Assembly: GCF_006546735.2 (NCBI RefSeq)
Contig: NZ_VICD02000304.1
Location: 1-64,000 of the forward strand
Direction of reading: 5' to 3'
Source: Marilutibacter maris
GTDB lineage: Bacteria; Pseudomonadota; Gammaproteobacteria; Xanthomonadales; Xanthomonadaceae
DNA: 64,000 nt
The notes beneath the pieces were generated by a model. That model was not told where the DNA came from and did no database searches. It saw nothing but the letters and a program-made list of their open reading frames with translations. Numbering within the stretch: position 1 is the first letter of the stretch; each line of letters begins with the position of its first letter. This document shows, piece after piece, positions 1-64,000 of the stretch. The translations under genes were made by a program, and so were the position numbers.

Positions 1-570
1 CTGATTGGCGGACGCTGGCGCGGCACCCGCCTGGAAGTCCCCGCGGTCGCCGGGCTGCGGCCGACCTCGGACCGGGTCCGCGAGACCCTGTTCAACTGGC
101 TGATGCCGACACTGCCGGGCGCGCGCGTACTCGACCTGTTCGCCGGCAGCGGCGCGCTGGGGCTGGAGGCGGTATCGCGCGGCGCCGCCGGCGCGGTCCT
201 GGTCGAGCGCGATCGCGAACTGGCGCAGGCCCTGCGTGCGTTGGCGGCGCGACTGCCCGGCGGCGACGCGGTCGAGGTGGTCCAGGCCGATGCCCGCCAC
301 TGGCTGGATGCGGCGCCGCAGGCGGCCTTCGACATCGCCTTCGTCGACCCGCCATTCGCCGACGGATTGTGGGAGGCGGTGTTGCCGAGGCTGTCCGCCG
401 CACTGGTCCCCGATGGCTGGTTGTACGTCGAGGCGCCGGCGACCGCGGCGCCGGCGCCACCGCCTGGCTGGACCCTGCACCGCGAGGGGCGTACCCGCGA
501 GGTCCGTTACGCCCTGTATCGGCGCGGCGGCGGCGCGGTTTCTTCGCCGGCCAATGAATCGGCGGACTGA
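1..570 (+). CDS. rsmD: RsmD, 16S rRNA m2G966 methyltransferase (5' truncated)
   Basis: This enzyme methylates N2 of G966 in 16S rRNA with SAM as donor (family knowledge). The frame is open from base 1, so the start lies outside the window. Only about ten residues seem missing, because the text begins at the family's N-terminal GGRWRG stretch (codons 3-8), followed by LRPTSDRVRETLFNW. The SAM-binding loop DLFAGSG is at codons 45-51, and the catalytic D/N-P-P-F/Y motif appears as VDPPF at codons 115-119. coaD starts 70 bases after the stop on the same strand, a common gammaproteobacterial order. Nothing suggests a defect apart from the window edge. Confidence 0.93.
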   Translation: MIGGRWRGTRLEVPAVAGLRPTSDRVRETLFNWLMPTLPGARVLDLFAGSGALGLEAVSRGAAGAVLVERDRELAQALRALAARLPGGDAVEVVQADARHWLDAAPQAAFDIAFVDPPFADGLWEAVLPRLSAALVPDGWLYVEAPATAAPAPPPGWTLHREGRTREVRYALYRRGGGAVSSPANESAD

Positions 571-637
571 TAGACTGGGCAGCGAATCCGGGCCATCGCC
601 GGTATCCCGGCCGGGCCCCTCACTGGGAATGCACTGA

Positions 638-1150
<513 letters not shown>

Positions 1151-1239
1151 TCCACCGTTTCCATGACCCGCACGATCGCGATCCACGCGATCCCGGTCCA
1201 AGAATTCCAACCCGTACGATCCAACCCGAGGGGAAACCC

Positions 1240-1728
1240 ATGAAGATGTCCACCCGCCTGATCCTCGCCGCCTGTCTCACCCTGCCGGTCCTTGCCGCGT
1301 GCCAGAAGGAAGAAGCGACGGAAGTGGTCGAGGCCGCTCCGGTCGCCAAGCCGACCACCAACGACGACAACGCCTGGGCCGAGTACCTGACCGACGTGGT
1401 CAAGCGCAACGTCGGCGACGCCACCAGCGTGTATCTGTACACCCTGCCGGCCTCGGATTCGGCCGACTACGAGGGCGAGTACGCCCGTCAGCTGGAAAAG
1501 GCCCAGACCGACGTGATGCGCGGTGGCGTGGAAGGCACCCTGCTGGCCTACGGTTCGCCGGACTCGGCCAAGAGCGCCGACCTGGCGGTGGCCTCGTTCG
1601 AGCAGGCCCAGCCGGGCTCGATGAAGGGCGTGCGCGTGCTGTTCATCGGCAATCCGGCCGACAGCGACCGCGTCAAGGCCGCGGTCGAGCCGTCGGAAGC
1701 CGCGTTCCAGTTCGTCGAAGCCAAGTAA
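1240..1728 (+). CDS. Small predicted lipoprotein of unknown function
   Basis: I do not recognise this 162-residue protein. The chosen ATG at 1240 follows a purine-rich GAGGGG site and begins a clear lipoprotein signal: a short basic N-terminus, a hydrophobic run and the lipobox LAAC with Cys21. The frame is open further upstream, but those codons would bury the signal. After the Cys comes a Glu/Ala/Pro-rich linker, then a compact alpha/beta-looking domain (about residues 45-162) with no Cys and no obvious catalytic motif. It is probably held in the outer or inner membrane facing the periplasm. Position between coaD and the ferredoxin gives no functional clue. Confidence 0.8.
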   Translation: MKMSTRLILAACLTLPVLAACQKEEATEVVEAAPVAKPTTNDDNAWAEYLTDVVKRNVGDATSVYLYTLPASDSADYEGEYARQLEKAQTDVMRGGVEGTLLAYGSPDSAKSADLAVASFEQAQPGSMKGVRVLFIGNPADSDRVKAAVEPSEAAFQFVEAK

Positions 1729-1737
1729 GCCGTGGAG

Positions 1738-1761
1738 GGCGTGGCCGCGTCGGCGGCCACG
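1738..1761 (+). terminator. GC hairpin just after the small lipoprotein gene
   Basis: CGTGGCCG (1740-1747) pairs with CGGCCACG (1754-1761) across a 6-base loop, nine bases past the stop codon. There is no T-tract, so an intrinsic terminator is possible but unproven. The remaining sequence up to the ferredoxin start at 2003 shows no feature I can name. Confidence 0.3.
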
Positions 1762-2002
1762 TCCGCATCGTTCCGGCCGCGCATGCCGCCGGCCGGGGCG
1801 CTTCTCCCGACGCGCCGCCCGCATCCCGCAGGCGATACACAGCGTCCCGCGAATTGCCCGTGCCGGCCCTTGCATGCCGCCGCCATCCCCCGCAAAGTCG
1901 GAGCGGTGTCCGCATCGGTTGAGCGACTCGCCGGAGTCGCCCCGCCGGAATCGCGAACCGTACCGCAGCCAACGAGCGTGAGTCGCACGACCGCGTGCCC
2001 CC

Positions 2003-2251
2003 ATGTCCCTGAAGATCAACGAGCTCTGCGTCAATTGCGATGTGTGCGAGCCGGCCTGCCCGAACCAGGCGATCTCGCAGGGCGAAACCATCTACGTGAT
2101 CGATCCGGCCCGCTGCACCGAGTGCGTGGGGCATTTCGACGAACCCCAGTGCGTCGTGGTCTGTCCGGTCGAGTGCATCGATCCCGACCCCGATCTTCCA
2201 GAAACGCAGGACCAGCTGTTGGCCAAGCTGGCGCGCCTGCAGGCGTCCTGA
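2003..2251 (+). CDS. yfhL: YfhL-type 2[4Fe-4S] ferredoxin
   Basis: This is a small cytosolic electron carrier holding two [4Fe-4S] clusters. The 82-residue protein carries Cys9, 12, 15 and 19 in CX2CX2CX3CP spacing, and a second set at Cys38, 41, 50 and 54 with the long CX2CX8CX3CP insertion typical of the Allochromatium vinosum type, plus an extra Cys58. The sequences CVNCDVCEPACPNQAIS and CTECVGH match the YfhL family closely. The C-terminal helix (residues 62-82) fits the family's tail. It lies downstream of coaD in many gammaproteobacteria. The electron acceptor cannot be told from sequence. Start ATG 2003 gives the standard short N-terminus. Confidence 0.93.
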   Translation: MSLKINELCVNCDVCEPACPNQAISQGETIYVIDPARCTECVGHFDEPQCVVVCPVECIDPDPDLPETQDQLLAKLARLQAS

Positions 2252-2289
2252 GCCGCTGATGGCGGCTCGTGTTCCACAGGAGTGAATAG

Positions 2290-4056
2290 ATGCGCTTGAT
2301 GCCGCGAACCTTGATCCTGATCGCCCTGCTGGTGCCGGCACTGCTGCCGTTGCAGGCCTGCGCCGAGCAACCGCAGGCCTCGAACCCGCGCGAGGCCGCG
2401 GTCGCGGCGACCCACCCGCCGGGCACGGCGATCGCCAGCGCGCATTCGCTGGCCACCGATGCCGGCCTTGAGATCATCGCCGCCGGCGGCAACGCCTTCG
2501 ACGCCGCGGTCGCGGTCTCGGCGACGCTGTCGGTGGTCGAGCCGATCAGCTCGGGTCTGGGCGGCGGCGGTTTTTTCCTGTTGCACGACGCGCGCAGCGG
2601 CAAGGACGTGTTCGTCGACGCGCGCGAGACCGCGCCGGCCGCGGCTACTCCGGAAGCCTTCCTCGATGCCGACGGCAACCTCGACCGCGACCGCTCGGTC
2701 AACGGTCCGTGGTCGGCCGGCATTCCTGGTCTGCCGGCGGCACTGGTGCACGTGGCGCAGACGTACGGACGGCTGCCGCTGAAACAGTCGCTGGCGCCGG
2801 CGATCCGGATCGCCCGCGAGGGCTTTCCGGTGTACGAGCGGATGGCACGCGGTTACGCCGCGCGCCGCGAGGTGATGGAGCGCTACCCCGGTACCCGCGC
2901 GGTGTTCCTCGCCGACGGCGACACCGTCGAGGAGGGCGAGCTGTTCCGCCAGCCCGATCTGGCGCGGACCCTGGAGCGCCTCGCCGACGGCGGCTTCGAC
3001 GGGTTCTATCGCGGCGAGACCGCGCGCCTGCTGCTCGACGGCGTGCGCGCCGAAGGCGGCCAATGGACCGCCGAGGAACTGGCCGGCTACCGGGTGCGCG
3101 AGCGCGAACCGCTGCGCTTCGACTACGACGGCTGGCAGATCGTCACCGCGCCGCCGCCGTCCTCCGGCGGCGTCGCCCTGGCGCAGATGCTGCAGGTGCT
3201 GGCGCCGTGGGACCTGGCCGCGCTGCCGCAGGGCGAGCGCGTGCACCTCACCGTCGAGGCGATGCGCCGCGCCTATCGCGACCGCACCTTCTATCTGGGC
3301 GATCCGGACTTCGTCGAGGTGCCGGTCGGCCTGCTGACCGACCCGGCCTATGCCGCCGGTCTGCGCGCCTCGATCAATCCCGACCGGGCGACCCCCAGCG
3401 ACACGTTCTCCGGACGGCCGACGCCGCTGGAGGACGAGGAGACCACCCACTTCTCGATCATCGACGCTGAAGGCAACCGCGTCGGCGCGACCCAGACGGT
3501 GAACCTGTTGTTCGGCTCCGGTCTGGTCGCGCCCGGTACCGGGTTCCTGCTCAACAACGAGATGGACGACTTCGCGTTGAAGGCCGGTACCCCGAATGCG
3601 TTCGGGGTGATGGGCTTCGACGCCAACGCACCGGAGCCGGGCAAACGCATGCTCAGCTCGATGACGCCGACCTTCATGAGCTCGCCGGACCGGGTCGCCG
3701 TGCTCGGTACTCCGGGCGGCAGCCGCATCATCACCATGGTCCTGCTCGGCATCCTCGGTTACGCCGACGGCCTGTCCGCGCCGCAGGTCGCGGCGCTGCC
3801 GCGCTTCCATCACCAGTGGATGCCGGATGCGATCTCGATCGAAAAGGACGCGATGACTCCGGAAGTCGTCGCCGAACTGCGCGCGATGGGGCATACCGTC
3901 AACGTGCCCGGCGAAGAGGTCGCCGGCGGGCGCCGCTCCAGCGACAGCTGGGGCAACCTGCAGACGGTGTCGTGGGATCGGCGCAGCGATACCCTGGAAG
4001 GCGGCACCGATCCGCGCAACCCGGTGGGCAAGGTCGGAATCAGACCGACCCCTTGA
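2290..4056 (+). CDS. ggt: Gamma-glutamyltransferase (glutathione hydrolase)
   Basis: GGT cleaves the gamma-glutamyl bond of glutathione and related peptides in the periplasm and matures by self-cleavage into large and small subunits. The 588-residue length is normal. Thr385, first Thr of the ETTHFS motif, is the expected nucleophile and new N-terminus of the small subunit. Other family blocks are GLGGGGFFLLHD near residue 92, PPPSSGGVALAQM near 290, NNEMDDF near 425, GKRMLSSMTPT and LGTPGGSRI near 475. The N-terminus is a signal peptide ending LLPLQAC; it resembles a lipobox, but the Gln at -2 is unusual, so lipidation is uncertain. It begins 38 bases after the ferredoxin gene behind an AGGAGTG site. 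Confidence 0.95.
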   Translation: MRLMPRTLILIALLVPALLPLQACAEQPQASNPREAAVAATHPPGTAIASAHSLATDAGLEIIAAGGNAFDAAVAVSATLSVVEPISSGLGGGGFFLLHDARSGKDVFVDARETAPAAATPEAFLDADGNLDRDRSVNGPWSAGIPGLPAALVHVAQTYGRLPLKQSLAPAIRIAREGFPVYERMARGYAARREVMERYPGTRAVFLADGDTVEEGELFRQPDLARTLERLADGGFDGFYRGETARLLLDGVRAEGGQWTAEELAGYRVREREPLRFDYDGWQIVTAPPPSSGGVALAQMLQVLAPWDLAALPQGERVHLTVEAMRRAYRDRTFYLGDPDFVEVPVGLLTDPAYAAGLRASINPDRATPSDTFSGRPTPLEDEETTHFSIIDAEGNRVGATQTVNLLFGSGLVAPGTGFLLNNEMDDFALKAGTPNAFGVMGFDANAPEPGKRMLSSMTPTFMSSPDRVAVLGTPGGSRIITMVLLGILGYADGLSAPQVAALPRFHHQWMPDAISIEKDAMTPEVVAELRAMGHTVNVPGEEVAGGRRSSDSWGNLQTVSWDRRSDTLEGGTDPRNPVGKVGIRPTP

Positions 4057-4185
4057 TCGCCACCGTGCCGTTCGTCGCGGCGACATGAACGCCGGCATGC
4101 GCATGCTGGCGGTCACGTCCCCGATGCACGGCGCCGGCGCTACCCTTGGATCACCCCCTGAGTCATCCGCACAGGCATTACCCGC

Positions 4186-5076
4186 ATGAAGCTCTGGTCA
4201 CTCCTGGGAAACAGTCAGAAGCTCGACGGTGGCGCGATGTTCGGCAACGCGCCGCGCGCGCTGTGGCAGCGCTGGGCGACGCCCGACGAGCACAACCGCA
4301 TCGACCTGGCCTGCCGCGCGCTGCTGGCGACGCCGCTGGCCGGCAAGACCGTGCTGTTCGAGGCGGGCATCGGCGCGTTCTTCGAGCCGAAGATGCGCGA
4401 GCGCTACGGCGTGGTCGAGTCGCAGCACGTGTTGCTGGATTCGCTGGCCGCCGCCGGCTTCGGTCCGGACGACATCGACGTGGTCGTGCTCTCGCACCTG
4501 CATTTCGATCACGCCGGTGGAGTGTTGCGCGCCTGGCACGACGGCGAGCCGCCGCGACTGGTGTTTCCGAATGCGACCTACGTGGTCGGCCGCGACCACT
4601 TCGAGCGCGCGCGCCAGCCGCACCCGCGCGACCGCGCCAGCTTCATCCCCGAGCTGCCCGAGCTGCTGGAGAAGACCGGCCGGCTGGAGCTGGTCGATGG
4701 CGCGTACAGCCGCACGCTCGGCGACAGTGTCCGTTTCCATTACAGCGACGGACATACGCCGGGCCTGATGCTGGCCGAGATCGTCGGTCCGGAAAGCGTC
4801 GACGGCCAGCCCCATGGCGGGGTGGTGTTCTGCGCCGACCTGATCCCGGGGCGGCCGTGGGTGCACGTGCCGATCACGATGGGCTACGACCGCAACGCCG
4901 AGCTGCTGATCGACGAGAAGAAGGCCTTCCTCGCCGACAAGCTCGAGCGCAACGTGCATCTGTTCTTCACCCACGATCCCGGCTGCGCGCTGGCCCAGGT
5001 GGTGCGCGACGAGAAGGGCCGCTATGGCACCGCGCACGAGGTCGGAGAACTGCAGGCACGGGCATTGGCGGCATGA
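4186..5076 (+). CDS. MBL-fold metallo-hydrolase
   Basis: This 296-residue protein belongs to the metallo-beta-lactamase superfamily, in the broad group that includes lactonase-like hydrolases. The metal-binding signature is [10 protein letters not shown] with His104, His106, Asp108 and His109. Further conserved points are the HTPG segment near residue 189 (a third-motif His), CADLIPG near 225 (Asp ligand) and a His-containing FTHDPGCA near 268. No signal peptide is visible, so it is cytosolic. The substrate is unknown; quorum-signal lactone hydrolysis is only one possibility. Its TGA overlaps the ATG of the next gene (ATGA), so it is probably translated together with the TMEM43-like gene and the MAPEG gene. 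Confidence 0.85.
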
Positions 5077-5891
5077 GTCGACCGCCGCGCACCGCGGCCG
5101 GCGGGTGGCGGTCGCGTCCGCGCAGGGCCTGCGCGTGCTTGCTGTTGGTGCTGGCGCTGGCCGGCAACGTCGCGCCCGCATTCGCCTGGCAGCCGCCGCC
5201 CGCGGCGCAGGTCGATGTCGAGCCGGTCGGTGAACCGGTCGGTGGCATCCAGACCGCTTCGGCGATCGTCGATCGCGACTTCGGAGTGTCGACGAAATCG
5301 GCCGGTCTCGACCGCCTGGTCGAGATGTACCAGTGGCGCCGCCAGGGCGACGAGTATCAGCGGGTGTGGAACGCGGCGCGGATCGATTCGTCGGATTTCG
5401 ACGACGCTCACCGCAATCCGCCGTTCCTGCTCGACAACCGCCGCTGGTGGTCCGAGGACGCCCGGCTCGACGGCAGGCCGGTCGACCCCGAGGTGCTGCA
5501 GGCGCTGGGCGAGTGGCGGGTGTTCCGTCCGGGCTTCTCGCGCCTGCCGTTGAACATGGCGGCGACCTTCCAGCCGGAGGGCGATGGCCTGGGCAGTGCC
5601 GAAAATCCCCTGCAGCCGCAGATCGGCGATCTGCGCATCCGCTGGCGCGAACTGGTGCTGCCGCCGCTGCAGGAACGGGTGCTGTTCCGCGATGGCGCCT
5701 GGCGACTGCGGCCGTCCGCCGCCCCCGGCAGCGGGCGCGATGCCGGCGACGGCGGTCCGCATCGCGGCGATGCGGTGGCGGCCTCCGGTACGACCGAGGC
5801 CGACGATCTGTCGTGGTGGTGGCTGGCGTTGCCACTGGTATTGATTCTGATTCTGGCGTTGCGGCGCCGACCAAGGAAGGAGACCCCCTGA
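5073..5891 (+). CDS. TMEM43-family membrane protein
   Basis: This 272-residue protein resembles the TMEM43 (LUMA) family, known from animal nuclear envelope and ER membranes and from scattered bacteria. The support is family-like blocks: VEMYQWRR near residue 89, IDSSDF with a following HRNPPF near 110-120, LGEWRVF near 148, and [15 protein letters not shown] near 186. It has an N-terminal signal or anchor (about 19-39, ending AFA) and one C-terminal membrane helix (about 247-266) followed by a basic RRRPRK tail, so most of the chain should face the periplasm. It is shorter than usual homologs, which carry several C-terminal helices. It overlaps both neighbours (ATGA at 5073; TGATG at 5889-5893). 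The function is unknown. Confidence 0.65.
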
Positions 5892-6304
5892 TGAACGTGA
5901 CGATGCCCGCGATCACCCTGCTGTTCGCATCGATCCTGGTGCTGCTCAAGCTCGTGCTGCTGACCCGGGTGAGCATGGCCCGCCGCAGCAGCAACATCGG
6001 TATCGGCAGCGGCGGCGATCCCTCGCTGCAGCGCCGGGTGCGGGTGCACGCCAACTTCATCGAGCAGGTGCCGATGGCGCTGTTGTTGATGGCCCTGGTC
6101 GAGATGGCGGGACTGGCCCCGGCCTGGCTTTGGGGCTTCGGCGTCGCGTTGTTGCTGGGACGCGTGCTGCACGCGATCGGCCTGTCCGGCAGCGCCGGCT
6201 ATTCGTTCGGCCGCTTCACCGGCACCGCCCTGAGCTGGGGGATGATGCTGGCCGCGGCGGTGGCCGGACTGGTGCTGGCCGCGCGTCACCTGGGCGGCTG
6301 GTAG
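5891..6304 (+). CDS. MAPEG-family inner-membrane protein
   Basis: This 137-residue integral membrane protein fits the MAPEG family (membrane-associated eicosanoid and glutathione metabolism), bacterial YecN-like branch. It has four hydrophobic helices (about 5-25, 57-75, 78-97, 115-133). The family pattern appears as RVHANFIEQVPMALLL, with Arg, Asn and Glu at the positions used to bind glutathione in characterised members, and as GRVLHAIGL after the third helix. The start ATG overlaps the previous stop by one base, indicating translational coupling. Enzymatic activity is not established for most bacterial members. Its company with an MBL hydrolase and a TMEM43 homolog suggests a membrane-associated lipid or thiol role, which is inference. 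Confidence 0.8.
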   Translation: MNVTMPAITLLFASILVLLKLVLLTRVSMARRSSNIGIGSGGDPSLQRRVRVHANFIEQVPMALLLMALVEMAGLAPAWLWGFGVALLLGRVLHAIGLSGSAGYSFGRFTGTALSWGMMLAAAVAGLVLAARHLGGW

Positions 6305-6344
6305 GCGGCCAGGCCCGCCGCGGTGGCGGGCCGCCAGGCACCAC

Positions 6345-6974
6345 TCAGCCGCGGGTGCCGAAGATCTTGTCGCCGGCGTCGCCCAGCCCGGGCAGGATGT
6401 AGCCGACCTCGTTGAGGCGCTCGTCGACCGAGGCGGTATAGACCTCGACGTCGGGGTGGTGCGCCTCCAGCGCCTTCAGTCCCTCTGGCGCCGCGACCAG
6501 GAACAACCCCTTGATGCGCCGGCATCCGGCCGCCTTGAGCATGTCGACGGTGGCGATCAGGGTGCCGCCGGTGGCAAGCATCGGGTCCAGGATCAGCGCG
6601 GTGCGCTCGTCCATGCGTCCGGTCAGCTTCTCGTAGTAGCCGACCGGCTGCAGGGTCTGCTCGTCGCGCTGCAGGCCGACCACGCCGACCTTGGCCGCCG
6701 GGATCAGCTCCAGCACCCCCGGCAGCATGCCCAGGCCGGCGCGCAGGATCGGCACCAGGGTGATCTTGGCGCCCTTGATCTGGCGGGTGGAGACCGGCCC
6801 GGCCCAGCCCTCAACCGTGGTGGCCTCGGTTTCCAGGTCGGAGGTGGCTTCGTAGGTGAGCAGGGTGGCGACCTCGGAGGCGAGTTCGCGGAAGGTCTTG
6901 GTGCTGTTGTCGACACGGCGCATCAGGCCGAGCTTGTGCTGTACCAGGGGATGGCGGACTTCGACGATCTTCAT
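6345..6974 (-). CDS. upp: Uracil phosphoribosyltransferase
   Basis: Upp makes UMP from uracil and PRPP in pyrimidine salvage. The 209-residue protein starts [19 protein letters not shown], the normal N-terminus; the frame extends nine codons upstream, but family length favours the ATG at 6974. The PRPP-binding motif is [13 protein letters not shown] near residues 127-139, and the uracil-binding end [12 protein letters not shown] is complete. It is convergent with the MAPEG gene 41 bases away. It is followed, further out on the same strand, by the TonB-receptor gene, whose terminator separates the two. No regulatory element such as an attenuator was recognised upstream. Confidence 0.96.
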
Positions 6975-7090
6975 GGCGGGCATTCCTGTGCGATCGCGCA
7001 AGTCTGCATCAAGGGCGCTGTGCTGTCGAAGCCTGCGCCGTCGAAGCCGGGAACACCGGCGCGGGCGCCGCGGCGACGCGCACGACGCGC

Positions 7091-7121
7091 AGAAAGAAAA
7101 AAGCCGGCGCGGGGCCGGCTT
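7091..7121 (-). terminator. Intrinsic terminator of the TonB-receptor gene
   Basis: AAGCCGGC (7101-7108) and GCCGGCTT (7114-7121) form a perfect 8-bp stem with a 5-base loop. Read on the minus strand the stem is followed by a T-rich run (complement of 7091-7100). It lies 25 bases after the receptor's stop, so it should end minus-strand transcription before upp. Confidence 0.8.
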
Positions 7122-7145
7122 CTTCGTGACGCGGTGGTGCGGCGG

Positions 7146-9491
7146 TCAGAACGACCAGCGCATGACCATCTGGTAGCTCGGGCCGGCCTCCTCGGTTTCC
7201 AGCTCGTACTCGTCGTAGTCGCGGTCGGTCTGGTCGCCCAGGGTGTCGAACTTGTGGAAGAACTCGTCCTTCGAGGCGTCCAGCAGGTTGGCCGCGGACA
7301 GGCGCACCGAGATGCGGTTGCCGAAGCGCTTCTCGACGAAGGCTTCCAGGTCGTCGCCGTACCTGACGGTGACCTCCTCGCCGAGGATGCGCTCGTAGGC
7401 GTCGCCCTGCTTGCGGTAGGTCACGCCAAAGCTGGCCGCCAGCGCCGGCAGGTCCTGGATGAAGCCGATGTTGAACACGGACTTGGCCTGGTTGTTGAAG
7501 CGGCGCTCGCCCAGGAAGTCGTCGATCTTCGAATCCACCCACGAGTAGTTCAGGAACACGCCGGTGTTGTCCAGGCCGAAGGCGCTCAACGGCGTGGACA
7601 GGTCGAATTCGGCGCCCCATACCTTGCCGTCGCCGATGTTGGCCGAGGTGAACACCCAGCTGTCGGCCGGTTCGGCGGTCATGGCCTCCTCGATGCTGGC
7701 GGCTTCGCCGTCCTCCACCATCTCTTCCCAGGTGTCGAGCATTTCCTCGCTCGGCGCGCCGGTATTGACGACCTCGATCAGGTCCTTGACGTCGCGGTAG
7801 AAGAAGTTGATGCCGATCACGCCCTTGCGGCCGAGGCGGTGCTCCCAGCCCAGGTCGATGCCGTTGGCGGTTTCCGGGTCCAGCTGCGGGTTGCCGATGT
7901 AGTCGTTGTCGCCGAACTCGCCGTCCAGCAGGGCCGGGATCATCTCGTTGAAGTTCGGGCGCTTGATGCTCCTGGCCAGCGACAGGTTGATGCGATCGGC
8001 ATCGGTCACGTCCCAGCGCAGGTGCATGGACGGCAGCAGCTCGTTGTAGTCCTTGCGGGCCGAACCCTCGACGTCGCCGTCCTCGCTGTAGCGGATCCTG
8101 GAGCGCGTGGTCTCGTAGCGCAGGCCCGCTTCCCAGGCCAGGATGCCGGCCTGGCCGTTGAACTGGATGTACGGATCGACGCGCCTTTCCTCGATGACCG
8201 ACCCGATGATGCTGTCCGGCTGGTAGACCACCGGGTCGCCTTCGTTCTCCGCCTCCCACTCGAAGAAGGCGTAGGTGACGTCGCGCTCCTTGTCGCGGTA
8301 GTCCACGCCGAATTCCATCCCGGCCGCGCCCAGCGAGCGCATGTGCGCGATCTTGAAGCTGGTCTCGGCGTCCTTGGCGTCGATGTACTCGGCTTCGCCC
8401 TCGGATTCGTCCCAGTCGCCGTTCTCGTAGACGTGCTCTTCCTCGCGCTCGAAGCTGTTGTCGGCGAAGCGGGCGTGGTCGAGGTCTAGCTCGGTGATGC
8501 CGCCGGCCATCCCGAACCTGTACTCCAGGCCGGCGCCCCAGTTCTTCTGGTCGACGATGGCCAGGCCCGGCACGTCGGCGGTGATCACGTCGCCATCGTC
8601 GTACTCCTCCTCGTACGACACCTCGGTCACGTCGCGGTCGGTCTTGACGTAGAAGGCGTCGATGCCGAGGCGGCCGGTTTCGCCGACGTCGACGGTGTAG
8701 CTGAAGTTGGCCGAGTAGTCGCGGCCATCCTTGACCTCGACCTGGTCTTCCCAGCTCGCCAGTTCTTCCTTCGACGGGTCGGTGAAACGGTCCGAACGCT
8801 TGTCCTTGCGGCGGTAGCGGTCCTGCACGTTGACGCCGGCCAGCACCCGGCCGCCGAGGGCTTCGCCGCTGGTCACCGCGCCGAAGGTCGGGTTCACCTC
8901 GCCGTCGAACCAGCGGTTCACGCCGACGCGGATGTAGTGGCCGTCGAACGCGTAGGCGTCGCGCAGGATGATGTTGATCGCGCCGGCGACGGCATCGCCG
9001 CTGCGGTTGGCGCTGTTGCTGCGCAGGATCTCGATGCGGTCGACCATTTCGGCGGGGATGCGATCGACCCAGAACGAGCGGTCGTCGCCGGCGCCGGGCA
9101 CCTTCTTGCCGTTGATCAGGACCTGGGTGTAACCGCCGGCGAGGCCGCGCAGCTGGGCGCCGTCGAACTCCATGACGTCGGAACCGACGAAGCCGACGCC
9201 GGGCACGCGCTTGACCATGTCGCCGACGGTGTTCGGCTCGAAGCGCTGGAAGTATTCGAGGTCGTAGGACAGCACCGGCTCGATGTCGAGCGTGCGGTTG
9301 CGGTAGGCGATCTCGCCCTGGACGACGACCGTGTCGAGTTGCTTGGCATCTTGCCTGGCATCCATGCCCTCTGCGCTGTTGCCCGCATCCGGCGTTTCGA
9401 CGGACTGGGCGGCGGCCTGGTAGCTGGCCGGCAGCATGACGGCGCACAGCAGCGCTCGCGAGAGGCTGGTGGCCAGGAGGGTCTGCTTCAT
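7146..9491 (-). CDS. TonB-dependent outer-membrane receptor
   Basis: This 781-residue protein is a TonB-dependent beta-barrel transporter. A signal peptide (about 1-29, ending QAAAQ) is followed by a TonB-box-like DTVVVQG near residue 50, then a plug domain with VGDMVKRVPGVGF, LRGLAGGYTQVLINGKK and VDRIEILRSNSANRSGDAVAGAINI (about 70-175). The barrel is rich in Asp/Glu and ends in Phe (MVMRWSF), the outer-membrane assembly signal. The ATG at 9491 begins the signal peptide; the frame runs eight codons further without purpose. It is divergent from a phytase-like lipoprotein and a phosphatase, so uptake of phytate or other organic phosphates is a reasonable inference. The ligand is not shown directly by the sequence. 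Confidence 0.92.
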   Translation of the reverse strand: MKQTLLATSLSRALLCAVMLPASYQAAAQSVETPDAGNSAEGMDARQDAKQLDTVVVQGEIAYRNRTLDIEPVLSYDLEYFQRFEPNTVGDMVKRVPGVGFVGSDVMEFDGAQLRGLAGGYTQVLINGKKVPGAGDDRSFWVDRIPAEMVDRIEILRSNSANRSGDAVAGAINIILRDAYAFDGHYIRVGVNRWFDGEVNPTFGAVTSGEALGGRVLAGVNVQDRYRRKDKRSDRFTDPSKEELASWEDQVEVKDGRDYSANFSYTVDVGETGRLGIDAFYVKTDRDVTEVSYEEEYDDGDVITADVPGLAIVDQKNWGAGLEYRFGMAGGITELDLDHARFADNSFEREEEHVYENGDWDESEGEAEYIDAKDAETSFKIAHMRSLGAAGMEFGVDYRDKERDVTYAFFEWEAENEGDPVVYQPDSIIGSVIEERRVDPYIQFNGQAGILAWEAGLRYETTRSRIRYSEDGDVEGSARKDYNELLPSMHLRWDVTDADRINLSLARSIKRPNFNEMIPALLDGEFGDNDYIGNPQLDPETANGIDLGWEHRLGRKGVIGINFFYRDVKDLIEVVNTGAPSEEMLDTWEEMVEDGEAASIEEAMTAEPADSWVFTSANIGDGKVWGAEFDLSTPLSAFGLDNTGVFLNYSWVDSKIDDFLGERRFNNQAKSVFNIGFIQDLPALAASFGVTYRKQGDAYERILGEEVTVRYGDDLEAFVEKRFGNRISVRLSAANLLDASKDEFFHKFDTLGDQTDRDYDEYELETEEAGPSYQMVMRWSF

Positions 9492-9590
9492 CGGGGTGGG
9501 TCCGGGTCTGGTCAAACCGGAATTTGTAGTTCGTTAAGATTTCCGTGTAGTGACACGGCGGCCGTGCGCGGTCATCGCCGTGAACCGCGA

Positions 9591-9608
9591 ATGTCATGCG
9601 ACCGGCAT
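9591..9608 (+). promoter_or_regulatory. Pho-box-like direct repeat (weak)
   Basis: Two 7-base half sites, ATGTCAT (9591-9597) and CCGGCAT (9602-9608), are spaced by 4 bases, the geometry of a PhoB box (consensus half CTGTCAT). They match 6/7 and 5/7. The pair lies 136 bases upstream of the phytase-like gene. A match this loose occurs by chance, so it is a candidate only. Confidence 0.25.
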
Positions 9609-9677
9609 GGAGGGCGCACCGTCATGGCGCGATGCGCGCGCGAGCGACACGAAAGCGTCACCTGGGCCACGTAGAAC

Positions 9678-9695
9678 ATGTCGGTTTGTTGACAG
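9678..9695 (-). promoter_or_regulatory. Pho-box-like direct repeat facing the TonB-receptor gene
   Basis: On the minus strand the sequence reads CTGTCAA-CAAA-CCGACAT, two half sites with the PhoB-box spacing of 4 bases; halves match the CTGTCAT consensus at 6/7 and 5/7 and the spacer is A-rich as usual. It points toward the receptor gene, 187 bases from its start. Genes on both sides concern phosphate esters, which is why I record it. The rest of the 9492-9743 gap shows no other named feature. Confidence 0.35.
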
Positions 9696-9743
9696 TCGCC
9701 GCATCCGCGCCGCTGCCCCCACCGTATTTCCGAGGGCCTCTCC

Positions 9744-10859
9744 GTGAATCCAAGCCGCTTCCTCCCGCTCGCCATCGCGATATGCCTTGCCGGTTGCGCC
9801 GTCGCTCCCGTCGTCGACCGCGAGCCCGATGAGCAGGCCGAGGTCGATCCGCTGTTGGCCGATCACGCGATCGCGCACCGGCGCGTGGCCGAGGCCTTCA
9901 CCACCCCGGCGACGCCGGACGACAACATCGATTCGCCGACCGCATGGACGAGCGCGGACGGGCAGCGCTGGCTGATCGCCAGCGCCAAGAGCAGCGACCG
10001 CCTGGTGGTCTACGACGGCGACAGCGGCCGACGCCTGCGCGAGGTGGCCGGTCCCGGCAGCGCCCCCGGCCAGTTGCGGCGCCCGAATGGCGTCGCCGTG
10101 ATCGACGACCTGCTGCTGGTGGTCGAACGCGACAACCGGCGGGTTCAGGCGTTCGCGCTGCCCGGGTTCGAGCCGCTGCTGAGCTTCGGCGCCGACGACC
10201 TGGAGCAGCCCTACGGCCTGTGGGTGCATCGCGACGGCAGCGGCTACGAGGTGATCGTCAGCGACAACTACATGTCGCCGGACGACGAGGACCGGCCGCC
10301 GCCGCTGGCCGAGCTGGGGCGGCGTTTCAAGCGCTACGCGCTCGACCGCCAGGCGGAGGGCTGGCATGCGCGCCTGCTCGGCAGCTTCGGCGCGACCGAT
10401 GCCGCCGGTGCGATCCGCATCGCCGAATCGGTGTTCGGCGACCCGGCGCACGACCGCCTGCTGCTGGCCGAGGAGGATCCGGGCAGCGGCACCCGTCTTC
10501 GCGAGTACGGTCTCGATGGCCGCTACCGCGGCCGCGACATCGGCGCGGAGCTGTTCAAGGCCCAGGCCGAGGGACTGGCGCTGTATGCCTGCGACGACGG
10601 TAGCGGCTACTGGCTGGCGACCGACCAGTTCAAGGACCGCAGCCTGTTCCATGTGTTCGACCGGGTCAGCCTGAGCCATGTCGGCGCGTTCGCCGGTGCG
10701 CGTACCGCCAATACCGACGGCGTCTGGCTCGACCGCAGCGCCAGCGCGCGTTTTCCGCAGGGCGTGTTCTACGCGGTCGACGACGATCAGGGCGTTTCCG
10801 CGTTCGACTGGCGCGACGTCGCCGCCGCGCTGTCGCTGAAGACCTGCGGCGAGGGTTGA
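9744..10859 (+). CDS. Phytase-like beta-propeller lipoprotein
   Basis: This 371-residue protein resembles beta-propeller (3-)phytases, which release phosphate from inositol hexakisphosphate outside the cytoplasm. It begins with GTG at 9744 after a GAGG site. The N-terminus is a lipoprotein signal with lipobox LAGC, Cys18. Propeller-like repeats follow: DGDSGRRLREVAGPG, RPNGVAVIDDLLLVVERDN, QPYGLWVHRDG, then TDGVWLDRS and FPQGVFYAVDDDQGVSAFDW near the end, the last being typical of the phytase propeller with its Asp-rich calcium sites. The metallophosphatase gene starts two bases after its stop, so the two form an operon divergent from the TonB receptor. Phytate as actual substrate is inference. 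Confidence 0.8.
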   Translation: MNPSRFLPLAIAICLAGCAVAPVVDREPDEQAEVDPLLADHAIAHRRVAEAFTTPATPDDNIDSPTAWTSADGQRWLIASAKSSDRLVVYDGDSGRRLREVAGPGSAPGQLRRPNGVAVIDDLLLVVERDNRRVQAFALPGFEPLLSFGADDLEQPYGLWVHRDGSGYEVIVSDNYMSPDDEDRPPPLAELGRRFKRYALDRQAEGWHARLLGSFGATDAAGAIRIAESVFGDPAHDRLLLAEEDPGSGTRLREYGLDGRYRGRDIGAELFKAQAEGLALYACDDGSGYWLATDQFKDRSLFHVFDRVSLSHVGAFAGARTANTDGVWLDRSASARFPQGVFYAVDDDQGVSAFDWRDVAAALSLKTCGEG

Positions 10860-10861
10860 AC

Positions 10862-12268
10862 ATGGGCGTCGCTGCATTCGAAGCGCGGCGCGCGGTCGCG
10901 CTGGCGGCGGGCCTGTGGCTGTCGCTGGCGCTGCCGGTCGAGGCCGAGCAGGCGTCCGCACGCGCGCCGGAACCCAACACCCTGGTGCCGCCTGGGGTGA
11001 TGCGTTACGCCCCCAGCGGCTTTCCCGACCGCATCGTCGCCAGCCCCGCGCAGGACGCTTCGCGCGGTTTCGCGGTGGCATGGCGTACCGATGCTGCGGT
11101 CGATGCGCCGGTGCTGGAGATCGCAATCGCCGGCGACTCGCCCGACCTGGGCGAGCCGCGCCGCATCGTCGCCTCGACCCGGGCGCTGCGCAGCGAGAAC
11201 GGTCTGGCCCATCATCACCGTGCCGATGTCGACGGCCTGGAGCCGGGAGTGCTGTACGCGTACCGGGTCCAGGGCGACCGCACCTGGAGCCCATGGATGC
11301 AGCTACGCACCGCCGGCGATGCCTCCGAACCGCTGGAACTGCTGTACCTGGGCGACACCCAGAACAAGAACGCCAGCCTGACCAGCCGGGTCGTGCGCGA
11401 GGCGCTGCGGCAGGCGCCGGACGTGCGCCTGGTCCTGTACGCCGGCGACCTGGTCAGCGGCGGCGACGGCGAGGACGACAACGAGTGGGGCGAGTGGTTC
11501 GACGCCGCCGGAGTGCTGTCGACTTCGTCGATGACCGCGCCGGCACCGGGCAACCACGAGTATTTCGAGGAGTTCGAGGACACTCCGCGCGAGCGTCGCG
11601 TGCTCGGTGCGCACTGGCCCTTGCAGTTCGCGCTGCCCGGCAACGGCATCGCCGCCGATGGCGAGCCGGCGACGACCTACTGGTTCGATTACCAGGGCGT
11701 GCGGGTCGCGGTGGTCGACGGTACCTCGGCGCTGGACCTGGGCAGCGCCGCCGCGCAGGCGCGCTGGCTCGACGGCGTACTCTCGGACAACCCGCTGCGC
11801 TGGAGCATCGTGCTGATCCACCAGCCGTTCCATTCGCCGCGCGCGGACCGCGACAACGTCGAGTTGAAGCGCCACCTGCAACCGGTGATCGAGCGCCATC
11901 GGGTCGACCTGGTGTTGCAGGGGCACGACCACACCTACGGTCGACGCGGTCCCGCACGCTCCGCCGCGGCGACGCCGGTCTACGTGGTCTCGGTGGCCGG
12001 CGCCAAGCAATATCGGTTGTCGGAGCAGGCCCGCGCGACGATGGACCCGGTCGGCGAGGATACCCAGCTGTTGCAGCGGATCCGGATCGCCGATGGCCGT
12101 CTGCGCTACGAGGCGCGCACCGCGACCGGGCGCCTGTACGACGCCTTCGAACTGGTCGACGAGGGCGAGGGGAAGCGCCTGGTCGAGTTGCGCGAGGGCC
12201 GCATCGAGCCGCGCGACTGCGGCCGTGAGCAGACCCTCAAGGGGCGTCGCGACCGCTGCTGGGAGTAG
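10862..12268 (+). CDS. Purple-acid-phosphatase-like metallophosphoesterase
   Basis: This 468-residue exported phosphoesterase has the two-domain layout of purple acid phosphatases: an N-terminal fibronectin-like domain (about 50-135) and a C-terminal calcineurin-like domain. Metal-site motifs appear in order: LYLGDTQN near 160, LYAGDLVSGGD near 190, APGNHEYFEE near 230, VLIHQPFH near 318 and LQGHDHTYGRRG near 350. A hydrophobic signal sequence (about 8-28) suggests periplasmic location. ATG 10862 is preferred to an in-frame TTG six bases earlier; the ribosome site GGCGAGGG lies inside the end of the phytase-like gene. Paired with that gene it probably liberates phosphate from organic esters. 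Confidence 0.88.
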   Translation: MGVAAFEARRAVALAAGLWLSLALPVEAEQASARAPEPNTLVPPGVMRYAPSGFPDRIVASPAQDASRGFAVAWRTDAAVDAPVLEIAIAGDSPDLGEPRRIVASTRALRSENGLAHHHRADVDGLEPGVLYAYRVQGDRTWSPWMQLRTAGDASEPLELLYLGDTQNKNASLTSRVVREALRQAPDVRLVLYAGDLVSGGDGEDDNEWGEWFDAAGVLSTSSMTAPAPGNHEYFEEFEDTPRERRVLGAHWPLQFALPGNGIAADGEPATTYWFDYQGVRVAVVDGTSALDLGSAAAQARWLDGVLSDNPLRWSIVLIHQPFHSPRADRDNVELKRHLQPVIERHRVDLVLQGHDHTYGRRGPARSAAATPVYVVSVAGAKQYRLSEQARATMDPVGEDTQLLQRIRIADGRLRYEARTATGRLYDAFELVDEGEGKRLVELREGRIEPRDCGREQTLKGRRDRCWE

Positions 12269-12329
12269 GGCGATCGATGCGGAGCGGCCGGCGTATGCTG
12301 GGGCCGTCCGCAACGATGCAGGAGTGCCG

Positions 12330-12740
12330 ATGAGCCAGACCACAGCCGCCGGAAGCTGCCTGTGCGGCCGCGTCCGCTTCCTCGCCCGGATGCCGCCCAA
12401 GTGGGTCGCGCACTGTCATTGCACGCGCTGCCGCCGGGCCCATGGCGCCGCCTTCGTGACCTGGGTCGGCATGGAGGAGGCGCGGGTCGGGATCGAGGAC
12501 CCCGAGGGCGCATTGCGCTGGCATGTCGCCGAGGGCGGCGGCCAGCGCGGTTTCTGCTCGCACTGCGGCAGCCCGATGCTGTTCAAGGGCGAGCGCTGGC
12601 CGGGCGAGCTGCACATCGCCCGCGCGCTGTTCACCGATGCGCTGGAACAGCTGCCGCAGGCGCATGCCTACTACGACACCCACGTCGACTGGTTCGAGGT
12701 CGGCGATGCGCTGCCGAAGAAGCCGGCGCCGGAGGCCTGA
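12330..12740 (+). CDS. GFA / CENP-V domain zinc protein
   Basis: This 136-residue protein belongs to the glutathione-dependent formaldehyde-activating (GFA, CENP-V) fold family of small zinc-binding proteins. Zinc ligands are visible as GSCLCG near residue 8, HCHCTRCRR near 32 and FCSHCGSPM near 77, the usual three clusters. The family is largely uncharacterised in bacteria, and spontaneous rather than catalysed glutathione-formaldehyde chemistry has been argued for its founding member, so the name should not be read as a proven reaction. ATG 12330 follows CAGGAG with good spacing. It is the last plus-strand gene before the convergent aminotransferase. Confidence 0.88.
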   Translation: MSQTTAAGSCLCGRVRFLARMPPKWVAHCHCTRCRRAHGAAFVTWVGMEEARVGIEDPEGALRWHVAEGGGQRGFCSHCGSPMLFKGERWPGELHIARALFTDALEQLPQAHAYYDTHVDWFEVGDALPKKPAPEA

Positions 12741-12759
12741 GCCGGTGAGCGGGCGAGCA

Positions 12760-12803
12760 GGGGTCAGAGTCGACTTTCCCGAAGGAAAGTCGACTCTGAC
12801 CCC
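12760..12803. repeat. Perfect 20-bp inverted repeat (REP/RAYT-like) with adjacent 12-bp tandem repeat
   Basis: Bases 12760-12779 (starting GGGGTCAGAGTCGAC) are repeated as an exact reverse complement at 12784-12803 around a CGAA tetraloop. The GGGTCAGAGTCGA core is one I associate with REP-type palindromes scattered in many proteobacteria. Immediately after, the 12-base unit GACCCCGGTTTA occurs twice (12798-12809 and 12810-12821). It stands between convergent genes and could also act as a bidirectional transcription stop. Confidence 0.85.
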
Positions 12804-12830
12804 GGTTTAGACCCCGGTTTACGGCCTGCC

Positions 12831-14324
12831 TCAGGCCGCCGCGGCCTGGCTCGCGCGCGGGCCCTCGCGCAGCGCGCGGGCGATCATCGCGACCAGCAGG
12901 TCGACCTCTTCGCTGGTGATCGCGAAGGTCGGGGTGAAGCGCAGCGAGTTGGCGCCGCCGTGGATCACGCCGATGCCGTGTTCGCGCATCCACTCCTCGG
13001 TCGACCCGGCGCCGTAGCACTTGTACTCCGGCGACAGCTCGCAGGAGAACAGCAGGCCGGTGCCCTGGACCTTGGTGATCGCGCCGCCGAGCTCGGCTTT
13101 CAGCTTCTCCAGCTTCTCGACCGCCTCGACGCCACGCGCGCGGATGTTCTCGCGCAGTTCGGGGGTGACCAGCGACAGGACCGTGCTGGCGACGTCCAGC
13201 GCGCGCGGGTTGGTGGTCATGGTGTTGCCGTACAGGCCCTTGCGGTAGATGCCGGCGGCGCGTTCGTTGACCGCCAGGACCGACAGCGGGTACTGACCGG
13301 CGTTGAGCGCCTTGGAGTAGGTCTCCATGTCCGGCGCCTCGACCTTCTCGAAGCCCGGGTAGTCGACGATCGACAGCACGCCGTTGGCGCGCAGGCCGGC
13401 CTGGATCGAGTCGACCAGCAGCAGCGAGCCGTGCGCGCGGGTCAGTTCGCGGGCGGCGGTGTAGAACTCCACCGGCACGCTGCGGCCGGGATCGCCTTCG
13501 CCCATCACCGGCTCCAGGAACATCGCCTCGATGAACCAGCCGTTGCTGTCGGCGTCGGCGAAGGCCTGCTTCAGCGCGGCGGTGTCGTAGGGCTCGATCG
13601 CGATCACCGAGGACTCGCCGCGGTAGCTGGCCAGATGCTGCAGGTAGGTCTTGCGGGTCGAATCCGAGTACAACGCCGGGCGGTCGGTGCGGCCGTGGAA
13701 GCTGCCCTTGACCACGATGCGCTTGATCGCGCGGCCGGCGTGGCGCCCGCCCTCGTCGGTCATCGCCTTGGCATTGGCGTCGGCGATGCGGGCGGCGAGG
13801 GTGACCGACTCCGAGCCGGAATTCAGGCACAGGAACTTGGCGTACGGGCAGTCGCGGCCCAGGCCGATCGCGTCGCGGATCAGGCGCTCGAAGCGCAGCT
13901 GCGACAGGCTCGGAGTCATCACGTTGGCCATCGCCTGCGGGCGCGCCATCGCCTCGATCACCGCCTTGGGCGCGTGGCCGAAGCCGAGCATGCCGTAGCC
14001 GCCGGAGTCGTGCAGGACCGCGCCCTTCAGGGTCACGATCCACGGGCCGCGCGCGGCCAGGGCGACGTAGGGATTGACCGCGTCGTCGGCGTAGAAGTTG
14101 ACGTAGCCGGCCTGGACGGCATGGATCTGCGCGTCCTCGTCCTGGTCGAGCAGGTCGTCGAACTCGTCCTTCAGCCGCGCGTACTCGGCGGCGGCGGCCT
14201 CGATCGCCTCCACCAGCGACGGGTGGCCGGCGGCGAAGCGCTCGATGGTCGCGTCGTCCAGACCGGTGGTGCGGCGCTTGCCGGCATGGGCGCGCAGCGG
14301 GGCGAGGGTGTCGATGATGGCCAT
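12831..14324 (-). CDS. Class III PLP-dependent aminotransferase, substrate unknown
   Basis: This 497-residue protein has the class III (ornithine/GABA/lysine aminotransferase) fold. The PLP lysine is Lys338 in TYSKALNAGQYP and the ring-nitrogen Asp is Asp305. The usual DEVQTG there reads DSIQAG (Ser306 for Glu). Cofactor-binding NSGSESVTLAARIA and KGSFHGRTDRPA are also recognisable. The N-terminal 95 residues form an extension, and the protein is longer than the usual 400-450. ATG 14324 is preferred because AAGGAGCACAC precedes it on the minus strand. It is divergent from an Lrp/AsnC regulator, so amino-acid control is likely. I cannot name the substrate; the atypical motif argues against a plain acetylornithine or GABA enzyme. 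Confidence 0.85.
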   Translation of the reverse strand: MAIIDTLAPLRAHAGKRRTTGLDDATIERFAAGHPSLVEAIEAAAAEYARLKDEFDDLLDQDEDAQIHAVQAGYVNFYADDAVNPYVALAARGPWIVTLKGAVLHDSGGYGMLGFGHAPKAVIEAMARPQAMANVMTPSLSQLRFERLIRDAIGLGRDCPYAKFLCLNSGSESVTLAARIADANAKAMTDEGGRHAGRAIKRIVVKGSFHGRTDRPALYSDSTRKTYLQHLASYRGESSVIAIEPYDTAALKQAFADADSNGWFIEAMFLEPVMGEGDPGRSVPVEFYTAARELTRAHGSLLLVDSIQAGLRANGVLSIVDYPGFEKVEAPDMETYSKALNAGQYPLSVLAVNERAAGIYRKGLYGNTMTTNPRALDVASTVLSLVTPELRENIRARGVEAVEKLEKLKAELGGAITKVQGTGLLFSCELSPEYKCYGAGSTEEWMREHGIGVIHGGANSLRFTPTFAITSEEVDLLVAMIARALREGPRASQAAAA

Positions 14325-14372
14325 GTGTGCTCCTTGTGGGTACGCCAATCCATCCATTATCTGGATTAAATC

Positions 14373-14430
14373 GTCGATCGACAGTAGGAATTTGGACGAA
14401 ATTTCTTACAATTTCGTCGATTCGACGAAA
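14373..14430. promoter_or_regulatory. Cluster of palindromic operator-like sites between aminotransferase and Lrp genes
   Basis: Three nested symmetric sequences fill the 120-base divergent gap: GTCGATCGAC (14373-14382); GACGAAATT (14395-14403) with its exact inverse AATTTCGTC (14410-14418); and a perfect 19-base palindrome TTTCGTCGATTCGACGAAA (14412-14430). The last ends 14 bases before the Lrp start. Lrp/AsnC proteins bind arrays of such sites, so autoregulation plus control of the aminotransferase is likely. Confidence 0.7.
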
Positions 14431-14444
14431 AAGGGTTGTTCACC

Positions 14445-14876
14445 ATGAAGATCACCGCCGCCGACCAGCAGTTGTTGTCGGTCCTGCGCGAGAACGCCCG
14501 CGCCTCGACCGCCGAGATCGCCCGCCGGCTGAAGCTGTCGCGGACCACGGTGCAGAGCCGGATCGAGCGGCTGCAGCGCAGCGGGGTGATCGCCGGCTAT
14601 ACCGTGCGCGTCCACGACCAGGCCGAGATCGGGCACATCCGCGCCCACATCATGATCACCGTGCTGCCCAAGCAGATGCCGGCGGTGGTCGAGACGCTGC
14701 GGGCGATGCCGGAGCTGCGCAGCCTGCATTCGGTCAGCGGGCCGTTCGATCTGGTCGCGCTGGGGGTGGCGCCCAGCGTCGGCGAAATGGATGAGTTGAC
14801 CGACCGGATCGGTGCGATCGACGGGGTCGAGCGGACCACCTCGTCGATCATCCTGTCGGCCAAGTTCGATCGCTAG
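14445..14876 (+). CDS. Lrp/AsnC-family transcriptional regulator
   Basis: This 143-residue regulator has a normal Lrp layout: an N-terminal winged helix-turn-helix (about 4-55; STAEIARRLKLSRTTVQSRI is the recognition region) and a C-terminal RAM ligand-binding domain (about 65-140; HIMITVLPK, LHSVSGPFDLVALG). ATG 14445 gives the usual short N-terminus; an upstream in-frame TTG exists but is not needed. It is divergent from the class III aminotransferase with palindromes in between. By family logic it binds an amino acid and controls that gene. Its TAG stop lies inside the operator-like site of the next gene. Confidence 0.93.
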   Translation: MKITAADQQLLSVLRENARASTAEIARRLKLSRTTVQSRIERLQRSGVIAGYTVRVHDQAEIGHIRAHIMITVLPKQMPAVVETLRAMPELRSLHSVSGPFDLVALGVAPSVGEMDELTDRIGAIDGVERTTSSIILSAKFDR

Positions 14877-14888
14877 ACGACCGGTCTA
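14874..14888. promoter_or_regulatory. 15-bp operator-like site, copy 1 (upstream of TetR gene)
   Basis: TAGACGACCGGTCTA has imperfect dyad symmetry (TAGAC...GTCTA) and recurs base for base at 15639-15653. It starts on the stop codon of the Lrp gene and lies 22 bases before the TetR start, a good place for autorepression. Confidence 0.75.
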
Positions 14889-14909
14889 ATCGTTGCTAGG
14901 CTGCGCCGC

Positions 14910-15590
14910 ATGAACCGGTCCGCCGCCACTGCCTCCCTGTCCCGTCCCGCGCAGCCCGGTGTCAGGCAACCCGACGTCAGACAACCCGATGTCAGACAGC
15001 CCGATGTCAGGCAACACATCCTCGACGTCGCCCGGCCGCTGCTGCTGCGCAAGGGCTTCACCGCGGTCGGCCTGAGCGAGTTGCTGGCGGAGGCGGGGGT
15101 GCCGAAGGGCTCGTTCTATCACTACTTCGGGTCCAAGGAGGCGTTTGGCGAGGCGGTGCTGGAGGCCTATTTCAGCGACTACCTGGGCGAGATCGATGCG
15201 CTGCTCGCCGGGCCGGGTACGGGCGCCGAGCGGCTGCTGCGCTATTTCGGCCACTGCCTGGACACCCAGGTCGGCGACCATATGCAGAGTCGCTGCCTGG
15301 CGGTGAAGCTCGGCGCCGAGGTCTGCGACCTGTCCGAACCGATGCGCATCGCCCTGGATCGGGGCATCGGCGCGATCGTCGAGCGGCTGACCCGCTGCAT
15401 CCAGGCCGGCATCGACGACGGTTCGCTGCCGTCGCTGCCGTCGCTGGCCGATCCGGCGGCCGCCGCGAATACCCTGTACCAGAGCTGGTTCGGCGCCAGT
15501 CTGCTGGCCAAGATCGGGCGCGACCGCGCTTCCCTGGACGCGGCCATGGCCGGCACCCGGCAGATGCTGGGCCTGGCCACGGAGGCTTGA
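14910..15590 (+). CDS. TetR-family transcriptional regulator with repetitive N-terminus
   Basis: This 226-residue TetR/AcrR-type repressor resembles the NemR/AcuR group. The DNA-binding domain starts near residue 35 (RQHILDVARPLLLRKGF) and includes LSELLAEAGVPKGSFYHYFGSKEAFGEA, a textbook helix-turn-helix. The C-terminal ligand domain has two Cys (in SRCLAVK and EVCDLSE) that might sense electrophiles. Before the DNA-binding domain sit three copies of the pentapeptide VRQPD encoded by a 15-base tandem repeat; a true start nearer the domain cannot be excluded. The downstream CurA-like reductase shares its operator-like site, so the pair probably forms an inducible detoxification unit. Confidence 0.9.
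   Translation: MNRSAATASLSRPAQPGVRQPDVRQPDVRQPDVRQHILDVARPLLLRKGFTAVGLSELLAEAGVPKGSFYHYFGSKEAFGEAVLEAYFSDYLGEIDALLAGPGTGAERLLRYFGHCLDTQVGDHMQSRCLAVKLGAEVCDLSEPMRIALDRGIGAIVERLTRCIQAGIDDGSLPSLPSLADPAAAANTLYQSWFGASLLAKIGRDRASLDAAMAGTRQMLGLATEA
14961..15020 (+). repeat. 15-bp in-frame tandem repeat in the TetR gene
   Basis: Four successive 15-base units (GTCAGGCAACCCGAC, GTCAGACAACCCGAT, GTCAGACAGCCCGAT, then a diverged GTCAGGCAACACATC) encode VRQPD three times and the first residues of the DNA-binding domain. The unit length keeps frame, so copy-number change would only lengthen the N-terminal arm. Confidence 0.9.
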
Positions 15591-15638
15591 CGGGTCGCCA
15601 TGCACGTCTGCTCCCGCCCCGTTTTCGCGCCTCCTTTA

Positions 15639-15653
15639 TAGACGACCGGTCTA
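15639..15653. promoter_or_regulatory. 15-bp operator-like site, copy 2 (upstream of CurA-like gene)
   Basis: The sequence is an exact second copy of TAGACGACCGGTCTA from the TetR promoter region, 91 bases before the reductase start. Two identical sites 765 bases apart, each before one of the two genes, is the pattern expected for the TetR protein's operator. Confidence 0.75.
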
Positions 15654-15743
15654 TTCCTTGTTCCGCTCGATGCCCCCCCCCGTCCCGGGTGGCGTCCCCA
15701 CTTCCGACAGAACCGCTCTCGCTGCAGACAAAGGAGTTTCCCC

Positions 15744-16772
15744 ATGTCCCAAGACACCGCCCGCCGCATCGTGCTCGCCGCCCATCCGCGCGGTCTGCCG
15801 ACCGCACAGGACTTCCGCCTGGAGGAGGTGCCGATGCCGGCGCCGGACGAGGGCCAGGTGCTGCTGAGCACGCTGTACCTGTCGCTGGATCCCTACATGC
15901 GCAACCTGATGGACAAGGTCGGGCCGGTCTACGCCGAGGCGGTCAGGCTCGGTGCGCCGATGGTCGGCGGCACGGTCGGCCGTGTCGTGGCCTCGCGCCA
16001 CCCGGGGTTCCAGGCCGGTGAACTCGTGCTCGGCAATGCGGGTTGGCAGAGCCATGCGCTGTCCGACGGTTCCGACCTGGTCCGGCTGGGCGATGTCGAA
16101 CAGCCGTCGCTGGCCCTGGGCGGGCTCGGCATGCCCGGTTTCACCGCCTATGTCGGCCTGCTCGACATCGGTCGGCCACGGCCGGGCGATACCGTGGTCG
16201 TGGCGGCGGCCAGCGGCGCGGTCGGCTCGGTGGTCGGGCAATTGGCCAAGCTCAAGGGGGCTCGGGCGATCGGCATTGCGAGTGGGGTGGACAAGTGCCG
16301 CCAGGTGGTCGAGGAGTTGGGTTTCGATGCCTGCCTGGACCGTCGCGAACCCGATCTGGCCGCGCGCCTGGCGGCGGTCTGTCCGGACGGCATCGACGTG
16401 TACTTCGAGAATGTCGGCGGCGAAGTGTTCGACGCGGTGCTGCCGCTGTTGAACATCGGCGCGCGGATGCCGGTGTGCGGCGTGATCGCGCACTACAACG
16501 ACGAAGCGCCGCCGGCCGGCCCCGACCGGCTCCCGGGCGCGATGGCGGCGATCCTGCAAAAGCGCATCCGGGTGCAGGGTTTCGTGATCCTCGACCACTA
16601 TGCCGACCGCTACGATGCCTTCCGCCGCGAGATGGGGCAGTGGGTCGCCGAAGGCCGGATCAAGTTGCGCGAGGACGTGGTCGAGGGGCTGGAAGCGGCG
16701 CCGGAGGCCTTCATTGGCCTGCTGCAGGGGCGCAACCACGGCAAGCTGGTGGTACGGGTCGCGGCCGACTGA
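15744..16772 (+). CDS. curA: NADPH-dependent alkenal/curcumin reductase-like oxidoreductase
   Basis: This 342-residue member of the medium-chain dehydrogenase superfamily belongs to the zinc-free PTGR/leukotriene-dehydrogenase branch that reduces alpha,beta-unsaturated carbonyls with NADPH. Blocks like E. coli CurA are visible: FRLEEVPMPAPDEGQVLL, YLSLDPYMRNLM near residue 55, the nucleotide-binding AAASGAVGSVVGQLAK near 155-170, ENVGGE near 220 and FVILDHYADR near 280. ATG 15744 follows AAAGGAG. With the TetR regulator and its duplicated operator upstream, induction by reactive electrophiles is likely. CurA is the nearest named relative; substrate specificity is not readable from sequence. 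Confidence 0.85.
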   Translation: MSQDTARRIVLAAHPRGLPTAQDFRLEEVPMPAPDEGQVLLSTLYLSLDPYMRNLMDKVGPVYAEAVRLGAPMVGGTVGRVVASRHPGFQAGELVLGNAGWQSHALSDGSDLVRLGDVEQPSLALGGLGMPGFTAYVGLLDIGRPRPGDTVVVAAASGAVGSVVGQLAKLKGARAIGIASGVDKCRQVVEELGFDACLDRREPDLAARLAAVCPDGIDVYFENVGGEVFDAVLPLLNIGARMPVCGVIAHYNDEAPPAGPDRLPGAMAAILQKRIRVQGFVILDHYADRYDAFRREMGQWVAEGRIKLREDVVEGLEAAPEAFIGLLQGRNHGKLVVRVAAD

Positions 16773-16845
16773 GCGATGGCAGAGCAGGGGCGCTTTCCGC
16801 TGGAAGGTCGCTCCTGCCTTTGACTCAAGGGCCGTCGACCATGTC

Positions 16846-17190
16846 GTAGGCGCGGCGTGAGGCGCGATCCCCGGGCTGCGCGCCCGGGAATCCCCAAAGT
16901 TTGCTTCCGCAAACCCTGGGCCCCGCCGTTGCGCTCCCACACCCCCATTCGCGCTGCGCGCGAATCGCCCCCTAACTTAGGGGGGAACGATATCCGGCTA
17001 CGCCCGGATATCTCCCAAAATTTGCTTCGCAAACCCTGGGCCCCGCCGTTGCGCTGCCACACCCCCATTCGCGCTGCGCGCGAATCGCCCCCTAACTTAG
17101 GGGGCTGGGGCCGTCGACCATGCCGTAGGAGCGGCGTGAGCCGCGAGGGGCTTTTTGCGGCAAGGCCCATCGCGGCTTGTGCCGCGCTGG
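16846..17190. repeat. Intergenic repeat cluster: two tandem copies of a four-hairpin element flanked by short palindromic units
   Basis: The whole 16773-17281 gap lacks a gene. Copy 1 (16869-16985) and copy 2 (16989-17104) run in tandem with an exact 120-base period; bases 16911-16980 and 17031-17100 differ at a single position. Each copy has four hairpins in order: stem 1 (CCCGGG...CCCGGG in copy 1, ATATCCGG...CCGGATAT in copy 2), TTTGC...GCAAA, ATTCGCGC...GCGCGAAT and CCCCCTAA...TTAGGGGG. Before and after sit short palindromes (16846-16867 and 17125-17146, core GCGGC-GTGA-GCCGC), followed by an inverted relative near 17170. Confidence 0.9.
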
Positions 17191-17281
17191 CGAAAAACCC
17201 GCGGCCCTCGGCCCCGTACAATGGCCGGTCAGCCGTGGTCAGACGGCACACGAAGCGCCATCGTTTGAGAAGAGCCACCGC

Positions 17282-19476
<2,195 letters not shown>

Positions 19477-19592
19477 ACCGGCTCCGGTCGCGGCTGCCGT
19501 CCTCCGGGGCGCAGCCGGCCGGAGCGGGACGCCGGTGGGCCCGGGCCGCCTCGTGGCATAATCCCCCGTTATTTCGCTCCAGGACGTCCCTG

Positions 19593-19934
19593 ATGAACCT
19601 GCCCGACCTGCTGATCACCCCGGCCCATGCCCTGATCGCCGCCGCTCCGGCCGCGCCCGGCATGGGCATGCAGCTGCTGTTCCCGATCGCGCTGATCGCG
19701 ATCATGTACTTCCTGATGATCCGCCCGCAGATGAAGCGGCAGAAGGAGCACCGGGCCATGCTGGAGAAGCTGGCCAAGGGCGACGAGGTCATCACCAACG
19801 GCGGCATCGCCGGTACCGTCAGCGATATCGGCGAGAGCTTCGTCACGGTCCAGATCGCCGACAACGTCCAGGTTCGCGTGCAGAAGGGCGCGATCTCCAA
19901 CGTGCTGCCCAAGGGCACCTTGAAGTCGGCCTGA
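19593..19934 (+). CDS. yajC: Sec translocon accessory subunit YajC
   Basis: YajC is the small inner-membrane partner of SecDF. This 113-residue protein has one membrane helix (about 27-45, LLFPIALIAIMYFLMI) followed immediately by the family's RPQMKRQKEHRAML motif and a cytoplasmic beta-rich domain with GDEVITNGGIAGTV. ATG 19593 follows an AGGA site. The gap behind tgt contains TGGCATAATCC (near 19554-19564), which could hold a -10 element, but no convincing -35 was seen. SecD follows 209 bases later; I saw no feature in that stretch. Confidence 0.95.
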   Translation: MNLPDLLITPAHALIAAAPAAPGMGMQLLFPIALIAIMYFLMIRPQMKRQKEHRAMLEKLAKGDEVITNGGIAGTVSDIGESFVTVQIADNVQVRVQKGAISNVLPKGTLKSA

Positions 19935-20143
19935 ATCGCCACCACCGCTGAGGAGGCCCCGGGGGAGTTCGGGGTTTCTGGCAGGCAGTGGAAGGTTCGA
20001 CCCGCGGCGCGCGTGAGCGTCCGCCGCGGCCAGGCCGGTCCGGACGGTTCCGGATCGGCCGACTCGGGGAGCGGCCGGGACGGTCGTTTCGCTGATTGCC
20101 CCAATATTTCTGGTGGCCCGGTGGCCGCCGCAGGATCCGTTAG

Positions 20144-22012
20144 ATGCTGACTTACGCGCGCTGGAAGTACGCCCTCCTCCTGGTCATCCTGATCCTCAGC
20201 AGCCTGTATGCGCTGCCCAACGTGTTCCCGCAGGACCCGTCGGTGCAGATCAGCGCCAATCGCGGCGCGGTGGTGGACGAGGCCCTGAAGACCCGTGTCG
20301 AGGCCAACCTGGAGAAGGCCGGTGTGGCCGCGAAGGCGGTCGATATCGACGGCGACAACCTGCTGGTGCGCCTGGCCGACCCCGATGCCCAGGTCAAGGC
20401 GGCCGATGCGCTGCGCCCGGACCTGGGCAACGACTTCGTGGTCGCGCTGAACCTGGCCTCGACCGTGCCCGACTGGCTGGAGAAGCTCGGCGGCAAGCCG
20501 ATGCTGCTGGGCCTGGATCTGCAGGGCGGCGTCCACTTCACCATGCAGGTCGACCAGAAGGCCGCTCTCGACAAGCGCCTGGAGGCGACCGCCGAGGACG
20601 TGCGCGTGCTGCTGCGCGAGAAGCGCATCCGTTACACCTCGGTCGAGCGCCGCGCTGGCGGCCGGACCATCGTCGCCACCCTCAGCGATGCCGCGGAAGC
20701 CGAGAAGGCGCGCGAGGCGATCGTGCTCAGCCAGCCGACCCTGCTGGCGTCCACCACCGGCAACTCGGTCAGCGTGGAGATGAGCGACAACGAGCTGCGC
20801 CAGCTGGCGATCGACGCGATCGAACAGAACGTCGGCACCCTGCGCAACCGCGTCAACGCGCTGGGCGTCGCCGAGCCGATCATCCAGCGCCAGGGCGAGG
20901 ACCGCATCGTGGTCCAGCTGCCCGGTGTGCAGGACACCGCCCAGGCCAAGCGCGTGCTGGGCGCGACCGCGACCCTGGAGTGGCGCGCGGTGGTCGAGGG
21001 CAACGCCTACGACGCCCGCGACACCGGCATCGTGCCGCCCGAGGCGCGGCTGTACCAGCGCAAGGAACTCGGCCCCGACGGCGAGCCGGTGCCGGTCCTG
21101 CTCAGCAAGCGGGTGATCGCGTCCGGCGACCAGATGGTCAGCGCCTCCTCGGGCATGGACCCGCAGTCGGGCACTCCCTCGGTCAGCGTGCGCCTGAACG
21201 GCGCCGGCGGCCAGCGCATGTTCGAGTTCACCAGCGAGAACGTCGGCAAGCCGATGGCGGTGGTCTACATCGAACGAGTGCCCGAGGTCCGGGTCGTCGA
21301 CGGCGAGGAGGTGCGCAGCACCCGCGTCGACGAGGAGGTGATCTCGATCGCGACCATCCAGGGCGTGTTCGGCAAGGAGTTCCAGACCACCGGCCTGGAC
21401 AGCACCAAGGAAGCGGCCAACCTGGCCCTGCTGCTGCGCTCGGGCTCGCTGGCGGCGCCGATGGACTTCATCGAGGAGCGCATCGTCGGTCCGAGCCTGG
21501 GCCGCGAGAACGTCGAGCGCGGCATGACCGCGATCAAGTACTCCTTCTTCTTCATCCTCGGCTTCTTCCTGGTCTACTACCGCATGTTCGGCGTGATCAC
21601 CACGATCGCGCTGCTGCTGAACCTGCTGATGGTGGTCGCGGTGATGTCGCTGTTCGGGGCCACCATGACCCTGCCGGGCATGGCCGGCATCGCGCTGACG
21701 GTCGGCTTCTCGGTCGACGCCAACGTGCTGATCAACGAGCGAATACGCGAGGAATTGCGGGCCGGACTGCCGGCCAAGGCCGCGATCGCCGCCGGCTACG
21801 ATCGCGCGGTCGGCACGATCGCCGACGCCAACATCACCGCCGTGCTGGCCGGCATCGCGCTGTTCGCGTTCGGCACCGGTCCGGTCAAGGGCTTCGCGGT
21901 CGCCCTGATCGTCGGCATCGGCACCTCGATGTACACCGCGGTCTCGGCCTCGCGCGCCATCGCCACCCTGATCTACGGCGGTCGCCGCAAGCTCAAGTCC
22001 CTCGCCATCTAG
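20144..22012 (+). CDS. secD: Protein translocase subunit SecD
   Basis: SecD uses the proton-motive force to help pull proteins through SecYEG. The 622-residue protein has an N-terminal helix (about 7-27), a large periplasmic region including GLDLQGGVHFTMQVD near residue 125 and the RNRVNALGVAEPIIQRQG block near 235, then a cluster of five helices (about 455-605). GFSVDANVLINERIREEL near 525 is the conserved transmembrane motif with the functional Asp. Length is typical. It is followed 90 bases later by secF on the same strand, as usual. Confidence 0.97.
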   Translation: MLTYARWKYALLLVILILSSLYALPNVFPQDPSVQISANRGAVVDEALKTRVEANLEKAGVAAKAVDIDGDNLLVRLADPDAQVKAADALRPDLGNDFVVALNLASTVPDWLEKLGGKPMLLGLDLQGGVHFTMQVDQKAALDKRLEATAEDVRVLLREKRIRYTSVERRAGGRTIVATLSDAAEAEKAREAIVLSQPTLLASTTGNSVSVEMSDNELRQLAIDAIEQNVGTLRNRVNALGVAEPIIQRQGEDRIVVQLPGVQDTAQAKRVLGATATLEWRAVVEGNAYDARDTGIVPPEARLYQRKELGPDGEPVPVLLSKRVIASGDQMVSASSGMDPQSGTPSVSVRLNGAGGQRMFEFTSENVGKPMAVVYIERVPEVRVVDGEEVRSTRVDEEVISIATIQGVFGKEFQTTGLDSTKEAANLALLLRSGSLAAPMDFIEERIVGPSLGRENVERGMTAIKYSFFFILGFFLVYYRMFGVITTIALLLNLLMVVAVMSLFGATMTLPGMAGIALTVGFSVDANVLINERIREELRAGLPAKAAIAAGYDRAVGTIADANITAVLAGIALFAFGTGPVKGFAVALIVGIGTSMYTAVSASRAIATLIYGGRRKLKSLAI

Positions 22013-22102
22013 CCAGCCGCATCCGCGGCCGGCCCGGCGATGGGCCGCCGCGCAGTCGCGGGTCCGGCGCTTGTCCGGCCCGCGGATAACCAGGAATCGA
22101 GA

Positions 22103-23062
22103 ATGAAACCTTTCAACCTGTTTCCCTACGACAGCAAGATCGACTTCATGCGCCTGGGGCGCGTGTCGCTGACGATCGCGGCCTTGCTGGTGCTGGGGTC
22201 GATCGCGGCGATGACGTTCAAGGGCTTCAACTTCGCCCTCGACTTCACCGGCGGCACCGTGACCGAGATGCGCTTCGAGCAGCCGGTCGACGTCGACGAC
22301 GTGCGCGCGCGGCTGGGCGAGGCCGGCTACGGCAATGCCCAGGTGCAGACCTTCGGCTCCGGCAACGACCTGCTGATCCGGGTGCAGCCCAAGGGCGAGG
22401 ACGAGGAGGGCGGCGCCGACCAGGACACCGCCCGCGAGATCCAGCAGGCGCTGGCGATCCCGGGCAATGCGGGCACCGTGCTGAAGAGCGACTTCGTCGG
22501 TCCGCAGGTCGGCAAGGAGATCGCCATCAACGGCATCTGGGCGCTGATCTTCGTGGTCGTCGGCTTCATGATCTACATCTCGTTCCGGTTCGAGAAGAAG
22601 TTCGCCGTCGCCGCGACCCTGACCACTCTGCACGACGTGGTCGTGGTCACCGGCTGGTTCGCGCTCAGCGGGCACGAGTTCGATCTGACCGTGCTGGCCG
22701 GCATCCTGTCGGTGATGGGCTTCTCGATCAACGACACCATCGTGGTGTTCGACCGCATCCGCGAGAACTTCCGTTCGATGCGCGCCGACTCGCGGACGGT
22801 GATCAACGCGGCGATCAACCAGACCCTGTCGCGTACCGTGATCACCTCGTTCGTGGCGATCCTGACCATGCTCGCCCTGTACGTCTACGGCGGCGGTTCG
22901 TTGCGCGGCCTGGCCGAGTCGATGCTGATCGGCGCGGTGATCGGCACCCTGTCGTCGATCTTCGTCGCCAGTACCCTGCTGAGCTTCGGCCCACTGAAGG
23001 TGACCAAGCAGGACCTGATGCCGAAGGCACGCGACGAAGAGGCGCTGGCCCGCAGGCCGTAA
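22103..23062 (+). CDS. secF: Protein translocase subunit SecF
   Basis: This 319-residue partner of SecD has a first helix (about 22-42), a short periplasmic domain beginning FALDFTGGTVTEMRF, and five C-terminal helices. ILSVMGFSINDTIVVFDRIREN near residue 205-226 is the SecF signature. ATG 22103 (MKPFNLFPYDSKIDFMRLGR) is the family start and follows CAGGAATC; the frame continues upstream but has no role. A strong terminator 20 bases after the stop ends the queA-secF run. Confidence 0.97.
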   Translation: MKPFNLFPYDSKIDFMRLGRVSLTIAALLVLGSIAAMTFKGFNFALDFTGGTVTEMRFEQPVDVDDVRARLGEAGYGNAQVQTFGSGNDLLIRVQPKGEDEEGGADQDTAREIQQALAIPGNAGTVLKSDFVGPQVGKEIAINGIWALIFVVVGFMIYISFRFEKKFAVAATLTTLHDVVVVTGWFALSGHEFDLTVLAGILSVMGFSINDTIVVFDRIRENFRSMRADSRTVINAAINQTLSRTVITSFVAILTMLALYVYGGGSLRGLAESMLIGAVIGTLSSIFVASTLLSFGPLKVTKQDLMPKARDEEALARRP

Positions 23063-23081
23063 GCGTCGGTGCCGGAACACG

Positions 23082-23110
23082 AAAAGGCCGCGCATCGCGC
23101 GGCCTTTTTT
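23082..23110 (+). terminator. Intrinsic terminator after secF
   Basis: AAAAGGCCGCGC (23082-23093) pairs perfectly with GCGCGGCCTTTT (23097-23108) across a 3-base loop and is followed by further Ts. It is well placed to end the queA-tgt-yajC-secDF transcript. Confidence 0.93.
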
Positions 23111-23162
23111 GTTGCCGATCGGTCGGAGGGGGCCGTGCCGCGCGCAGGTCGCGTTGTCACTA

Positions 23163-23515
23163 CGCGCGAATCGCCCCCTGACTCGGGGGGAGGCGGACGA
23201 AGCTCTTCGTAGGGGCGGCGTGAGCCGCGATGGGCTTTCGCGGAAAACCCGGTCGCAGCTTACGCAGCTCCTACAGAAGCGATGGCCTTCTCACGTAGGA
23301 ACGGCGTGAGCCGCGACCCCCGGGCTGCGCCCGGATATATCCCAAAGTCTGCTGCGCAAACCATGCGCCCCGCCGTTGCGCGGCCAGACCCCATTCGCGC
23401 GACGCGCGAATCGGGCTCGGGTCAGGGGCGGGCGAAAGCTCTTCGTAGCAGCGGCGCAAGCCGCGATTGGGCTTTCATGGGAAGGCTTCATCGCGGCTTG
23501 TGCCGCTCCCGTAGG
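23163..23515. repeat. Second intergenic repeat cluster between secF and suhB
   Basis: The gene-free stretch 23111-23531 is mostly repeats. A fragment of the four-hairpin element (last two hairpins, 23163-23190) is followed by short palindromic units at 23209-23230 and 23295-23316, a diverged full four-hairpin copy at about 23317-23427, and another short unit at 23445-23466 with an inverted partner near 23488-23510. The short units share the frame GTAGGAGCGGC-GTGA-GCCGCGA with scattered substitutions. No coding region is supported here. Confidence 0.85.
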
Positions 23516-23531
23516 AGCAAGCCCGCGGTAC

Positions 23532-24362
23532 TCAGCTGAACGCCGCGGCGTAGCCGGTGTCGACGATCTTCTTCTGCAGCTGTTCGCAGACCTTGAGGTT
23601 GCCGGCGACCAGGGTGCGCGGCGCGGTGCCGCGGGCATCCATCGGCCCGCTGCTGCGACCGCGGAAATCGCAGACCTTGCCGCCGGCCTCGCGCACCATC
23701 AGCGCACCGGCGGCGATGTCCCAGGGCTTCACCCCGGCTTCGAAGTAGGCGTCGGCGCGGCCGCAGGCGACGTAGGCCAGGTCCAGCGCGGCGGAACCGG
23801 TGCGGCGGATGTCCTCGGCTTCCAGCAGCAGGTTGTCGACGGTCTTGAGCTGGGCGCTGGCGCGGCTGCGCTCGCGCGGCGGGAAGCCGGTGACGATCAC
23901 CGCGCCGCCGATGTCCTTGCGCTCGGCCACGCGCACGCGCTTGCCGTTGAGCTGGGTGCCGCTGCCCTTGCTGGCGGTGAACAGGTCGTTGCGGATCGGG
24001 TCGAAGATCACCCCGTGGACCGGTTCGCCGTTCTCGACCAGGGCGATCGAGACGCAGAAGTGGGGGAAGCCGCGCAGGTAGTTGCTGGTGCCGTCGAGCG
24101 GATCGATGACCCAGGTGAAGCGCTGGTTGTAGCCGCTGCCGGCGCTGCTGCCGCTTTCCTCGCCGAGGAAGCCGTAGTCCGGATGGGCGCGCTTGAGCTC
24201 GCGGATGACGACCTTCTCGGCCTCCTCGTCGACTTCGCTGGCATAGTCCTGGCGGTCCTTCTCGACCACGTTCAGCGCGTCCAGGCGGTGCATGTGCCGC
24301 AGCAGCACGTTGCCGGCTGCGCGGGCGGCCTTGACCATGAGGGTGACGGCGGGTTTCTGCAT
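23532..24362 (-). CDS. suhB: SuhB-type inositol-1-monophosphatase
   Basis: SuhB is a Mg/Li-sensitive inositol monophosphatase that in E. coli also joins the rRNA antitermination complex. The 276-residue protein has the metal-site motifs [10 protein letters not shown] (near 43), GEESG (near 67), [19 protein letters not shown] (near 83-101) and [16 protein letters not shown] (near 210-226). The ATG at 24362 ([17 protein letters not shown]) gives the usual N-terminus; the frame is open upstream on that strand but overlaps trmJ. It is divergent from trmJ across 130 bases, an arrangement seen near secDF in related bacteria. Confidence 0.95.
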
Positions 24363-24492
24363 GGCGGTACGGCCTCGACGGATGAGGTGGCCCGGGCCCT
24401 GCGGCCGCGAGCGGACTGGAGAGGAGTGAAAGAGCGGCCCGGCAGTGGCATGCCGAGGCATGGCCGGGGCGCGGAGTTTACCATTGGCGGCG

Positions 24493-25302
24493 ATGACTAC
24501 CCATTCCAACCCTGAACCGACGGCCTCCGGGTCGTCGGCCGCCGCGGCCACGGCCGCGCGCATCCGCATCGTGCTGGTCGGCACCCAGCATCCCGGTAAC
24601 ATCGGCTCGGCGGCCCGGGCGATGAAGACCATGGGCCTGGACCGGCTGGTGCTGGTCGCGCCCGAGGTCGCCCCCAATCGCGAATCCGAGGCGCTGGCGG
24701 CCGGTGCCGACGACGTGCTGGCCGCGGCCCGCACCTGCGCGACCGTGGCCGAGGCGGTGTCCGATTGCACCCTGGTGCTGGGCTGCACCGCGCGCAGCCG
24801 CCGGATCGCCCTGGACCAGTTGGCGCCGCGCGAGGCCGCTTCGCGGCTGGTGGCTCGGGCGGGCAGCGGCGGCGAGGTCGCGCTGCTGTTCGGGCGCGAG
24901 CGTACCGGCCTGGACAACGAAGAGCTGCAGCTGTGCCATGCCGCCGTGCATATCCCGGCCAACCCCGACTACAGCTCGCTGAACCTCGCCGCCGCGGTGC
25001 AGGTGCTGTCCTACGAGCTGCGCCTGGCCCTGCTCGACGCCGGCGCCGGCGCGGAGCCGGCCCGCGTCGACCCGCCGGCCTCGCACGCCGAGCTGGAAGG
25101 CTTCTTCGGCCAGCTGGGCGAGGTCCTGGAGCAGATCGACTTCCACAAGGGGCGCAGTCCGGAGTCGGCGTTGCGCAAGTTCCGCCGGCTGTTCCTGCGC
25201 GCCGACCTCGACGCCCGCGAGGTGCGGCTGCTGCGCGGGGTGCTGGCCGATGTCGAGCGCAGCGTGCGGCTGGCTGGGGCCGATGGCGCCGGCCAGGGAT
25301 GA
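24493..25302 (+). CDS. trmJ: tRNA (cytidine/uridine-32-2'-O)-methyltransferase
   Basis: TrmJ is a SPOUT-class enzyme that methylates the ribose of nucleotide 32 in tRNA with SAM. The 269-residue protein has [20 protein letters not shown] near residues 25-44, [15 protein letters not shown] near 135, and the knotted SAM site [22 protein letters not shown] near 155-176, then the family's C-terminal extension (about 200-269). ATG 24493 is chosen because earlier in-frame codons would reach into the suhB promoter region. The start of the protein (residues 1-24) is Ser/Ala-rich and not conserved. Confidence 0.94.
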
Positions 25303-25398
25303 GGCGGCCCCGGCCGCGGGCGCGGTGCCGGCGATAGCGGCCGATGCCGGTTTTCGATTAGTCTGGCCGCCAGGTTTCCCGTTTGTGGCCATTCGTCC

Positions 25399-26340
25399 TT
25401 GATCGTACGCCTGTCGTGCCTCCTGGTGCTGTTGATCGGCCTGACTCTGCCGCCGGCGGGACGGGCCGAGGACGGGCAGGTCGCCGGCTCGGCCGACGAC
25501 GCCCATATCCTGGTGTTGGGCCGCATCAGCGACGACCCCAAGGCGCATTTCGAGCAGCTCAAGCCGCTGCTGGACTACGTGGTGCCGAGAATGGCCGACG
25601 TCGGCATCCGCGAAGGCCGGATCCTGATGGCCAAGGATCCGCAGCAGATGGCCAGCTATCTGCGCCGCGGCCGGGTCGACTGGATCACCGAGACCAGCGG
25701 TACCGCGATGGTGATGCGCGAGCGGGCCGGCGCGGCGCCGCTGGTGCTGACCGAACGCGACGGCACCAGCCACTACCACAGCATCTTCTTCGCTCGCCGC
25801 GACAGCGGACTGGGCTCGCTGGACGAGTTGCGCGGGCATTCGGTGGCGTTCCAGCGCCCATCCTCGACCAGCGCCTATTTCGTGCCGGCGGCGGCGATGC
25901 TCGACCGCGGCCTGGTCCTGGAAATGCTGCTGTCGCCGATGGATCACGCCGGCGCCGACACCGTGGGCTATCTGTTCGCCCGTTCCGAGCTCAATATCTC
26001 CACCTGGGTCCACAAGCGCCTGGTCGATGTCGGGGTGATGAGCAATCTGGACTGGGAGAACCCGCGGCGGATGCCGCCTGGGTTCAAGGATGACTTCGTC
26101 GTCATCGGCGAGACCCCCGAGTTCCCGCGCGCGGTCGAACTGGTGCGCGGCAATCTCGACTCGCGGGTGCGCGAACGCCTGCGCCAGGTGCTGATCGAGG
26201 CGGCCGCGGACCCCGAGGCCGGCGATGCCCTGAAGCGCTTCTTCAGGACCACCCGGTTCCTGCCGGTGGACCCGGCCTCGACCCGCGCGCTGGACCATGT
26301 CGCCGCGGGGGTCAGGCGGGTGCGGGCGGACGTCGAATGA
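25399..26340 (+). CDS. PhnD/transferrin-like periplasmic binding protein, sensor partner
   Basis: This 313-residue protein has a signal peptide (about 1-24) and one PhnD-like (phosphate/phosphonate-binding type) solute-binding domain: HILVLGRISDDPKAHFEQLKPL, a Ser/Thr-rich ligand loop ITETSGTAMVM near 95, SLDELRGHSVAFQRPSSTSAYF near 140-160. No ABC permease or ATPase is next to it. Instead its stop overlaps the start of a GGDEF-EAL protein (ATGA). By analogy with the NspS-MbaA pair of Vibrio cholerae, it probably reports a periplasmic ligand to that c-di-GMP enzyme. The start appears to be TTG 25399; no ATG or GTG fits the signal peptide better. The ligand is unknown. Confidence 0.8.
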   Translation: MIVRLSCLLVLLIGLTLPPAGRAEDGQVAGSADDAHILVLGRISDDPKAHFEQLKPLLDYVVPRMADVGIREGRILMAKDPQQMASYLRRGRVDWITETSGTAMVMRERAGAAPLVLTERDGTSHYHSIFFARRDSGLGSLDELRGHSVAFQRPSSTSAYFVPAAAMLDRGLVLEMLLSPMDHAGADTVGYLFARSELNISTWVHKRLVDVGVMSNLDWENPRRMPPGFKDDFVVIGETPEFPRAVELVRGNLDSRVRERLRQVLIEAAADPEAGDALKRFFRTTRFLPVDPASTRALDHVAAGVRRVRADVE

Positions 26341-28472
26341 AGCTCCGCAACGGCCTGCAGGCGAAGTTCCTGCTGATCATGGCGCTGGCCCTGGTGGTCC
26401 AGCTGCTGCTCCTGGCGGTGCTGCTGCAACGCCAGGAGCGGGCCCAGGAAGAGGTGATCACGGTCACCCGCGACGCGATGGCCGGCGTCTCCAGCGACAG
26501 CCTGCGCCGGCGCGGCGAGGGCATGGTGCTCCAGCTCGGCGAGGCGCTGACCAATCCGCTGTACTACTTCGACCTCGATGCGATCGGCAGCCTGACCGCG
26601 TCCGCGCTGAACCAGGCCGATGCGCGCTACGTCCTGGTCTACGACGCCGAGGGCAACATCATCCACGACGGCAGCGAGACCATTCCCAGCTACGGCAAGC
26701 GCATGGACGACGTGTTCGCCGACGAGGTGATCGCGTCGGGCTCGCTGCTGACCCAGTTCAGCGAGGAGCTGATGGACGTGTCCGCGCCGATCCTGATCGG
26801 CGACCGCCGCCTGGGCGGGGTGAGGGTCGGCTTCGATCTGGAGGTCGCGCGCGGCTTCCAGGATCGTGCGGTCGCCGAGATGCGCAGCCAGCTCGACGGT
26901 CTGGGCAGCCGCCAGTTGCTGTGGGCGGCGGCGATGGCCGGCGGCATCGTCCTGCTGGGAGCGGTGATCCTGTGGTTGATCCAGCGCTGGCTGGTGAGTC
27001 CGATCCGGCTGCTGGCCGATTCCGCACGCCAGATCGAGGCGGGGCGGTTCGAGGTCGATCTGCCGACCAGCCGCCGCCGCGACGAGGTCGGCGAGCTGAT
27101 GCGCGCGTTCAGCCGGATGAGCGCGAGCCTGGCGCGGCACGACCGCGATATCCGGCGGATGGCCTATACCGATTCGCTGACCGGGCTGTCGAACCGGCTG
27201 GCGTTCCGCGAGGCGCTGGACGAGCAGCTGCTGAGGATCCGCGGGGCGGGGCAGCAACTGGCGCTGCTGTTCGCCGACATCGACGACTTCAAGCGGGTCA
27301 ACGACACCCTCGGCCACGATGCCGGCGACGAGGTGCTGGTGCAGTGCTCGGCGCGCATCCGCGACACCATCCTGCGTCATGCCGGCGACAACGCCCTGCT
27401 GGCGCGCTTCGGCGGCGACGAGTTCGTGATCCTGGTCCACGCCTCGCCGAAGGAGGGACAGGACGTGCGCGCGGTGGCGATGGCGCTGGCCGACGCCCTG
27501 GTCGCGGAGCTGGGACAGCCGATCATGACCCAGGAGCGCCAGGTGTTCCTCGGCACTTCGATCGGCATCACCCTGTTCCCGGACGACGCCTCGACCGCGA
27601 CCGCGTTGATGAAGAACGGCGACATCGCGATGTACCAGGCGAAGGTCGCCGGCAAGAACTGCTACCGCTTCTACAGCCGGGCGATGGACCTGGCGGTGGA
27701 GCGCAGGGTCAACCTGGAGCACGAGCTGCGCGGGGCCTGGGACCGTGGCGAGCTGAGCCTGGTCTACCAGCCGGTCTACCGGCTGGCCGATCGCACCATG
27801 GTCGGCGCCGAGGCGCTGCTGCGCTGGAACCACCCGCGGCACGGCCAGGTGGCGCCGTCGGTCTTCATCGACGTGGCCGAGCAGAGCGGGCTGATCGAGA
27901 CCCTGGGCCCGCAGGTGCTGCGCGCGGCCTGCAGCGAGGCGGTGCGCTGGCAGCAGTTGCGGCCGTCGGCGGAGCCGCTGTCGGTCGCGGTCAACGTGTC
28001 CTCGCGGCAGCTGCGCAGCGGCGGCGAACTGGTGCAGGTGGTCGCCGACTGCCTGCGCGACACCGGGTTGGAGCCGGAGCGGCTGCACCTGGAGCTGACC
28101 GAGACCGCGGTGATCGGCGACGAGGTCCACGCCAGCGAGATGCTCGCGCAGCTGCGCGAGACCGGCATCAAGGTGTTGCTGGACGACTTCGGCACCGGTT
28201 TCTCGGGCCTGAGCCATCTGCGCCGGGTCCCGGTCGACGGGGTCAAGATCGACCGCAGCTTCATCGCCGACATCCTGCGCGACCCGGACGACCTGGCCCT
28301 GACCAGCGCGATCATCGCGATGGCGCACTCGCTGGGGATCACGGTGATCGCCGAGGGCGTCGAGAAAGCCGGCCAGTACGCGCTGCTGCGCGAGCGCGGC
28401 TGCGACCAGGCCCAGGGCTACTGGCTGGGGCAGCCGGTGCCGGCGAACGAATTCCTGGCCCTGCTGGGCTGA
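26337..28472 (+). CDS. Membrane-bound GGDEF-EAL c-di-GMP enzyme
   Basis: This 711-residue protein has a first membrane helix (about 10-31), a periplasmic domain (32-198), a second helix (about 199-221), a HAMP linker, then GGDEF and EAL domains. GGDEF is intact (residues 359-363), but the inhibitory RxxD site upstream is absent. The EAL domain is also intact: EALLRW at 492, ELTETAV, LDDFGTGFSG, VKIDRSF and AEGVE. It could therefore both make and break c-di-GMP. Start ATG 26337 overlaps the PhnD-like gene's stop, so sensor and enzyme are made together. The balance of activities would be set by the binding protein, which is inference. Confidence 0.92.
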   Translation: MKLRNGLQAKFLLIMALALVVQLLLLAVLLQRQERAQEEVITVTRDAMAGVSSDSLRRRGEGMVLQLGEALTNPLYYFDLDAIGSLTASALNQADARYVLVYDAEGNIIHDGSETIPSYGKRMDDVFADEVIASGSLLTQFSEELMDVSAPILIGDRRLGGVRVGFDLEVARGFQDRAVAEMRSQLDGLGSRQLLWAAAMAGGIVLLGAVILWLIQRWLVSPIRLLADSARQIEAGRFEVDLPTSRRRDEVGELMRAFSRMSASLARHDRDIRRMAYTDSLTGLSNRLAFREALDEQLLRIRGAGQQLALLFADIDDFKRVNDTLGHDAGDEVLVQCSARIRDTILRHAGDNALLARFGGDEFVILVHASPKEGQDVRAVAMALADALVAELGQPIMTQERQVFLGTSIGITLFPDDASTATALMKNGDIAMYQAKVAGKNCYRFYSRAMDLAVERRVNLEHELRGAWDRGELSLVYQPVYRLADRTMVGAEALLRWNHPRHGQVAPSVFIDVAEQSGLIETLGPQVLRAACSEAVRWQQLRPSAEPLSVAVNVSSRQLRSGGELVQVVADCLRDTGLEPERLHLELTETAVIGDEVHASEMLAQLRETGIKVLLDDFGTGFSGLSHLRRVPVDGVKIDRSFIADILRDPDDLALTSAIIAMAHSLGITVIAEGVEKAGQYALLRERGCDQAQGYWLGQPVPANEFLALLG

Positions 28473-28512
28473 GTCCTGGCGGGGCCGCTGTACGGCCGTC
28501 CGCGCGCAGCGG

Positions 28513-29172
28513 TCAGGCGGTCATGCCGATCGCGCGCAGACCGTCGGCGGCCATCGCCGCCAGGCTGCCCGACAGCACGCCGAACACCGCGATCGCCACG
28601 GTGCCGGCCAGCCAGGCCACGCCCATCAGGCGGCCGTCGCGCTCCAGCAGCGCCAGCGCAAACATCAGCAGCAGCACGCCGAACAGGTAGTTGGTGAACG
28701 GGATCGGCAGCGACAGCAGCAGACCCAGCAGCATCACCAGCAGGCCGCTGACCGCGCTGGCGAGGCGCCGGTCGAGCAGGAACGAGGCGCGCGGGCGCAC
28801 CACCCGCTCCAGCCGCGACAGCCACGGCGAGAGCAGGTTGCGGAAGCGCACCATCGAATGCCGGGTCGGGCCGCGGCGGGCGATGAAGCCCGGCAGCCAG
28901 GGTTTGCGCAGACCGATCAGCAACTGCGCGCCGATCAGGATGGTGAGCGGCCCGCTGACCGCGCCGCCCACCCCCGGGATCGGGATGAAGGCGGGCAGGG
29001 TGGCGACGAACAGCAGCATGCCGAACGAGCGCTTGCCCAGGCCGGCGAACACGTCGCCCAGGCGCAGATGGGTGTCCGGGTCGCCGACCGCGAACGCATC
29101 CAGCAGGGCGCGGGTACCGGCTTCCGAGCGCGGCCGCGACGGCTCAGCCGAGGGTTTCATCGCTGTCCGCAT
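28513..29172 (-). CDS. ExoD-family membrane protein
   Basis: This 219-residue protein belongs to the ExoD family, first linked to exopolysaccharide synthesis in Sinorhizobium. It has a soluble N-terminus (LRLGDVFAGLGKRSFGMLLFVATLPAFIP begins the conserved part near residue 36) and about four to five hydrophobic segments (about 49-70, 75-88, 138-170, 185-213). IPIPGVGG and LSLPIPFTNY are the family's paired Pro-rich motifs. The start is either ATG 29172 or the in-frame ATG 29160; both lie inside the end of the CorC gene, so the two genes overlap and are probably cotranscribed. The biochemical role is unknown. Confidence 0.85.
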   Translation of the reverse strand: MRTAMKPSAEPSRPRSEAGTRALLDAFAVGDPDTHLRLGDVFAGLGKRSFGMLLFVATLPAFIPIPGVGGAVSGPLTILIGAQLLIGLRKPWLPGFIARRGPTRHSMVRFRNLLSPWLSRLERVVRPRASFLLDRRLASAVSGLLVMLLGLLLSLPIPFTNYLFGVLLLMFALALLERDGRLMGVAWLAGTVAIAVFGVLSGSLAAMAADGLRAIGMTA

Positions 29173-30493
29173 CCAGGTCCGGCAGCGCCTGCAGCAGCAG
29201 CTTGTCGATGCGCGGGCCGTCCAGGTCGACGACCTCGATGCGCCAGCCGTCCCAGTCGAGGTACTCGCCGACGTGGGGGATGCGCCCGAAGTGGTTGATG
29301 ACCATGCCCGCCGCAGTGTGGAAGTCCGGTTCCTCTTCGACCGGCAGGCGGGCGCCGTCGATCAGCTCGCGCAGATCGTCCAGCGGCAGGCTGCCGTCCA
29401 GCAGCCAGGTGCCGTCGGCGCGCTGCACCACCGGCGCCTCGCTGTCCTCGGACTCGCTGGCCTGGATGCGGCCGATCACCGCGCCGAGCAGGTCGTTGAC
29501 GGTGACCAGGCCGGTGACGTCGCCGTACTCGTCGACCACCAGCGCGATCGACTGCTGTTCCTCGCGGAAGATCTCCAGCAGTTTGAACGCGTGGGTCGAC
29601 TCGGACACGAACAACGCCTCGCGCAGGCGCTCGAACAGCCGCGGTGGACCGGGCTGCTGCAGCGACTCGAACAGCGACTTGGTCTCCAGGATGCCGAGCA
29701 CCTCGCGGTCGTCGCCCCTGTACACCGGATAGCGCGAGAACGGCGTCTCGCGCATCTGTTCCAGGTTCTCGGCGACCGCGGCCTCCGCGTCCAGCCAGAC
29801 GATCCGGGTGCGCGGGGTCATCAGGCTCTCGGCGGTGCGATCGCCGAGGCTGAGCACGCGGTAGACCATCTTGCGCTCGTCGGCGTCGATCACGCCCTGC
29901 TCGTGGCTCTCGCTGACCAGCAGGCGGATTTCCTCTTCAGTGACTTTCGATTCGCTGGATTGCTCCGCGCGCAACAGCCGCAGCAGGGCGCGAACGCTGA
30001 TGCTGAGCAGCCACACGGCCGGGATCGCGATCTTCGACAGTACGTGCATGGGCACCGCGACGAAGCTCGCCAGGCGCTCCGGTGCCAGCTGGGCCAGTCG
30101 CTTGGGCAGCAGCTCGCCGAGGACGATGGTCATGTAGGTGATCAGGCCGACCGAGAGGGTCAGGCCGATCGCGTCGGAATACAGGCGGTCGAACGACAAC
30201 GGACCGGACACCGCCAGCGCCGGCACCTGTTCCCCGAGCCACTGGCCGATCGAGGCGCCGATCGCGGCGCCGCCGAAGGTGCCGGTCAGGATGCCGATCA
30301 GGGTGATGCCGACCTGGACCGTGGACAGGAAGCGCTCGGGGTGCTCCGACAGTTCCAGCGCCCGCTGCGCCCGCCCGCTGTCCTGCGCCATCTGCTTCAG
30401 ACGGGGCTTGCGCGAGGTGACCAGAGCCATCTCCGACATCGCGAAGAAGCCGTTCAGCGCGATCAGGATCAGGACGATCGTCAGTTCCAGCAT
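29144..30493 (-). CDS. CorC/HlyC-family transporter (CNNM + CBS domains)
   Basis: This 449-residue protein has the CNNM/DUF21 transmembrane domain (about 1-190, four helices; starts MLELTIVLILIALNGFFAMSEMALV), a pair of CBS domains (about 205-335; LMTPRTRIVWLD and VVDEYGDVTGLVTVNDLLG) and a C-terminal CorC_HlyC domain (about 355-435). The family is tied to Mg/Co efflux and ion homeostasis; a haemolysin activity is historical naming. Its end overlaps the exoD-like gene. The 354-base gap in front (30494-30847) holds no gene; besides the Pho-box-like site near its far end I saw nothing specific. Confidence 0.9.
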   Translation of the reverse strand: MLELTIVLILIALNGFFAMSEMALVTSRKPRLKQMAQDSGRAQRALELSEHPERFLSTVQVGITLIGILTGTFGGAAIGASIGQWLGEQVPALAVSGPLSFDRLYSDAIGLTLSVGLITYMTIVLGELLPKRLAQLAPERLASFVAVPMHVLSKIAIPAVWLLSISVRALLRLLRAEQSSESKVTEEEIRLLVSESHEQGVIDADERKMVYRVLSLGDRTAESLMTPRTRIVWLDAEAAVAENLEQMRETPFSRYPVYRGDDREVLGILETKSLFESLQQPGPPRLFERLREALFVSESTHAFKLLEIFREEQQSIALVVDEYGDVTGLVTVNDLLGAVIGRIQASESEDSEAPVVQRADGTWLLDGSLPLDDLRELIDGARLPVEEEPDFHTAAGMVINHFGRIPHVGEYLDWDGWRIEVVDLDGPRIDKLLLQALPDLDADSDETLG

Positions 30494-30723
30494 GTCGGCG
30501 CCCTCCGGTCTGGCAGGGAGGCGGCGGCCAGGGGCCGCGGGGGGAGGGGCATGCTGCTACTGGAAGGTTCCGGGTCGTCGTCCATTTCAGATAAGCGTCT
30601 GGGGTCGAAGTGTCGCCGCCGATATTAGCAGGCTCGCCTTAACGGGCCGGGGCCGGCAGGCCCGCCCCTTGGTGCGCAGGGCGGGCCGATTCGGGTCGCG
30701 GCGGGGACTCCAGGACTGCGGGA

Positions 30724-30741
30724 AGGTCACAAAACGGTCAT
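30724..30741 (+). promoter_or_regulatory. Pho-box-like site upstream of DUF47-pit
   Basis: AGGTCAC-AAAA-CGGTCAT has two 7-base halves with a 4-base A-only spacer. The second half matches CTGTCAT at 6/7, the first at 4/7. It ends 106 bases before the DUF47 start and its last bases run into CATAAT, a possible -10. Position next to phosphate-transport genes makes PhoB control plausible. Confidence 0.4.
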
Positions 30742-30847
30742 AATTCCGCCTGCCAACGCGGCGCGGTCCGTCGCGGCCCCTGCTGTGCCCCCTTTTTCGA
30801 ACCCTCGCCCTGGCCCGCCAGGGTCGCGACCACGAGGCTCCTGACGC

Positions 30848-31474
30848 ATGTTTTCCCTGCAAACCATCTTCGGCCAAGGCAACCAGTTCTATTCCCTGCT
30901 GGAGGAAGCGGCGGTCGCCGCCCACGACAGCGCCAAGGCCCTGCACGCGATGCTCAAGGAAGCCGATCGTCAGCCGGCGTTGGACGCGTTCAAGCTGGCC
31001 CGCCAGCGCGAGCGCGAGGTGTCCATCCAGCTCAGCCAGGAACTGGTCGACAGCTTCATCACCCCGATCGAGCGCGAGGACATCGAGTCGCTGGCGTCGG
31101 CCCTGCACAAGATCCCCAAGCAGGTCGAGAAGTTCGCCGACCGCTACGCGCTGGCGACCCAGCACCTGGAGCACATCGACTTCGCGCCGCGCGCGGCGAT
31201 GCTCGAGCAGGCGGCCTCGGTGGTGGTGAAGATGGTCCACCAGCTGCGGCACCTGAAGCTGGAGCCGATGAAGGCGCTCAGCGATGAGCTGCGCGCGCTG
31301 GAGAACGACGCCGACCGGCTGATGCTGGAGCTGTACCGCGACATCTACTCGGGCAAGCTCGATCACCTGCAGATGTTCCTGCTCAAGGAGTTCTTCGAGA
31401 TCCTGGAGAAGGCCATCGACCGCTGCCGCGAGGCCGGCGTCGTCGCCTACCAGATCGTCCTCAAGAACTCCTGA
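30848..31474 (+). CDS. DUF47 (PhoU-like) Pit accessory protein
   Basis: This 208-residue all-helical cytosolic protein belongs to the DUF47 family, distantly related to PhoU and commonly encoded beside pit genes. Conserved features are the helix with REREVSIQLSQELVDSFITPIEREDIESLA (about 55-83), a hallmark of the family, and regular acidic/hydrophobic heptads later. There are no membrane segments. In Sinorhizobium the homologous orfA precedes pit and the pair is repressed by PhoB under starvation. It is probably a regulator of the Pit carrier. ATG 30848 gives the standard N-terminus MFSLQTIFGQ. Confidence 0.9.
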   Translation: MFSLQTIFGQGNQFYSLLEEAAVAAHDSAKALHAMLKEADRQPALDAFKLARQREREVSIQLSQELVDSFITPIEREDIESLASALHKIPKQVEKFADRYALATQHLEHIDFAPRAAMLEQAASVVVKMVHQLRHLKLEPMKALSDELRALENDADRLMLELYRDIYSGKLDHLQMFLLKEFFEILEKAIDRCREAGVVAYQIVLKNS

Positions 31475-31486
31475 GGGGAGCGCACG

Positions 31487-31609
31487 ATGTCTTCGATCAT
31501 CCCGGCCCGGCCGGCGCGGGTACCGGCGACGCCGGTCCGCATCGTCGCCGCTTCCGTGTTCCGCGCCCATCCGATGTCGCAACCGCCGGTCCGGGCTGAG
31601 GGGGCGTGA
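31487..31609 (+). CDS. Putative 40-residue small ORF coupled to pit
   Basis: Between the DUF47 and pit genes an ATG at 31487 opens 40 codons ending in TGA at 31607-31609, which overlaps the pit ATG (TGATG). A GAGGGGAG ribosome site sits six bases before this ATG. The peptide (starts MSSIIPARPARVPATPVRIV) is Pro/Ala/Arg/Val-rich with no membrane segment and no family I know. It may be a leader whose translation delivers ribosomes to pit, or chance. Evidence is the strong ribosome site plus the exact one-base overlap. Confidence 0.4.
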   Translation: MSSIIPARPARVPATPVRIVAASVFRAHPMSQPPVRAEGA

Positions 31610-32736
31610 TGCTGACACTGGTACTGATCGTCATCCTCGCCGCGCTCATCTTCGAGTACATCAACGGCTTCCACGACACCGCCAACTCGATCGCCACCGT
31701 GGTCGCGACCAAGGTGCTGTCGCCGATGCAGGCGGTGGGACTGGCCGCGAGCATGAACCTGATCGGCGCCCTGCTGGGCACCGCGGTGGCCAAGACCATC
31801 GCCTCCGGCCTGATCGACGTCGGCGTGGTCGAGGTCGGTTCGCAGATGATCCTGTGCGCGCTGATGGGCGGCATCGTCTGGAACCTGATCACCTGGTGGC
31901 TGGGCCTCCCGTCCTCGTCCTCGCACGCGCTGATCGGCGGTCTCTGCGGCGCCGCGCTGGCGGCGGCCTCGAACAACTTCCACGCGATCATCTGGTCGCA
32001 GCCCAAGGAGCCGCTGTACAAGAGCGCCGGCGTGCTGTGGAAGGTGATCGTGCCGATGGTGACATCGCCGGTGCTGGGCTTCGTCGCCGGTTTCCTGGTG
32101 ATGGGGCTGCTGTTCTTCGTGATCTCGATGATGGCGCGCAGCGGCGGCCTGCTGGCGCGGTTGGCGCGGCCGCGCTGGGTCAACAGCCTGTTCGGCAAGG
32201 CGCAGCTGGTCAGCGCCGCCGGCATGGGCCTGGCGCACGGCATGAACGACGCGCAGAAGACCATGGGCATCATCGCCCTGACCCTGTTCAGTGCGCAGTC
32301 GGTGGGTACCCTCGACGACCTGCCGGGCTGGCTGGCCTTCCTGCATCCGTCGGACGAGGCGATGGCCACCCAGGGCATCGATCTGTGGATCAAGATCACC
32401 TGCGCGCTGGTGATGGCGGCCGGCACCGCGGCCGGCGGCTGGCGGATCATCAAGACCCTGGGCCACAAGCTGGTCAAGCTGCATCCGATCCACGGCTTCG
32501 CCGCCGAGACCAGCGCATCGGCGGTGATCTTCGCCGCGTCCTCGCTGGGCATTCCGGTCTCGACCACCCACAACATCTCGTCCGCGATCATGGGCGTGGG
32601 CACCGCCAAGCGCTTCAACGCGATCAAGTGGACCGTGGTCGAAAAGATGATCTGGGCGTGGATCCTGACGATTCCCGCCGCCGGCGGCATCGCCTATCTG
32701 TTCTTCAGCCTGATGCGGGCGATGGGCTGGGCTTGA
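31609..32736 (+). CDS. pit: PiT-family inorganic phosphate transporter
   Basis: This 375-residue integral membrane protein (about ten helices) is a low-affinity, proton-driven phosphate carrier. The two family signatures are present: YINGFHDTANSIATVVATK near residue 18 in the N-terminal half, and GLAHGMNDAQKTMGIIA near residue 207 opening the C-terminal half; GLPSSSSHALIGG and SLGIPVSTTHNISSA are the repeated Ser-rich loops. ATG 31609 is preferred to a GTG three bases earlier; both follow GAGGGGGC. It forms an operon with the DUF47 gene, with a candidate small ORF between them. Confidence 0.95.
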   Translation: MLTLVLIVILAALIFEYINGFHDTANSIATVVATKVLSPMQAVGLAASMNLIGALLGTAVAKTIASGLIDVGVVEVGSQMILCALMGGIVWNLITWWLGLPSSSSHALIGGLCGAALAAASNNFHAIIWSQPKEPLYKSAGVLWKVIVPMVTSPVLGFVAGFLVMGLLFFVISMMARSGGLLARLARPRWVNSLFGKAQLVSAAGMGLAHGMNDAQKTMGIIALTLFSAQSVGTLDDLPGWLAFLHPSDEAMATQGIDLWIKITCALVMAAGTAAGGWRIIKTLGHKLVKLHPIHGFAAETSASAVIFAASSLGIPVSTTHNISSAIMGVGTAKRFNAIKWTVVEKMIWAWILTIPAAGGIAYLFFSLMRAMGWA

Positions 32737-32740
32737 GGCG

Positions 32741-32912
32741 ATAAGTGAGTGGAGAGGAGTGAGGAGTGAGAGGAAGAGCGCTTTCGCTTTTCTCCCGCTT
32801 CTCGCTCCTCGTTCCTGACTCCTTGCCCTTGGGGCGAGAAGTGAGTGAGCAGAAGTGAGCAGTGAGAGGAGAGTGCTTTTCTCTCACTTCTCACTCCTCG
32901 TTCCTGACTCCT
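32741..32912. repeat. Two purine-arm/pyrimidine-arm hairpin repeats between convergent genes
   Basis: Two related copies (about 32742-32824 and 32839-32912) each consist of a GAGTGAG-rich purine arm and a CTCACTTCTC-rich pyrimidine arm, sharing the end CTCCTCGTTCCTGACTCCT. Each can fold into a long hairpin, and the two can pair with each other. They fill the whole gap between the 3' ends of pit and the next minus-strand gene and may act as a bidirectional terminator. Confidence 0.8.
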
Positions 32913-32918
32913 GCTTTC

Positions 32919-33377
32919 TCAGTAAAGATCGCCGCCGGCGGACAGGGTCCGCTCCATGCGGTCGCCGACGCCGCCGATCTCCAGGATCAGGCGATCGATC
33001 TCGGCCGCGTCCAGGCCCTCGTAGGGCCGGTTCTCGCACAGTTGCAGGTGCGGTACGCCGTCGAGGTCGCCGATCGCCAGGTAGCCGACCCGGCTCTGCC
33101 AGTTGAAGACCAGCGCCCGACGCATGTCGAGCCCGGTAATCGGCGCCACCGCGGTGCTGACCCTCAGGTAGGGGCGGCCGTCGTCGTCGTCCAGCTCGGA
33201 CAGGAAGATCGCCTGATGACGTCGGCCCTGTTCCAGCGACAGTTCGATGCAGACGACATCGACGTCGTGCTCGGTCAGGCGATAGCCGGCGGCCTTGAGG
33301 TGACGGTTGATGGATTCGAAATTGCGCACGGAGCAGCTTCCTTTGCAGTCAGGGTCGTATGCTACCGCTTCGTTCAT
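32919..33377 (-). CDS. Conserved hypothetical, YbjN/secretion-chaperone-like
   Basis: This 152-residue soluble protein has no signal peptide. The body alternates hydrophobic and acidic stretches; segments such as YLRVSTAVAPITGLD, NWQSRVGYLAIGDLDGVPHLQLCEN and LDAAEIDRLILEIGGVGDRMERTL resemble the YbjN / type III secretion chaperone fold (five-stranded sheet with long C-terminal helix). That is a fold-level impression, not a family assignment. ATG 33377 is the last start that avoids running through the divergent neighbour's promoter. The function is unknown; a small role in binding other proteins is possible. Confidence 0.7.
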   Translation of the reverse strand: MNEAVAYDPDCKGSCSVRNFESINRHLKAAGYRLTEHDVDVVCIELSLEQGRRHQAIFLSELDDDDGRPYLRVSTAVAPITGLDMRRALVFNWQSRVGYLAIGDLDGVPHLQLCENRPYEGLDAAEIDRLILEIGGVGDRMERTLSAGGDLY

Positions 33378-33509
33378 GATGCGGTCGCCCCCGCCAGCGG
33401 CGGGTGAAGGCCGCGGGTAGGCCCCGCATCGGTTTTCGTGATCGCGTCCGCGCCCCGCGGAATCGCCGTCGGGCAACCGCAGACGCGACCGCGCTGCAGG
33501 AGTGGAAGG

Positions 33510-33845
33510 ATGGACAGCGAAGAGGCGGCCCGGTACATACATGCGGCGATCCGGGCGATACCGCGCGGCGAGGTCGCCGGCTACGGCGAGGTCGCGCGTC
33601 GCGCCGGCCTGCCCGGGCGGGCGCGCCTGGTCGCCCGTCTGCTCAGCCACAACGACGACCCCGACCTGCCCTGGCATCGGGTGTTGCGCTCCGACGGCCG
33701 GATCGCGCTGCCGGAAGGTTCCGCCGGCTATCTGGAGCAGTGCCAGCGGCTGCGCGCCGAGGGCCTGCGGGTGGTCAACGGCCGGGTGCTCGGCGCCAGG
33801 ACGCGGGCGACGGTCGACGAACAGGTCTGGGGACCCGCGGACTGA
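33510..33845 (+). CDS. atl: Alkyltransferase-like protein (MGMT homolog lacking the reactive Cys)
   Basis: This 111-residue protein matches the DNA-binding domain of O6-alkylguanine-DNA alkyltransferases, but the PCHR active site reads PWHR (Trp55 replacing Cys). That is the defining mark of ATL proteins (E. coli YbaZ), which bind O6-alkylguanine and flag it for nucleotide excision repair rather than repairing it. The helix-turn-helix with Arg finger (EVARRAGLPGRARLVARLLSHN) is intact. ATG 33510 follows AGGAGTGGAAGG. It is alone between a divergent hypothetical gene and the rhomboid gene 65 bases downstream. Confidence 0.92.
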   Translation: MDSEEAARYIHAAIRAIPRGEVAGYGEVARRAGLPGRARLVARLLSHNDDPDLPWHRVLRSDGRIALPEGSAGYLEQCQRLRAEGLRVVNGRVLGARTRATVDEQVWGPAD

Positions 33846-33910
33846 CCCCGGCACGGGCGGCGGGAGCGCGGCGTTGCCGTTACCATGTGCGTTCGTATCC
33901 GGGAGCCGCG

Positions 33911-34570
33911 ATGTTCTCCAACCTTCCCCCGATCACCAAGGCGCTGCTGATCGCCAACGGCCTGGTGTTTGTGCTGCAGCAGTTGCTGGGCGAGGCCACG
34001 TTCTACCCGTTCGCGCTGTGGCCGCCCGGCAGCGACGGCATCTATGGCGACGCGAGCGGGTTTCTGCCCTGGCAGGTGCTGACCTACGGCTTCATGCACG
34101 GCAGCTGGGCGCACCTGTTCTTCAACATGCTGGCGTTGCTGATGTTCGGTGCGCCGCTGGAGCATGTCTGGGGCAACAAGCGCTTCCTGAACTACTACCT
34201 GGTCTGCATCGTCGGCGCCGCGCTGTGCCAGATGCTGGTCGGTATCTGGACCATGTCCCAGGGCGGTTTGCCGTATCCGACGGTGGGCGCGTCCGGCGGC
34301 GTGTTCGGCCTGCTGCTGGCCTACGGCATGCTGTTCCCGAACCAGCGGGTGATGCTGCTGATCCCGCCGATTCCGATGAAGGCGCGGACCCTGGTGATCG
34401 TCTACGGCGTGATCGAGCTGCTGCTCGGGGTCAGCGGGCGGCAGCCCGGCGTCGCCCACTTCGCCCACCTGGGCGGGATGCTGTTCGGTTGGCTGATGAT
34501 CCGCTACTGGCGCGGCCAGCCGCCGTTCGGGGGCGGGCGCAAGCCGCCGGGACCGCGCCGGATCCACTGA
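33911..34570 (+). CDS. Rhomboid-family intramembrane serine protease
   Basis: This 219-residue protein has about six membrane helices. The catalytic Ser is Ser128 in VGASGGVFG (GxSG) and the His is His183 in VAHFAHLGG. Other rhomboid marks are YGFMHGSWAHLFFNMLALLMFG (about 55-77, with the HxxxN pattern) and the LEHVWGNKRFL loop. The C-terminus is a short basic Gly/Pro/Arg tail. Such proteases cut membrane proteins inside the bilayer; the substrate is unknown. ATG 33911 follows GGGAGCC. Confidence 0.92.
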   Translation: MFSNLPPITKALLIANGLVFVLQQLLGEATFYPFALWPPGSDGIYGDASGFLPWQVLTYGFMHGSWAHLFFNMLALLMFGAPLEHVWGNKRFLNYYLVCIVGAALCQMLVGIWTMSQGGLPYPTVGASGGVFGLLLAYGMLFPNQRVMLLIPPIPMKARTLVIVYGVIELLLGVSGRQPGVAHFAHLGGMLFGWLMIRYWRGQPPFGGGRKPPGPRRIH

Positions 34571-34631
34571 GCCGGGTTTACCGGGGCATCCCGCTGGCGC
34601 GTCCCGTGCCTCGCGGCGGGTGCTGAAACGA

Positions 34632-34657
34632 AAACGGCGCGGTTTCCCGCGCCGTTT
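34632..34657. terminator. Bidirectional hairpin between rhomboid and M13 peptidase genes
   Basis: AAACGGCGCGG (34632-34642) pairs exactly with CCGCGCCGTTT (34647-34657) over a 4-base loop between two convergent genes. Short T-runs on each strand make it usable in both directions. Confidence 0.7.
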
Positions 34658-34682
34658 CCATGTCCGTCGGTGACGGTGCCGC

Positions 34683-36698
34683 TCAGGGCAGGATGGTGAT
34701 GCGATCGTCGGGCTTGTGGCGCATCACCGCGCCGACCCGGCAGCCGTAGGTCGCGCCGAATGCGTCCAGGTTCGACAATGGGCCGTTGGTCCGCCACTGG
34801 CCGGGCGCGTGCACGCTGGTCGACGCCCGCCGGGTCGCCGCCTCGGCGCTGAGCTGTTGCGGCCACAGCGAGGCCCAGGCGCCGAAGAAGGACTGTTTGG
34901 CCTCCTTGCCCGGGTTCGCCTCGGCGGTGTTGAAGGTCGCCCAGGCCAGCTCCATGCCGGCGATGTCGGCGATGTTCTCGTCGACGGTCTGCTGGCCGTT
35001 GACCTTCACTCCCTGCAGGGCCGGATAGGGCAGGGCCGAGTACTGCGCGGCGACGCGGTTGGCCAGGGTCTGCCAGCCGGTGTTCTCGGTCGCGGTCCAC
35101 CAGTCGCGCACTTCCAGCTTGTCGTCGACCAGGCGGCCGCGGTTGTCGAAGGCATGGCTGAGCTCGTGTCCGACCAGGGCGCCGAACGAGCCGTACAGCC
35201 AGGCCGCGTCCTTGCCGAGGTCGAACACCGGCGGCTGCAACATCGCGGCGGTGATGATCAGGCGGTTCTGGGCGATGTCGTAGGCCAGGGCCGGGGTCTG
35301 CGGCATCACGTCCCAGCGGCGGCTGCCGGTGTCGCGGCCGATCCGGGCCATTTCCGATCCGTGGCGCCAGGTCGAGGCGATCAGCATGTTGCCGCCGAAG
35401 CTGCCGCGGCCCATCGGCTGCACGGTGTAGTCGAGGTCGCGCTTGGGCACGCCGACCTCGACCTTGAGGTTGTCGAGCTTGGCCATCGCCACCGTCTTGG
35501 CCGCGGCGCTGAAGCGGGCGTTGCGTTCCATCGCCGCACGCAGCGAGGCCTTGACCTGGGCGACGATCTGCTCGGCGCGGGCCTGGTTGGCCGGGGTCAG
35601 GTAGCGGCTTGCGTACTGGCGGCCGAGCATCGGTCCGGCGGCGAGGTTGATCGCATCGAGCACCTGCTGCTGGCGCGGTGCCGGCGCGCTGCGGCCTTCG
35701 AGCACGCGGCCGCGGAAGTCGAAGCTGGCGTCGCGGAAGGCCTTGGACAGGTACGGCGCCATCGCATCGCCGACCCGCCACTGCAGGTAGGTCTTCCACT
35801 GCGCCGGCTTGAGGTCGTCGACCAGCGTGTCGAGCTCGGCGAACAGGGCCGGATTGGCGATCGAGACGGTGTCGTCGTCGACCCCCTGCACTTCCAGGAA
35901 CTCGTCCAGGCGCAGGTGGCGGTACTGCTTGTCGAGCCCCTCGAGCGGGACCGGACGGTAGTTGTTGCGCGGATCGCGCAGGTCCATCAGCGGACGCGAG
36001 GCGGCGGCGATCCGGGTCTCCAGGGCCAGCACCTGGGCGGCTTCGGCCTGCAGCTTGTCGGCCGGCGTGCCGGTCAGCGCCAGGATCTGTTCGATGTACT
36101 TGCCGTACTGGGTCCGCACGGTCTGCGCATCGGCGTCGTTGCGGGTGTAGTAGGCCGGATCGGGCAGACCGGTGCCGCCCTGGCTGAAGTAACCGATATG
36201 GCGGTTGAGGTCGGCCAGGTCGGCGTCGGGACTGAAATTGAACGCCACCGGGATGCCGACCTGGTGCAGGGCGGCGATCGCCGGCGCGATGTCCTTGCTG
36301 CGGCGGATCGAATTGATCCGGTCCAGCAGCGGCGCGATCGGGTTGGAGCCGTCGCGCTCGACCGCGGCCTCGTCCAGGCCGCTGGCCCAGAAGTCGCCGA
36401 GCAGCTTCTGCACGTCGTCCTGCGGCGACTGCATCGCCGCCTGCAGCAGGTCGAGTTGCTGCTGGCGCGCGCGTCCGGCCAGTTCGCTCATCGCCGAGAC
36501 CTCGCCGACGCCGCTCGACAGCGGGTGGGCTTCCAGCCAGTCGGCGTTGGTGTTGCCGTAGAAGTCGGCGCAGGCGACCGGGGGCCTGGCCAGCGCGGCG
36601 GGCGCGGCGATCGCGGCGGTGAGGCCGAGCGAGAGTGCGCAGGCGAGCGGGCGCAGCTGGAACGGGAGTGAGAGGCCAGGGAAACGCTGACGGGTCAT
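34683..36698 (-). CDS. M13-family zinc endopeptidase, Sec-exported
   Basis: This 671-residue neprilysin-like (M13, PepO-type) metallopeptidase has the zinc motif HELSH at residues 511-515 and the second motif in DENIADIAGMELAW near 570, which supplies the third ligand (Glu) and a conserved Asp. A Sec signal (about 1-37, ending ALA) directs it to the periplasm or outside. The N-terminal M13 domain fills the rest. The family's final CxxW is not present; the chain ends ITILP. ATG 36698 is preferred because GGAATCCGCA precedes it, though an ATG at 36710 is also in frame. A paralogous lipoprotein M13 gene lies directly upstream. Confidence 0.92.
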   Translation of the reverse strand: MTRQRFPGLSLPFQLRPLACALSLGLTAAIAAPAALARPPVACADFYGNTNADWLEAHPLSSGVGEVSAMSELAGRARQQQLDLLQAAMQSPQDDVQKLLGDFWASGLDEAAVERDGSNPIAPLLDRINSIRRSKDIAPAIAALHQVGIPVAFNFSPDADLADLNRHIGYFSQGGTGLPDPAYYTRNDADAQTVRTQYGKYIEQILALTGTPADKLQAEAAQVLALETRIAAASRPLMDLRDPRNNYRPVPLEGLDKQYRHLRLDEFLEVQGVDDDTVSIANPALFAELDTLVDDLKPAQWKTYLQWRVGDAMAPYLSKAFRDASFDFRGRVLEGRSAPAPRQQQVLDAINLAAGPMLGRQYASRYLTPANQARAEQIVAQVKASLRAAMERNARFSAAAKTVAMAKLDNLKVEVGVPKRDLDYTVQPMGRGSFGGNMLIASTWRHGSEMARIGRDTGSRRWDVMPQTPALAYDIAQNRLIITAAMLQPPVFDLGKDAAWLYGSFGALVGHELSHAFDNRGRLVDDKLEVRDWWTATENTGWQTLANRVAAQYSALPYPALQGVKVNGQQTVDENIADIAGMELAWATFNTAEANPGKEAKQSFFGAWASLWPQQLSAEAATRRASTSVHAPGQWRTNGPLSNLDAFGATYGCRVGAVMRHKPDDRITILP

Positions 36699-36845
36699 TG
36701 CGGATTCCATGCAGAGGATCGGCGGAGTGTAGCAAGCGCCCATGTCGACGCGGGACCGGCCCGGGCGCCGCTGGCGACTTCGTGCCGGCGGCCACAATGG
36801 CGCAGTGACGGCGGTTGCAGCACCGCTCGGAGCGGGGCGCGCGCA

Positions 36846-36873
36846 CAAAAAAGGCCCGGCGTGAGCCGGGCCT
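36846..36873 (-). terminator. Intrinsic terminator of the upstream M13 gene
   Basis: AGGCCCGGC and GCCGGGCCT (36852-36873) form a 9-bp stem over GTGA. Read on the minus strand it is followed by a six-T run (complement of 36846-36851). It separates the two M13 peptidase genes into distinct transcripts. Confidence 0.9.
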
Positions 36874-36924
36874 CGGGGGCAGGGCGGAGGCGGGCTCTTC
36901 GGGAAGCCCGCTCGGCGGTGCCGA

Positions 36925-39021
36925 TTACCAGATCACGACCTGGTCGTCGCCCTGGCGGACCATCGGCTGGCCCGGCTTGCATTCGAACGCGGCGGCGAAG
37001 GCCGGCAGGTTCGACGGTGCGCCGATCGCGCGGAAGTTCGCCGGCGCATGCGGGTCGGTGGCCAGGCGCACCTTCAGCTCCTCGGGGGTGAAGTTGCGGC
37101 GCCACACGGTCGCCCAGTTGGCGAAGAAGCGCTGGTCGCGGGTCATGCCGTCGATCATCGGATCGTCGCTGCCCTCGGTGGCCGCCTTCATCGCGTCGTA
37201 GGCGGTCGCCAGGCCACCCAGATCGGCGATGTTCTCGCCCAGGGTCAGCTTGCCGTTGACGTGCTCGTCGTCGTTGGCCTTGTAGCCGTCGAACTGCGCG
37301 ACCAGCTTGTCGGTGAGGCCGCTGAAGCCCTTGGCGTCGGCGTCGCTCCACCAGTTCTCGAAGTTGCCGCTGGGTCCGAAGCGGCTGCCCTGATCGTCGT
37401 AGCCATGGGTCATCTCATGGCCGATCACCGCACCGATGCCGCCGTAGTTGATCGGCTCGTCGGCGTCGGGGTCGAAGAACGGCGGCTGCAGGATCGCCGC
37501 CGGGAACACGATCTCGTTCTGCAGCGGGTTGTAGTAGGCGTTGACGGTCTGCGGGCTCATGCCCCATTCGGTCTTGTCGACAGGCTCGCCGACCTTGGAC
37601 AGCTCCCACTTGTAGTTGAACTCCATCGCCGCCAGCACGTTGCCGATGTAGCTGTCGCGGCTGGTCTGCAGGCCGCTCCAGTCGCGCCACTTGTCGGGGT
37701 AGCCGATCTTCGGGGTGAACGCGGCCCACTTCTCCATCGCCTTGGTCTTGGTCTCGTCGCTCATCCAGGCCAGGTTCTCGATCCGGACCTTGAGTGCGTC
37801 GCTGAGATTCTTGACCAGCTCCTGCATGCGCGCCTTGGAGTCGGGCGAGAAGGCGACGTCGACATACAGCTGGCCCAGCGCCTCGCCGGCGCCGTTCTCG
37901 ATGCTGCCGAGCACGCGCTTGCCGCGCTCCTTCAGCTCCTTCTGGCCGCGCAGGGTGCGGTTGTAGAAGTTGAAGTTCTCCTCGACGAAGGCGTCGGACA
38001 GGTACGGCGAGGCGCCGTCGACGGCATGGAATCGCAGGTAGCTGCGCCACTGCTCGGCCGGCACGTCGGACAGCATGCGGCTGACTTCCTCGTGGAAGGC
38101 CGGCACCGCCAGCGAGAACATTTCCGGGGCCTGCAGGCCCTGCGACTCGAAGAAGCGGGTCCACGGGAAGTTCGGCGCCAGCTTGTCGGCGTCGGCCGGC
38201 GAGACCGGGTTGTAGTAGATCGAAACGTCGCGCGACATCTCCTCCTGCGACTTCGACACCGAGGCCAGGCGCTTCTCGAACGCGACCACGTCGGCGGCCT
38301 GCTTGGCGGCGTCCTCGGCGGACACGCCCGACAGCTCCAGCACCTTGGCCACGTGCTCCTGGTACTTCTGCAGCTTGTCGGCCTTGTCGGCGTCCTCGTA
38401 GTAGGTCTTGTCGGGCAGGCCCAGGCCGCCCTGGAAGGCGTAGGCGATGTTCATCGTCGAGTTCTTGAAGTCGGCCTCGGGGCCGAAGCCGAACACGTAG
38501 AACTGGCCCTTGGCGGCGCTGGCGCGCAGGAAGTCGGCGACCTTGTCGCCGCTGTCGAGCGCGTCGATCTCGGTCAGGGTCGGCTTGATCGGCTCGATGC
38601 CCTGGGCGTTGATCTTGTCCGCGTCCATGCCGGTGGCCCAGAAGTCGCCGACGATCTTCTCCACGCCGTCGGCGCCGGTGTCCTCGGCGGCCTGCTCGGC
38701 GATCTGGCGCTGCACCGCCAGCGAACGCTCGGCGAGCATCTCGAACGCGCCCCAGGAGGTGCGGTCGCCGGGGATGTCGTTGGCGGCCAGCCACTTGCCG
38801 TTCACGTAGCCGCCGAAATCGGTGCAGGCGTCCTTGCCGGTGTCGAGGTCGCCGGCGGTGAAGCTGTTGACCGGCGGCAGCTTGCTCTCGTCGAGGGTGA
38901 TGCCCTTGGCATCCGTGGCCGCGTCGGCGGAGGCGGCCGGGTCCTCGGTCTTGCCGCAGGCCGAGACGGCGGTGGCGATGGCGAGGGACAGCAGCAGGAC
39001 TTTGGGTGTGTTGAGGGTCAC
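36925..39021 (-). CDS. M13-family zinc endopeptidase, lipoprotein
   Basis: This 698-residue M13 metallopeptidase has the zinc motif HEMTH at 535-539 and GENIADLGG near 597. The N-terminus is a lipoprotein signal with lipobox VSAC, Cys22, followed by an acidic Ala/Asp linker, so it should be membrane-anchored facing the periplasm. It keeps more of the usual C-terminus than its neighbour (CKPGQPMV and a terminal Trp). It is clearly homologous to the 34683-36698 product across the full length, but with many differences, so the duplication is old. The natural substrates are unknown small peptides. Confidence 0.93.
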   Translation of the reverse strand: MTLNTPKVLLLSLAIATAVSACGKTEDPAASADAATDAKGITLDESKLPPVNSFTAGDLDTGKDACTDFGGYVNGKWLAANDIPGDRTSWGAFEMLAERSLAVQRQIAEQAAEDTGADGVEKIVGDFWATGMDADKINAQGIEPIKPTLTEIDALDSGDKVADFLRASAAKGQFYVFGFGPEADFKNSTMNIAYAFQGGLGLPDKTYYEDADKADKLQKYQEHVAKVLELSGVSAEDAAKQAADVVAFEKRLASVSKSQEEMSRDVSIYYNPVSPADADKLAPNFPWTRFFESQGLQAPEMFSLAVPAFHEEVSRMLSDVPAEQWRSYLRFHAVDGASPYLSDAFVEENFNFYNRTLRGQKELKERGKRVLGSIENGAGEALGQLYVDVAFSPDSKARMQELVKNLSDALKVRIENLAWMSDETKTKAMEKWAAFTPKIGYPDKWRDWSGLQTSRDSYIGNVLAAMEFNYKWELSKVGEPVDKTEWGMSPQTVNAYYNPLQNEIVFPAAILQPPFFDPDADEPINYGGIGAVIGHEMTHGYDDQGSRFGPSGNFENWWSDADAKGFSGLTDKLVAQFDGYKANDDEHVNGKLTLGENIADLGGLATAYDAMKAATEGSDDPMIDGMTRDQRFFANWATVWRRNFTPEELKVRLATDPHAPANFRAIGAPSNLPAFAAAFECKPGQPMVRQGDDQVVIW

Positions 39022-39179
39022 GGTGTACTCCGACCTTGCGAATGCGGGAAATGGCGGTGCCGGACCGGAAGCGCCGGGGGCACATCGCTTTCACCATAGC
39101 CCCGCCCCGGTGGTGACCGAAGGTGTCGAAGGTCATGGGCGCGGCGATCGGGCCGGGTGCCGAAGGCCCTGCCGGGGGC

Positions 39180-40589
39180 TCACAGGGCCAGGCTGTCGCC
39201 GGGCAGGGGCAGGTGGGCGGACACGCCCAGGCGTTGGCCCAGCTCGCCGGCGAGGGCCTCCCGCGCGCGCTCCTCGCCATGCACCAGGGCCAGCGACGGG
39301 TGGGGGCCCGCGGGGCCGAGGGGCGGCCCGATCCGGGCGAACCAGTCGATCAGGGCCTGCTGGCCGGCGTGCGCCGACAGGCCGCCGACGGTGTGGATCT
39401 GGGCATTGACCCGGTAGTCGCGGCCGTGGATGCGGACCCAGCGGGCGCGGTCGACCAGGCGGCGTCCGAGGGTGCCCTCGGCCTGGTAGCCGACGAACAT
39501 CACGTGCGCCTCGCGGCGTCCGAGGTTGTGTTTGAGGTGGTGGACGATCCGGCCGGCGGTCGCCATGCCGCTGCCGGCGACGATGATCGCGCCGGAGCGG
39601 ATCCGGTTGATCGCCATCGATTCCTCGGCGCTGGCGGTGAAATGCAGGTTGGGCAATCGCAACGGCGCGATCGGCGCGGCCCAGGTCTCGCGGGCGCGGG
39701 CGTCGAACAGTTCCTGGTGGCGCTGGTAGACCGCCGATACCCGCGCCGCCATCGGGCTGTCGAGGAAGATCCGCCAACGCTCCATGTTCCAACGGTCCCA
39801 GTGGCGCGCGAACCAGTACAGCAGCTCCTGGGTGCGGCCGACCGCGAAGGCGGGGATCATCACGTTGCCGCCGTCGCGCCAGGCCGCGTCCAGGATCTCG
39901 CCGATCTCGGTGACGGTCGCCGGGCGATCGCGGTGGTCGCGGTCGCCGTAGGTCGACTCCATCAGCACCAGGTCGGCCTGTGCGATCGCCGCCGGGTCGC
40001 GCAGGATCGGTGCGCCGCGGGGGCCCAGGTCGCCGGAGTAGACCAGGGTGCGGCCCTGCGCGCGCAGCTCCAGCACGCTGGAACCGAGGATGTGCCCGGC
40101 CTCGCGCAGGGTCAGCTCGACGCCGGGCAGGATCTCCTCGGGGCTGTCGTAGTCCAGCGGCCGCAGCCGTTCCAGCGCGGCCTCCACGTCGGCGCGCGAA
40201 AACAACGGTACCGCCTCGGGTTCGCCGCGCCGGCGCCTGCGATTGAAGCGTTCGGCCTCGCCCTCGGCGATCGAGGCGGCGTCCAGCAGCATGATCGGCA
40301 GCAGGTCGGCGGTCGCGGCCTGGGCCAGGATCGGGCCGCGGAAGCCGCGCCGGACCAGCAACGGTACCCGGCCGACATGGTCGATATGGGCATGGCTGAG
40401 TATCAGCGCATCGATCGCGCCCGGCTCGAACCCGAAGGCGTCCGCATTGCGGGCCTCGGCCGTGGGGCTGCCCTGGATCATGCCGCAGTCCAGCAGCAGG
40501 CGGTGCCCGGCCACCTCCAGTTCGTGCATGGAACCGGTCACTTCGCCGGCCGCTCCGTGGAAACGTACCCGCATCGCAATCGCCCGCAT
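39180..40589 (-). CDS. Beta-CASP metallo-beta-lactamase nuclease (Ysh1/CPSF-like)
   Basis: This 469-residue protein combines a metallo-beta-lactamase core with a beta-CASP insertion, the signature of RNA-processing nucleases. Visible motifs: SHAHIDHVGRVP near residue 65 (HxHxDH), GHILGSSVLEL near 165, YSGDLGPRG near 184, ESTYGDRDH near 205, then beta-CASP elements IPAFAVGRTQELLYW, AGSGMATAGRIVHHL and a late VHGEE His. Length and motif order match the bacterial exonuclease group related to eukaryotic Ysh1. Start may be ATG 40589 or 40574. It is divergent from the hydroxylase gene with only 43 bases between. Confidence 0.88.
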   Translation of the reverse strand: MRAIAMRVRFHGAAGEVTGSMHELEVAGHRLLLDCGMIQGSPTAEARNADAFGFEPGAIDALILSHAHIDHVGRVPLLVRRGFRGPILAQAATADLLPIMLLDAASIAEGEAERFNRRRRRGEPEAVPLFSRADVEAALERLRPLDYDSPEEILPGVELTLREAGHILGSSVLELRAQGRTLVYSGDLGPRGAPILRDPAAIAQADLVLMESTYGDRDHRDRPATVTEIGEILDAAWRDGGNVMIPAFAVGRTQELLYWFARHWDRWNMERWRIFLDSPMAARVSAVYQRHQELFDARARETWAAPIAPLRLPNLHFTASAEESMAINRIRSGAIIVAGSGMATAGRIVHHLKHNLGRREAHVMFVGYQAEGTLGRRLVDRARWVRIHGRDYRVNAQIHTVGGLSAHAGQQALIDWFARIGPPLGPAGPHPSLALVHGEERAREALAGELGQRLGVSAHLPLPGDSLAL

Positions 40590-40632
40590 GGTCGACGTTC
40601 CCGAACAGTAGCAGGCCGGCGGCCGTTGCGGC

Positions 40633-41604
40633 ATGTCAGACTGTGGCCCTGCGGAACACGAGGCGGAGACGGCGTTGGGCGGCATCGAGGACGGGTTCAT
40701 CCAGCAGATCGAAGCTGCCGGCGACGTTGCGGCGGTGGTCGCGGCCTGCCGTTGGCTGGAGGCGCGCGGCGGGACCGGGCCGTTCGACCGTCAGCGCCTG
40801 CAGGCACGGCTGCCGGAGCTGCTGCACCGGCACCTGGCCGGGGTCTGCGAGCATCCGGGATTCCGGCTCTGGCTGGATGTCTATTTCGGGCGCCGTCCGG
40901 CCGCGTTCCGGTCGCCGCTGCAGCAGCCCAGCTATCTGTACTACCCGGCACTGGAGCCGCAGGCCTGGTTCGACGCCGGCAGCATGCCGGAACTGGCCCC
41001 GCTGGAGGCCCGGCTTCCGGCCTTGCGCGAGGAGCTGCTCGCGGTGCTGGCCGATGCGGGGGGCTTCTCGCCCTATGTCTCCGCCGAGGCCTCGCGCAGC
41101 CCGACCTGGGCCGCCCTGGCCGATCGGCCCGATTGGTCGGCCCTGCACCTGCTGCGGCGCGGGCAGTGGAACCGAGCGCTGATGGCCCGATTGCCGCTGA
41201 CCGATGCGTTTCTGGCCGAGGCGCCGCTGGCGCAGTGTCCGCCGCACGCGCCGGAATGCTTCGTTTCGCGGCTCAGGCCCGGGGTCGAGCTGCCGCCGCA
41301 CCATGGCCTGTCCAATATCAAGCTCACCGTTCATCTGCCCGTCGACCTGCCGCCGTCCGGCTGCAGCATCACCGTCGCCGGCGAGACCCGCTGCTGGGAG
41401 TACGGCCGTTTCCTGGCCTTCGACGACTCGTTCCTGCACAGCGCGGCCAATCTTTCCGGGCACGAGCGCACGGTGCTGATCTTCGACGTCTGGCATCCGC
41501 GGCTGGCGGACCCGGAGCGGCGTGCGCTCGCCCACGCGGTTGCGGTCCTGGACGAGGTGCAGACGACGATGGCTCGGATCGACGGCAAGGCTTCCGCAAG
41601 CTGA
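40633..41604 (+). CDS. Aspartyl/asparaginyl beta-hydroxylase-domain protein
   Basis: This 323-residue protein has a C-terminal Asp/Asn beta-hydroxylase (cupin-type Fe(II)/2-oxoglutarate dioxygenase) domain. Candidate iron ligands are His223 in PPHHGLSN and His269 in DDSFLHSAANL, 46 residues apart, the same distance as in mammalian AspH. LTVHLPVDLP and RTVLIFDVWHP (2-oxoglutarate-binding region) complete the pattern. The N-terminal 150 residues are helical and unassigned. Bacterial homologs often modify lipid A or natural products, so protein hydroxylation should not be assumed. It begins 43 bases from the divergent nuclease gene. Confidence 0.87.
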   Translation: MSDCGPAEHEAETALGGIEDGFIQQIEAAGDVAAVVAACRWLEARGGTGPFDRQRLQARLPELLHRHLAGVCEHPGFRLWLDVYFGRRPAAFRSPLQQPSYLYYPALEPQAWFDAGSMPELAPLEARLPALREELLAVLADAGGFSPYVSAEASRSPTWAALADRPDWSALHLLRRGQWNRALMARLPLTDAFLAEAPLAQCPPHAPECFVSRLRPGVELPPHHGLSNIKLTVHLPVDLPPSGCSITVAGETRCWEYGRFLAFDDSFLHSAANLSGHERTVLIFDVWHPRLADPERRALAHAVAVLDEVQTTMARIDGKASAS

Positions 41605-41926
41605 CCGGCGGCGCATGCGGCGCTGGCGCGGTGCGGGCCATTCGCGTAGAGTGCCCCGCGTACAGCGTACGGTGACCGCCCGCAAGGGCACGTTTCCCAG
41701 GCAAGTCCGCTGCGCCTTCCGGTCCAGACCGGTCCACCTCCCGATACGCGGACGCGTAGGGGGTGGACGCAGCCACTCACTCCGCACGTCCTTCGTCGCG
41801 CTGACACGGCATGGAGCGTCCATGCCGTCACCGAACAACCTATGCACGATCATTCGCAGCGCGGCTTCAGGGAAGGCTCCGGATGACCACCGCACCTGTG
41901 TGCGGCACGCATTTTTGGAGCATTGC
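41605..41926 (+). promoter_or_regulatory. Long leader/intergenic region of the RNA helicase gene
   Basis: This 322-base gene-free stretch includes a perfect 10-bp hairpin (41806-41815 with 41819-41828, core GGCATGGA/TCCATGCC) and a smaller CGTAC...GTACG dyad near 41657. DEAD-box helicase genes often carry structured leaders that the helicase itself or cold controls; here that is inference. No promoter could be fixed. Confidence 0.4.
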
Positions 41927-43249
41927 ATGTCTTTCGAATCCCTCGGGCTCGCGCCCGCGTTGCTGCGCGCGTTGTCCGAACAGGGCTATACCTCGCCGAC
42001 GCCGATCCAGGCCGAAGCGATCCCGCTGATCCTGGACGGCCACGACCTGCTCGGCGGCGCCCAGACCGGCACCGGCAAGACCGCGGCTTTCAGCCTGCCG
42101 CTGCTGAACCGCCTGTCCAAGCAGACCCCGGCGCGCGGCCCGCGCAAGCCGCGCGTGCTGGTACTGGTCCCGACCCGCGAGTTGGCCGTGCAGGTGCACG
42201 ACAATCTGCGCGGCTATGGCCGTCATCTGCAGGTCGCGAGCTGCACGATCTTCGGCGGCGTCGGCATGGGCCCGCAGGTCGACGCGCTGCGTCGCGGCGT
42301 CGACGTGCTGATCGCCACCCCCGGCCGTCTGATCGACCACATGGAGCGCGGCAGTGCGCGTCTGGACGGCATCGAGGTGCTGGTGATGGACGAGGCCGAC
42401 CGCATGCTCGACATGGGCTTCCTGCCGGCGATCAAGCGCATCCTCGGCAAGTTGCCGCGTGAGCGTCAGACCCTGCTGTTCTCGGCCACCTTCGAGACCC
42501 AGCTGAAGGCGCTGGCGCTGGAGTTCATGCGCGATCCCAAGCAGGTGCAGGTGGCGGCCAACAACACCATCGCCGAGACCATCGCCCACCGGGCCCACCC
42601 GGTCGACGCCGAGCGCAAGCGCGACCTGCTGATCGACATCCTGGCCGAGCGCCACACCGACCAGGTGATCGTGTTCGGCCGCACCAAGCACGGCTGCAAC
42701 CGGCTGGCGGAACAGCTGGAGAAGTCCGGCATCCGCGCGGTCGCGATCCACGGCAACAAGAGCCAGGCGCAGCGGCAGAAGGCGCTCAACGCGTTCAAGG
42801 CGGCCAAGGCGCGGGTGCTGGTCGCCACCGATGTCGCCGCGCGCGGCCTGGACATCCCGAACCTGCCGCTGGTGATCAATTTCGATCTGCCGATGGTGGC
42901 CGAGGACTACGTTCACCGGATCGGCCGTACCGGCCGCAACGGCGCGCAGGGCGAGGCGCTGTCGCTGGTTTCGCACGACGAGGGCGGACTGCTGCGGCAG
43001 ATCCAGCGGGTGCTGAAGAAGGACGTCGAGCTGGCGGACTTCCCCGGTTACGCGCCGAGCCAGCCGCTGCGGCTGGATGTCCCGCTGCCGAACCCGCGCA
43101 GCAAGCGCGGCGGCGGTGGTGGCGCGCGCAAGCCGGCCCATCGCCCCCATGCCAAGCCGGCGTCGCGGCATGCCCATGCCGGACCGAAGCCGGGGCGTGG
43201 CGAACGCAGCGGCCGCAACCGCCGCCGCAGCGGTCAGGGCTCCGCCTGA
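41927..43249 (+). CDS. rhlE: DEAD-box ATP-dependent RNA helicase (RhlE-like)
   Basis: This 440-residue helicase carries all standard motifs: Q-motif (GYTSPTPIQ near 23), AQTGTGKT near 50, PTRELA, DEADRMLDMGF (DEAD box near 155), SATFE, ATDVAARGLDIP and HRIGRTGRNG. The C-terminus (about 385-440) is a Gly/Arg/Lys/His-rich basic tail, usual for RhlE proteins and used in RNA binding. ATG 41927 follows TTGGAG; earlier in-frame codons lie in the leader region. RhlE acts in ribosome assembly and RNA turnover. Exact subfamily rests on the overall look, as related DEAD-box proteins share these motifs. Confidence 0.93.
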   Translation: MSFESLGLAPALLRALSEQGYTSPTPIQAEAIPLILDGHDLLGGAQTGTGKTAAFSLPLLNRLSKQTPARGPRKPRVLVLVPTRELAVQVHDNLRGYGRHLQVASCTIFGGVGMGPQVDALRRGVDVLIATPGRLIDHMERGSARLDGIEVLVMDEADRMLDMGFLPAIKRILGKLPRERQTLLFSATFETQLKALALEFMRDPKQVQVAANNTIAETIAHRAHPVDAERKRDLLIDILAERHTDQVIVFGRTKHGCNRLAEQLEKSGIRAVAIHGNKSQAQRQKALNAFKAAKARVLVATDVAARGLDIPNLPLVINFDLPMVAEDYVHRIGRTGRNGAQGEALSLVSHDEGGLLRQIQRVLKKDVELADFPGYAPSQPLRLDVPLPNPRSKRGGGGGARKPAHRPHAKPASRHAHAGPKPGRGERSGRNRRRSGQGSA

Positions 43250-43283
43250 GTCCGGACCGGGGACCGCGGAGGCGCGTCGCCGG

Positions 43284-44906
43284 TCATGCCGGCGACGCCA
43301 GCATGTAACCGTCGCGACCGTTCTGCTTGGTCCGGTACAGCGCCGCGTCGGCCTGTTCCAGCATCGTCCGCGGCGAGGTCGCCGCATCGGGAATGCAGGT
43401 GCAGATGCCGATGCTCAAGCCGGTGGACACCGGTTGTTCGCGTATGGTGGCCAGGATGCCCTCGGCGATCCGGCCCGCGCCCGCGGCCGGGGTATCCGGC
43501 AGGACCAGGGCGAACTCGTCGCCGCCGAAGCGCGCGGCGAGGTCGCCACTGCGGCGGGCATGGCGCGCGATCGCCTGGGCGACCAGCATCAACAGGCGGT
43601 CGCCGGCCAGGTGGCCCTCGCTGTCGTTGTAACGCTTGAAGTGGTCGACATCGATCAGCAGCAGCGACAGCGGTGACTGCGCCCGTCTGGCGGCGGCGAT
43701 CCGGCGCTCCAGCACGGCGTCGAAGTAACGGCGGTTGGCGAGCAGGGTCAGGGTGTCGAAGTTGGCCTGCCGCCGCCAGTGCAGCAGGTGGCGACCCATC
43801 CACAGCAGGTGGGTCGCGGCGACCACCATCGCCGCCGGCATCGGCGCGAACCAGGTGTTGCCCAGCCGCATCATCGCGATGCTGATGGCGAGCATCACGC
43901 CGACACCGGCGATTGCCGCCGACAGCGGTCGCATCACGCCCGGGGACAGCGACAGCAGGGTGCACATGAACACCAGCAGGCCGACGATGGCCGCCTGCGG
44001 CAGCGGCGCCAGCGGCACGATCGCGCGCTGGTGCAACAGCATGCTTGCGATGTTGGCGTGGTATTCGACGCCGTTCATGGGCAGGCCGGACATCGGGGTC
44101 CGGAACCCGGGCGCGATGCCGGTCGCGGTGACCCCGACCACCACCCAGCGGTCGCGCAGGGCGTCGTCGGGCACGCGGCCCTCGAGCACGTCGATGTAGG
44201 ACAGCTCGGGGAAGCTGCCGGGCGGACCGGCGTAGCGGATCCGCACGCGGTGATCGCGAACCCACTGGTACGGCGAACCGTCCAGCCCGGTGGGGCGGCG
44301 CACGCCGGGCACATCGGCGCCGATCGCGGTGGGGTCGAGCTGCAGCAGCGCCAGCGCCAGCGCCGGCCAGCGCGACTGGCCCAGACCGGCGTGCAGGTAC
44401 AGCTCGCGCGCCGAGCCCGTCGGCTCCAGTTCCACGTCGGTATGGCCGATCGCCGCCACCCTGGAGGCGATCACCGGGTTCGGCAGCACCTCGATTGGCG
44501 GTCCGCTCTGGTTCTGCATCGTGGCGATGACCGGCAGCACCACCCGGCCGTTGCGTTCGATCGCTTCCGCCAGGCGGACATCGTTGGCCGGATCGATGCG
44601 ATCGGGTTCGGACAGGATCAGGTCGAACGCGATGCCGCGCACGCCGCTGTCGCGCAGGCGGTCGAGCAACTGCGCATGGACATTGCGCGGCCACGGCCAC
44701 TGGCCGATCACGCCGAGGCTGCGGTCGTCGACCGCGATCATCGCCACGTCGTTGCCGACCGGGTATCCCCAGTGTGACGCGTGCAGGTCGTAGAACAGGT
44801 CGTCGGCGCGATGGGTGACGTCGCCGAGGCTGAGCGCAGCCGCGACGGTGGCGGCGATGGCGGCCAGTGTCGCCCGCCACGTCCACGGCAGCCCGTTTTC
44901 GTTCAC
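43284..44906 (-). CDS. CHASE2-GGDEF diguanylate cyclase
   Basis: This 540-residue protein has an N-terminal helix, an extracytoplasmic CHASE2 sensory domain (about 30-310; DDLFYDLHASHWGYPVGNDVAMIAVDDRSL, then GIAFDLILSEPD), three C-terminal helices (about 318-395) and a GGDEF domain. GGDEF is intact at 461-465, preceded by an RSGD inhibitory site five residues upstream, so it should be an active, product-inhibited cyclase. It starts with GTG 44906, which overlaps the stop of the FecR/LysM gene (GTGA). CHASE2 domains are commonly paired with FecR proteins, so the two probably form one envelope-sensing unit. Confidence 0.92.
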   Translation of the reverse strand: MNENGLPWTWRATLAAIAATVAAALSLGDVTHRADDLFYDLHASHWGYPVGNDVAMIAVDDRSLGVIGQWPWPRNVHAQLLDRLRDSGVRGIAFDLILSEPDRIDPANDVRLAEAIERNGRVVLPVIATMQNQSGPPIEVLPNPVIASRVAAIGHTDVELEPTGSARELYLHAGLGQSRWPALALALLQLDPTAIGADVPGVRRPTGLDGSPYQWVRDHRVRIRYAGPPGSFPELSYIDVLEGRVPDDALRDRWVVVGVTATGIAPGFRTPMSGLPMNGVEYHANIASMLLHQRAIVPLAPLPQAAIVGLLVFMCTLLSLSPGVMRPLSAAIAGVGVMLAISIAMMRLGNTWFAPMPAAMVVAATHLLWMGRHLLHWRRQANFDTLTLLANRRYFDAVLERRIAAARRAQSPLSLLLIDVDHFKRYNDSEGHLAGDRLLMLVAQAIARHARRSGDLAARFGGDEFALVLPDTPAAGAGRIAEGILATIREQPVSTGLSIGICTCIPDAATSPRTMLEQADAALYRTKQNGRDGYMLASPA

Positions 44907-46576
44907 AACACCAGCAGGAGCAGCAGCGCACCGGCACCGGCGCCGTAGCACAGGCGGCAGGGGAACCTGGCCTCCTGCACCGGACCGAACGGGTGGGCAT
45001 AGCCGTCGTCGTCGAGCAACTGCACCCGGATGTACCAGCGACCGCCGTGCGGGCGGTCGAGCTGCAACTGCGGGGTGTCGACCTCGCGATCGACGAACGG
45101 GTCGGCGAAGTCGGGCTTGCGCGCGATCTGCACGCGGTACCGCTGTCCGGGCGCGCCTTGCTGCCATTGCAGGGTGACCTGGCCGCGTTCGGCCTGGGTC
45201 TCCAGTCCGGGGTCGACCGGCTGGTCGCTGACCTCGAACGACAGCACGTCGCCGAACGGCCCCTGGCGCCCGTCGGCGTCGCGCGATGCGATCCGCCACC
45301 AGTAGCGGCCCGGCGCCAGGTCGTCGTCGGCGCGTTTCCGGGTCTGGCGGACCACGTTGTCGTTCAGGAGCCGGTCGAAGGCGGGGGCGTCGGCGATCTG
45401 GAGCACGGCCTCGCTGGCCTGCTCGGGGCGGGTCCATTCGAAGCGCGGGCGAGGGTGATGGACGACCTGGTCGGCGCGCGGACTGATCGTCAGCGGCGGC
45501 GCCGGCTCGGCATTGAGGGTGAAGGTCCGGATCGCGTCGTGACCCTGCAGGCCGTGGGCATCGACCGCGCGCAACAGCAGCCGGTGCTCGCCCGCCGGCA
45601 GGTCGTCGATGCGGATCGAGGTGGCTTCGGTGATGGCCTCGAACAGCTGCACTTCCTGCTCGGCTTCGCTGACGACCTCGACCTGATAGGCGTCGGCGCC
45701 AACGGCGGCCGCCCAGGCGAGCTTGATCGGCAGCGATTGCAGGGCGGAACCGGCCTCGTCGATGACCGGCGCCGGCGCCAGTTCGAGCACGGCACCGGGA
45801 GCGCCACCGCCGGCCAGGGCGCCATGGCCGCGGCGCAGCAGCACGTCGCCGGCCTCGTCGCGATCGACATGGACGGTGCCTTCCAGCACCTCGGTCCGGT
45901 CCGGCCGGCCATCGCTGCCGGCGCCCACGCGGAAGCGGGTGCCGCGGACGCTGGTGGTCGCCGACGGCGTCTGGATGATGTAGTGCGATGCCGGTCCGGT
46001 GGCCGGCTTGACGTGGTTGGAGGTGCCGCCCCGGATCAGCCGCAGCCGGGTGTCGACCATGCCGGTGGCGCCGTAGGCGCTGAGCTTGTCGAACTCGATC
46101 CGGCTGTTGGCCTGCACGAGCAGTCGCGAGCCGTCGGCGAATTCCAGGGTCGCGCTGGCGTTGTCGCCGGTCTCCAGCCAGCCGCCGATGGTCAGGCCCA
46201 TGCCTTCACTGGCATTGTCGGCCGGGTCGTTCGGATTGGGCCGGGCGCGCACTTCTCCGCGCAGCGCGACCAGCCGCGCCGGCACCGGGCCGACCCGCAG
46301 CCATTCGACCGGGATGCCGAGCCTGGAACCGGGCGGCAGACGGTACGGGTCGACGATCGCGTTGTGCATCTGCAGACGCTGCCAACCGACATCCGTGCGC
46401 AGGTAGCGCGCGCTCAGATCCCACAGGGTATCTCCGGGGCGCACGCGGTAACTCCAGTCCGCGGCGGCGGCGAGCACCGGCAGCAACATCAGCAGCGGTG
46501 CGAACAGACAGGTCGATTGGATCAAGAGACGTCGGCGCCGGTTCCCGGTCGATGCCGTCGTGGTGCTACAGCGCAT
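44903..46576 (-). CDS. LysM-FecR domain protein, partner of CHASE2-GGDEF
   Basis: This 557-residue exported protein starts with a long basic signal sequence (about 1-38), then a LysM domain (about 41-90; YRVRPGDTLWDLSARYL) that should bind peptidoglycan, a FecR-like domain (about 105-240; LEFADGSRLLVQANSRIEF, TPSATTSVRGTRFRVG), and two or three fibronectin-like modules (about 270-540). It ends with a hydrophobic run (GALLLLLVL) that may anchor it. The layout suggests it monitors the cell wall and passes a signal to the cotranslated cyclase. ATG 46576 follows GGGAGTTCC. Confidence 0.85.
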   Translation of the reverse strand: MRCSTTTASTGNRRRRLLIQSTCLFAPLLMLLPVLAAAADWSYRVRPGDTLWDLSARYLRTDVGWQRLQMHNAIVDPYRLPPGSRLGIPVEWLRVGPVPARLVALRGEVRARPNPNDPADNASEGMGLTIGGWLETGDNASATLEFADGSRLLVQANSRIEFDKLSAYGATGMVDTRLRLIRGGTSNHVKPATGPASHYIIQTPSATTSVRGTRFRVGAGSDGRPDRTEVLEGTVHVDRDEAGDVLLRRGHGALAGGGAPGAVLELAPAPVIDEAGSALQSLPIKLAWAAAVGADAYQVEVVSEAEQEVQLFEAITEATSIRIDDLPAGEHRLLLRAVDAHGLQGHDAIRTFTLNAEPAPPLTISPRADQVVHHPRPRFEWTRPEQASEAVLQIADAPAFDRLLNDNVVRQTRKRADDDLAPGRYWWRIASRDADGRQGPFGDVLSFEVSDQPVDPGLETQAERGQVTLQWQQGAPGQRYRVQIARKPDFADPFVDREVDTPQLQLDRPHGGRWYIRVQLLDDDGYAHPFGPVQEARFPCRLCYGAGAGALLLLLVL

Positions 46577-46675
46577 TGGAACTCCCTGTCAGACGATGCC
46601 CGTATGGCTGGCTGGCCCCTGCATTTCTGCCATACCTGTCACAATTATGCAGGGTTTTTGCCGACTTATCCCCAG

Positions 46676-46709
46676 GAAAAAGCCGGGTCCGAGGGTCGGA
46701 CCCGGCTTT
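46676..46709 (-). terminator. Strong terminator after the DUF885 lipoprotein gene
   Basis: AAAGCCGGGTCCGA (46679-46692) pairs exactly with TCGGACCCGGCTTT (46696-46709) over GGG. On the minus strand a T-run follows (complement of 46676-46681). It ends transcription from 46734-48557 before the FecR gene. Confidence 0.93.
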
Positions 46710-46733
46710 GCCGGTTTCTGAACAGGGCGTCGT

Positions 46734-48557
46734 TCAGCTTTGTTGAGAGGCGATCCAGCGGTCGACCTTGGCCTCCAGCACGTCCAGCGGTACCGCACCG
46801 TCCTTCAGCACCTCGGCGTGGAAGCCGCGGACGTCGAAGTTGTCGCCCAGGGCCTTCTCGGCGCGCGCGCGCAGCTCCTTGATCTTCAGCTCGCCGATCT
46901 TGTACGCCAGCGCCTGGCCCGGCCAGGCGATGTAGCGCTCGGCCTCGGCGGTGGACTGGGTCAGGCTCTCGGCCGAGTTCTCGCGCATGTAGTCGATCAC
47001 CTGTTCGCGGGTCCAGCCCTTGCTGTGCAGGCCGGTGTCGGTGACCAGGCGGATCGCGCGCCACAGCTCGTTCTGCAGATAGCCGAAATAGCTGTAGGGG
47101 TCGGTGTAGACGCCCAGGTCCTTGCCCAGCGACTCGGCATACAGGCCCCAGCCCTCGGTGAACGCGGTCTCGCCCCCGAAACGGCGGAACGCCGGCACGT
47201 TCTCCAGCTCCTGCTGCAGGGCGAGCTGGAAGTGGTGGCCGGGGATCGCCTCGTGCAGGTACAGGTCCTCCGCGTCCCAGGTCTTGCGGGTCGGCAGATC
47301 GTAGGTGTTGACGTAGAAGATGCCCGGGCGGCTGCCGTCCTCGCTTGGCGACATGTATTCGCCGCCGGCCGCGGACTGGGCGCGGAACGGCTCGACCGGG
47401 CGGATCTCGAACGGCGCCTTCGGGGTCAGCGAGAACTGCTCGGGAATCTTCGCGTCGATCTTCTCTTCAAGCGCCCGGTAGTGGGCCAGCAGGGCCTCCT
47501 CGCTGTCGAAGCTGAAGCGCGGATCGTTCTGCATGAACTTGAAGAAGTCCTGCAGCGAGCCCTCGAAACCGACCTCGACCATCACCTTGCGGATCTCGTC
47601 GTGGATGCGCGCGACCTCGTCCAGGCCGATCTGGTGGATCTGCGCCGGGCTCAGGTCGCTGCTGGTGCTCTGGCGCGCGTTGAACGCGTACCAGCTCTGG
47701 CCGTCGGGCAGCTTGTCCAGGCCGACGCTGTCGCGGGTCGCGGGCAGGTACTCGTCGTTGATGAAGGCGCGCAGCTTGCCGTAGGCCGGCATCAGCCGGT
47801 CGGCGATCAGGGCGCGGTAGGCCTCGGTCAGACGCTGCTTGTCGGCGTCGGAGAAGTCCTCCGGGAAATTCTTGACCGGGCCCCAGAACAGGGTGTCCTC
47901 GGGCTTGTCCTTGATCAGCGCGTCCAGCTGCGGAATCACCTTGACCATCAGTGCGCGCGGCTGCACCACGCCGGTCTCGATGCCCTGGCGCATGTTGGCG
48001 ATGTCGGTGTCGAACAGCACCGGGAACCGGTCGGCGCGCTTGAGCCAGTCCTCGTAGTCCTTGACCGTCTTGAACGGCTGCAGGCTGGTGCCGGAGCCGA
48101 ACTGGGCCGCATAGGTGGCCAGGCTGCCCATCTGGTTGATCGGCATCATCCAGCCGGGGTATTCGAGGCCGTCGAGGGTCTCGCGGGCGTCGCCGACGAA
48201 GATCTCGTAGTTCAGCAGGTCCTGGCCCTGCAGGCCGTCGCTGCCGACCGCTTCGACCTTGGCCAGCCAGTCGCGGGTGAACTGCTCCGAGCGCTGGCGG
48301 TACTCGAGCGATCCGAAGTCGGGCAGCTCGGCGTTGTAGCGCGGGTCGCCCTGGAAGGTCGCCATCACCGGATTCAGTTCCAGGAACGCCTCCCAGTAGT
48401 CGGCGTAGATCTGATTCAGACGCTCGGCGCGGGCGGACGCGTCCTCGGCGGTCGCCGCGGGCGCGGTGGTGTCGTTGCCGGCCGGCTTGCTGCAACCGGC
48501 GACGGTGGTGAGCGCCGCGGCGACCGCGACGGCGAGCAGGATGGGGCGAAGCGTCAC
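46734..48557 (-). CDS. DUF885 peptidase-like lipoprotein
   Basis: This 607-residue DUF885 protein carries a gluzincin-like zinc motif: HEAIPGHH at residues 435-442, followed by ETAFTEGWGLYAE about 30 residues on, which supplies the next ligand. Such proteins are presumed metallopeptidases acting on small peptides. The N-terminus has a lipoprotein signal with lipobox VAGC, Cys22, and an Ala/Thr linker. ATG 48557 is the only start for the signal. The neighbouring gene (48629-50464) encodes a close paralog with a cleavable signal instead. Enzymatic activity is inferred from the motif. Confidence 0.9.
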   Translation of the reverse strand: MTLRPILLAVAVAAALTTVAGCSKPAGNDTTAPAATAEDASARAERLNQIYADYWEAFLELNPVMATFQGDPRYNAELPDFGSLEYRQRSEQFTRDWLAKVEAVGSDGLQGQDLLNYEIFVGDARETLDGLEYPGWMMPINQMGSLATYAAQFGSGTSLQPFKTVKDYEDWLKRADRFPVLFDTDIANMRQGIETGVVQPRALMVKVIPQLDALIKDKPEDTLFWGPVKNFPEDFSDADKQRLTEAYRALIADRLMPAYGKLRAFINDEYLPATRDSVGLDKLPDGQSWYAFNARQSTSSDLSPAQIHQIGLDEVARIHDEIRKVMVEVGFEGSLQDFFKFMQNDPRFSFDSEEALLAHYRALEEKIDAKIPEQFSLTPKAPFEIRPVEPFRAQSAAGGEYMSPSEDGSRPGIFYVNTYDLPTRKTWDAEDLYLHEAIPGHHFQLALQQELENVPAFRRFGGETAFTEGWGLYAESLGKDLGVYTDPYSYFGYLQNELWRAIRLVTDTGLHSKGWTREQVIDYMRENSAESLTQSTAEAERYIAWPGQALAYKIGELKIKELRARAEKALGDNFDVRGFHAEVLKDGAVPLDVLEAKVDRWIASQQS

Positions 48558-48628
48558 GGGGACCTCCTTGGTGTGGGAGCCGGTGGCCGGCGGGTGCCGG
48601 CCGTGTCCGGGTGGAACTTACAGGCGCA

Positions 48629-50464
48629 TCAGCCGCGCCGGGCGGCGATCCAGCGGTCGATCTTGCCTTCCAGCACATCCAGCGGCACCGAGCCGTCCTT
48701 CAGTACCTCGGCGTGGAACGCGCGGATGTCGAAGTCCTCGCCCAGCGCCTCCTCGGCACGGGCGCGCAACTCCTTGATCTTCAGTTCGCCGATCTTGTAG
48801 GCCAGCGCCTGGCCCGGGATCGCCATGTAGCGCTCGGCCTCGGCGGTGGCCTGGGTCTCGCTCTCGGCCGAATTCTCGAGCATGTAGGCGATCACCTGTT
48901 CGCGGGTCCAGCCCTTGCTGTGCAGACCGGTGTCGACGACCAGGCGGATCGCGCGCCACAGCTCGTTCTGCAGGTAGCCGAAGTGGTTGTAGGGATCGGT
49001 GTAGACGCCCAGGTCCTTGCCCAGCGACTCGGCGTACAGGCCCCAGCCCTCGGAGAATGCGGTCTCGCCACCAAAGCGGCGGAACTTGGGCAGTCCGGTC
49101 AGCTCCTGCTGCAGGGCGAGCTGGAAGTGGTGGCCGGGAATCGCCTCGTGCAGGTACAGATCCTCCGCGTCCCAGGTCTTGCGTGTCGGCAGGTCGTAGG
49201 TGTTGACGTAGAAGATGCCCGGACGGCTGCCATCCTGGCTCGGCCGCATGTACGAGCCGCCGGCCGCGGACTGGGCGCGGAACGCCTCCACCGGGCGGAT
49301 CTCGAACGGCGCCTTCGGAGTCAGCGAGAACAGCTCGGGAACCTTGCGGTCGATCTTCGCTTCCAGCCCGCGGTAGTAGGCCAGCAGGGCCTCCTCGCTG
49401 TCGAAGCTGAAACGCGGATCGCTCTGCATGAACTTGAAGAAGTCCTGCAGCGAGCCCTCGAAGCCGACCTCGGCCATCACCTTGCGGATCTCGCCGTGGA
49501 TGCGCGCGACCTCGTCCAGGCCGATCTGGTGGATTCGCGCCGGGCTCAGCCCGGTGGTGGTGGAGTTGCGCGCGCGGTAGGCGTACCACGCCTCGCCGCC
49601 GGGCAGCGCGTCCATGCCGGAGCTGGCGCGGGTATGCGGCATGTACTCGTCGACGATGTAGGCGCGCAGCTCGCGATAGGCCGGCATCAACCGCTCGCCG
49701 ATCAGCGCCGCGTATTCCGCGCTCAGGCGCTGCTTGTCGGCCTCGGAGAAGCCCTCGGGGAAATTCTTGATCGGCCCCCAGAACAGGGTGTCCTCCGGCT
49801 CGTCCTTGATCAGCGCGTCAAGCTGCGGCACCACCTTTTCCATCAACGCGCGCGGCTGCACCACGCCGTTGCGCACGCCGATCTTCATGTTGGCGATGGC
49901 CTGGTCGAAGATCGCCGGTATCCGCGAGGCGCGCTTGTTCCAGTCGTCGTAGTCCTGCACCGTCCTGAACGGTTGCGCGCCGGTGCCCGATCCCAGTTGC
50001 ACCACGGTCGAGGCGAGGTTGTAGAACTGGTTGATCGGCTGTTGCCAGGCCGGGAACCGCTCGCCTTCCAGTTCCATCTTCGCGTCGCGCACGAAGATCT
50101 GGTAACTCAGCAGGTCCTGGCCCTGCAATCCTTCCGGACCGACGTCCTCGACGGTCTTCAGCCAGCGCGCGGTGAAGTCGTGCGACTGGCGGCGGTAGTC
50201 CTCGGACAGGATGTTGGGCAGGCGGTCGTTGTAGCGCGGGTCGCCCTGGAAGGTCGCCGCCAGCGGGTTCAACTCCAGCATCTGCTCCCAGTACTGCTCG
50301 TACAGCGCATCGAGCCTGGCCGCCTTGGCGCTGTCGGAGGCGGATGCGGCGGCGGTTGCCGGCACCAGCGCGGTCTGGGCGGCGCTGGCGGAAGCGGGCG
50401 CGAGGCCGGCCATCGCGACGGCAATGGCCAGGGCGACGGTCAATGGGGTCCGGGCGGGGGTCAT
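48629..50464 (-). CDS. DUF885 peptidase-like protein, Sec-exported paralog
   Basis: This 611-residue DUF885 protein is closely similar to the product of the adjacent gene over almost the full length, with long shared stretches such as the HEAIPGHH motif (439-446), the EGWGLYAESLGKDLGVYTDPY region and the C-terminal 70 residues. Here the N-terminus is a classical signal peptide (about 1-27, ending ASA) with no lipobox, so the mature protein should be soluble in the periplasm. ATG 50464 follows AGGAGCCCC. The two genes are 71 bases apart on the same strand and form a tandem duplication. Confidence 0.9.
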   Translation of the reverse strand: MTPARTPLTVALAIAVAMAGLAPASASAAQTALVPATAAASASDSAKAARLDALYEQYWEQMLELNPLAATFQGDPRYNDRLPNILSEDYRRQSHDFTARWLKTVEDVGPEGLQGQDLLSYQIFVRDAKMELEGERFPAWQQPINQFYNLASTVVQLGSGTGAQPFRTVQDYDDWNKRASRIPAIFDQAIANMKIGVRNGVVQPRALMEKVVPQLDALIKDEPEDTLFWGPIKNFPEGFSEADKQRLSAEYAALIGERLMPAYRELRAYIVDEYMPHTRASSGMDALPGGEAWYAYRARNSTTTGLSPARIHQIGLDEVARIHGEIRKVMAEVGFEGSLQDFFKFMQSDPRFSFDSEEALLAYYRGLEAKIDRKVPELFSLTPKAPFEIRPVEAFRAQSAAGGSYMRPSQDGSRPGIFYVNTYDLPTRKTWDAEDLYLHEAIPGHHFQLALQQELTGLPKFRRFGGETAFSEGWGLYAESLGKDLGVYTDPYNHFGYLQNELWRAIRLVVDTGLHSKGWTREQVIAYMLENSAESETQATAEAERYMAIPGQALAYKIGELKIKELRARAEEALGEDFDIRAFHAEVLKDGSVPLDVLEGKIDRWIAARRG

Positions 50465-50617
50465 TCGGGGCTCCTGTGGCGGGTGGCCGGGCAGTGGTGG
50501 TGGCGCCCGCATGGCCGGTACACGGCTCGGGACGGGACACGCAATGCTCCAGCATCGGGATTGCGCCGGGGACGGGCATGGGCCTTTGGTCATGCCGACC
50601 GGGCGGCGGGGCATCGC

Positions 50618-51376
50618 TCAGGCGCTGGCCTGCCCGCGCAGTTCGGCGGCGCGTTCTCGTCCCAGATAACGGGTGATGCCGGCCCGTACCAGATAGATCA
50701 GCGGGATCAGCGCGAACGCCGCCAGCATCTTGTAGCCGTAGTTGACCGTGCTGACCGCCAGGAACAACGAGGTCGGCCACTGCTGCGGGCCGAGCACGAA
50801 GGCGATGTAGAGAACGACGAAACTGTCGACCAGCTGCGACACCGCGGTCGATCCGGTCGCGCGCAACCATACCCAGCGCTCGCCGGTGGCGCGGCGGATG
50901 CGGTGGAATACCGCCACGTCGATCAGCTGACCGAGCATGAACGCGACCAGCGAGCCGCCGATCGTCCACATCCCCTGTCCGAACACCGCCGCGAACGCGG
51001 CCTGGTAGTCGGGCACGCCGCGATCGGCGGCGGCGCCGACCCACCAGTCGGCCGGGGCCAGCGAGATCGCCGCGAACGCGAACACGAAGCCGTAGCAGAT
51101 CAGTCCGGCCGCCAGCCAGGAGATGAAGCGCACGCCGCGCTGGCCGAAGAATTCGTTGATGACGTCGGTCATCAGGAACACGATCGGCCACAGCAGGGTG
51201 CCGGCGGTGAAGCTCAGCGAACCGCTCTGGCCGAACAGGTCCCATTGCAGCGGCGCGATGCCGAGCGTGTCCTCCAGGGCGAAGATCTTGACCCCGATGA
51301 ACTCGGCCAGAGCGGCGTTGACGCAGAAGAACGCCGCCAGGCCGATGAACAGTCGGGTCGTGCGGTCCTCCAGCAC
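50618..51376 (-). CDS. VUT/YhhQ-family transporter (queuosine precursor carrier family)
   Basis: This 252-residue protein has about six to seven membrane helices and belongs to the VUT (DUF165, YhhQ) family, whose E. coli member imports queuosine precursors. Recognisable points are LLWPIVFLMTDVINEFFGQRGVRFI near residue 55-80 and LGQLIDVAVFHRIRR near 145. No ATG fits; the likely start is GTG 51376 (VLEDRTTRLFIGLAAFF), eight bases after the stop of the DUF502 gene, implying cotranscription. Since queA and tgt occur elsewhere in this window, a role in queuosine supply is plausible but not demonstrated. Confidence 0.82.
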   Translation of the reverse strand: MLEDRTTRLFIGLAAFFCVNAALAEFIGVKIFALEDTLGIAPLQWDLFGQSGSLSFTAGTLLWPIVFLMTDVINEFFGQRGVRFISWLAAGLICYGFVFAFAAISLAPADWWVGAAADRGVPDYQAAFAAVFGQGMWTIGGSLVAFMLGQLIDVAVFHRIRRATGERWVWLRATGSTAVSQLVDSFVVLYIAFVLGPQQWPTSLFLAVSTVNYGYKMLAAFALIPLIYLVRAGITRYLGRERAAELRGQASA

Positions 51377-51384
51377 CGGCTTGC

Positions 51385-52062
51385 TCAGCGCGATGTCGGC
51401 GCCTCCGGAGCCGCCGTCGCGGGCGGGCTGAACGGAATGCTTTCCGGCGATACCGCGCCGCCGGAGATGATGAAGGCCATCGCCTGGTCGACGCTCCAGT
51501 CGGTCGGGGTGATCTTCTCGACCGGGACGATCTCCAGGTAACCGGAGGTCGGGTTGGGCGTGGTCGGCACGTAGACCGCGGCCAGTTCGCGGCCGCTGCC
51601 GTGTTCCTTCAGCACCCGGGTGACGAAGCCGATCGATTTCATTTCCGTGTGCGGAAAGTCGACCAGCACGACCCGCTGGGTGCCGTCGGGCTTGGTCTGC
51701 AGGATGTCCAGCAGCTTGCGCGCGCTGCCGTAGATCGTGCTGGCGAACGGGATCCGCTCGATCAGCGACTCCATCCAGCGCAGCATCCGCTGACCGAACA
51801 CCCGCCGCGCCATCACCCCCGACAGCAGGATCACGCCCAGCGTCGCCAGCAGGGCCAGCGCGGTCTGCAGCCAGGGGTCGTCGACCCAGCCCAGCGTGTG
51901 CGGCGCGCTGGCCGCGACCTGCTCCAGCAATGGCGCCACGAAGGGCTTGCTCACGTCGGTCAGCAGGACGAACACGAACTTGATCACGACCCAGGTCAGC
52001 CACAGGGGCAGCAGGGTCAGCAGACCGGTGAGGAACAGCCTTTGCAGGGTATGGATGCGCAT
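51385..52062 (-). CDS. DUF502 membrane protein
   Basis: This 225-residue DUF502 protein has two membrane helices near the N-terminus (about 9-33 and 65-87) and then a soluble domain with the family's conserved ERIPFASTIYGSARKLLDIL, RVVLVDFPHTEMKSIGFVT and VYVPTTPNPTSGYLEIVP. The C-terminal 20 residues are Pro/Ala-rich and variable. The function is unknown; the mention of transport in some annotations is not supported by data I know. ATG 52062 (MRIHTLQRLFLTGLLTLLPL) is the family start. It precedes the VUT gene on the same strand. Confidence 0.9.
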   Translation of the reverse strand: MRIHTLQRLFLTGLLTLLPLWLTWVVIKFVFVLLTDVSKPFVAPLLEQVAASAPHTLGWVDDPWLQTALALLATLGVILLSGVMARRVFGQRMLRWMESLIERIPFASTIYGSARKLLDILQTKPDGTQRVVLVDFPHTEMKSIGFVTRVLKEHGSGRELAAVYVPTTPNPTSGYLEIVPVEKITPTDWSVDQAMAFIISGGAVSPESIPFSPPATAAPEAPTSR

Positions 52063-52117
52063 GTCCGGATTGTACGGGCGCGGCCGTGTACCGGCGCGTT
52101 GCCGCGCCGGAACGGCA

Positions 52118-54124
52118 TCAGTTCTCGCGGATCAGGCGGAAGCCGACGTCGTCGAAGCCGCGCGAGGACTGCAGCAGGCGGGAGCCGTCGTTGCTGCGCC
52201 AGGAGCGGCCATCGACCCGGCGCTTGTTGCAGTCGCGGCCGCAGTCGCGTTGCCACAGCGACAACTCGCGGCCACTGACGACCGCGGCGGTCGCGCGCGA
52301 CTCGGCCTGGGTCGGAATCCGGTACTTGTGTCCGCTCTGCTGGCTCAGCCACAGCGCATAGGCCTCGGCATCGACCATCGAGACGCAGACCACCGGCGAG
52401 TTGCCGTTCTGGTCGAAGCCGGGCGAACGGTAGTCGCGGGGCGCGAGGACCCGCAGCAGCGATCCGCGTTCGCGGCACAGGCTCGGCTTGCGGCCGGTGG
52501 CCTCGGCGAACCGGCTGTAGTCGGCCACGGTGACCGGACGGCGCTGCAGTCCGGAACCGCCCGACGCGGTCGCCCCGGGTTCGGGCTCGGCCGCGGCGGT
52601 CGTCGCCGGCTGTGCCGACCTGGCGTGCTCGGCCAATCGCGCCGATTCGGCCGAGGGCACGCCGAAGTCGGCGGCGAGCGCCGCGATCCGGGTCGCGGAG
52701 GCGCGGTCGTTGCCGGCGATCGAGGCATCGATCCGGGCGGTCAGCGCGGCGCCGACTTGGCCTTGTTTTTCCTTCAGCAGGGCCGGTTCCAGAGGCCCGG
52801 CCTGGGCGGTCAGGGCATCGATGTGTTGCTGGTAGTCGCGGGCACGGTCGAAACGTCCGCCGCGCAGGTTGGACACCAGCTCTCCGGTCAGCGCGCGCGC
52901 CAGCTCGTCGGCAAGGGCGTGGACGTTCTCGTTGGCCGGCTCCAGCTGGGCGGCCTCGGTCACGCTGGCGAGGGCGTTGTCGCCCTCCGGCGCGGTCAGG
53001 TTGCGCTCGTCCAGCTGCCGGCGCGCGTTCTCCAGCGCGACCTGCAGCGGCGCCTCCGGCAGCGGGCGCAGCATCGACGCGGTCGGGTCGACCACCTCGA
53101 CCGGCGCGACCGCCTCCGGTTCGGCGGTGAAGAATCCTTCGTGCTCGCTGTTGCCCAGCCACCAGGCCAGCAGGCCGAGGGCCGGCAGCGCCAGTGCCGC
53201 GCCGAGGATCAGGGGCGCGTGGCGCGCCAGCGGCGCGGTGGCCTGGCGCAGCAGGGCGTGTCCGGGCCAGGTGCGCCGGGTTTCGATCCGGTCGATGGCC
53301 GCGCGCATCTGGGCGACATCCTGGAAGCGGGCGGACGGCGCCTTGGCCAGCGCCCGCTGCATGAAACGCTGCCAGTGACGCAGCCCCAGCGGCAGCTTCG
53401 GAATCGGGTCCTGGGCGTGCATCACCGCCATCGACAGCGCGTCGGAGGCGCGGTAGGGCAGTTCGCCGGTGAGCATCTCCCAGATCAGCACCGCGAGACT
53501 GTAGAGGTCGGCGCGGCCGTCGACCTCTTCGCCACGGGCCTGCTCGGGCGCCATGTAGGCGGTGCTGCCGACCGCCAGCCCGGTGGCGGTCACGCGCGGC
53601 CCGTAACCGCGGCGCAGGGCGATGCCGAAGTCGGCCAGCAGCGGCCGGTCGACGTCGTCGAACAACACGTTCTCGGCCTTGACGTCGCGATGCACGACCC
53701 CGTTGCCGTGAGCGTATTCCAGCGCCGACAGCAGCGCGCGGACGATCGAGATCACCCGCGCCTCGTCGCCGACCGCGACCTGCTTGCGGAAGCTGCGCTG
53801 GCCAAGATGGCCGCGCGGCATGTACGGCATCGCGTAGTAGGGCAGGCCGCTGTGGGTGCGTCCGACTTCGTGGATGCCGACCACGTGCGGATGCTCGAGC
53901 CGGGCGATCGTGCGCACCTCGTTCTCGAAGCGGCGGCGGCTGACTTCGTCGCCCAGCGCCTGCGGCATCATCACCTTGATCGCGACCTGGCGCGACAGGG
54001 ACACCTGTTCGCCCAGATACACGGTCGATGCCGAACCGTGGTTGAGCACGCGCACCAGCCGGTATCCGTCGATTTCCGGAAATGGCACTGAACCGATGTC
54101 GTTGCTGGACGCGTATGAAGCCAT
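52118..54124 (-). CDS. Ser/Thr protein kinase with C-terminal FGE/SUMF1-like domain
   Basis: This 668-residue protein has an N-terminal Hanks-type kinase (about 20-285): VAIKVM with Lys50, VVHRDVKAENVLF with catalytic Asp147, LADFGIAL and YMAPEQARG. One membrane helix follows (about 305-325), then a helical, Glu/Ala-rich region (about 360-520) and a formylglycine-generating-enzyme-like (SUMF1) domain (about 540-668; PVTVADYSRFAEATG, MVDAEAYALWLSQQSGHKYRIPTQAE, VGFRLIREN). The SUMF1 part is only about 130 residues against about 250 in real FGE, so it is likely a sensing or binding module. Such kinases are predicted to couple envelope state to phosphorylation inside the cell; targets are unknown. 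It stands alone, preceding the DUF502 gene by 55 bases. Confidence 0.88.
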   Translation of the reverse strand: MASYASSNDIGSVPFPEIDGYRLVRVLNHGSASTVYLGEQVSLSRQVAIKVMMPQALGDEVSRRRFENEVRTIARLEHPHVVGIHEVGRTHSGLPYYAMPYMPRGHLGQRSFRKQVAVGDEARVISIVRALLSALEYAHGNGVVHRDVKAENVLFDDVDRPLLADFGIALRRGYGPRVTATGLAVGSTAYMAPEQARGEEVDGRADLYSLAVLIWEMLTGELPYRASDALSMAVMHAQDPIPKLPLGLRHWQRFMQRALAKAPSARFQDVAQMRAAIDRIETRRTWPGHALLRQATAPLARHAPLILGAALALPALGLLAWWLGNSEHEGFFTAEPEAVAPVEVVDPTASMLRPLPEAPLQVALENARRQLDERNLTAPEGDNALASVTEAAQLEPANENVHALADELARALTGELVSNLRGGRFDRARDYQQHIDALTAQAGPLEPALLKEKQGQVGAALTARIDASIAGNDRASATRIAALAADFGVPSAESARLAEHARSAQPATTAAAEPEPGATASGGSGLQRRPVTVADYSRFAEATGRKPSLCRERGSLLRVLAPRDYRSPGFDQNGNSPVVCVSMVDAEAYALWLSQQSGHKYRIPTQAESRATAAVVSGRELSLWQRDCGRDCNKRRVDGRSWRSNDGSRLLQSSRGFDDVGFRLIREN

Positions 54125-54290
54125 TGCCCGCCCCCTGTTGCGGACTCCAGAGCATACCCAGATCGGATGTCGGGGGAAGGCTTTCGGGCAGATCCGGGTA
54201 TGGCCAGCGTCCGGCGGGCGGCTAAAATGGGATGGTTGTCATGCTTGCGCGTGGCGGCGGAAGCGGCGCCAAGCAGCCGTGCCAAGCAAG

Positions 54291-54320
54291 ACAGGGAAAC
54301 ACAGGGAAACACGGGGAAAT
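54291..54320 (+). repeat. 10-bp tandem repeat upstream of a hypothetical gene
   Basis: ACAGGGAAAC, ACAGGGAAAC and ACGGGGAAAT form three consecutive 10-base units ending next to the GGAG ribosome site of the following gene. Change in copy number would move the promoter relative to the start. Confidence 0.85.
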
Positions 54321-54328
54321 GGAGTTCC

Positions 54329-55657
54329 ATGCGTAGGCTTTTGAAGTGTCTGGCGGTCGTGGCAGTGGCGGTGGTGGCAGTGGGGGCGGGCCTGTTCCTG
54401 GTCTCGCGGGCGATGGGGCGCAATGCCGAACGGATGGCCCTGGTCGAGCGTCTGGCGACCCCGAAGCCGGTGTCCGGGAGCAATGCGTTCCCGGCGCTGT
54501 GGACGTTCGGTTACCGGGTCCCGCAGGACCGGGTGCAAGCGGCCGCCGCGACGGATGTCGAGCGGTTCCAGCGCCGGCTCGATGCCGGCGAGGATCTCGA
54601 AGCGACGGGATTCGATTCCGGCATCGCGGCGGATTTCGAGGACCTGCTGGCATCCGTCGACGGCAGCGATACGGCATGGTGTTCGCCACGGAAGCCTGGC
54701 TGCCTGCAGCGGGTCGGCGACGATGCCGATGGCTACGCGCAGCGCTTGCGGCCGTTGGAGCAGGTGCTGGCCCAGGCCGACGCGCTGGGCGGGTACGGCC
54801 ACTACGCCAATGGGTTTCCAGCGCACCTGCATGCGCCGTTTCCAGGCCGGCTCAACGCCCTGCTGCGGATTCCGATGACCTCGCATGCGCTTGACTTCGT
54901 GCAGGGAGACAGCGCGGCCGCGCTGGCGGGCGTGTGCCACAGCGCGGCGGGCTGGCGGCGGTTGGTGCCGAACTCGGATTCGCTGGTGATCAGCATGCTG
55001 GCGATCAATGCCGTGCGCGGCTATTCGGATCTGTTCGCCGACATGCTGGCCGAGCTGCCGGCCGATACGCCGTTGCCGGCCGGATGCATGGCCGCGTTCG
55101 CCCCGCCCGTTGAAGGCGAGATCGGGGTCTGCGAGGCGATCAAGGGCGAGTTCGCGATGCAACGGGTGCTGATCCGCGATCCCAGCGCCGCCGGCACGCC
55201 GATGCCGTGGTACTACGCGCTGGCCTACGACCGGAGCGCGACCGAAGGGCGCGCCGCCGAGAATCTTTCCCTGGGCTGCGACGCGCGCGGGCAGTCGCTG
55301 ATCGCCGCCGACAAACCGATCGGGGAGGCGGTGCCGGAGCGCTCACAGGAATTCGAGTGCCTGTCCAACTTCTTCGGCTGCACCCTGACCTCGATCGCGG
55401 GGCCGGCCTATTCCGACTACCTGCGCCGCACCCAGGACCATGGCATGCGGCTGAAACTGATGGCGGCGCTGGTGTGGCTGCGCGAGAACCGCGACGATCG
55501 GCGTCCGGTGGCGACCCGGCTGGCCTCGCGGCCGGTGACGATGCGCAGCCCGGCGCGACGGATCGAGCTTGGCGAGGACGGGCGCAGCCTGCGGATCGAG
55601 CTGTACGACGCGAAGGACGGCAGCCATTGGCAGGTGCCGTTGCCGCGGATGCGCTGA
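54329..55657 (+). CDS. Hypothetical protein with N-terminal anchor
   Basis: I do not recognise this 442-residue protein. It has a membrane anchor or uncleaved signal (about 5-27, VVAVAVVAVGAGLFLV) and then a long, mostly helical, extracytoplasmic region with paired cysteines (WCSPRKPGC near 117, CHS, CMAAF, VCEAI, LGCDARG, FECLSNFFGC), suggesting disulfides. Ala/Leu/Asp-rich composition is otherwise ordinary. ATG 54329 follows GGAG exactly. It is divergent from the kinase (about 200 bases) and convergent with the thioesterase-like gene 6 bases away. Similar lone proteins occur in Xanthomonadaceae to my knowledge, without known role. Confidence 0.75.
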   Translation: MRRLLKCLAVVAVAVVAVGAGLFLVSRAMGRNAERMALVERLATPKPVSGSNAFPALWTFGYRVPQDRVQAAAATDVERFQRRLDAGEDLEATGFDSGIAADFEDLLASVDGSDTAWCSPRKPGCLQRVGDDADGYAQRLRPLEQVLAQADALGGYGHYANGFPAHLHAPFPGRLNALLRIPMTSHALDFVQGDSAAALAGVCHSAAGWRRLVPNSDSLVISMLAINAVRGYSDLFADMLAELPADTPLPAGCMAAFAPPVEGEIGVCEAIKGEFAMQRVLIRDPSAAGTPMPWYYALAYDRSATEGRAAENLSLGCDARGQSLIAADKPIGEAVPERSQEFECLSNFFGCTLTSIAGPAYSDYLRRTQDHGMRLKLMAALVWLRENRDDRRPVATRLASRPVTMRSPARRIELGEDGRSLRIELYDAKDGSHWQVPLPRMR

Positions 55658-55663
55658 CCCGGC

Positions 55664-56113
55664 TCAGCGGTCGCGCTTGCGTCGCACGTACAACTGCTTG
55701 CGGACCCGCGCGACAACCTCGCCGTCGTCGTCGACCACCTCGGTGTCGAACCAGCGCAGGGTCTTGTCGCCGTCGGCGGTGGCCGCACGCAGTTCATCGA
55801 GCACCGCATCGTCCAGGTCGAAGCGCGCCCGCACGTGGCTGCGGCCGGGCCTGACGAACTCGATCGAGCCGGCCTTGTCCCAGACGATGTAGTCGCGGCC
55901 CAGCGCGTTCATCGCCAGCAGCATCCAGAACGGGTCGGTCATCGCGAACAGGCTGCCGCCGAAGTGGGTGCCGACATAGTTGCGGTTCCACGGACGCAGC
56001 CGCAGCTCGACTTCGGCATGGCGATAGTCGTCGGCGATCGAAATCACGTGGACCCCACTGAACAGGAACGGGGGCCAGAAGTTGAGGACCCGGCGCAGGG
56101 TGCTGGCTTTCAT
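55664..56113 (-). CDS. DUF4442 hotdog-fold thioesterase-like protein
   Basis: This 149-residue cytosolic protein fits DUF4442, a hotdog-fold group related to acyl-CoA thioesterases. The conserved core is FSGVHVISIADDYRHAEVELRLRPWNRNYVGTHFGGSLFAMTDPFWMLLAM (about 19-69) with the Asn-x-x-Gly-x-His-Phe-Gly-Gly pattern, plus WDKAGSIEFVRPGRSHV near 82. The frame is open for 19 codons more, but MKASTLRRVLNFWPP at 56113 is the usual N-terminus. The substrate is unknown. A repeat cluster lies upstream. Confidence 0.85.
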   Translation of the reverse strand: MKASTLRRVLNFWPPFLFSGVHVISIADDYRHAEVELRLRPWNRNYVGTHFGGSLFAMTDPFWMLLAMNALGRDYIVWDKAGSIEFVRPGRSHVRARFDLDDAVLDELRAATADGDKTLRWFDTEVVDDDGEVVARVRKQLYVRRKRDR

Positions 56114-56195
56114 GCGCGGAACCGACGGCGGAGTGGGGCGCCAGCTTGCCATACGCATGCGTATTGTCAAAGTCGATGCCCGCCCGGATGGCCCA

Positions 56196-56366
56196 GCCCC
56201 CTGAGTCAGGGGGCGATTCGCGCCTCAGGTGCGAATCAGAAGAAAGCATGTGGCGCGTAGCGCGAATGGGGGTGTGGAGACGCAACGGCGGGGCCCAAGG
56301 TTTGCGAAGCAAACTTTGGGGATTCCCGGGCGCAGCCCGGGGATCGCGGCTTACGCCGCTCCTACG
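56196..56366 (-). repeat. Inverted copy of the four-hairpin intergenic element
   Basis: A complete copy in the opposite orientation: CCCCCTGAGTCAGGGGG (56197-56213), then a lengthened ATTCGCGC hairpin, GGTTTGCGAAGCAAACTTT, TCCCGGGCGCAGCCCGGGGA, and the short palindromic unit (56344-56365) directly after. The gap 56114-56482 otherwise contains only a 7-base tandem repeat described separately. Confidence 0.88.
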
Positions 56367-56443
56367 AGGCTTTCGCCGTCTCGTCCCCGAGACCGGCACC
56401 GGCCCCGGATGCGTCCTTCGGGCTTGCCCGGGCTACGCTCCGC

Positions 56444-56478
56444 GAGTCCCGAGTCCCGAGTCCCGAGTCCCGAGTCCC
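56444..56478. repeat. 7-bp tandem repeat GAGTCCC, five copies
   Basis: GAGTCCC repeats five times without error, four bases beyond the stop of the thioredoxin-like gene. The unit is not a multiple of three and lies outside coding sequence. Confidence 0.95.
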
Positions 56479-56482
56479 GGTT

Positions 56483-57373
56483 TCAGAACAGCACCGACGA
56501 CATCTTGCGACGGTAGCTGCCGACCAGGGCGGCGTCCTCGATGACCCGGAACGCGTCGATCAGTGCCTTGCGCGGCAGTCCGCCGTCGAAATCGCGGTCG
56601 CGGCGCAGCATCTCCAGGAACTGCTCCAGCGCCGCCTCGTCGTCGCCGCCGACCAGGTGGCGGGTGCCGAGCAGGTGGCGGGCGCGCAGGTCGCCCGGGT
56701 CGCCGGCGATCGCCGTCTGCAGCGCTTCAAGTGCCGGCGCGTCCTTGAGCAGGGCGGCAAAGTCCAGGCGGGCGCGGGCGCTCAGGGTGCGATCGTCGGT
56801 GGCCAGATTGGCGGGCAGGCCATCGAGCAGGGTCTGCGCCTCGGCGGTCTCGCCGGTCTTGAGCAGGGCCAGGGCGAGGTCGAGCTTGAGCTCGTCCTGG
56901 TCCGGCGCCGCGGCGATCTCGCCGCGCAGGCGCTCGGCCTCGGCTCGCGGATCGACCGGCACCGGCGCGGCATCCTCGGCGCCGGCTTCCTCATCGGCAC
57001 CGGCAATCGAGACCGCGGGCTCGATGCCATGGTGGGCGAAGAATTCGCGCAACTGGCCCTCGGTCAGCGCGCCGGGAACCGCGTCGACGACCTGGCCGCC
57101 CTTGAGCAGGAACAGGGTCGGGATCGAGCGGACCTGGAACGCCCCGGCCAGCTGCGGCTCCTTGTCGACATCGATCTTCGCCAGCTCGAAGGCGCCGCCG
57201 TAGTCGCGGGCCAGCTTTTCCAGTATCGGCCCCAGGCTCTTGCACGGGCCGCACCATTCGGCCCAGAAGTCCACCAGCACCGGCGTCTGCATCGAGCGCT
57301 GCAGGACCGCGGTCTCGAAGCTGTCGGTGGTGACATCGAACACGTGGGCGGGCGGGGCGGTGTCGGGGGTCAT
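56483..57373 (-). CDS. cnoX: Thioredoxin-TPR chaperedoxin (CnoX/YbbN)
   Basis: This 296-residue protein has a thioredoxin domain (about 10-115) with active site WCGPCKS, followed by an acidic linker and a TPR-like C-terminal region (about 145-290; LKLDLALALLKTGETAEAQTLL, ARHLLGTRHLVGGDDEAALEQFL). In E. coli CnoX protects proteins under oxidative/chlorine stress and hands them to GroEL. The E. coli CnoX site is SxxC without a redox CxxC; here both Cys are present, so it may also keep oxidoreductase activity. ATG 57373 gives the normal N-terminus. It is divergent from the DUF998 gene. Confidence 0.93.
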   Translation of the reverse strand: MTPDTAPPAHVFDVTTDSFETAVLQRSMQTPVLVDFWAEWCGPCKSLGPILEKLARDYGGAFELAKIDVDKEPQLAGAFQVRSIPTLFLLKGGQVVDAVPGALTEGQLREFFAHHGIEPAVSIAGADEEAGAEDAAPVPVDPRAEAERLRGEIAAAPDQDELKLDLALALLKTGETAEAQTLLDGLPANLATDDRTLSARARLDFAALLKDAPALEALQTAIAGDPGDLRARHLLGTRHLVGGDDEAALEQFLEMLRRDRDFDGGLPRKALIDAFRVIEDAALVGSYRRKMSSVLF

Positions 57374-57489
57374 CGATGGGCTCGCGGAAGGCGGATTTGC
57401 TGCCGAGATGGGGGCGGGTACCGGCGATGCAAGGTGGTCGGGTTGCCCACCGCTGTCGCAACGGACGCCGCAGGCCCTAGCATGTGCGG

Positions 57490-58098
57490 ATGAAGACAGG
57501 ATTCGTTCACCGGCTTTCCTGGGCGCCGATCCTGGCGGCGGCGTCGCTGCTGCTGGCCGCGGTGGGCTTCGGACTGGCCGCCGACGGTTATTCGCACGCG
57601 CGGCATCCGCTGGCCCTGCTCGGGGCGCGCGGCATGGGCGCTGCCGGTCTCTTCAATGTGCTGGCCTGGATCCTGCCCGGGCTGCTGCTGGCGGCGCAGG
57701 CGGCCGCCCTGCGCGAATGCCTGTCGGACCGGGCCGGGTTCGGCGCCCGTATCGGCGCCTGGCTGCTGCTGTTGTCGGCGCTCGCGTTCGCGGCCCAGGG
57801 CGTGTGGCCGTTGGATCCGCACGATCTGGAGGGACCCGACAGCCGCCGCCACGCGCTGGGCTGGATGTTGTGGTGGATTGCCCACCTTGGCGCGGGCGCG
57901 CTGCTGGTGCCGACGTTGATGCGGCAGGCGCGGTGGCGCCGGGCCGGTGTCGGGCTGCTGCTGTCGGTGCTGTTGCTGCTTGCCGGCGTGCTCGCCGCGC
58001 GCGCCGGCCTGTGGCCGGCACTGGCGGGACGGCTGGCGATCGTCGCCTGGCTCGGTGGCTACCTGGCCTGCGGTATACCGATGCGGCGCGGGGCGTAG
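57490..58098 (+). CDS. DUF998 membrane protein
   Basis: This 202-residue protein has about six membrane helices and the family's PLDPHDLEGPDSRRHALGW motif between helices three and four (near 116-134), where conserved His and Asp residues suggest a catalytic or metal site. DUF998 is uncharacterised. ATG 57490 is used; a GTG lies six bases earlier. The stop codon TAG lies inside a copy of the short palindromic repeat (58095-58116), so the last residues may have been changed by insertion of that unit. Confidence 0.82.
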   Translation: MKTGFVHRLSWAPILAAASLLLAAVGFGLAADGYSHARHPLALLGARGMGAAGLFNVLAWILPGLLLAAQAAALRECLSDRAGFGARIGAWLLLLSALAFAAQGVWPLDPHDLEGPDSRRHALGWMLWWIAHLGAGALLVPTLMRQARWRRAGVGLLLSVLLLLAGVLAARAGLWPALAGRLAIVAWLGGYLACGIPMRRGA

Positions 58099-58214
58099 GA
58101 GCGGCGTGGGCCGCGACCTCCTTGGGCCAGACACCTTCATCATCCCGCAGGAGCGGGGCAAGCCGCGATTGAACGGTCGCATGAAAGCCCTGTCGCGGCT
58201 TACGCCGCTCCTAC
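58095..58214. repeat. Short palindromic units after the DUF998 gene
   Basis: Three units of the short family occur: forward at 58095-58116 (core GCGGC-GTGG-GCCGC), a diverged forward unit at about 58150-58171, and an inverted one at 58193-58214. Forward and inverted units can pair with each other to make a large hairpin between the convergent DUF998 and amidohydrolase genes. Confidence 0.85.
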
Positions 58215-58227
58215 AGGGCTGCGCGGG

Positions 58228-59556
<1,329 letters not shown>

Positions 59557-59689
59557 GGGCTTGGATTCCGTGTTCGACGATGGACGGGAGTGCGCCCGAG
59601 CCTAACCGAGCGCCCCGGGCGGGGCATAGGCCGGTCGCCATGGGCGCCGGCGATGCCCGGGTGACTCCGCCCGGCGTACCCTTGTGGGC

Positions 59690-60790
59690 ATGGACAGTCC
59701 CACGCCCGCAAGCACGCCTGCCCCCAGTTCCCTCGACCGCGCCCGCCGCGAATGGCTGGCCGGCCTGATTCGCAGCCATCGGCTGGCGCCGTCGGCGCGC
59801 AGCGCGCTGGAGCTGGCGCAGGGGCTATGGCGTTGCGGCGAGTATCGCGAGGCCTGGCCGAGGTTCGTCGAGGCCCGCGACCGCGCGCCTGAGCTGGCCG
59901 CCACCCATCTGGCGTTGCTGCGGGCGGCCTCGATGCTGGCGCTGCGCGAGGAGGAGGCGGTGGCGCTGGAAACGGCGCTGCGGGCGCATCCGCAGGACCC
60001 GCAGATCACCCTGCGCGCGGCCCTGGCCGAGGTGCCCGGCGCACTGGAGCGGGCGCGGACAAGGCTGTCGCCGCTGCGCGACGACCCGGTCTGCGCGGAT
60101 TACGCGCTGGCGCTGGATATCGTGGCCGGGGACCGTTCGCAGGAAACGATCGAAGCGGTCCTGGCGGACCCGCGCCTGGATCCGGGCCGGCGCGCGCGCT
60201 GGCAGGCGCTGCGGTGGGCATGCCGCCACGCGGACGGTCCGGGCCGCCACTTCGGTCTGCCCTCGCGGGTGCTTGAGCGGGGCATCGAGGCGGCCACCGG
60301 CGCGGGGCTGGCGATCGAGTGCGGGGTCTACTTCGGTCGTTCGCTGGACCATATCGCCGCTCGCCTCGACCAGCCGGTGCACGGTTTCGACAGCTTCCAG
60401 GGGCTGCCGGAGGACTGGAAGGCGGGCGAGGGCGCGGGCAGCTACAGCACCGCCGGCCGGCTGCCGCGGGTCGCCGACAATGTGACCCTGCACCCGGGCT
60501 GGTTCGAGCAGACCCTGCCGCCGTTCCTGGACGCGCATCCGGGGCCGGTGCGGCTGCTGCACGTGGACTGCGACATCTACAGCTCGACCCGTACCGTGCT
60601 GGAGGCGGTCGCGCCGCGGCTGCGGGCCGGCAGCGTGATCGTGTTCGACGACATGCTCGGCTATCCGGGCTACGAGGCGCACGAGTTGCGGGCGTTCGAG
60701 GAACGGGTCGAGCGCGACGGGCTGCGCTGGGAACTGCTGGCCGCCTGTCTGCTGGGGCGCGAGGTGGCGGTGCGGATCCTCGCCCGCTGA
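59690..60790 (+). CDS. TPR-TylF-type O-methyltransferase
   Basis: This 366-residue protein has an N-terminal helical-repeat region (about 15-165, TPR-like pairs such as [25 protein letters not shown]) joined to a C-terminal TylF/MycF-type SAM methyltransferase domain (about 180-366). The latter shows [58 protein letters not shown] and [13 protein letters not shown], where the paired Asp bind Mg. TylF/MycF methylate sugars on macrolides; stand-alone relatives act on surface polysaccharides or unknown metabolites. ATG 59690 is chosen over GTG 59684. It is not in an obvious biosynthetic cluster. leuS follows 101 bases downstream. Confidence 0.87.
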
Positions 60791-60891
60791 GCGGGCCGGC
60801 CGGTCCGGGCGGGCGACCCGGGGCGGCCACGCGTGGCGGCCCATGCTGCGCTGCGGTAGGCTTTCCGGTCCCCTGTTGCCAAGCCCGTGCC

Positions 60892-63669
60892 GTGTCCACC
60901 GAAGCCGCCAGCGAATCAGCCCGCGAATCCCGACCCTACGAACCGCAGCCGATCGAGGACGCCGCCCGGCGCTTCTGGTCGGGGACCCGCGCCTTCGAGG
61001 CCGACGAAGCCTCCGACAAGCCCAAGTACTACTGCCTGTCGATGCTGCCGTACCCGTCCGGCGCGCTGCACATGGGCCACGTGCGCAATTACACCATCAG
61101 CGACGTGATCAGCCGCTACAAGCGGATGACCGGCTTCAACGTGCTGCAGCCGATGGGTTGGGACGCGTTCGGCCTGCCGGCCGAGAACGCCGCGATCAAG
61201 AACCGCACCGCGCCGGCGAAGTGGACCTACGCCAACATCGAGCACATGAAGGCGCAGCTGCAGCAGATGGGCTACGCGATCGACTGGTCGCGCGAGTTCG
61301 CCACCTGCCAGCCGGGCTACTACGTGCACGAGCAGCGCATGTTCGTGCGGCTGATGAAGCAGGGCCTGGCCTATCGTCGCAACGCGGTGGTCAACTGGGA
61401 CCCGGTCGACCAGACCGTGCTGGCCAACGAGCAGGTGATCGACGGTCGTGGCTGGCGCACCGGCGCGCTGGTGGAAAAGCGCGAGATCCCGCAGTGGTTC
61501 CTGAAGATCACCGACTACGCGCAGGAACTGCTCGACGGCCTGGACACGCTGACCGGCTGGCCCGACGCGGTCAAGACCATGCAGCGCAACTGGATCGGCC
61601 GCAGCGAGGGCCTGGAGATCCGCTTCGACGTCGTCGACGAGGACGGCAACGCGGTCGAGCCGCTGGAGGTCTACACCACCCGTCCCGACACCCTGATGGG
61701 CGTCACCTTCGTCTCGATAGCCGCCGAGCATCCGCTGGCCGCCCATGCCGCCGCCGGCAATCCGGCGCTGGCCGACTTCATCGCCGAGCTGCGCCAGGGC
61801 GGGGTGTCCGAGGCCGAGCTGGAAACCCAGGAAAAGCGCGGCATGTACACCGGCCTGCGCGCGTTGCACCCGATCAGCGGCGAGGAGGTGCCGGTCTACG
61901 TCGCCAACTTCGTGCTGATGGGCTATGGCACCGGCGCGGTGATGGCGGTGCCCGGCCACGACCAGCGCGACTGGGAGTTCGCCAAGCGCTACCACCTGCC
62001 GATCCGTCCGGTGATCGCATCGGCGAGCGTGCGCGACGCGCTCGCGGAGATCGGCCGCCACCTCGACAAGCACGACGACGCGATGGCCGCCGCGCTGGGC
62101 AACGGTGCCGCGATCGACGTCTACGACACCGGCGCCGCGGTGCAGGTGATCCAGGACTTCATCCGCGCGATCGAGGAGGAGGGCGCCTACACCGAACGCG
62201 GCTGGCTGGTGAATTCCGGCGCGTTCGACGGCATGGATTTCGACCAGGCGCTGGACGCGCTGGCGACCCGCTTCGAGGCCGAGGACCGCGGCCGCCGCCG
62301 GGTCAACTATCGCCTGCGCGACTGGGGCGTCAGCCGTCAGCGCTACTGGGGCTGTCCGATCCCGGTGATCCTGTGCCCGCGCTGCGGCGACGTGCCGGTG
62401 CCGGAGGACCAACTGCCGGTGCTGCTGCCGGAGGACGTGGAGTTCAGCGGGGTCGCCTCGCCGATCAAGTCCGATCCCGAATGGCGGAAGACGACCTGCC
62501 CGCAGTGCGGCGGCGACGCCGAGCGCGAGACCGACACCTTCGACACCTTCATGGAGTCGAGCTGGTACATGCACCGCTACACCAGCCCGGGCGCGGCGGA
62601 CATGGTCGACCGGCGCGCCAACTACTGGATGCCGATCGACCAGTACATCGGCGGCATCGAACACGCGATCCTGCACCTGCTGTACTTCCGCTTCTACCAT
62701 CGCCTGATGCGCGACCAGGGCCTGGTCGACAGCGACGAGCCGGTGCACAACCTGCTGACCCAGGGCATGGTGATCGCCGAGACCTTCTATCGCGAGAACG
62801 ACGACGGTTCCAGGGACTGGATCAACCCGGCCGAGGTCGAGATCGCCCGCGACGACAAGGGCCGGATCACCGGCGCGACCTTGAAGGCCGACGGCCTGCC
62901 GGTGGTGATCGGCGGCACCGAGAAGATGTCGAAGTCCAAGAACAACGGCGTCGATCCGCGCGAGATGGTCGGCAAGTACGGCGCCGACACCGTGCGCCTG
63001 TTCTCGATGTTCGCCGCGCCGCCGGAGCAGTCGCTGGAGTGGAACGAGGCCGGCGTGGAGGGGATGGCGCGGTTCCTGCGCCGGTTCTGGCGCGAGGTCG
63101 TCACCCATGCCTCGCAGCCGGATCACCCGGACGTCGCCGCGCTGCTGGCCGACGGTGTCGCGCTGGACGCCGGCCAGAAGGCGCTGCGCCGGCAGCTGCA
63201 CGAGACCATCCAGAAGGTCGGCGACGACTACGGCCGCCGCCACAGCTTCAACACCGCGATCGCCGCGCTGATGGAGCTGCTCAACGCGGTCGCGAAGTTC
63301 TCCGACATGAGCGATGCCGGCCGCGCGGTGCGCCACGAGGTCCTGCAGGCGATGGTGCTGATGCTCAATCCGGTGACCCCGCACGTCAGCCACGCGCTGT
63401 GGCAGGTACTGGGCCATCCCGAGGGCCTGCTGGAGGACGTGGCGTTCCCGGCGGTCGACACCGCCGCGCTGGTGCGCGACTCGGTGAAGCTGGCGGTGCA
63501 GGTCAACGGCAAGTTGCGCGGCACCATCGAGGTGCCGGTCAACGTGTCGAAGGAGGAGGCCGAGCGGGTCGCGCTGGCCGAGCCCAACGTCGCCCAGTAC
63601 GTCGATGGCCTGAGCATCCGCAAGGTGATCGTGGTGCCGGGCAAGATCGTCAACATCGTCGCGGGCTGA
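60892..63669 (+). CDS. leuS: Leucyl-tRNA synthetase
   Basis: LeuRS charges tRNA-Leu. The 925-residue class I synthetase has HMGH at 60-63 in [23 protein letters not shown] near 225, a connective editing domain, a Cys-rich zinc knuckle ([12 protein letters not shown] and [11 protein letters not shown] near 495-545), and KMSKS at 678-682 in [12 protein letters not shown]. The C-terminal domain ends VNIVAG. The GTG at 60892 is the likely start, since downstream in-frame ATGs would remove conserved N-terminal residues ([10 protein letters not shown]). lptE begins about 107 bases after the stop, the common gammaproteobacterial order. Confidence 0.97.
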
Positions 63670-63775
63670 AGCGTGCGTCGGCGGCTGTCGGCGGGCGTTT
63701 CCCGTGCGCCTGGGGCTGAACGGCGCCGGTGCCGCGGCTATTGATGGAGGGGGCGGTGTCGTCCAGACTTCGCGA

Positions 63776-64000
63776 ATGACTTCACGCCTTCTCGCCGTTG
63801 TCCTCGTGCTGGCCCTGTCGGCCTGTGGTTTCCATCTGCGCAACGCCCTGGTGCTGCCGCCCGATCTGGGGCCGGTGAAGGTCGTTTCCGCCGACCGCTA
63901 CAGCCCGCTGGCCGAGAGCCTGGCGCAGGCGCTGGTGCGTTCGGGCGCCGAAATCGCGCCCGGCGACGCCGTCGACACCGCGGTGCTCGACCTGGTCGCC
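63776..64000 (+). CDS. lptE: LPS-assembly lipoprotein LptE (3' truncated by window)
   Basis: LptE is the outer-membrane lipoprotein that plugs LptD and helps insert lipopolysaccharide. The visible 75 codons start with ATG 63776 and a lipoprotein signal with lipobox LSAC, Cys17, immediately followed by GFHLRNALVLPPDLG, the LptE (RlpB) signature of Cys-Gly-Phe-x-Leu-Arg. The rest lies beyond the window. Its position right after leuS is standard and supports the call; holA normally follows outside. Confidence 0.93.
   Translation, partial: MTSRLLAVVLVLALSACGFHLRNALVLPPDLGPVKVVSADRYSPLAESLAQALVRSGAEIAPGDAVDTAVLDLVA

Follow-up and report, generated by a model that had tools for sequence, protein, structure and literature searches.

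Members of the Xanthomonadaceae/Lysobacteraceae carry a family of interspersed elements of ~117 nt, each built of four hairpins in a fixed order with a conserved unpaired linker and, mostly, a final CT; a given site may be filled in one related species and empty in another. As judged by sequence comparison, the four-hairpin fold is maintained across the family. We give about an even chance to the reading that the element is non-autonomous, structured and BOX-like in build, and that it was probably spread in the present genome by a resident REP transposase. The window analysed here is a stretch of 64,000 nt on contig 287 of a 4.16-Mb draft genome.

Two four-hairpin units of 117–120 nt each lie in tandem across positions 16846–17146 of the window. 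A repeat search of the window recovered them as a 104-nt family (16881–16984 and 17001–17104) with a spacing of 120 and 89% identity, in agreement with the initial annotation of this DNA, which had described a tandem four-hairpin element of period 120. The array, all of it on the plus strand, opens with a GTAG REP (16846–16867; two mismatches to GTAGGAGCGGCGTGAGCCGCGA) that adjoins a unit of type A (16866–16984), in which hairpin 1 (16866–16892) and hairpin 2 (16893–16920) are followed by the linker, hairpin 3 (16947–16965) and hairpin 4 (16968–16984). A GAAC junction (16985–16988) leads into a unit of type B (16989–17104; hairpins 1 to 4 at 16989–17012, 17014–17040, 17067–17085 and 17088–17104). 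A CT dinucleotide and spacer, together 20 nt (17105–17124), then precede a perfect GTAG REP (17125–17146) in the same direction as the first, and the GGGCCGTCGACCATG stretch of this spacer is present also ahead of the first REP. Whether treated as DNA or RNA, and on either strand, each tandem unit folds better than every one of 200 dinucleotide shuffles. No Rfam family matched the window above its gathering threshold, the best sub-threshold match having an E value of 0.25.

The three further copies that had been proposed were recovered by profile search. A fragment comprising a hairpin 3 arm and hairpin 4 lies at 23157–23189 (plus strand), and a diverged A-type unit at 23317–23427 (plus strand; profile positions 7–103 match 23321–23417) has an adjoining REP on its 5′ side (23295–23316, plus) and is followed by another (23445–23466, plus). 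Between the fragment and this unit sits an inverted REP doublet (23209–23230, plus; 23253–23274, minus). The third copy is an inverted A unit (56197–56345, minus strand; matching pieces 56344–56253 and 56236–56197) whose hairpin 3 is split by 16 nt and which adjoins a REP at 56344–56365 (minus). Each of the three is near or beside the same GTAG REP type, and the REPs bounding all of these arrays had been overlooked in the initial annotation. A doubled hairpin 3, interrupted by a short stretch (CACATGCTTTCTTCTG, for example), is a variant of the A unit seen in the window at 56236–56253 and also at loci L146, L047, L157, L090, L111 and L112 of this genome and its relative G003. The inverted partner at 23253–23274 has a T.T mismatch in its stem (GCTGC..GCTGC), as it does at several other loci, so the two REPs of the doublet differ in type. 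A short tandem repeat of CCCGAGT occupies 56441–56479.

Both repeats are abundant in this genome. A BLAST search of its own genome with the 301-nt stretch of the window gave at least 62 matches (228 candidates, 40 of them scored), a 22-nt core of the unit was matched 154 times at ≤3 mismatches (control 2), and the GTAG REP was found in 364 copies at ≤2 mismatches (control 0). These 22-nt repeats have the GTAG tag beside a short palindrome and the high copy number of GTAG REPs. Over the loci covered, the commonest order is REP, A, then GAAC and B repeated zero to two times, a spacer of ~11–43 nt and a REP in the same direction; a further inverted REP is often found 19–28 nt beyond the closing one. 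B can also come first, with or without an inverted REP ahead of it, as in 15 of the 61 blocks that no contig end interrupts. Among 79 blocks, some of them cut by contig ends, 45 hold one unit, 28 two and six three. In one set of loci, 15 blocks have a REP on both sides, in direct orientation in 11 and inverted in four (L029, L032, L033 and L049). Many units lie at contig ends, so the arrays probably break the assembly.

Module A is defined by a CCCGGG stem 1 and module B by a ATATCCGG stem 1, and the two differ in position. When counted at ≤7 mismatches over A units with upstream sequence, four units cut by contig ends being left out, a REP directly adjoins 38 of 46 A units in this genome, whereas the counts for B units and for random positions are one of 61 and 17 of 5000; in the relatives G003 and G005, the figures for A units are 17 of 26 and one of 9. 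This bears on the first stem of the window array, where the initial annotation had noted that both arms changed together (GATCCCCGGGC/GCCCGGGAATC in unit A, GATATCCGG/CCGGATATC in unit B) and had taken the change as a sign that folding is selected. The arms do differ as described, but the difference is explained by two module types bound largely to position and is weak as evidence for selection. Since stem-1 variants are module types and chimaeric stem-1 forms exist (at L042 and L146), recombination between repeats, which the annotation had itself raised as a caveat, applies to this stem.

Relatives within the genus add to the picture. G003 carries 44 unit cores (control 1), and G003 and G005 contribute further unit types, such as a C type whose stems read ACCAAGC/GCTTGGT and AACCTGC/GCAGGTT. 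The site of the window array is empty in G003, where the same two genes lie 112 nt apart without REP or unit. In G005 and in other genera the unit is conserved alone, without these REPs, and tandem arrays are present in other genera too. A covariance model built from 41 units gave matches at E 1e-5 or better in 158 of the family's 247 genomes, or 35 of 54 when tallied by genus. In the order, 17 of 121 genomes matched, three of which (G033, G293 and G294) are outside the family. In a sample of the class, three of 229 genomes matched, all in the family, this genome included, and none outside it. Among the matches listed, all span the full model.

Comparison across genera supports maintenance of the fold. 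In an alignment of 71 matches from many genera, the last seven rows being weak opposite-strand matches, both sides had changed in 36 of the 38 pairs, with a covariation score of 0.433 (0.124 shuffled, ≤0.084 for slid versions) and pairing in 94.5% of cells (75.8% shuffled). Two alignments, this one included, were fitted to the covariance model and so lean towards its structure. Folding of single, unfitted sequences, for which the best 64 matches were used, gave a median z of −4.3 against dinucleotide shuffles, with 59 of 64 below −2. The stems are locus-specific, hairpin 1 most of all except for two pairs beside its loop. Relatives share, for the most part, the sequence of the linker (GGGCCCC...TTCCA.ACCCC) and of hairpin 4. 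For three species of the genus, both-side changes occurred in 16 of 38 pairs versus 12.1 in shuffles, at a score of 0.185 (0.103 shuffled, ≤0.100 slid); the number of pair types, 26, was below the shuffled 32.4. Over 95 units of this genome, the signal was concentrated in hairpin 3, where pairs 99–109, 100–108 and 101–107 showed 18, 33 and 31 both-side changes, with hardly any covariation in hairpins 2 and 4. Against shuffles of these 95 units, both-side cells (86 vs 28) and score (0.097 vs 0.060) were raised, while pairs changed on both sides (5 vs 3.9) and pair types (16 vs 16.7) were not above the shuffled values.

The same was seen at a single orthologous site. In the gap between two genes that, from a reading of the flanks, we take to be dnaA and rpmH, the element is present in eight of 12 species of one genus, and the other four gave no model match at E 0.1. 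Across these eight, which are the best eight of 12 aligned rows (the remainder being weak opposite-strand matches), 92% of cells pair and eight of 38 pairs (26 cells) have changed on both sides, a level reached by none of 1000 shuffles and compared with at most four such cells in slid versions. Since the site is orthologous, the same copy changed both arms, which answers the caveat on unrelated repeats here. The suggestion in the initial annotation that the fold is selected therefore stands in part: its maintenance is supported within this genome, across genera and at the orthologous site, but selection on it is not proven, since DNA-level correction of palindromes would also yield paired changes. 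In this genus (g58; L257–L265) the element lies directly 3′ of a TCCACAGG box in the eight species, in a gap where we would expect the origin of replication.

Mismatches in the stems were also skewed. A.C exceeded G.T mismatches in this genome (171 v 19), in G003 (71 v 20) and in G005 (36 v 4); across genera, counted in the best 64 matches, hairpin 1 was balanced (19 v 18) and hairpin 2 was not (44 v 3). An A.C excess would favour folding of the minus strand, but a few columns of the linker are skewed in the same way, and hairpin 1 is balanced across genera where hairpin 2 is not. Strand-specific folding as read from mismatch types was therefore rejected, and we make no claim as to which strand folds.

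The position of the element relative to genes raises an alternative account, in which it is a putative cis-acting RNA at mRNA 3′ ends: hairpin 1 would include the stop codon, the row of hairpins would slow the terminating ribosome, block 3′ exonucleases or set the transcript end, and hosts would keep the element, which would produce the paired changes. In its favour, with genes called confidently by a codon score trained on this window, of the 27 loci where a confident gene reads into the 5′ end, 23 have its stop codon no more than 20 nt away, as against three of 21 at the 3′ end (Fisher p 1.1e-6). These counts come from 51 loci of other genera, taken mainly from the top of the family match list; several belong to a single genus and four to a single orthologous site, and hence they are not independent. 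From this set L198 was left out, L179 (from G001) is inside the genus, and 24 of the 51 have no confident gene into the 5′ end. Eighteen of the 23 stops overlap hairpin 1, and TGA (15), TAG (6) and TAA (2) are all used, so the register is to the stop and not to one DNA word. At L206 the 5′ arm of hairpin 1 is formed by the gene's last codons, and at L213 and L223, where near-identical peptide ends carry different stops (TAA, TGA), the facing arm pairs with each. Among the peptide ends at element loci are those of what we recognise as purH, slyD, ffh, tgt and smpB. The same trend holds within the genus (genes called by the same codon score, window's own three blocks left out), with stops within 20 nt on the 5′ side in seven of 8 cases in G005 and 10 of 16 in G003, compared with one of 6 and one of 19 on the 3′ side. 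In E. coli, REPs less than 16 nt from a stop codon lower translation, as reported in PMC12306157. Several observations weigh against a cis-acting RNA. On the sense strand, G.U is not favoured over A.C (33 v 71 across genera, 19 v 171 in this genome). Confident genes flank both sides of 53 of 82 blocks in the three species of the genus, with 24 convergent, 25 co-directional and four divergent pairs, and between the co-directional genes the element is in sense in 14 and antisense in 11 (p 0.69); a sense-strand bias was accordingly rejected for the genus, and the figures in other genera are 15 and 8. In this genome only five of 37 stops on the 5′ side fall within 20 nt (one of 38 on the 3′ side), which we take to mean that copies embedded among REPs have moved away from the stop codon. 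No terminator-like site (a stem followed by a T-run) was found in 16700–17400. At the end of ffh, the sole gene surveyed, one of 30 further genomes gave a clear match (30 loci kept from 60 genomes searched) and 29 did not; three other loci carry the element at ffh. Fixation of the element at ffh was thus rejected, and it follows that gain or loss of sites is frequent. Weighing these points, we regard the cis-acting RNA as a serious possibility that falls well short of even.

Paired changes could also come about through correction of DNA palindromes, in which template switching during replication perfects the arms without selection on the fold. The symmetric mismatches of hairpin 1 across genera (A.C 19, G.T 18) are what such a strand-blind process would give, and in many stems the arms are peculiar to the locus yet form an almost perfect palindrome. 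Correction of this kind leaves unexplained the conserved unpaired linker and the fixed hairpin order over many genera, the polarity towards stop codons, and an A.C mismatch that 65 of this genome's 95 units keep at one hairpin 2 pair, and we consider it improbable. An ordinary REP/BIME mosaic with filler sequence would fit the REPs that bound most arrays in this genome, but the unit is conserved by itself in G005 and other genera; as a full account the mosaic is refuted by the family-wide matches and the loci of other genera, and we hold it to be very improbable.

Our preferred reading, a non-autonomous structured element spread here with the help of a REP transposase, draws on the resident RAYT, a kind of transposase that the initial annotation had proposed to look for and that is present, among REPs and beside one copy of the element. 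Pfam identifies two Y1 proteins in this genome. One, a RAYT of 157 aa on contig 130 (L010, 203–676, plus strand), scores 134 bits against NF047646 (cut-off 80), the second 69.9, below the cut-off. The contig 130 gene is flanked by REP doublets, as is the RAYT gene of GTAG REP systems, some of the flanking REPs having 3–5 mismatches. Just downstream of it lies a REP-A-spacer-REP block, giving a REPtron that carries the composite unit. Of 53 relatives, 37 have a CT directly after hairpin 4, and nine have CTTT there; in E. coli and S. maltophilia, TnpAREP is described as cleaving single strands of DNA at a CT beside the REP (PMC8266576). Genome G004 has three consecutive Y1 transposase genes within 4 kb (L161, contig 13, 3195–6860).

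Under this preferred reading, the fold would be kept because copying or cutting takes place on the single-stranded folded form. The RAYT of this genome, as an HUH transposase that works on single strands, would act on the bounding REPs and carry the unit to new sites; slippage or recombination between near-identical hairpins may then generate the tandem arrays, and copies would survive chiefly at gene ends, where insertion is presumably least harmful. That the contig 130 RAYT moves the unit is our inference from sequence. On this evidence it cannot be the general mover, since G003 has no Y1 transposase by Pfam despite its unit cores, only 17 of 26 A units in G003 and one of 9 in G005 adjoin this REP, and the flanks shown for other genera place the start of most units at a gene rather than at this REP. 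No base is conserved in the 5′ flank at the relatives' loci, so there is no fixed target sequence. MITEs are marked by terminal inverted repeats and a target-site duplication; here the empty sites are too diverged for such a duplication to be read. Against the reading as a whole stands the polar position of the stop codon, which exceeds what survival at gene ends predicts.

A broader proposal, which we put forward tentatively and think rather unlikely, takes this position as its starting point: a family-wide structured RNA/DNA element would take the stop codon into hairpin 1 and be passed from gene to gene in that register, with hairpin 1 re-evolving to pair with each gene end. Either insertion would sense translation termination or mRNA 3′ ends, or hosts would keep the element as a shared 3′-end device. 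The stop-codon register is the feature most worth testing. With most short palindromic repeats it is hard to ask whether it is the fold or the sequence that is preserved. In this case many genera share the four-hairpin layout over differing stems, paired changes occur at an orthologous site and a stop-codon register is frequent, so that the choice between a selected fold, a mobile parasite and DNA correction becomes an answerable question. In one lineage, a REP system seems to have taken up a structured element and multiplied it, and the family would be a new candidate entry for libraries of RNAs and of repeats. No paper was found with a match to the hairpin 4 sequence in literature text, nor any description of the element as far as titles and the openings of abstracts tell.

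By description, the unit resembles ERIC/IRU and NEMIS, palindromic intergenic repeats of ~100–150 nt that often lie in 3′ untranslated regions, in its size, palindromes and 3′ placement. The REPs themselves are like the GTAG REPs/SMAG in the sections of Di Nocera 2013 (PMC3733652) on GTAG REPs and RAYTs: 22-nt repeats with a GTAG tag and a short palindrome, in hundreds of copies, with inverted doublets and a RAYT inside a REP cluster. Those sections also report clustered GTAG-1 repeats in X. campestris and, in Pseudomonas, REPs joined to unrelated stem-loops; they describe no four-hairpin unit, and the words Lysobacter and Xanthomonas are absent from the text of the paper. Unlike a REP, which has 20–40 nt and a GTAG or CGTC tag, the unit has 117 nt, four hairpins and no tag, and in relatives it is found apart from these REPs. 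It shares with REPINs, in the part of Bertels and Rainey 2011 (PMC3116915) considered here, a link to RAYTs, hairpin formation, reported compensatory changes and tandem clusters; the REPIN, however, is a single hairpin of two inverted REPs, whereas our unit has four hairpins of its own and lies mostly between direct REPs, as the orientation of the two-sided blocks shows. The pneumococcal BOX element (PMC3049150) resembles it by description in being modular, with an end module, a variable tandem middle and a second end module, foldable and near genes; the portion of that report used here makes no mention of a stop-codon register for BOX. In the arrays of this genome A is mostly first where present and B repeats, but some blocks start with B. 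The unit, itself neither a REP nor a REPIN, works like a BOX-type modular repeat.
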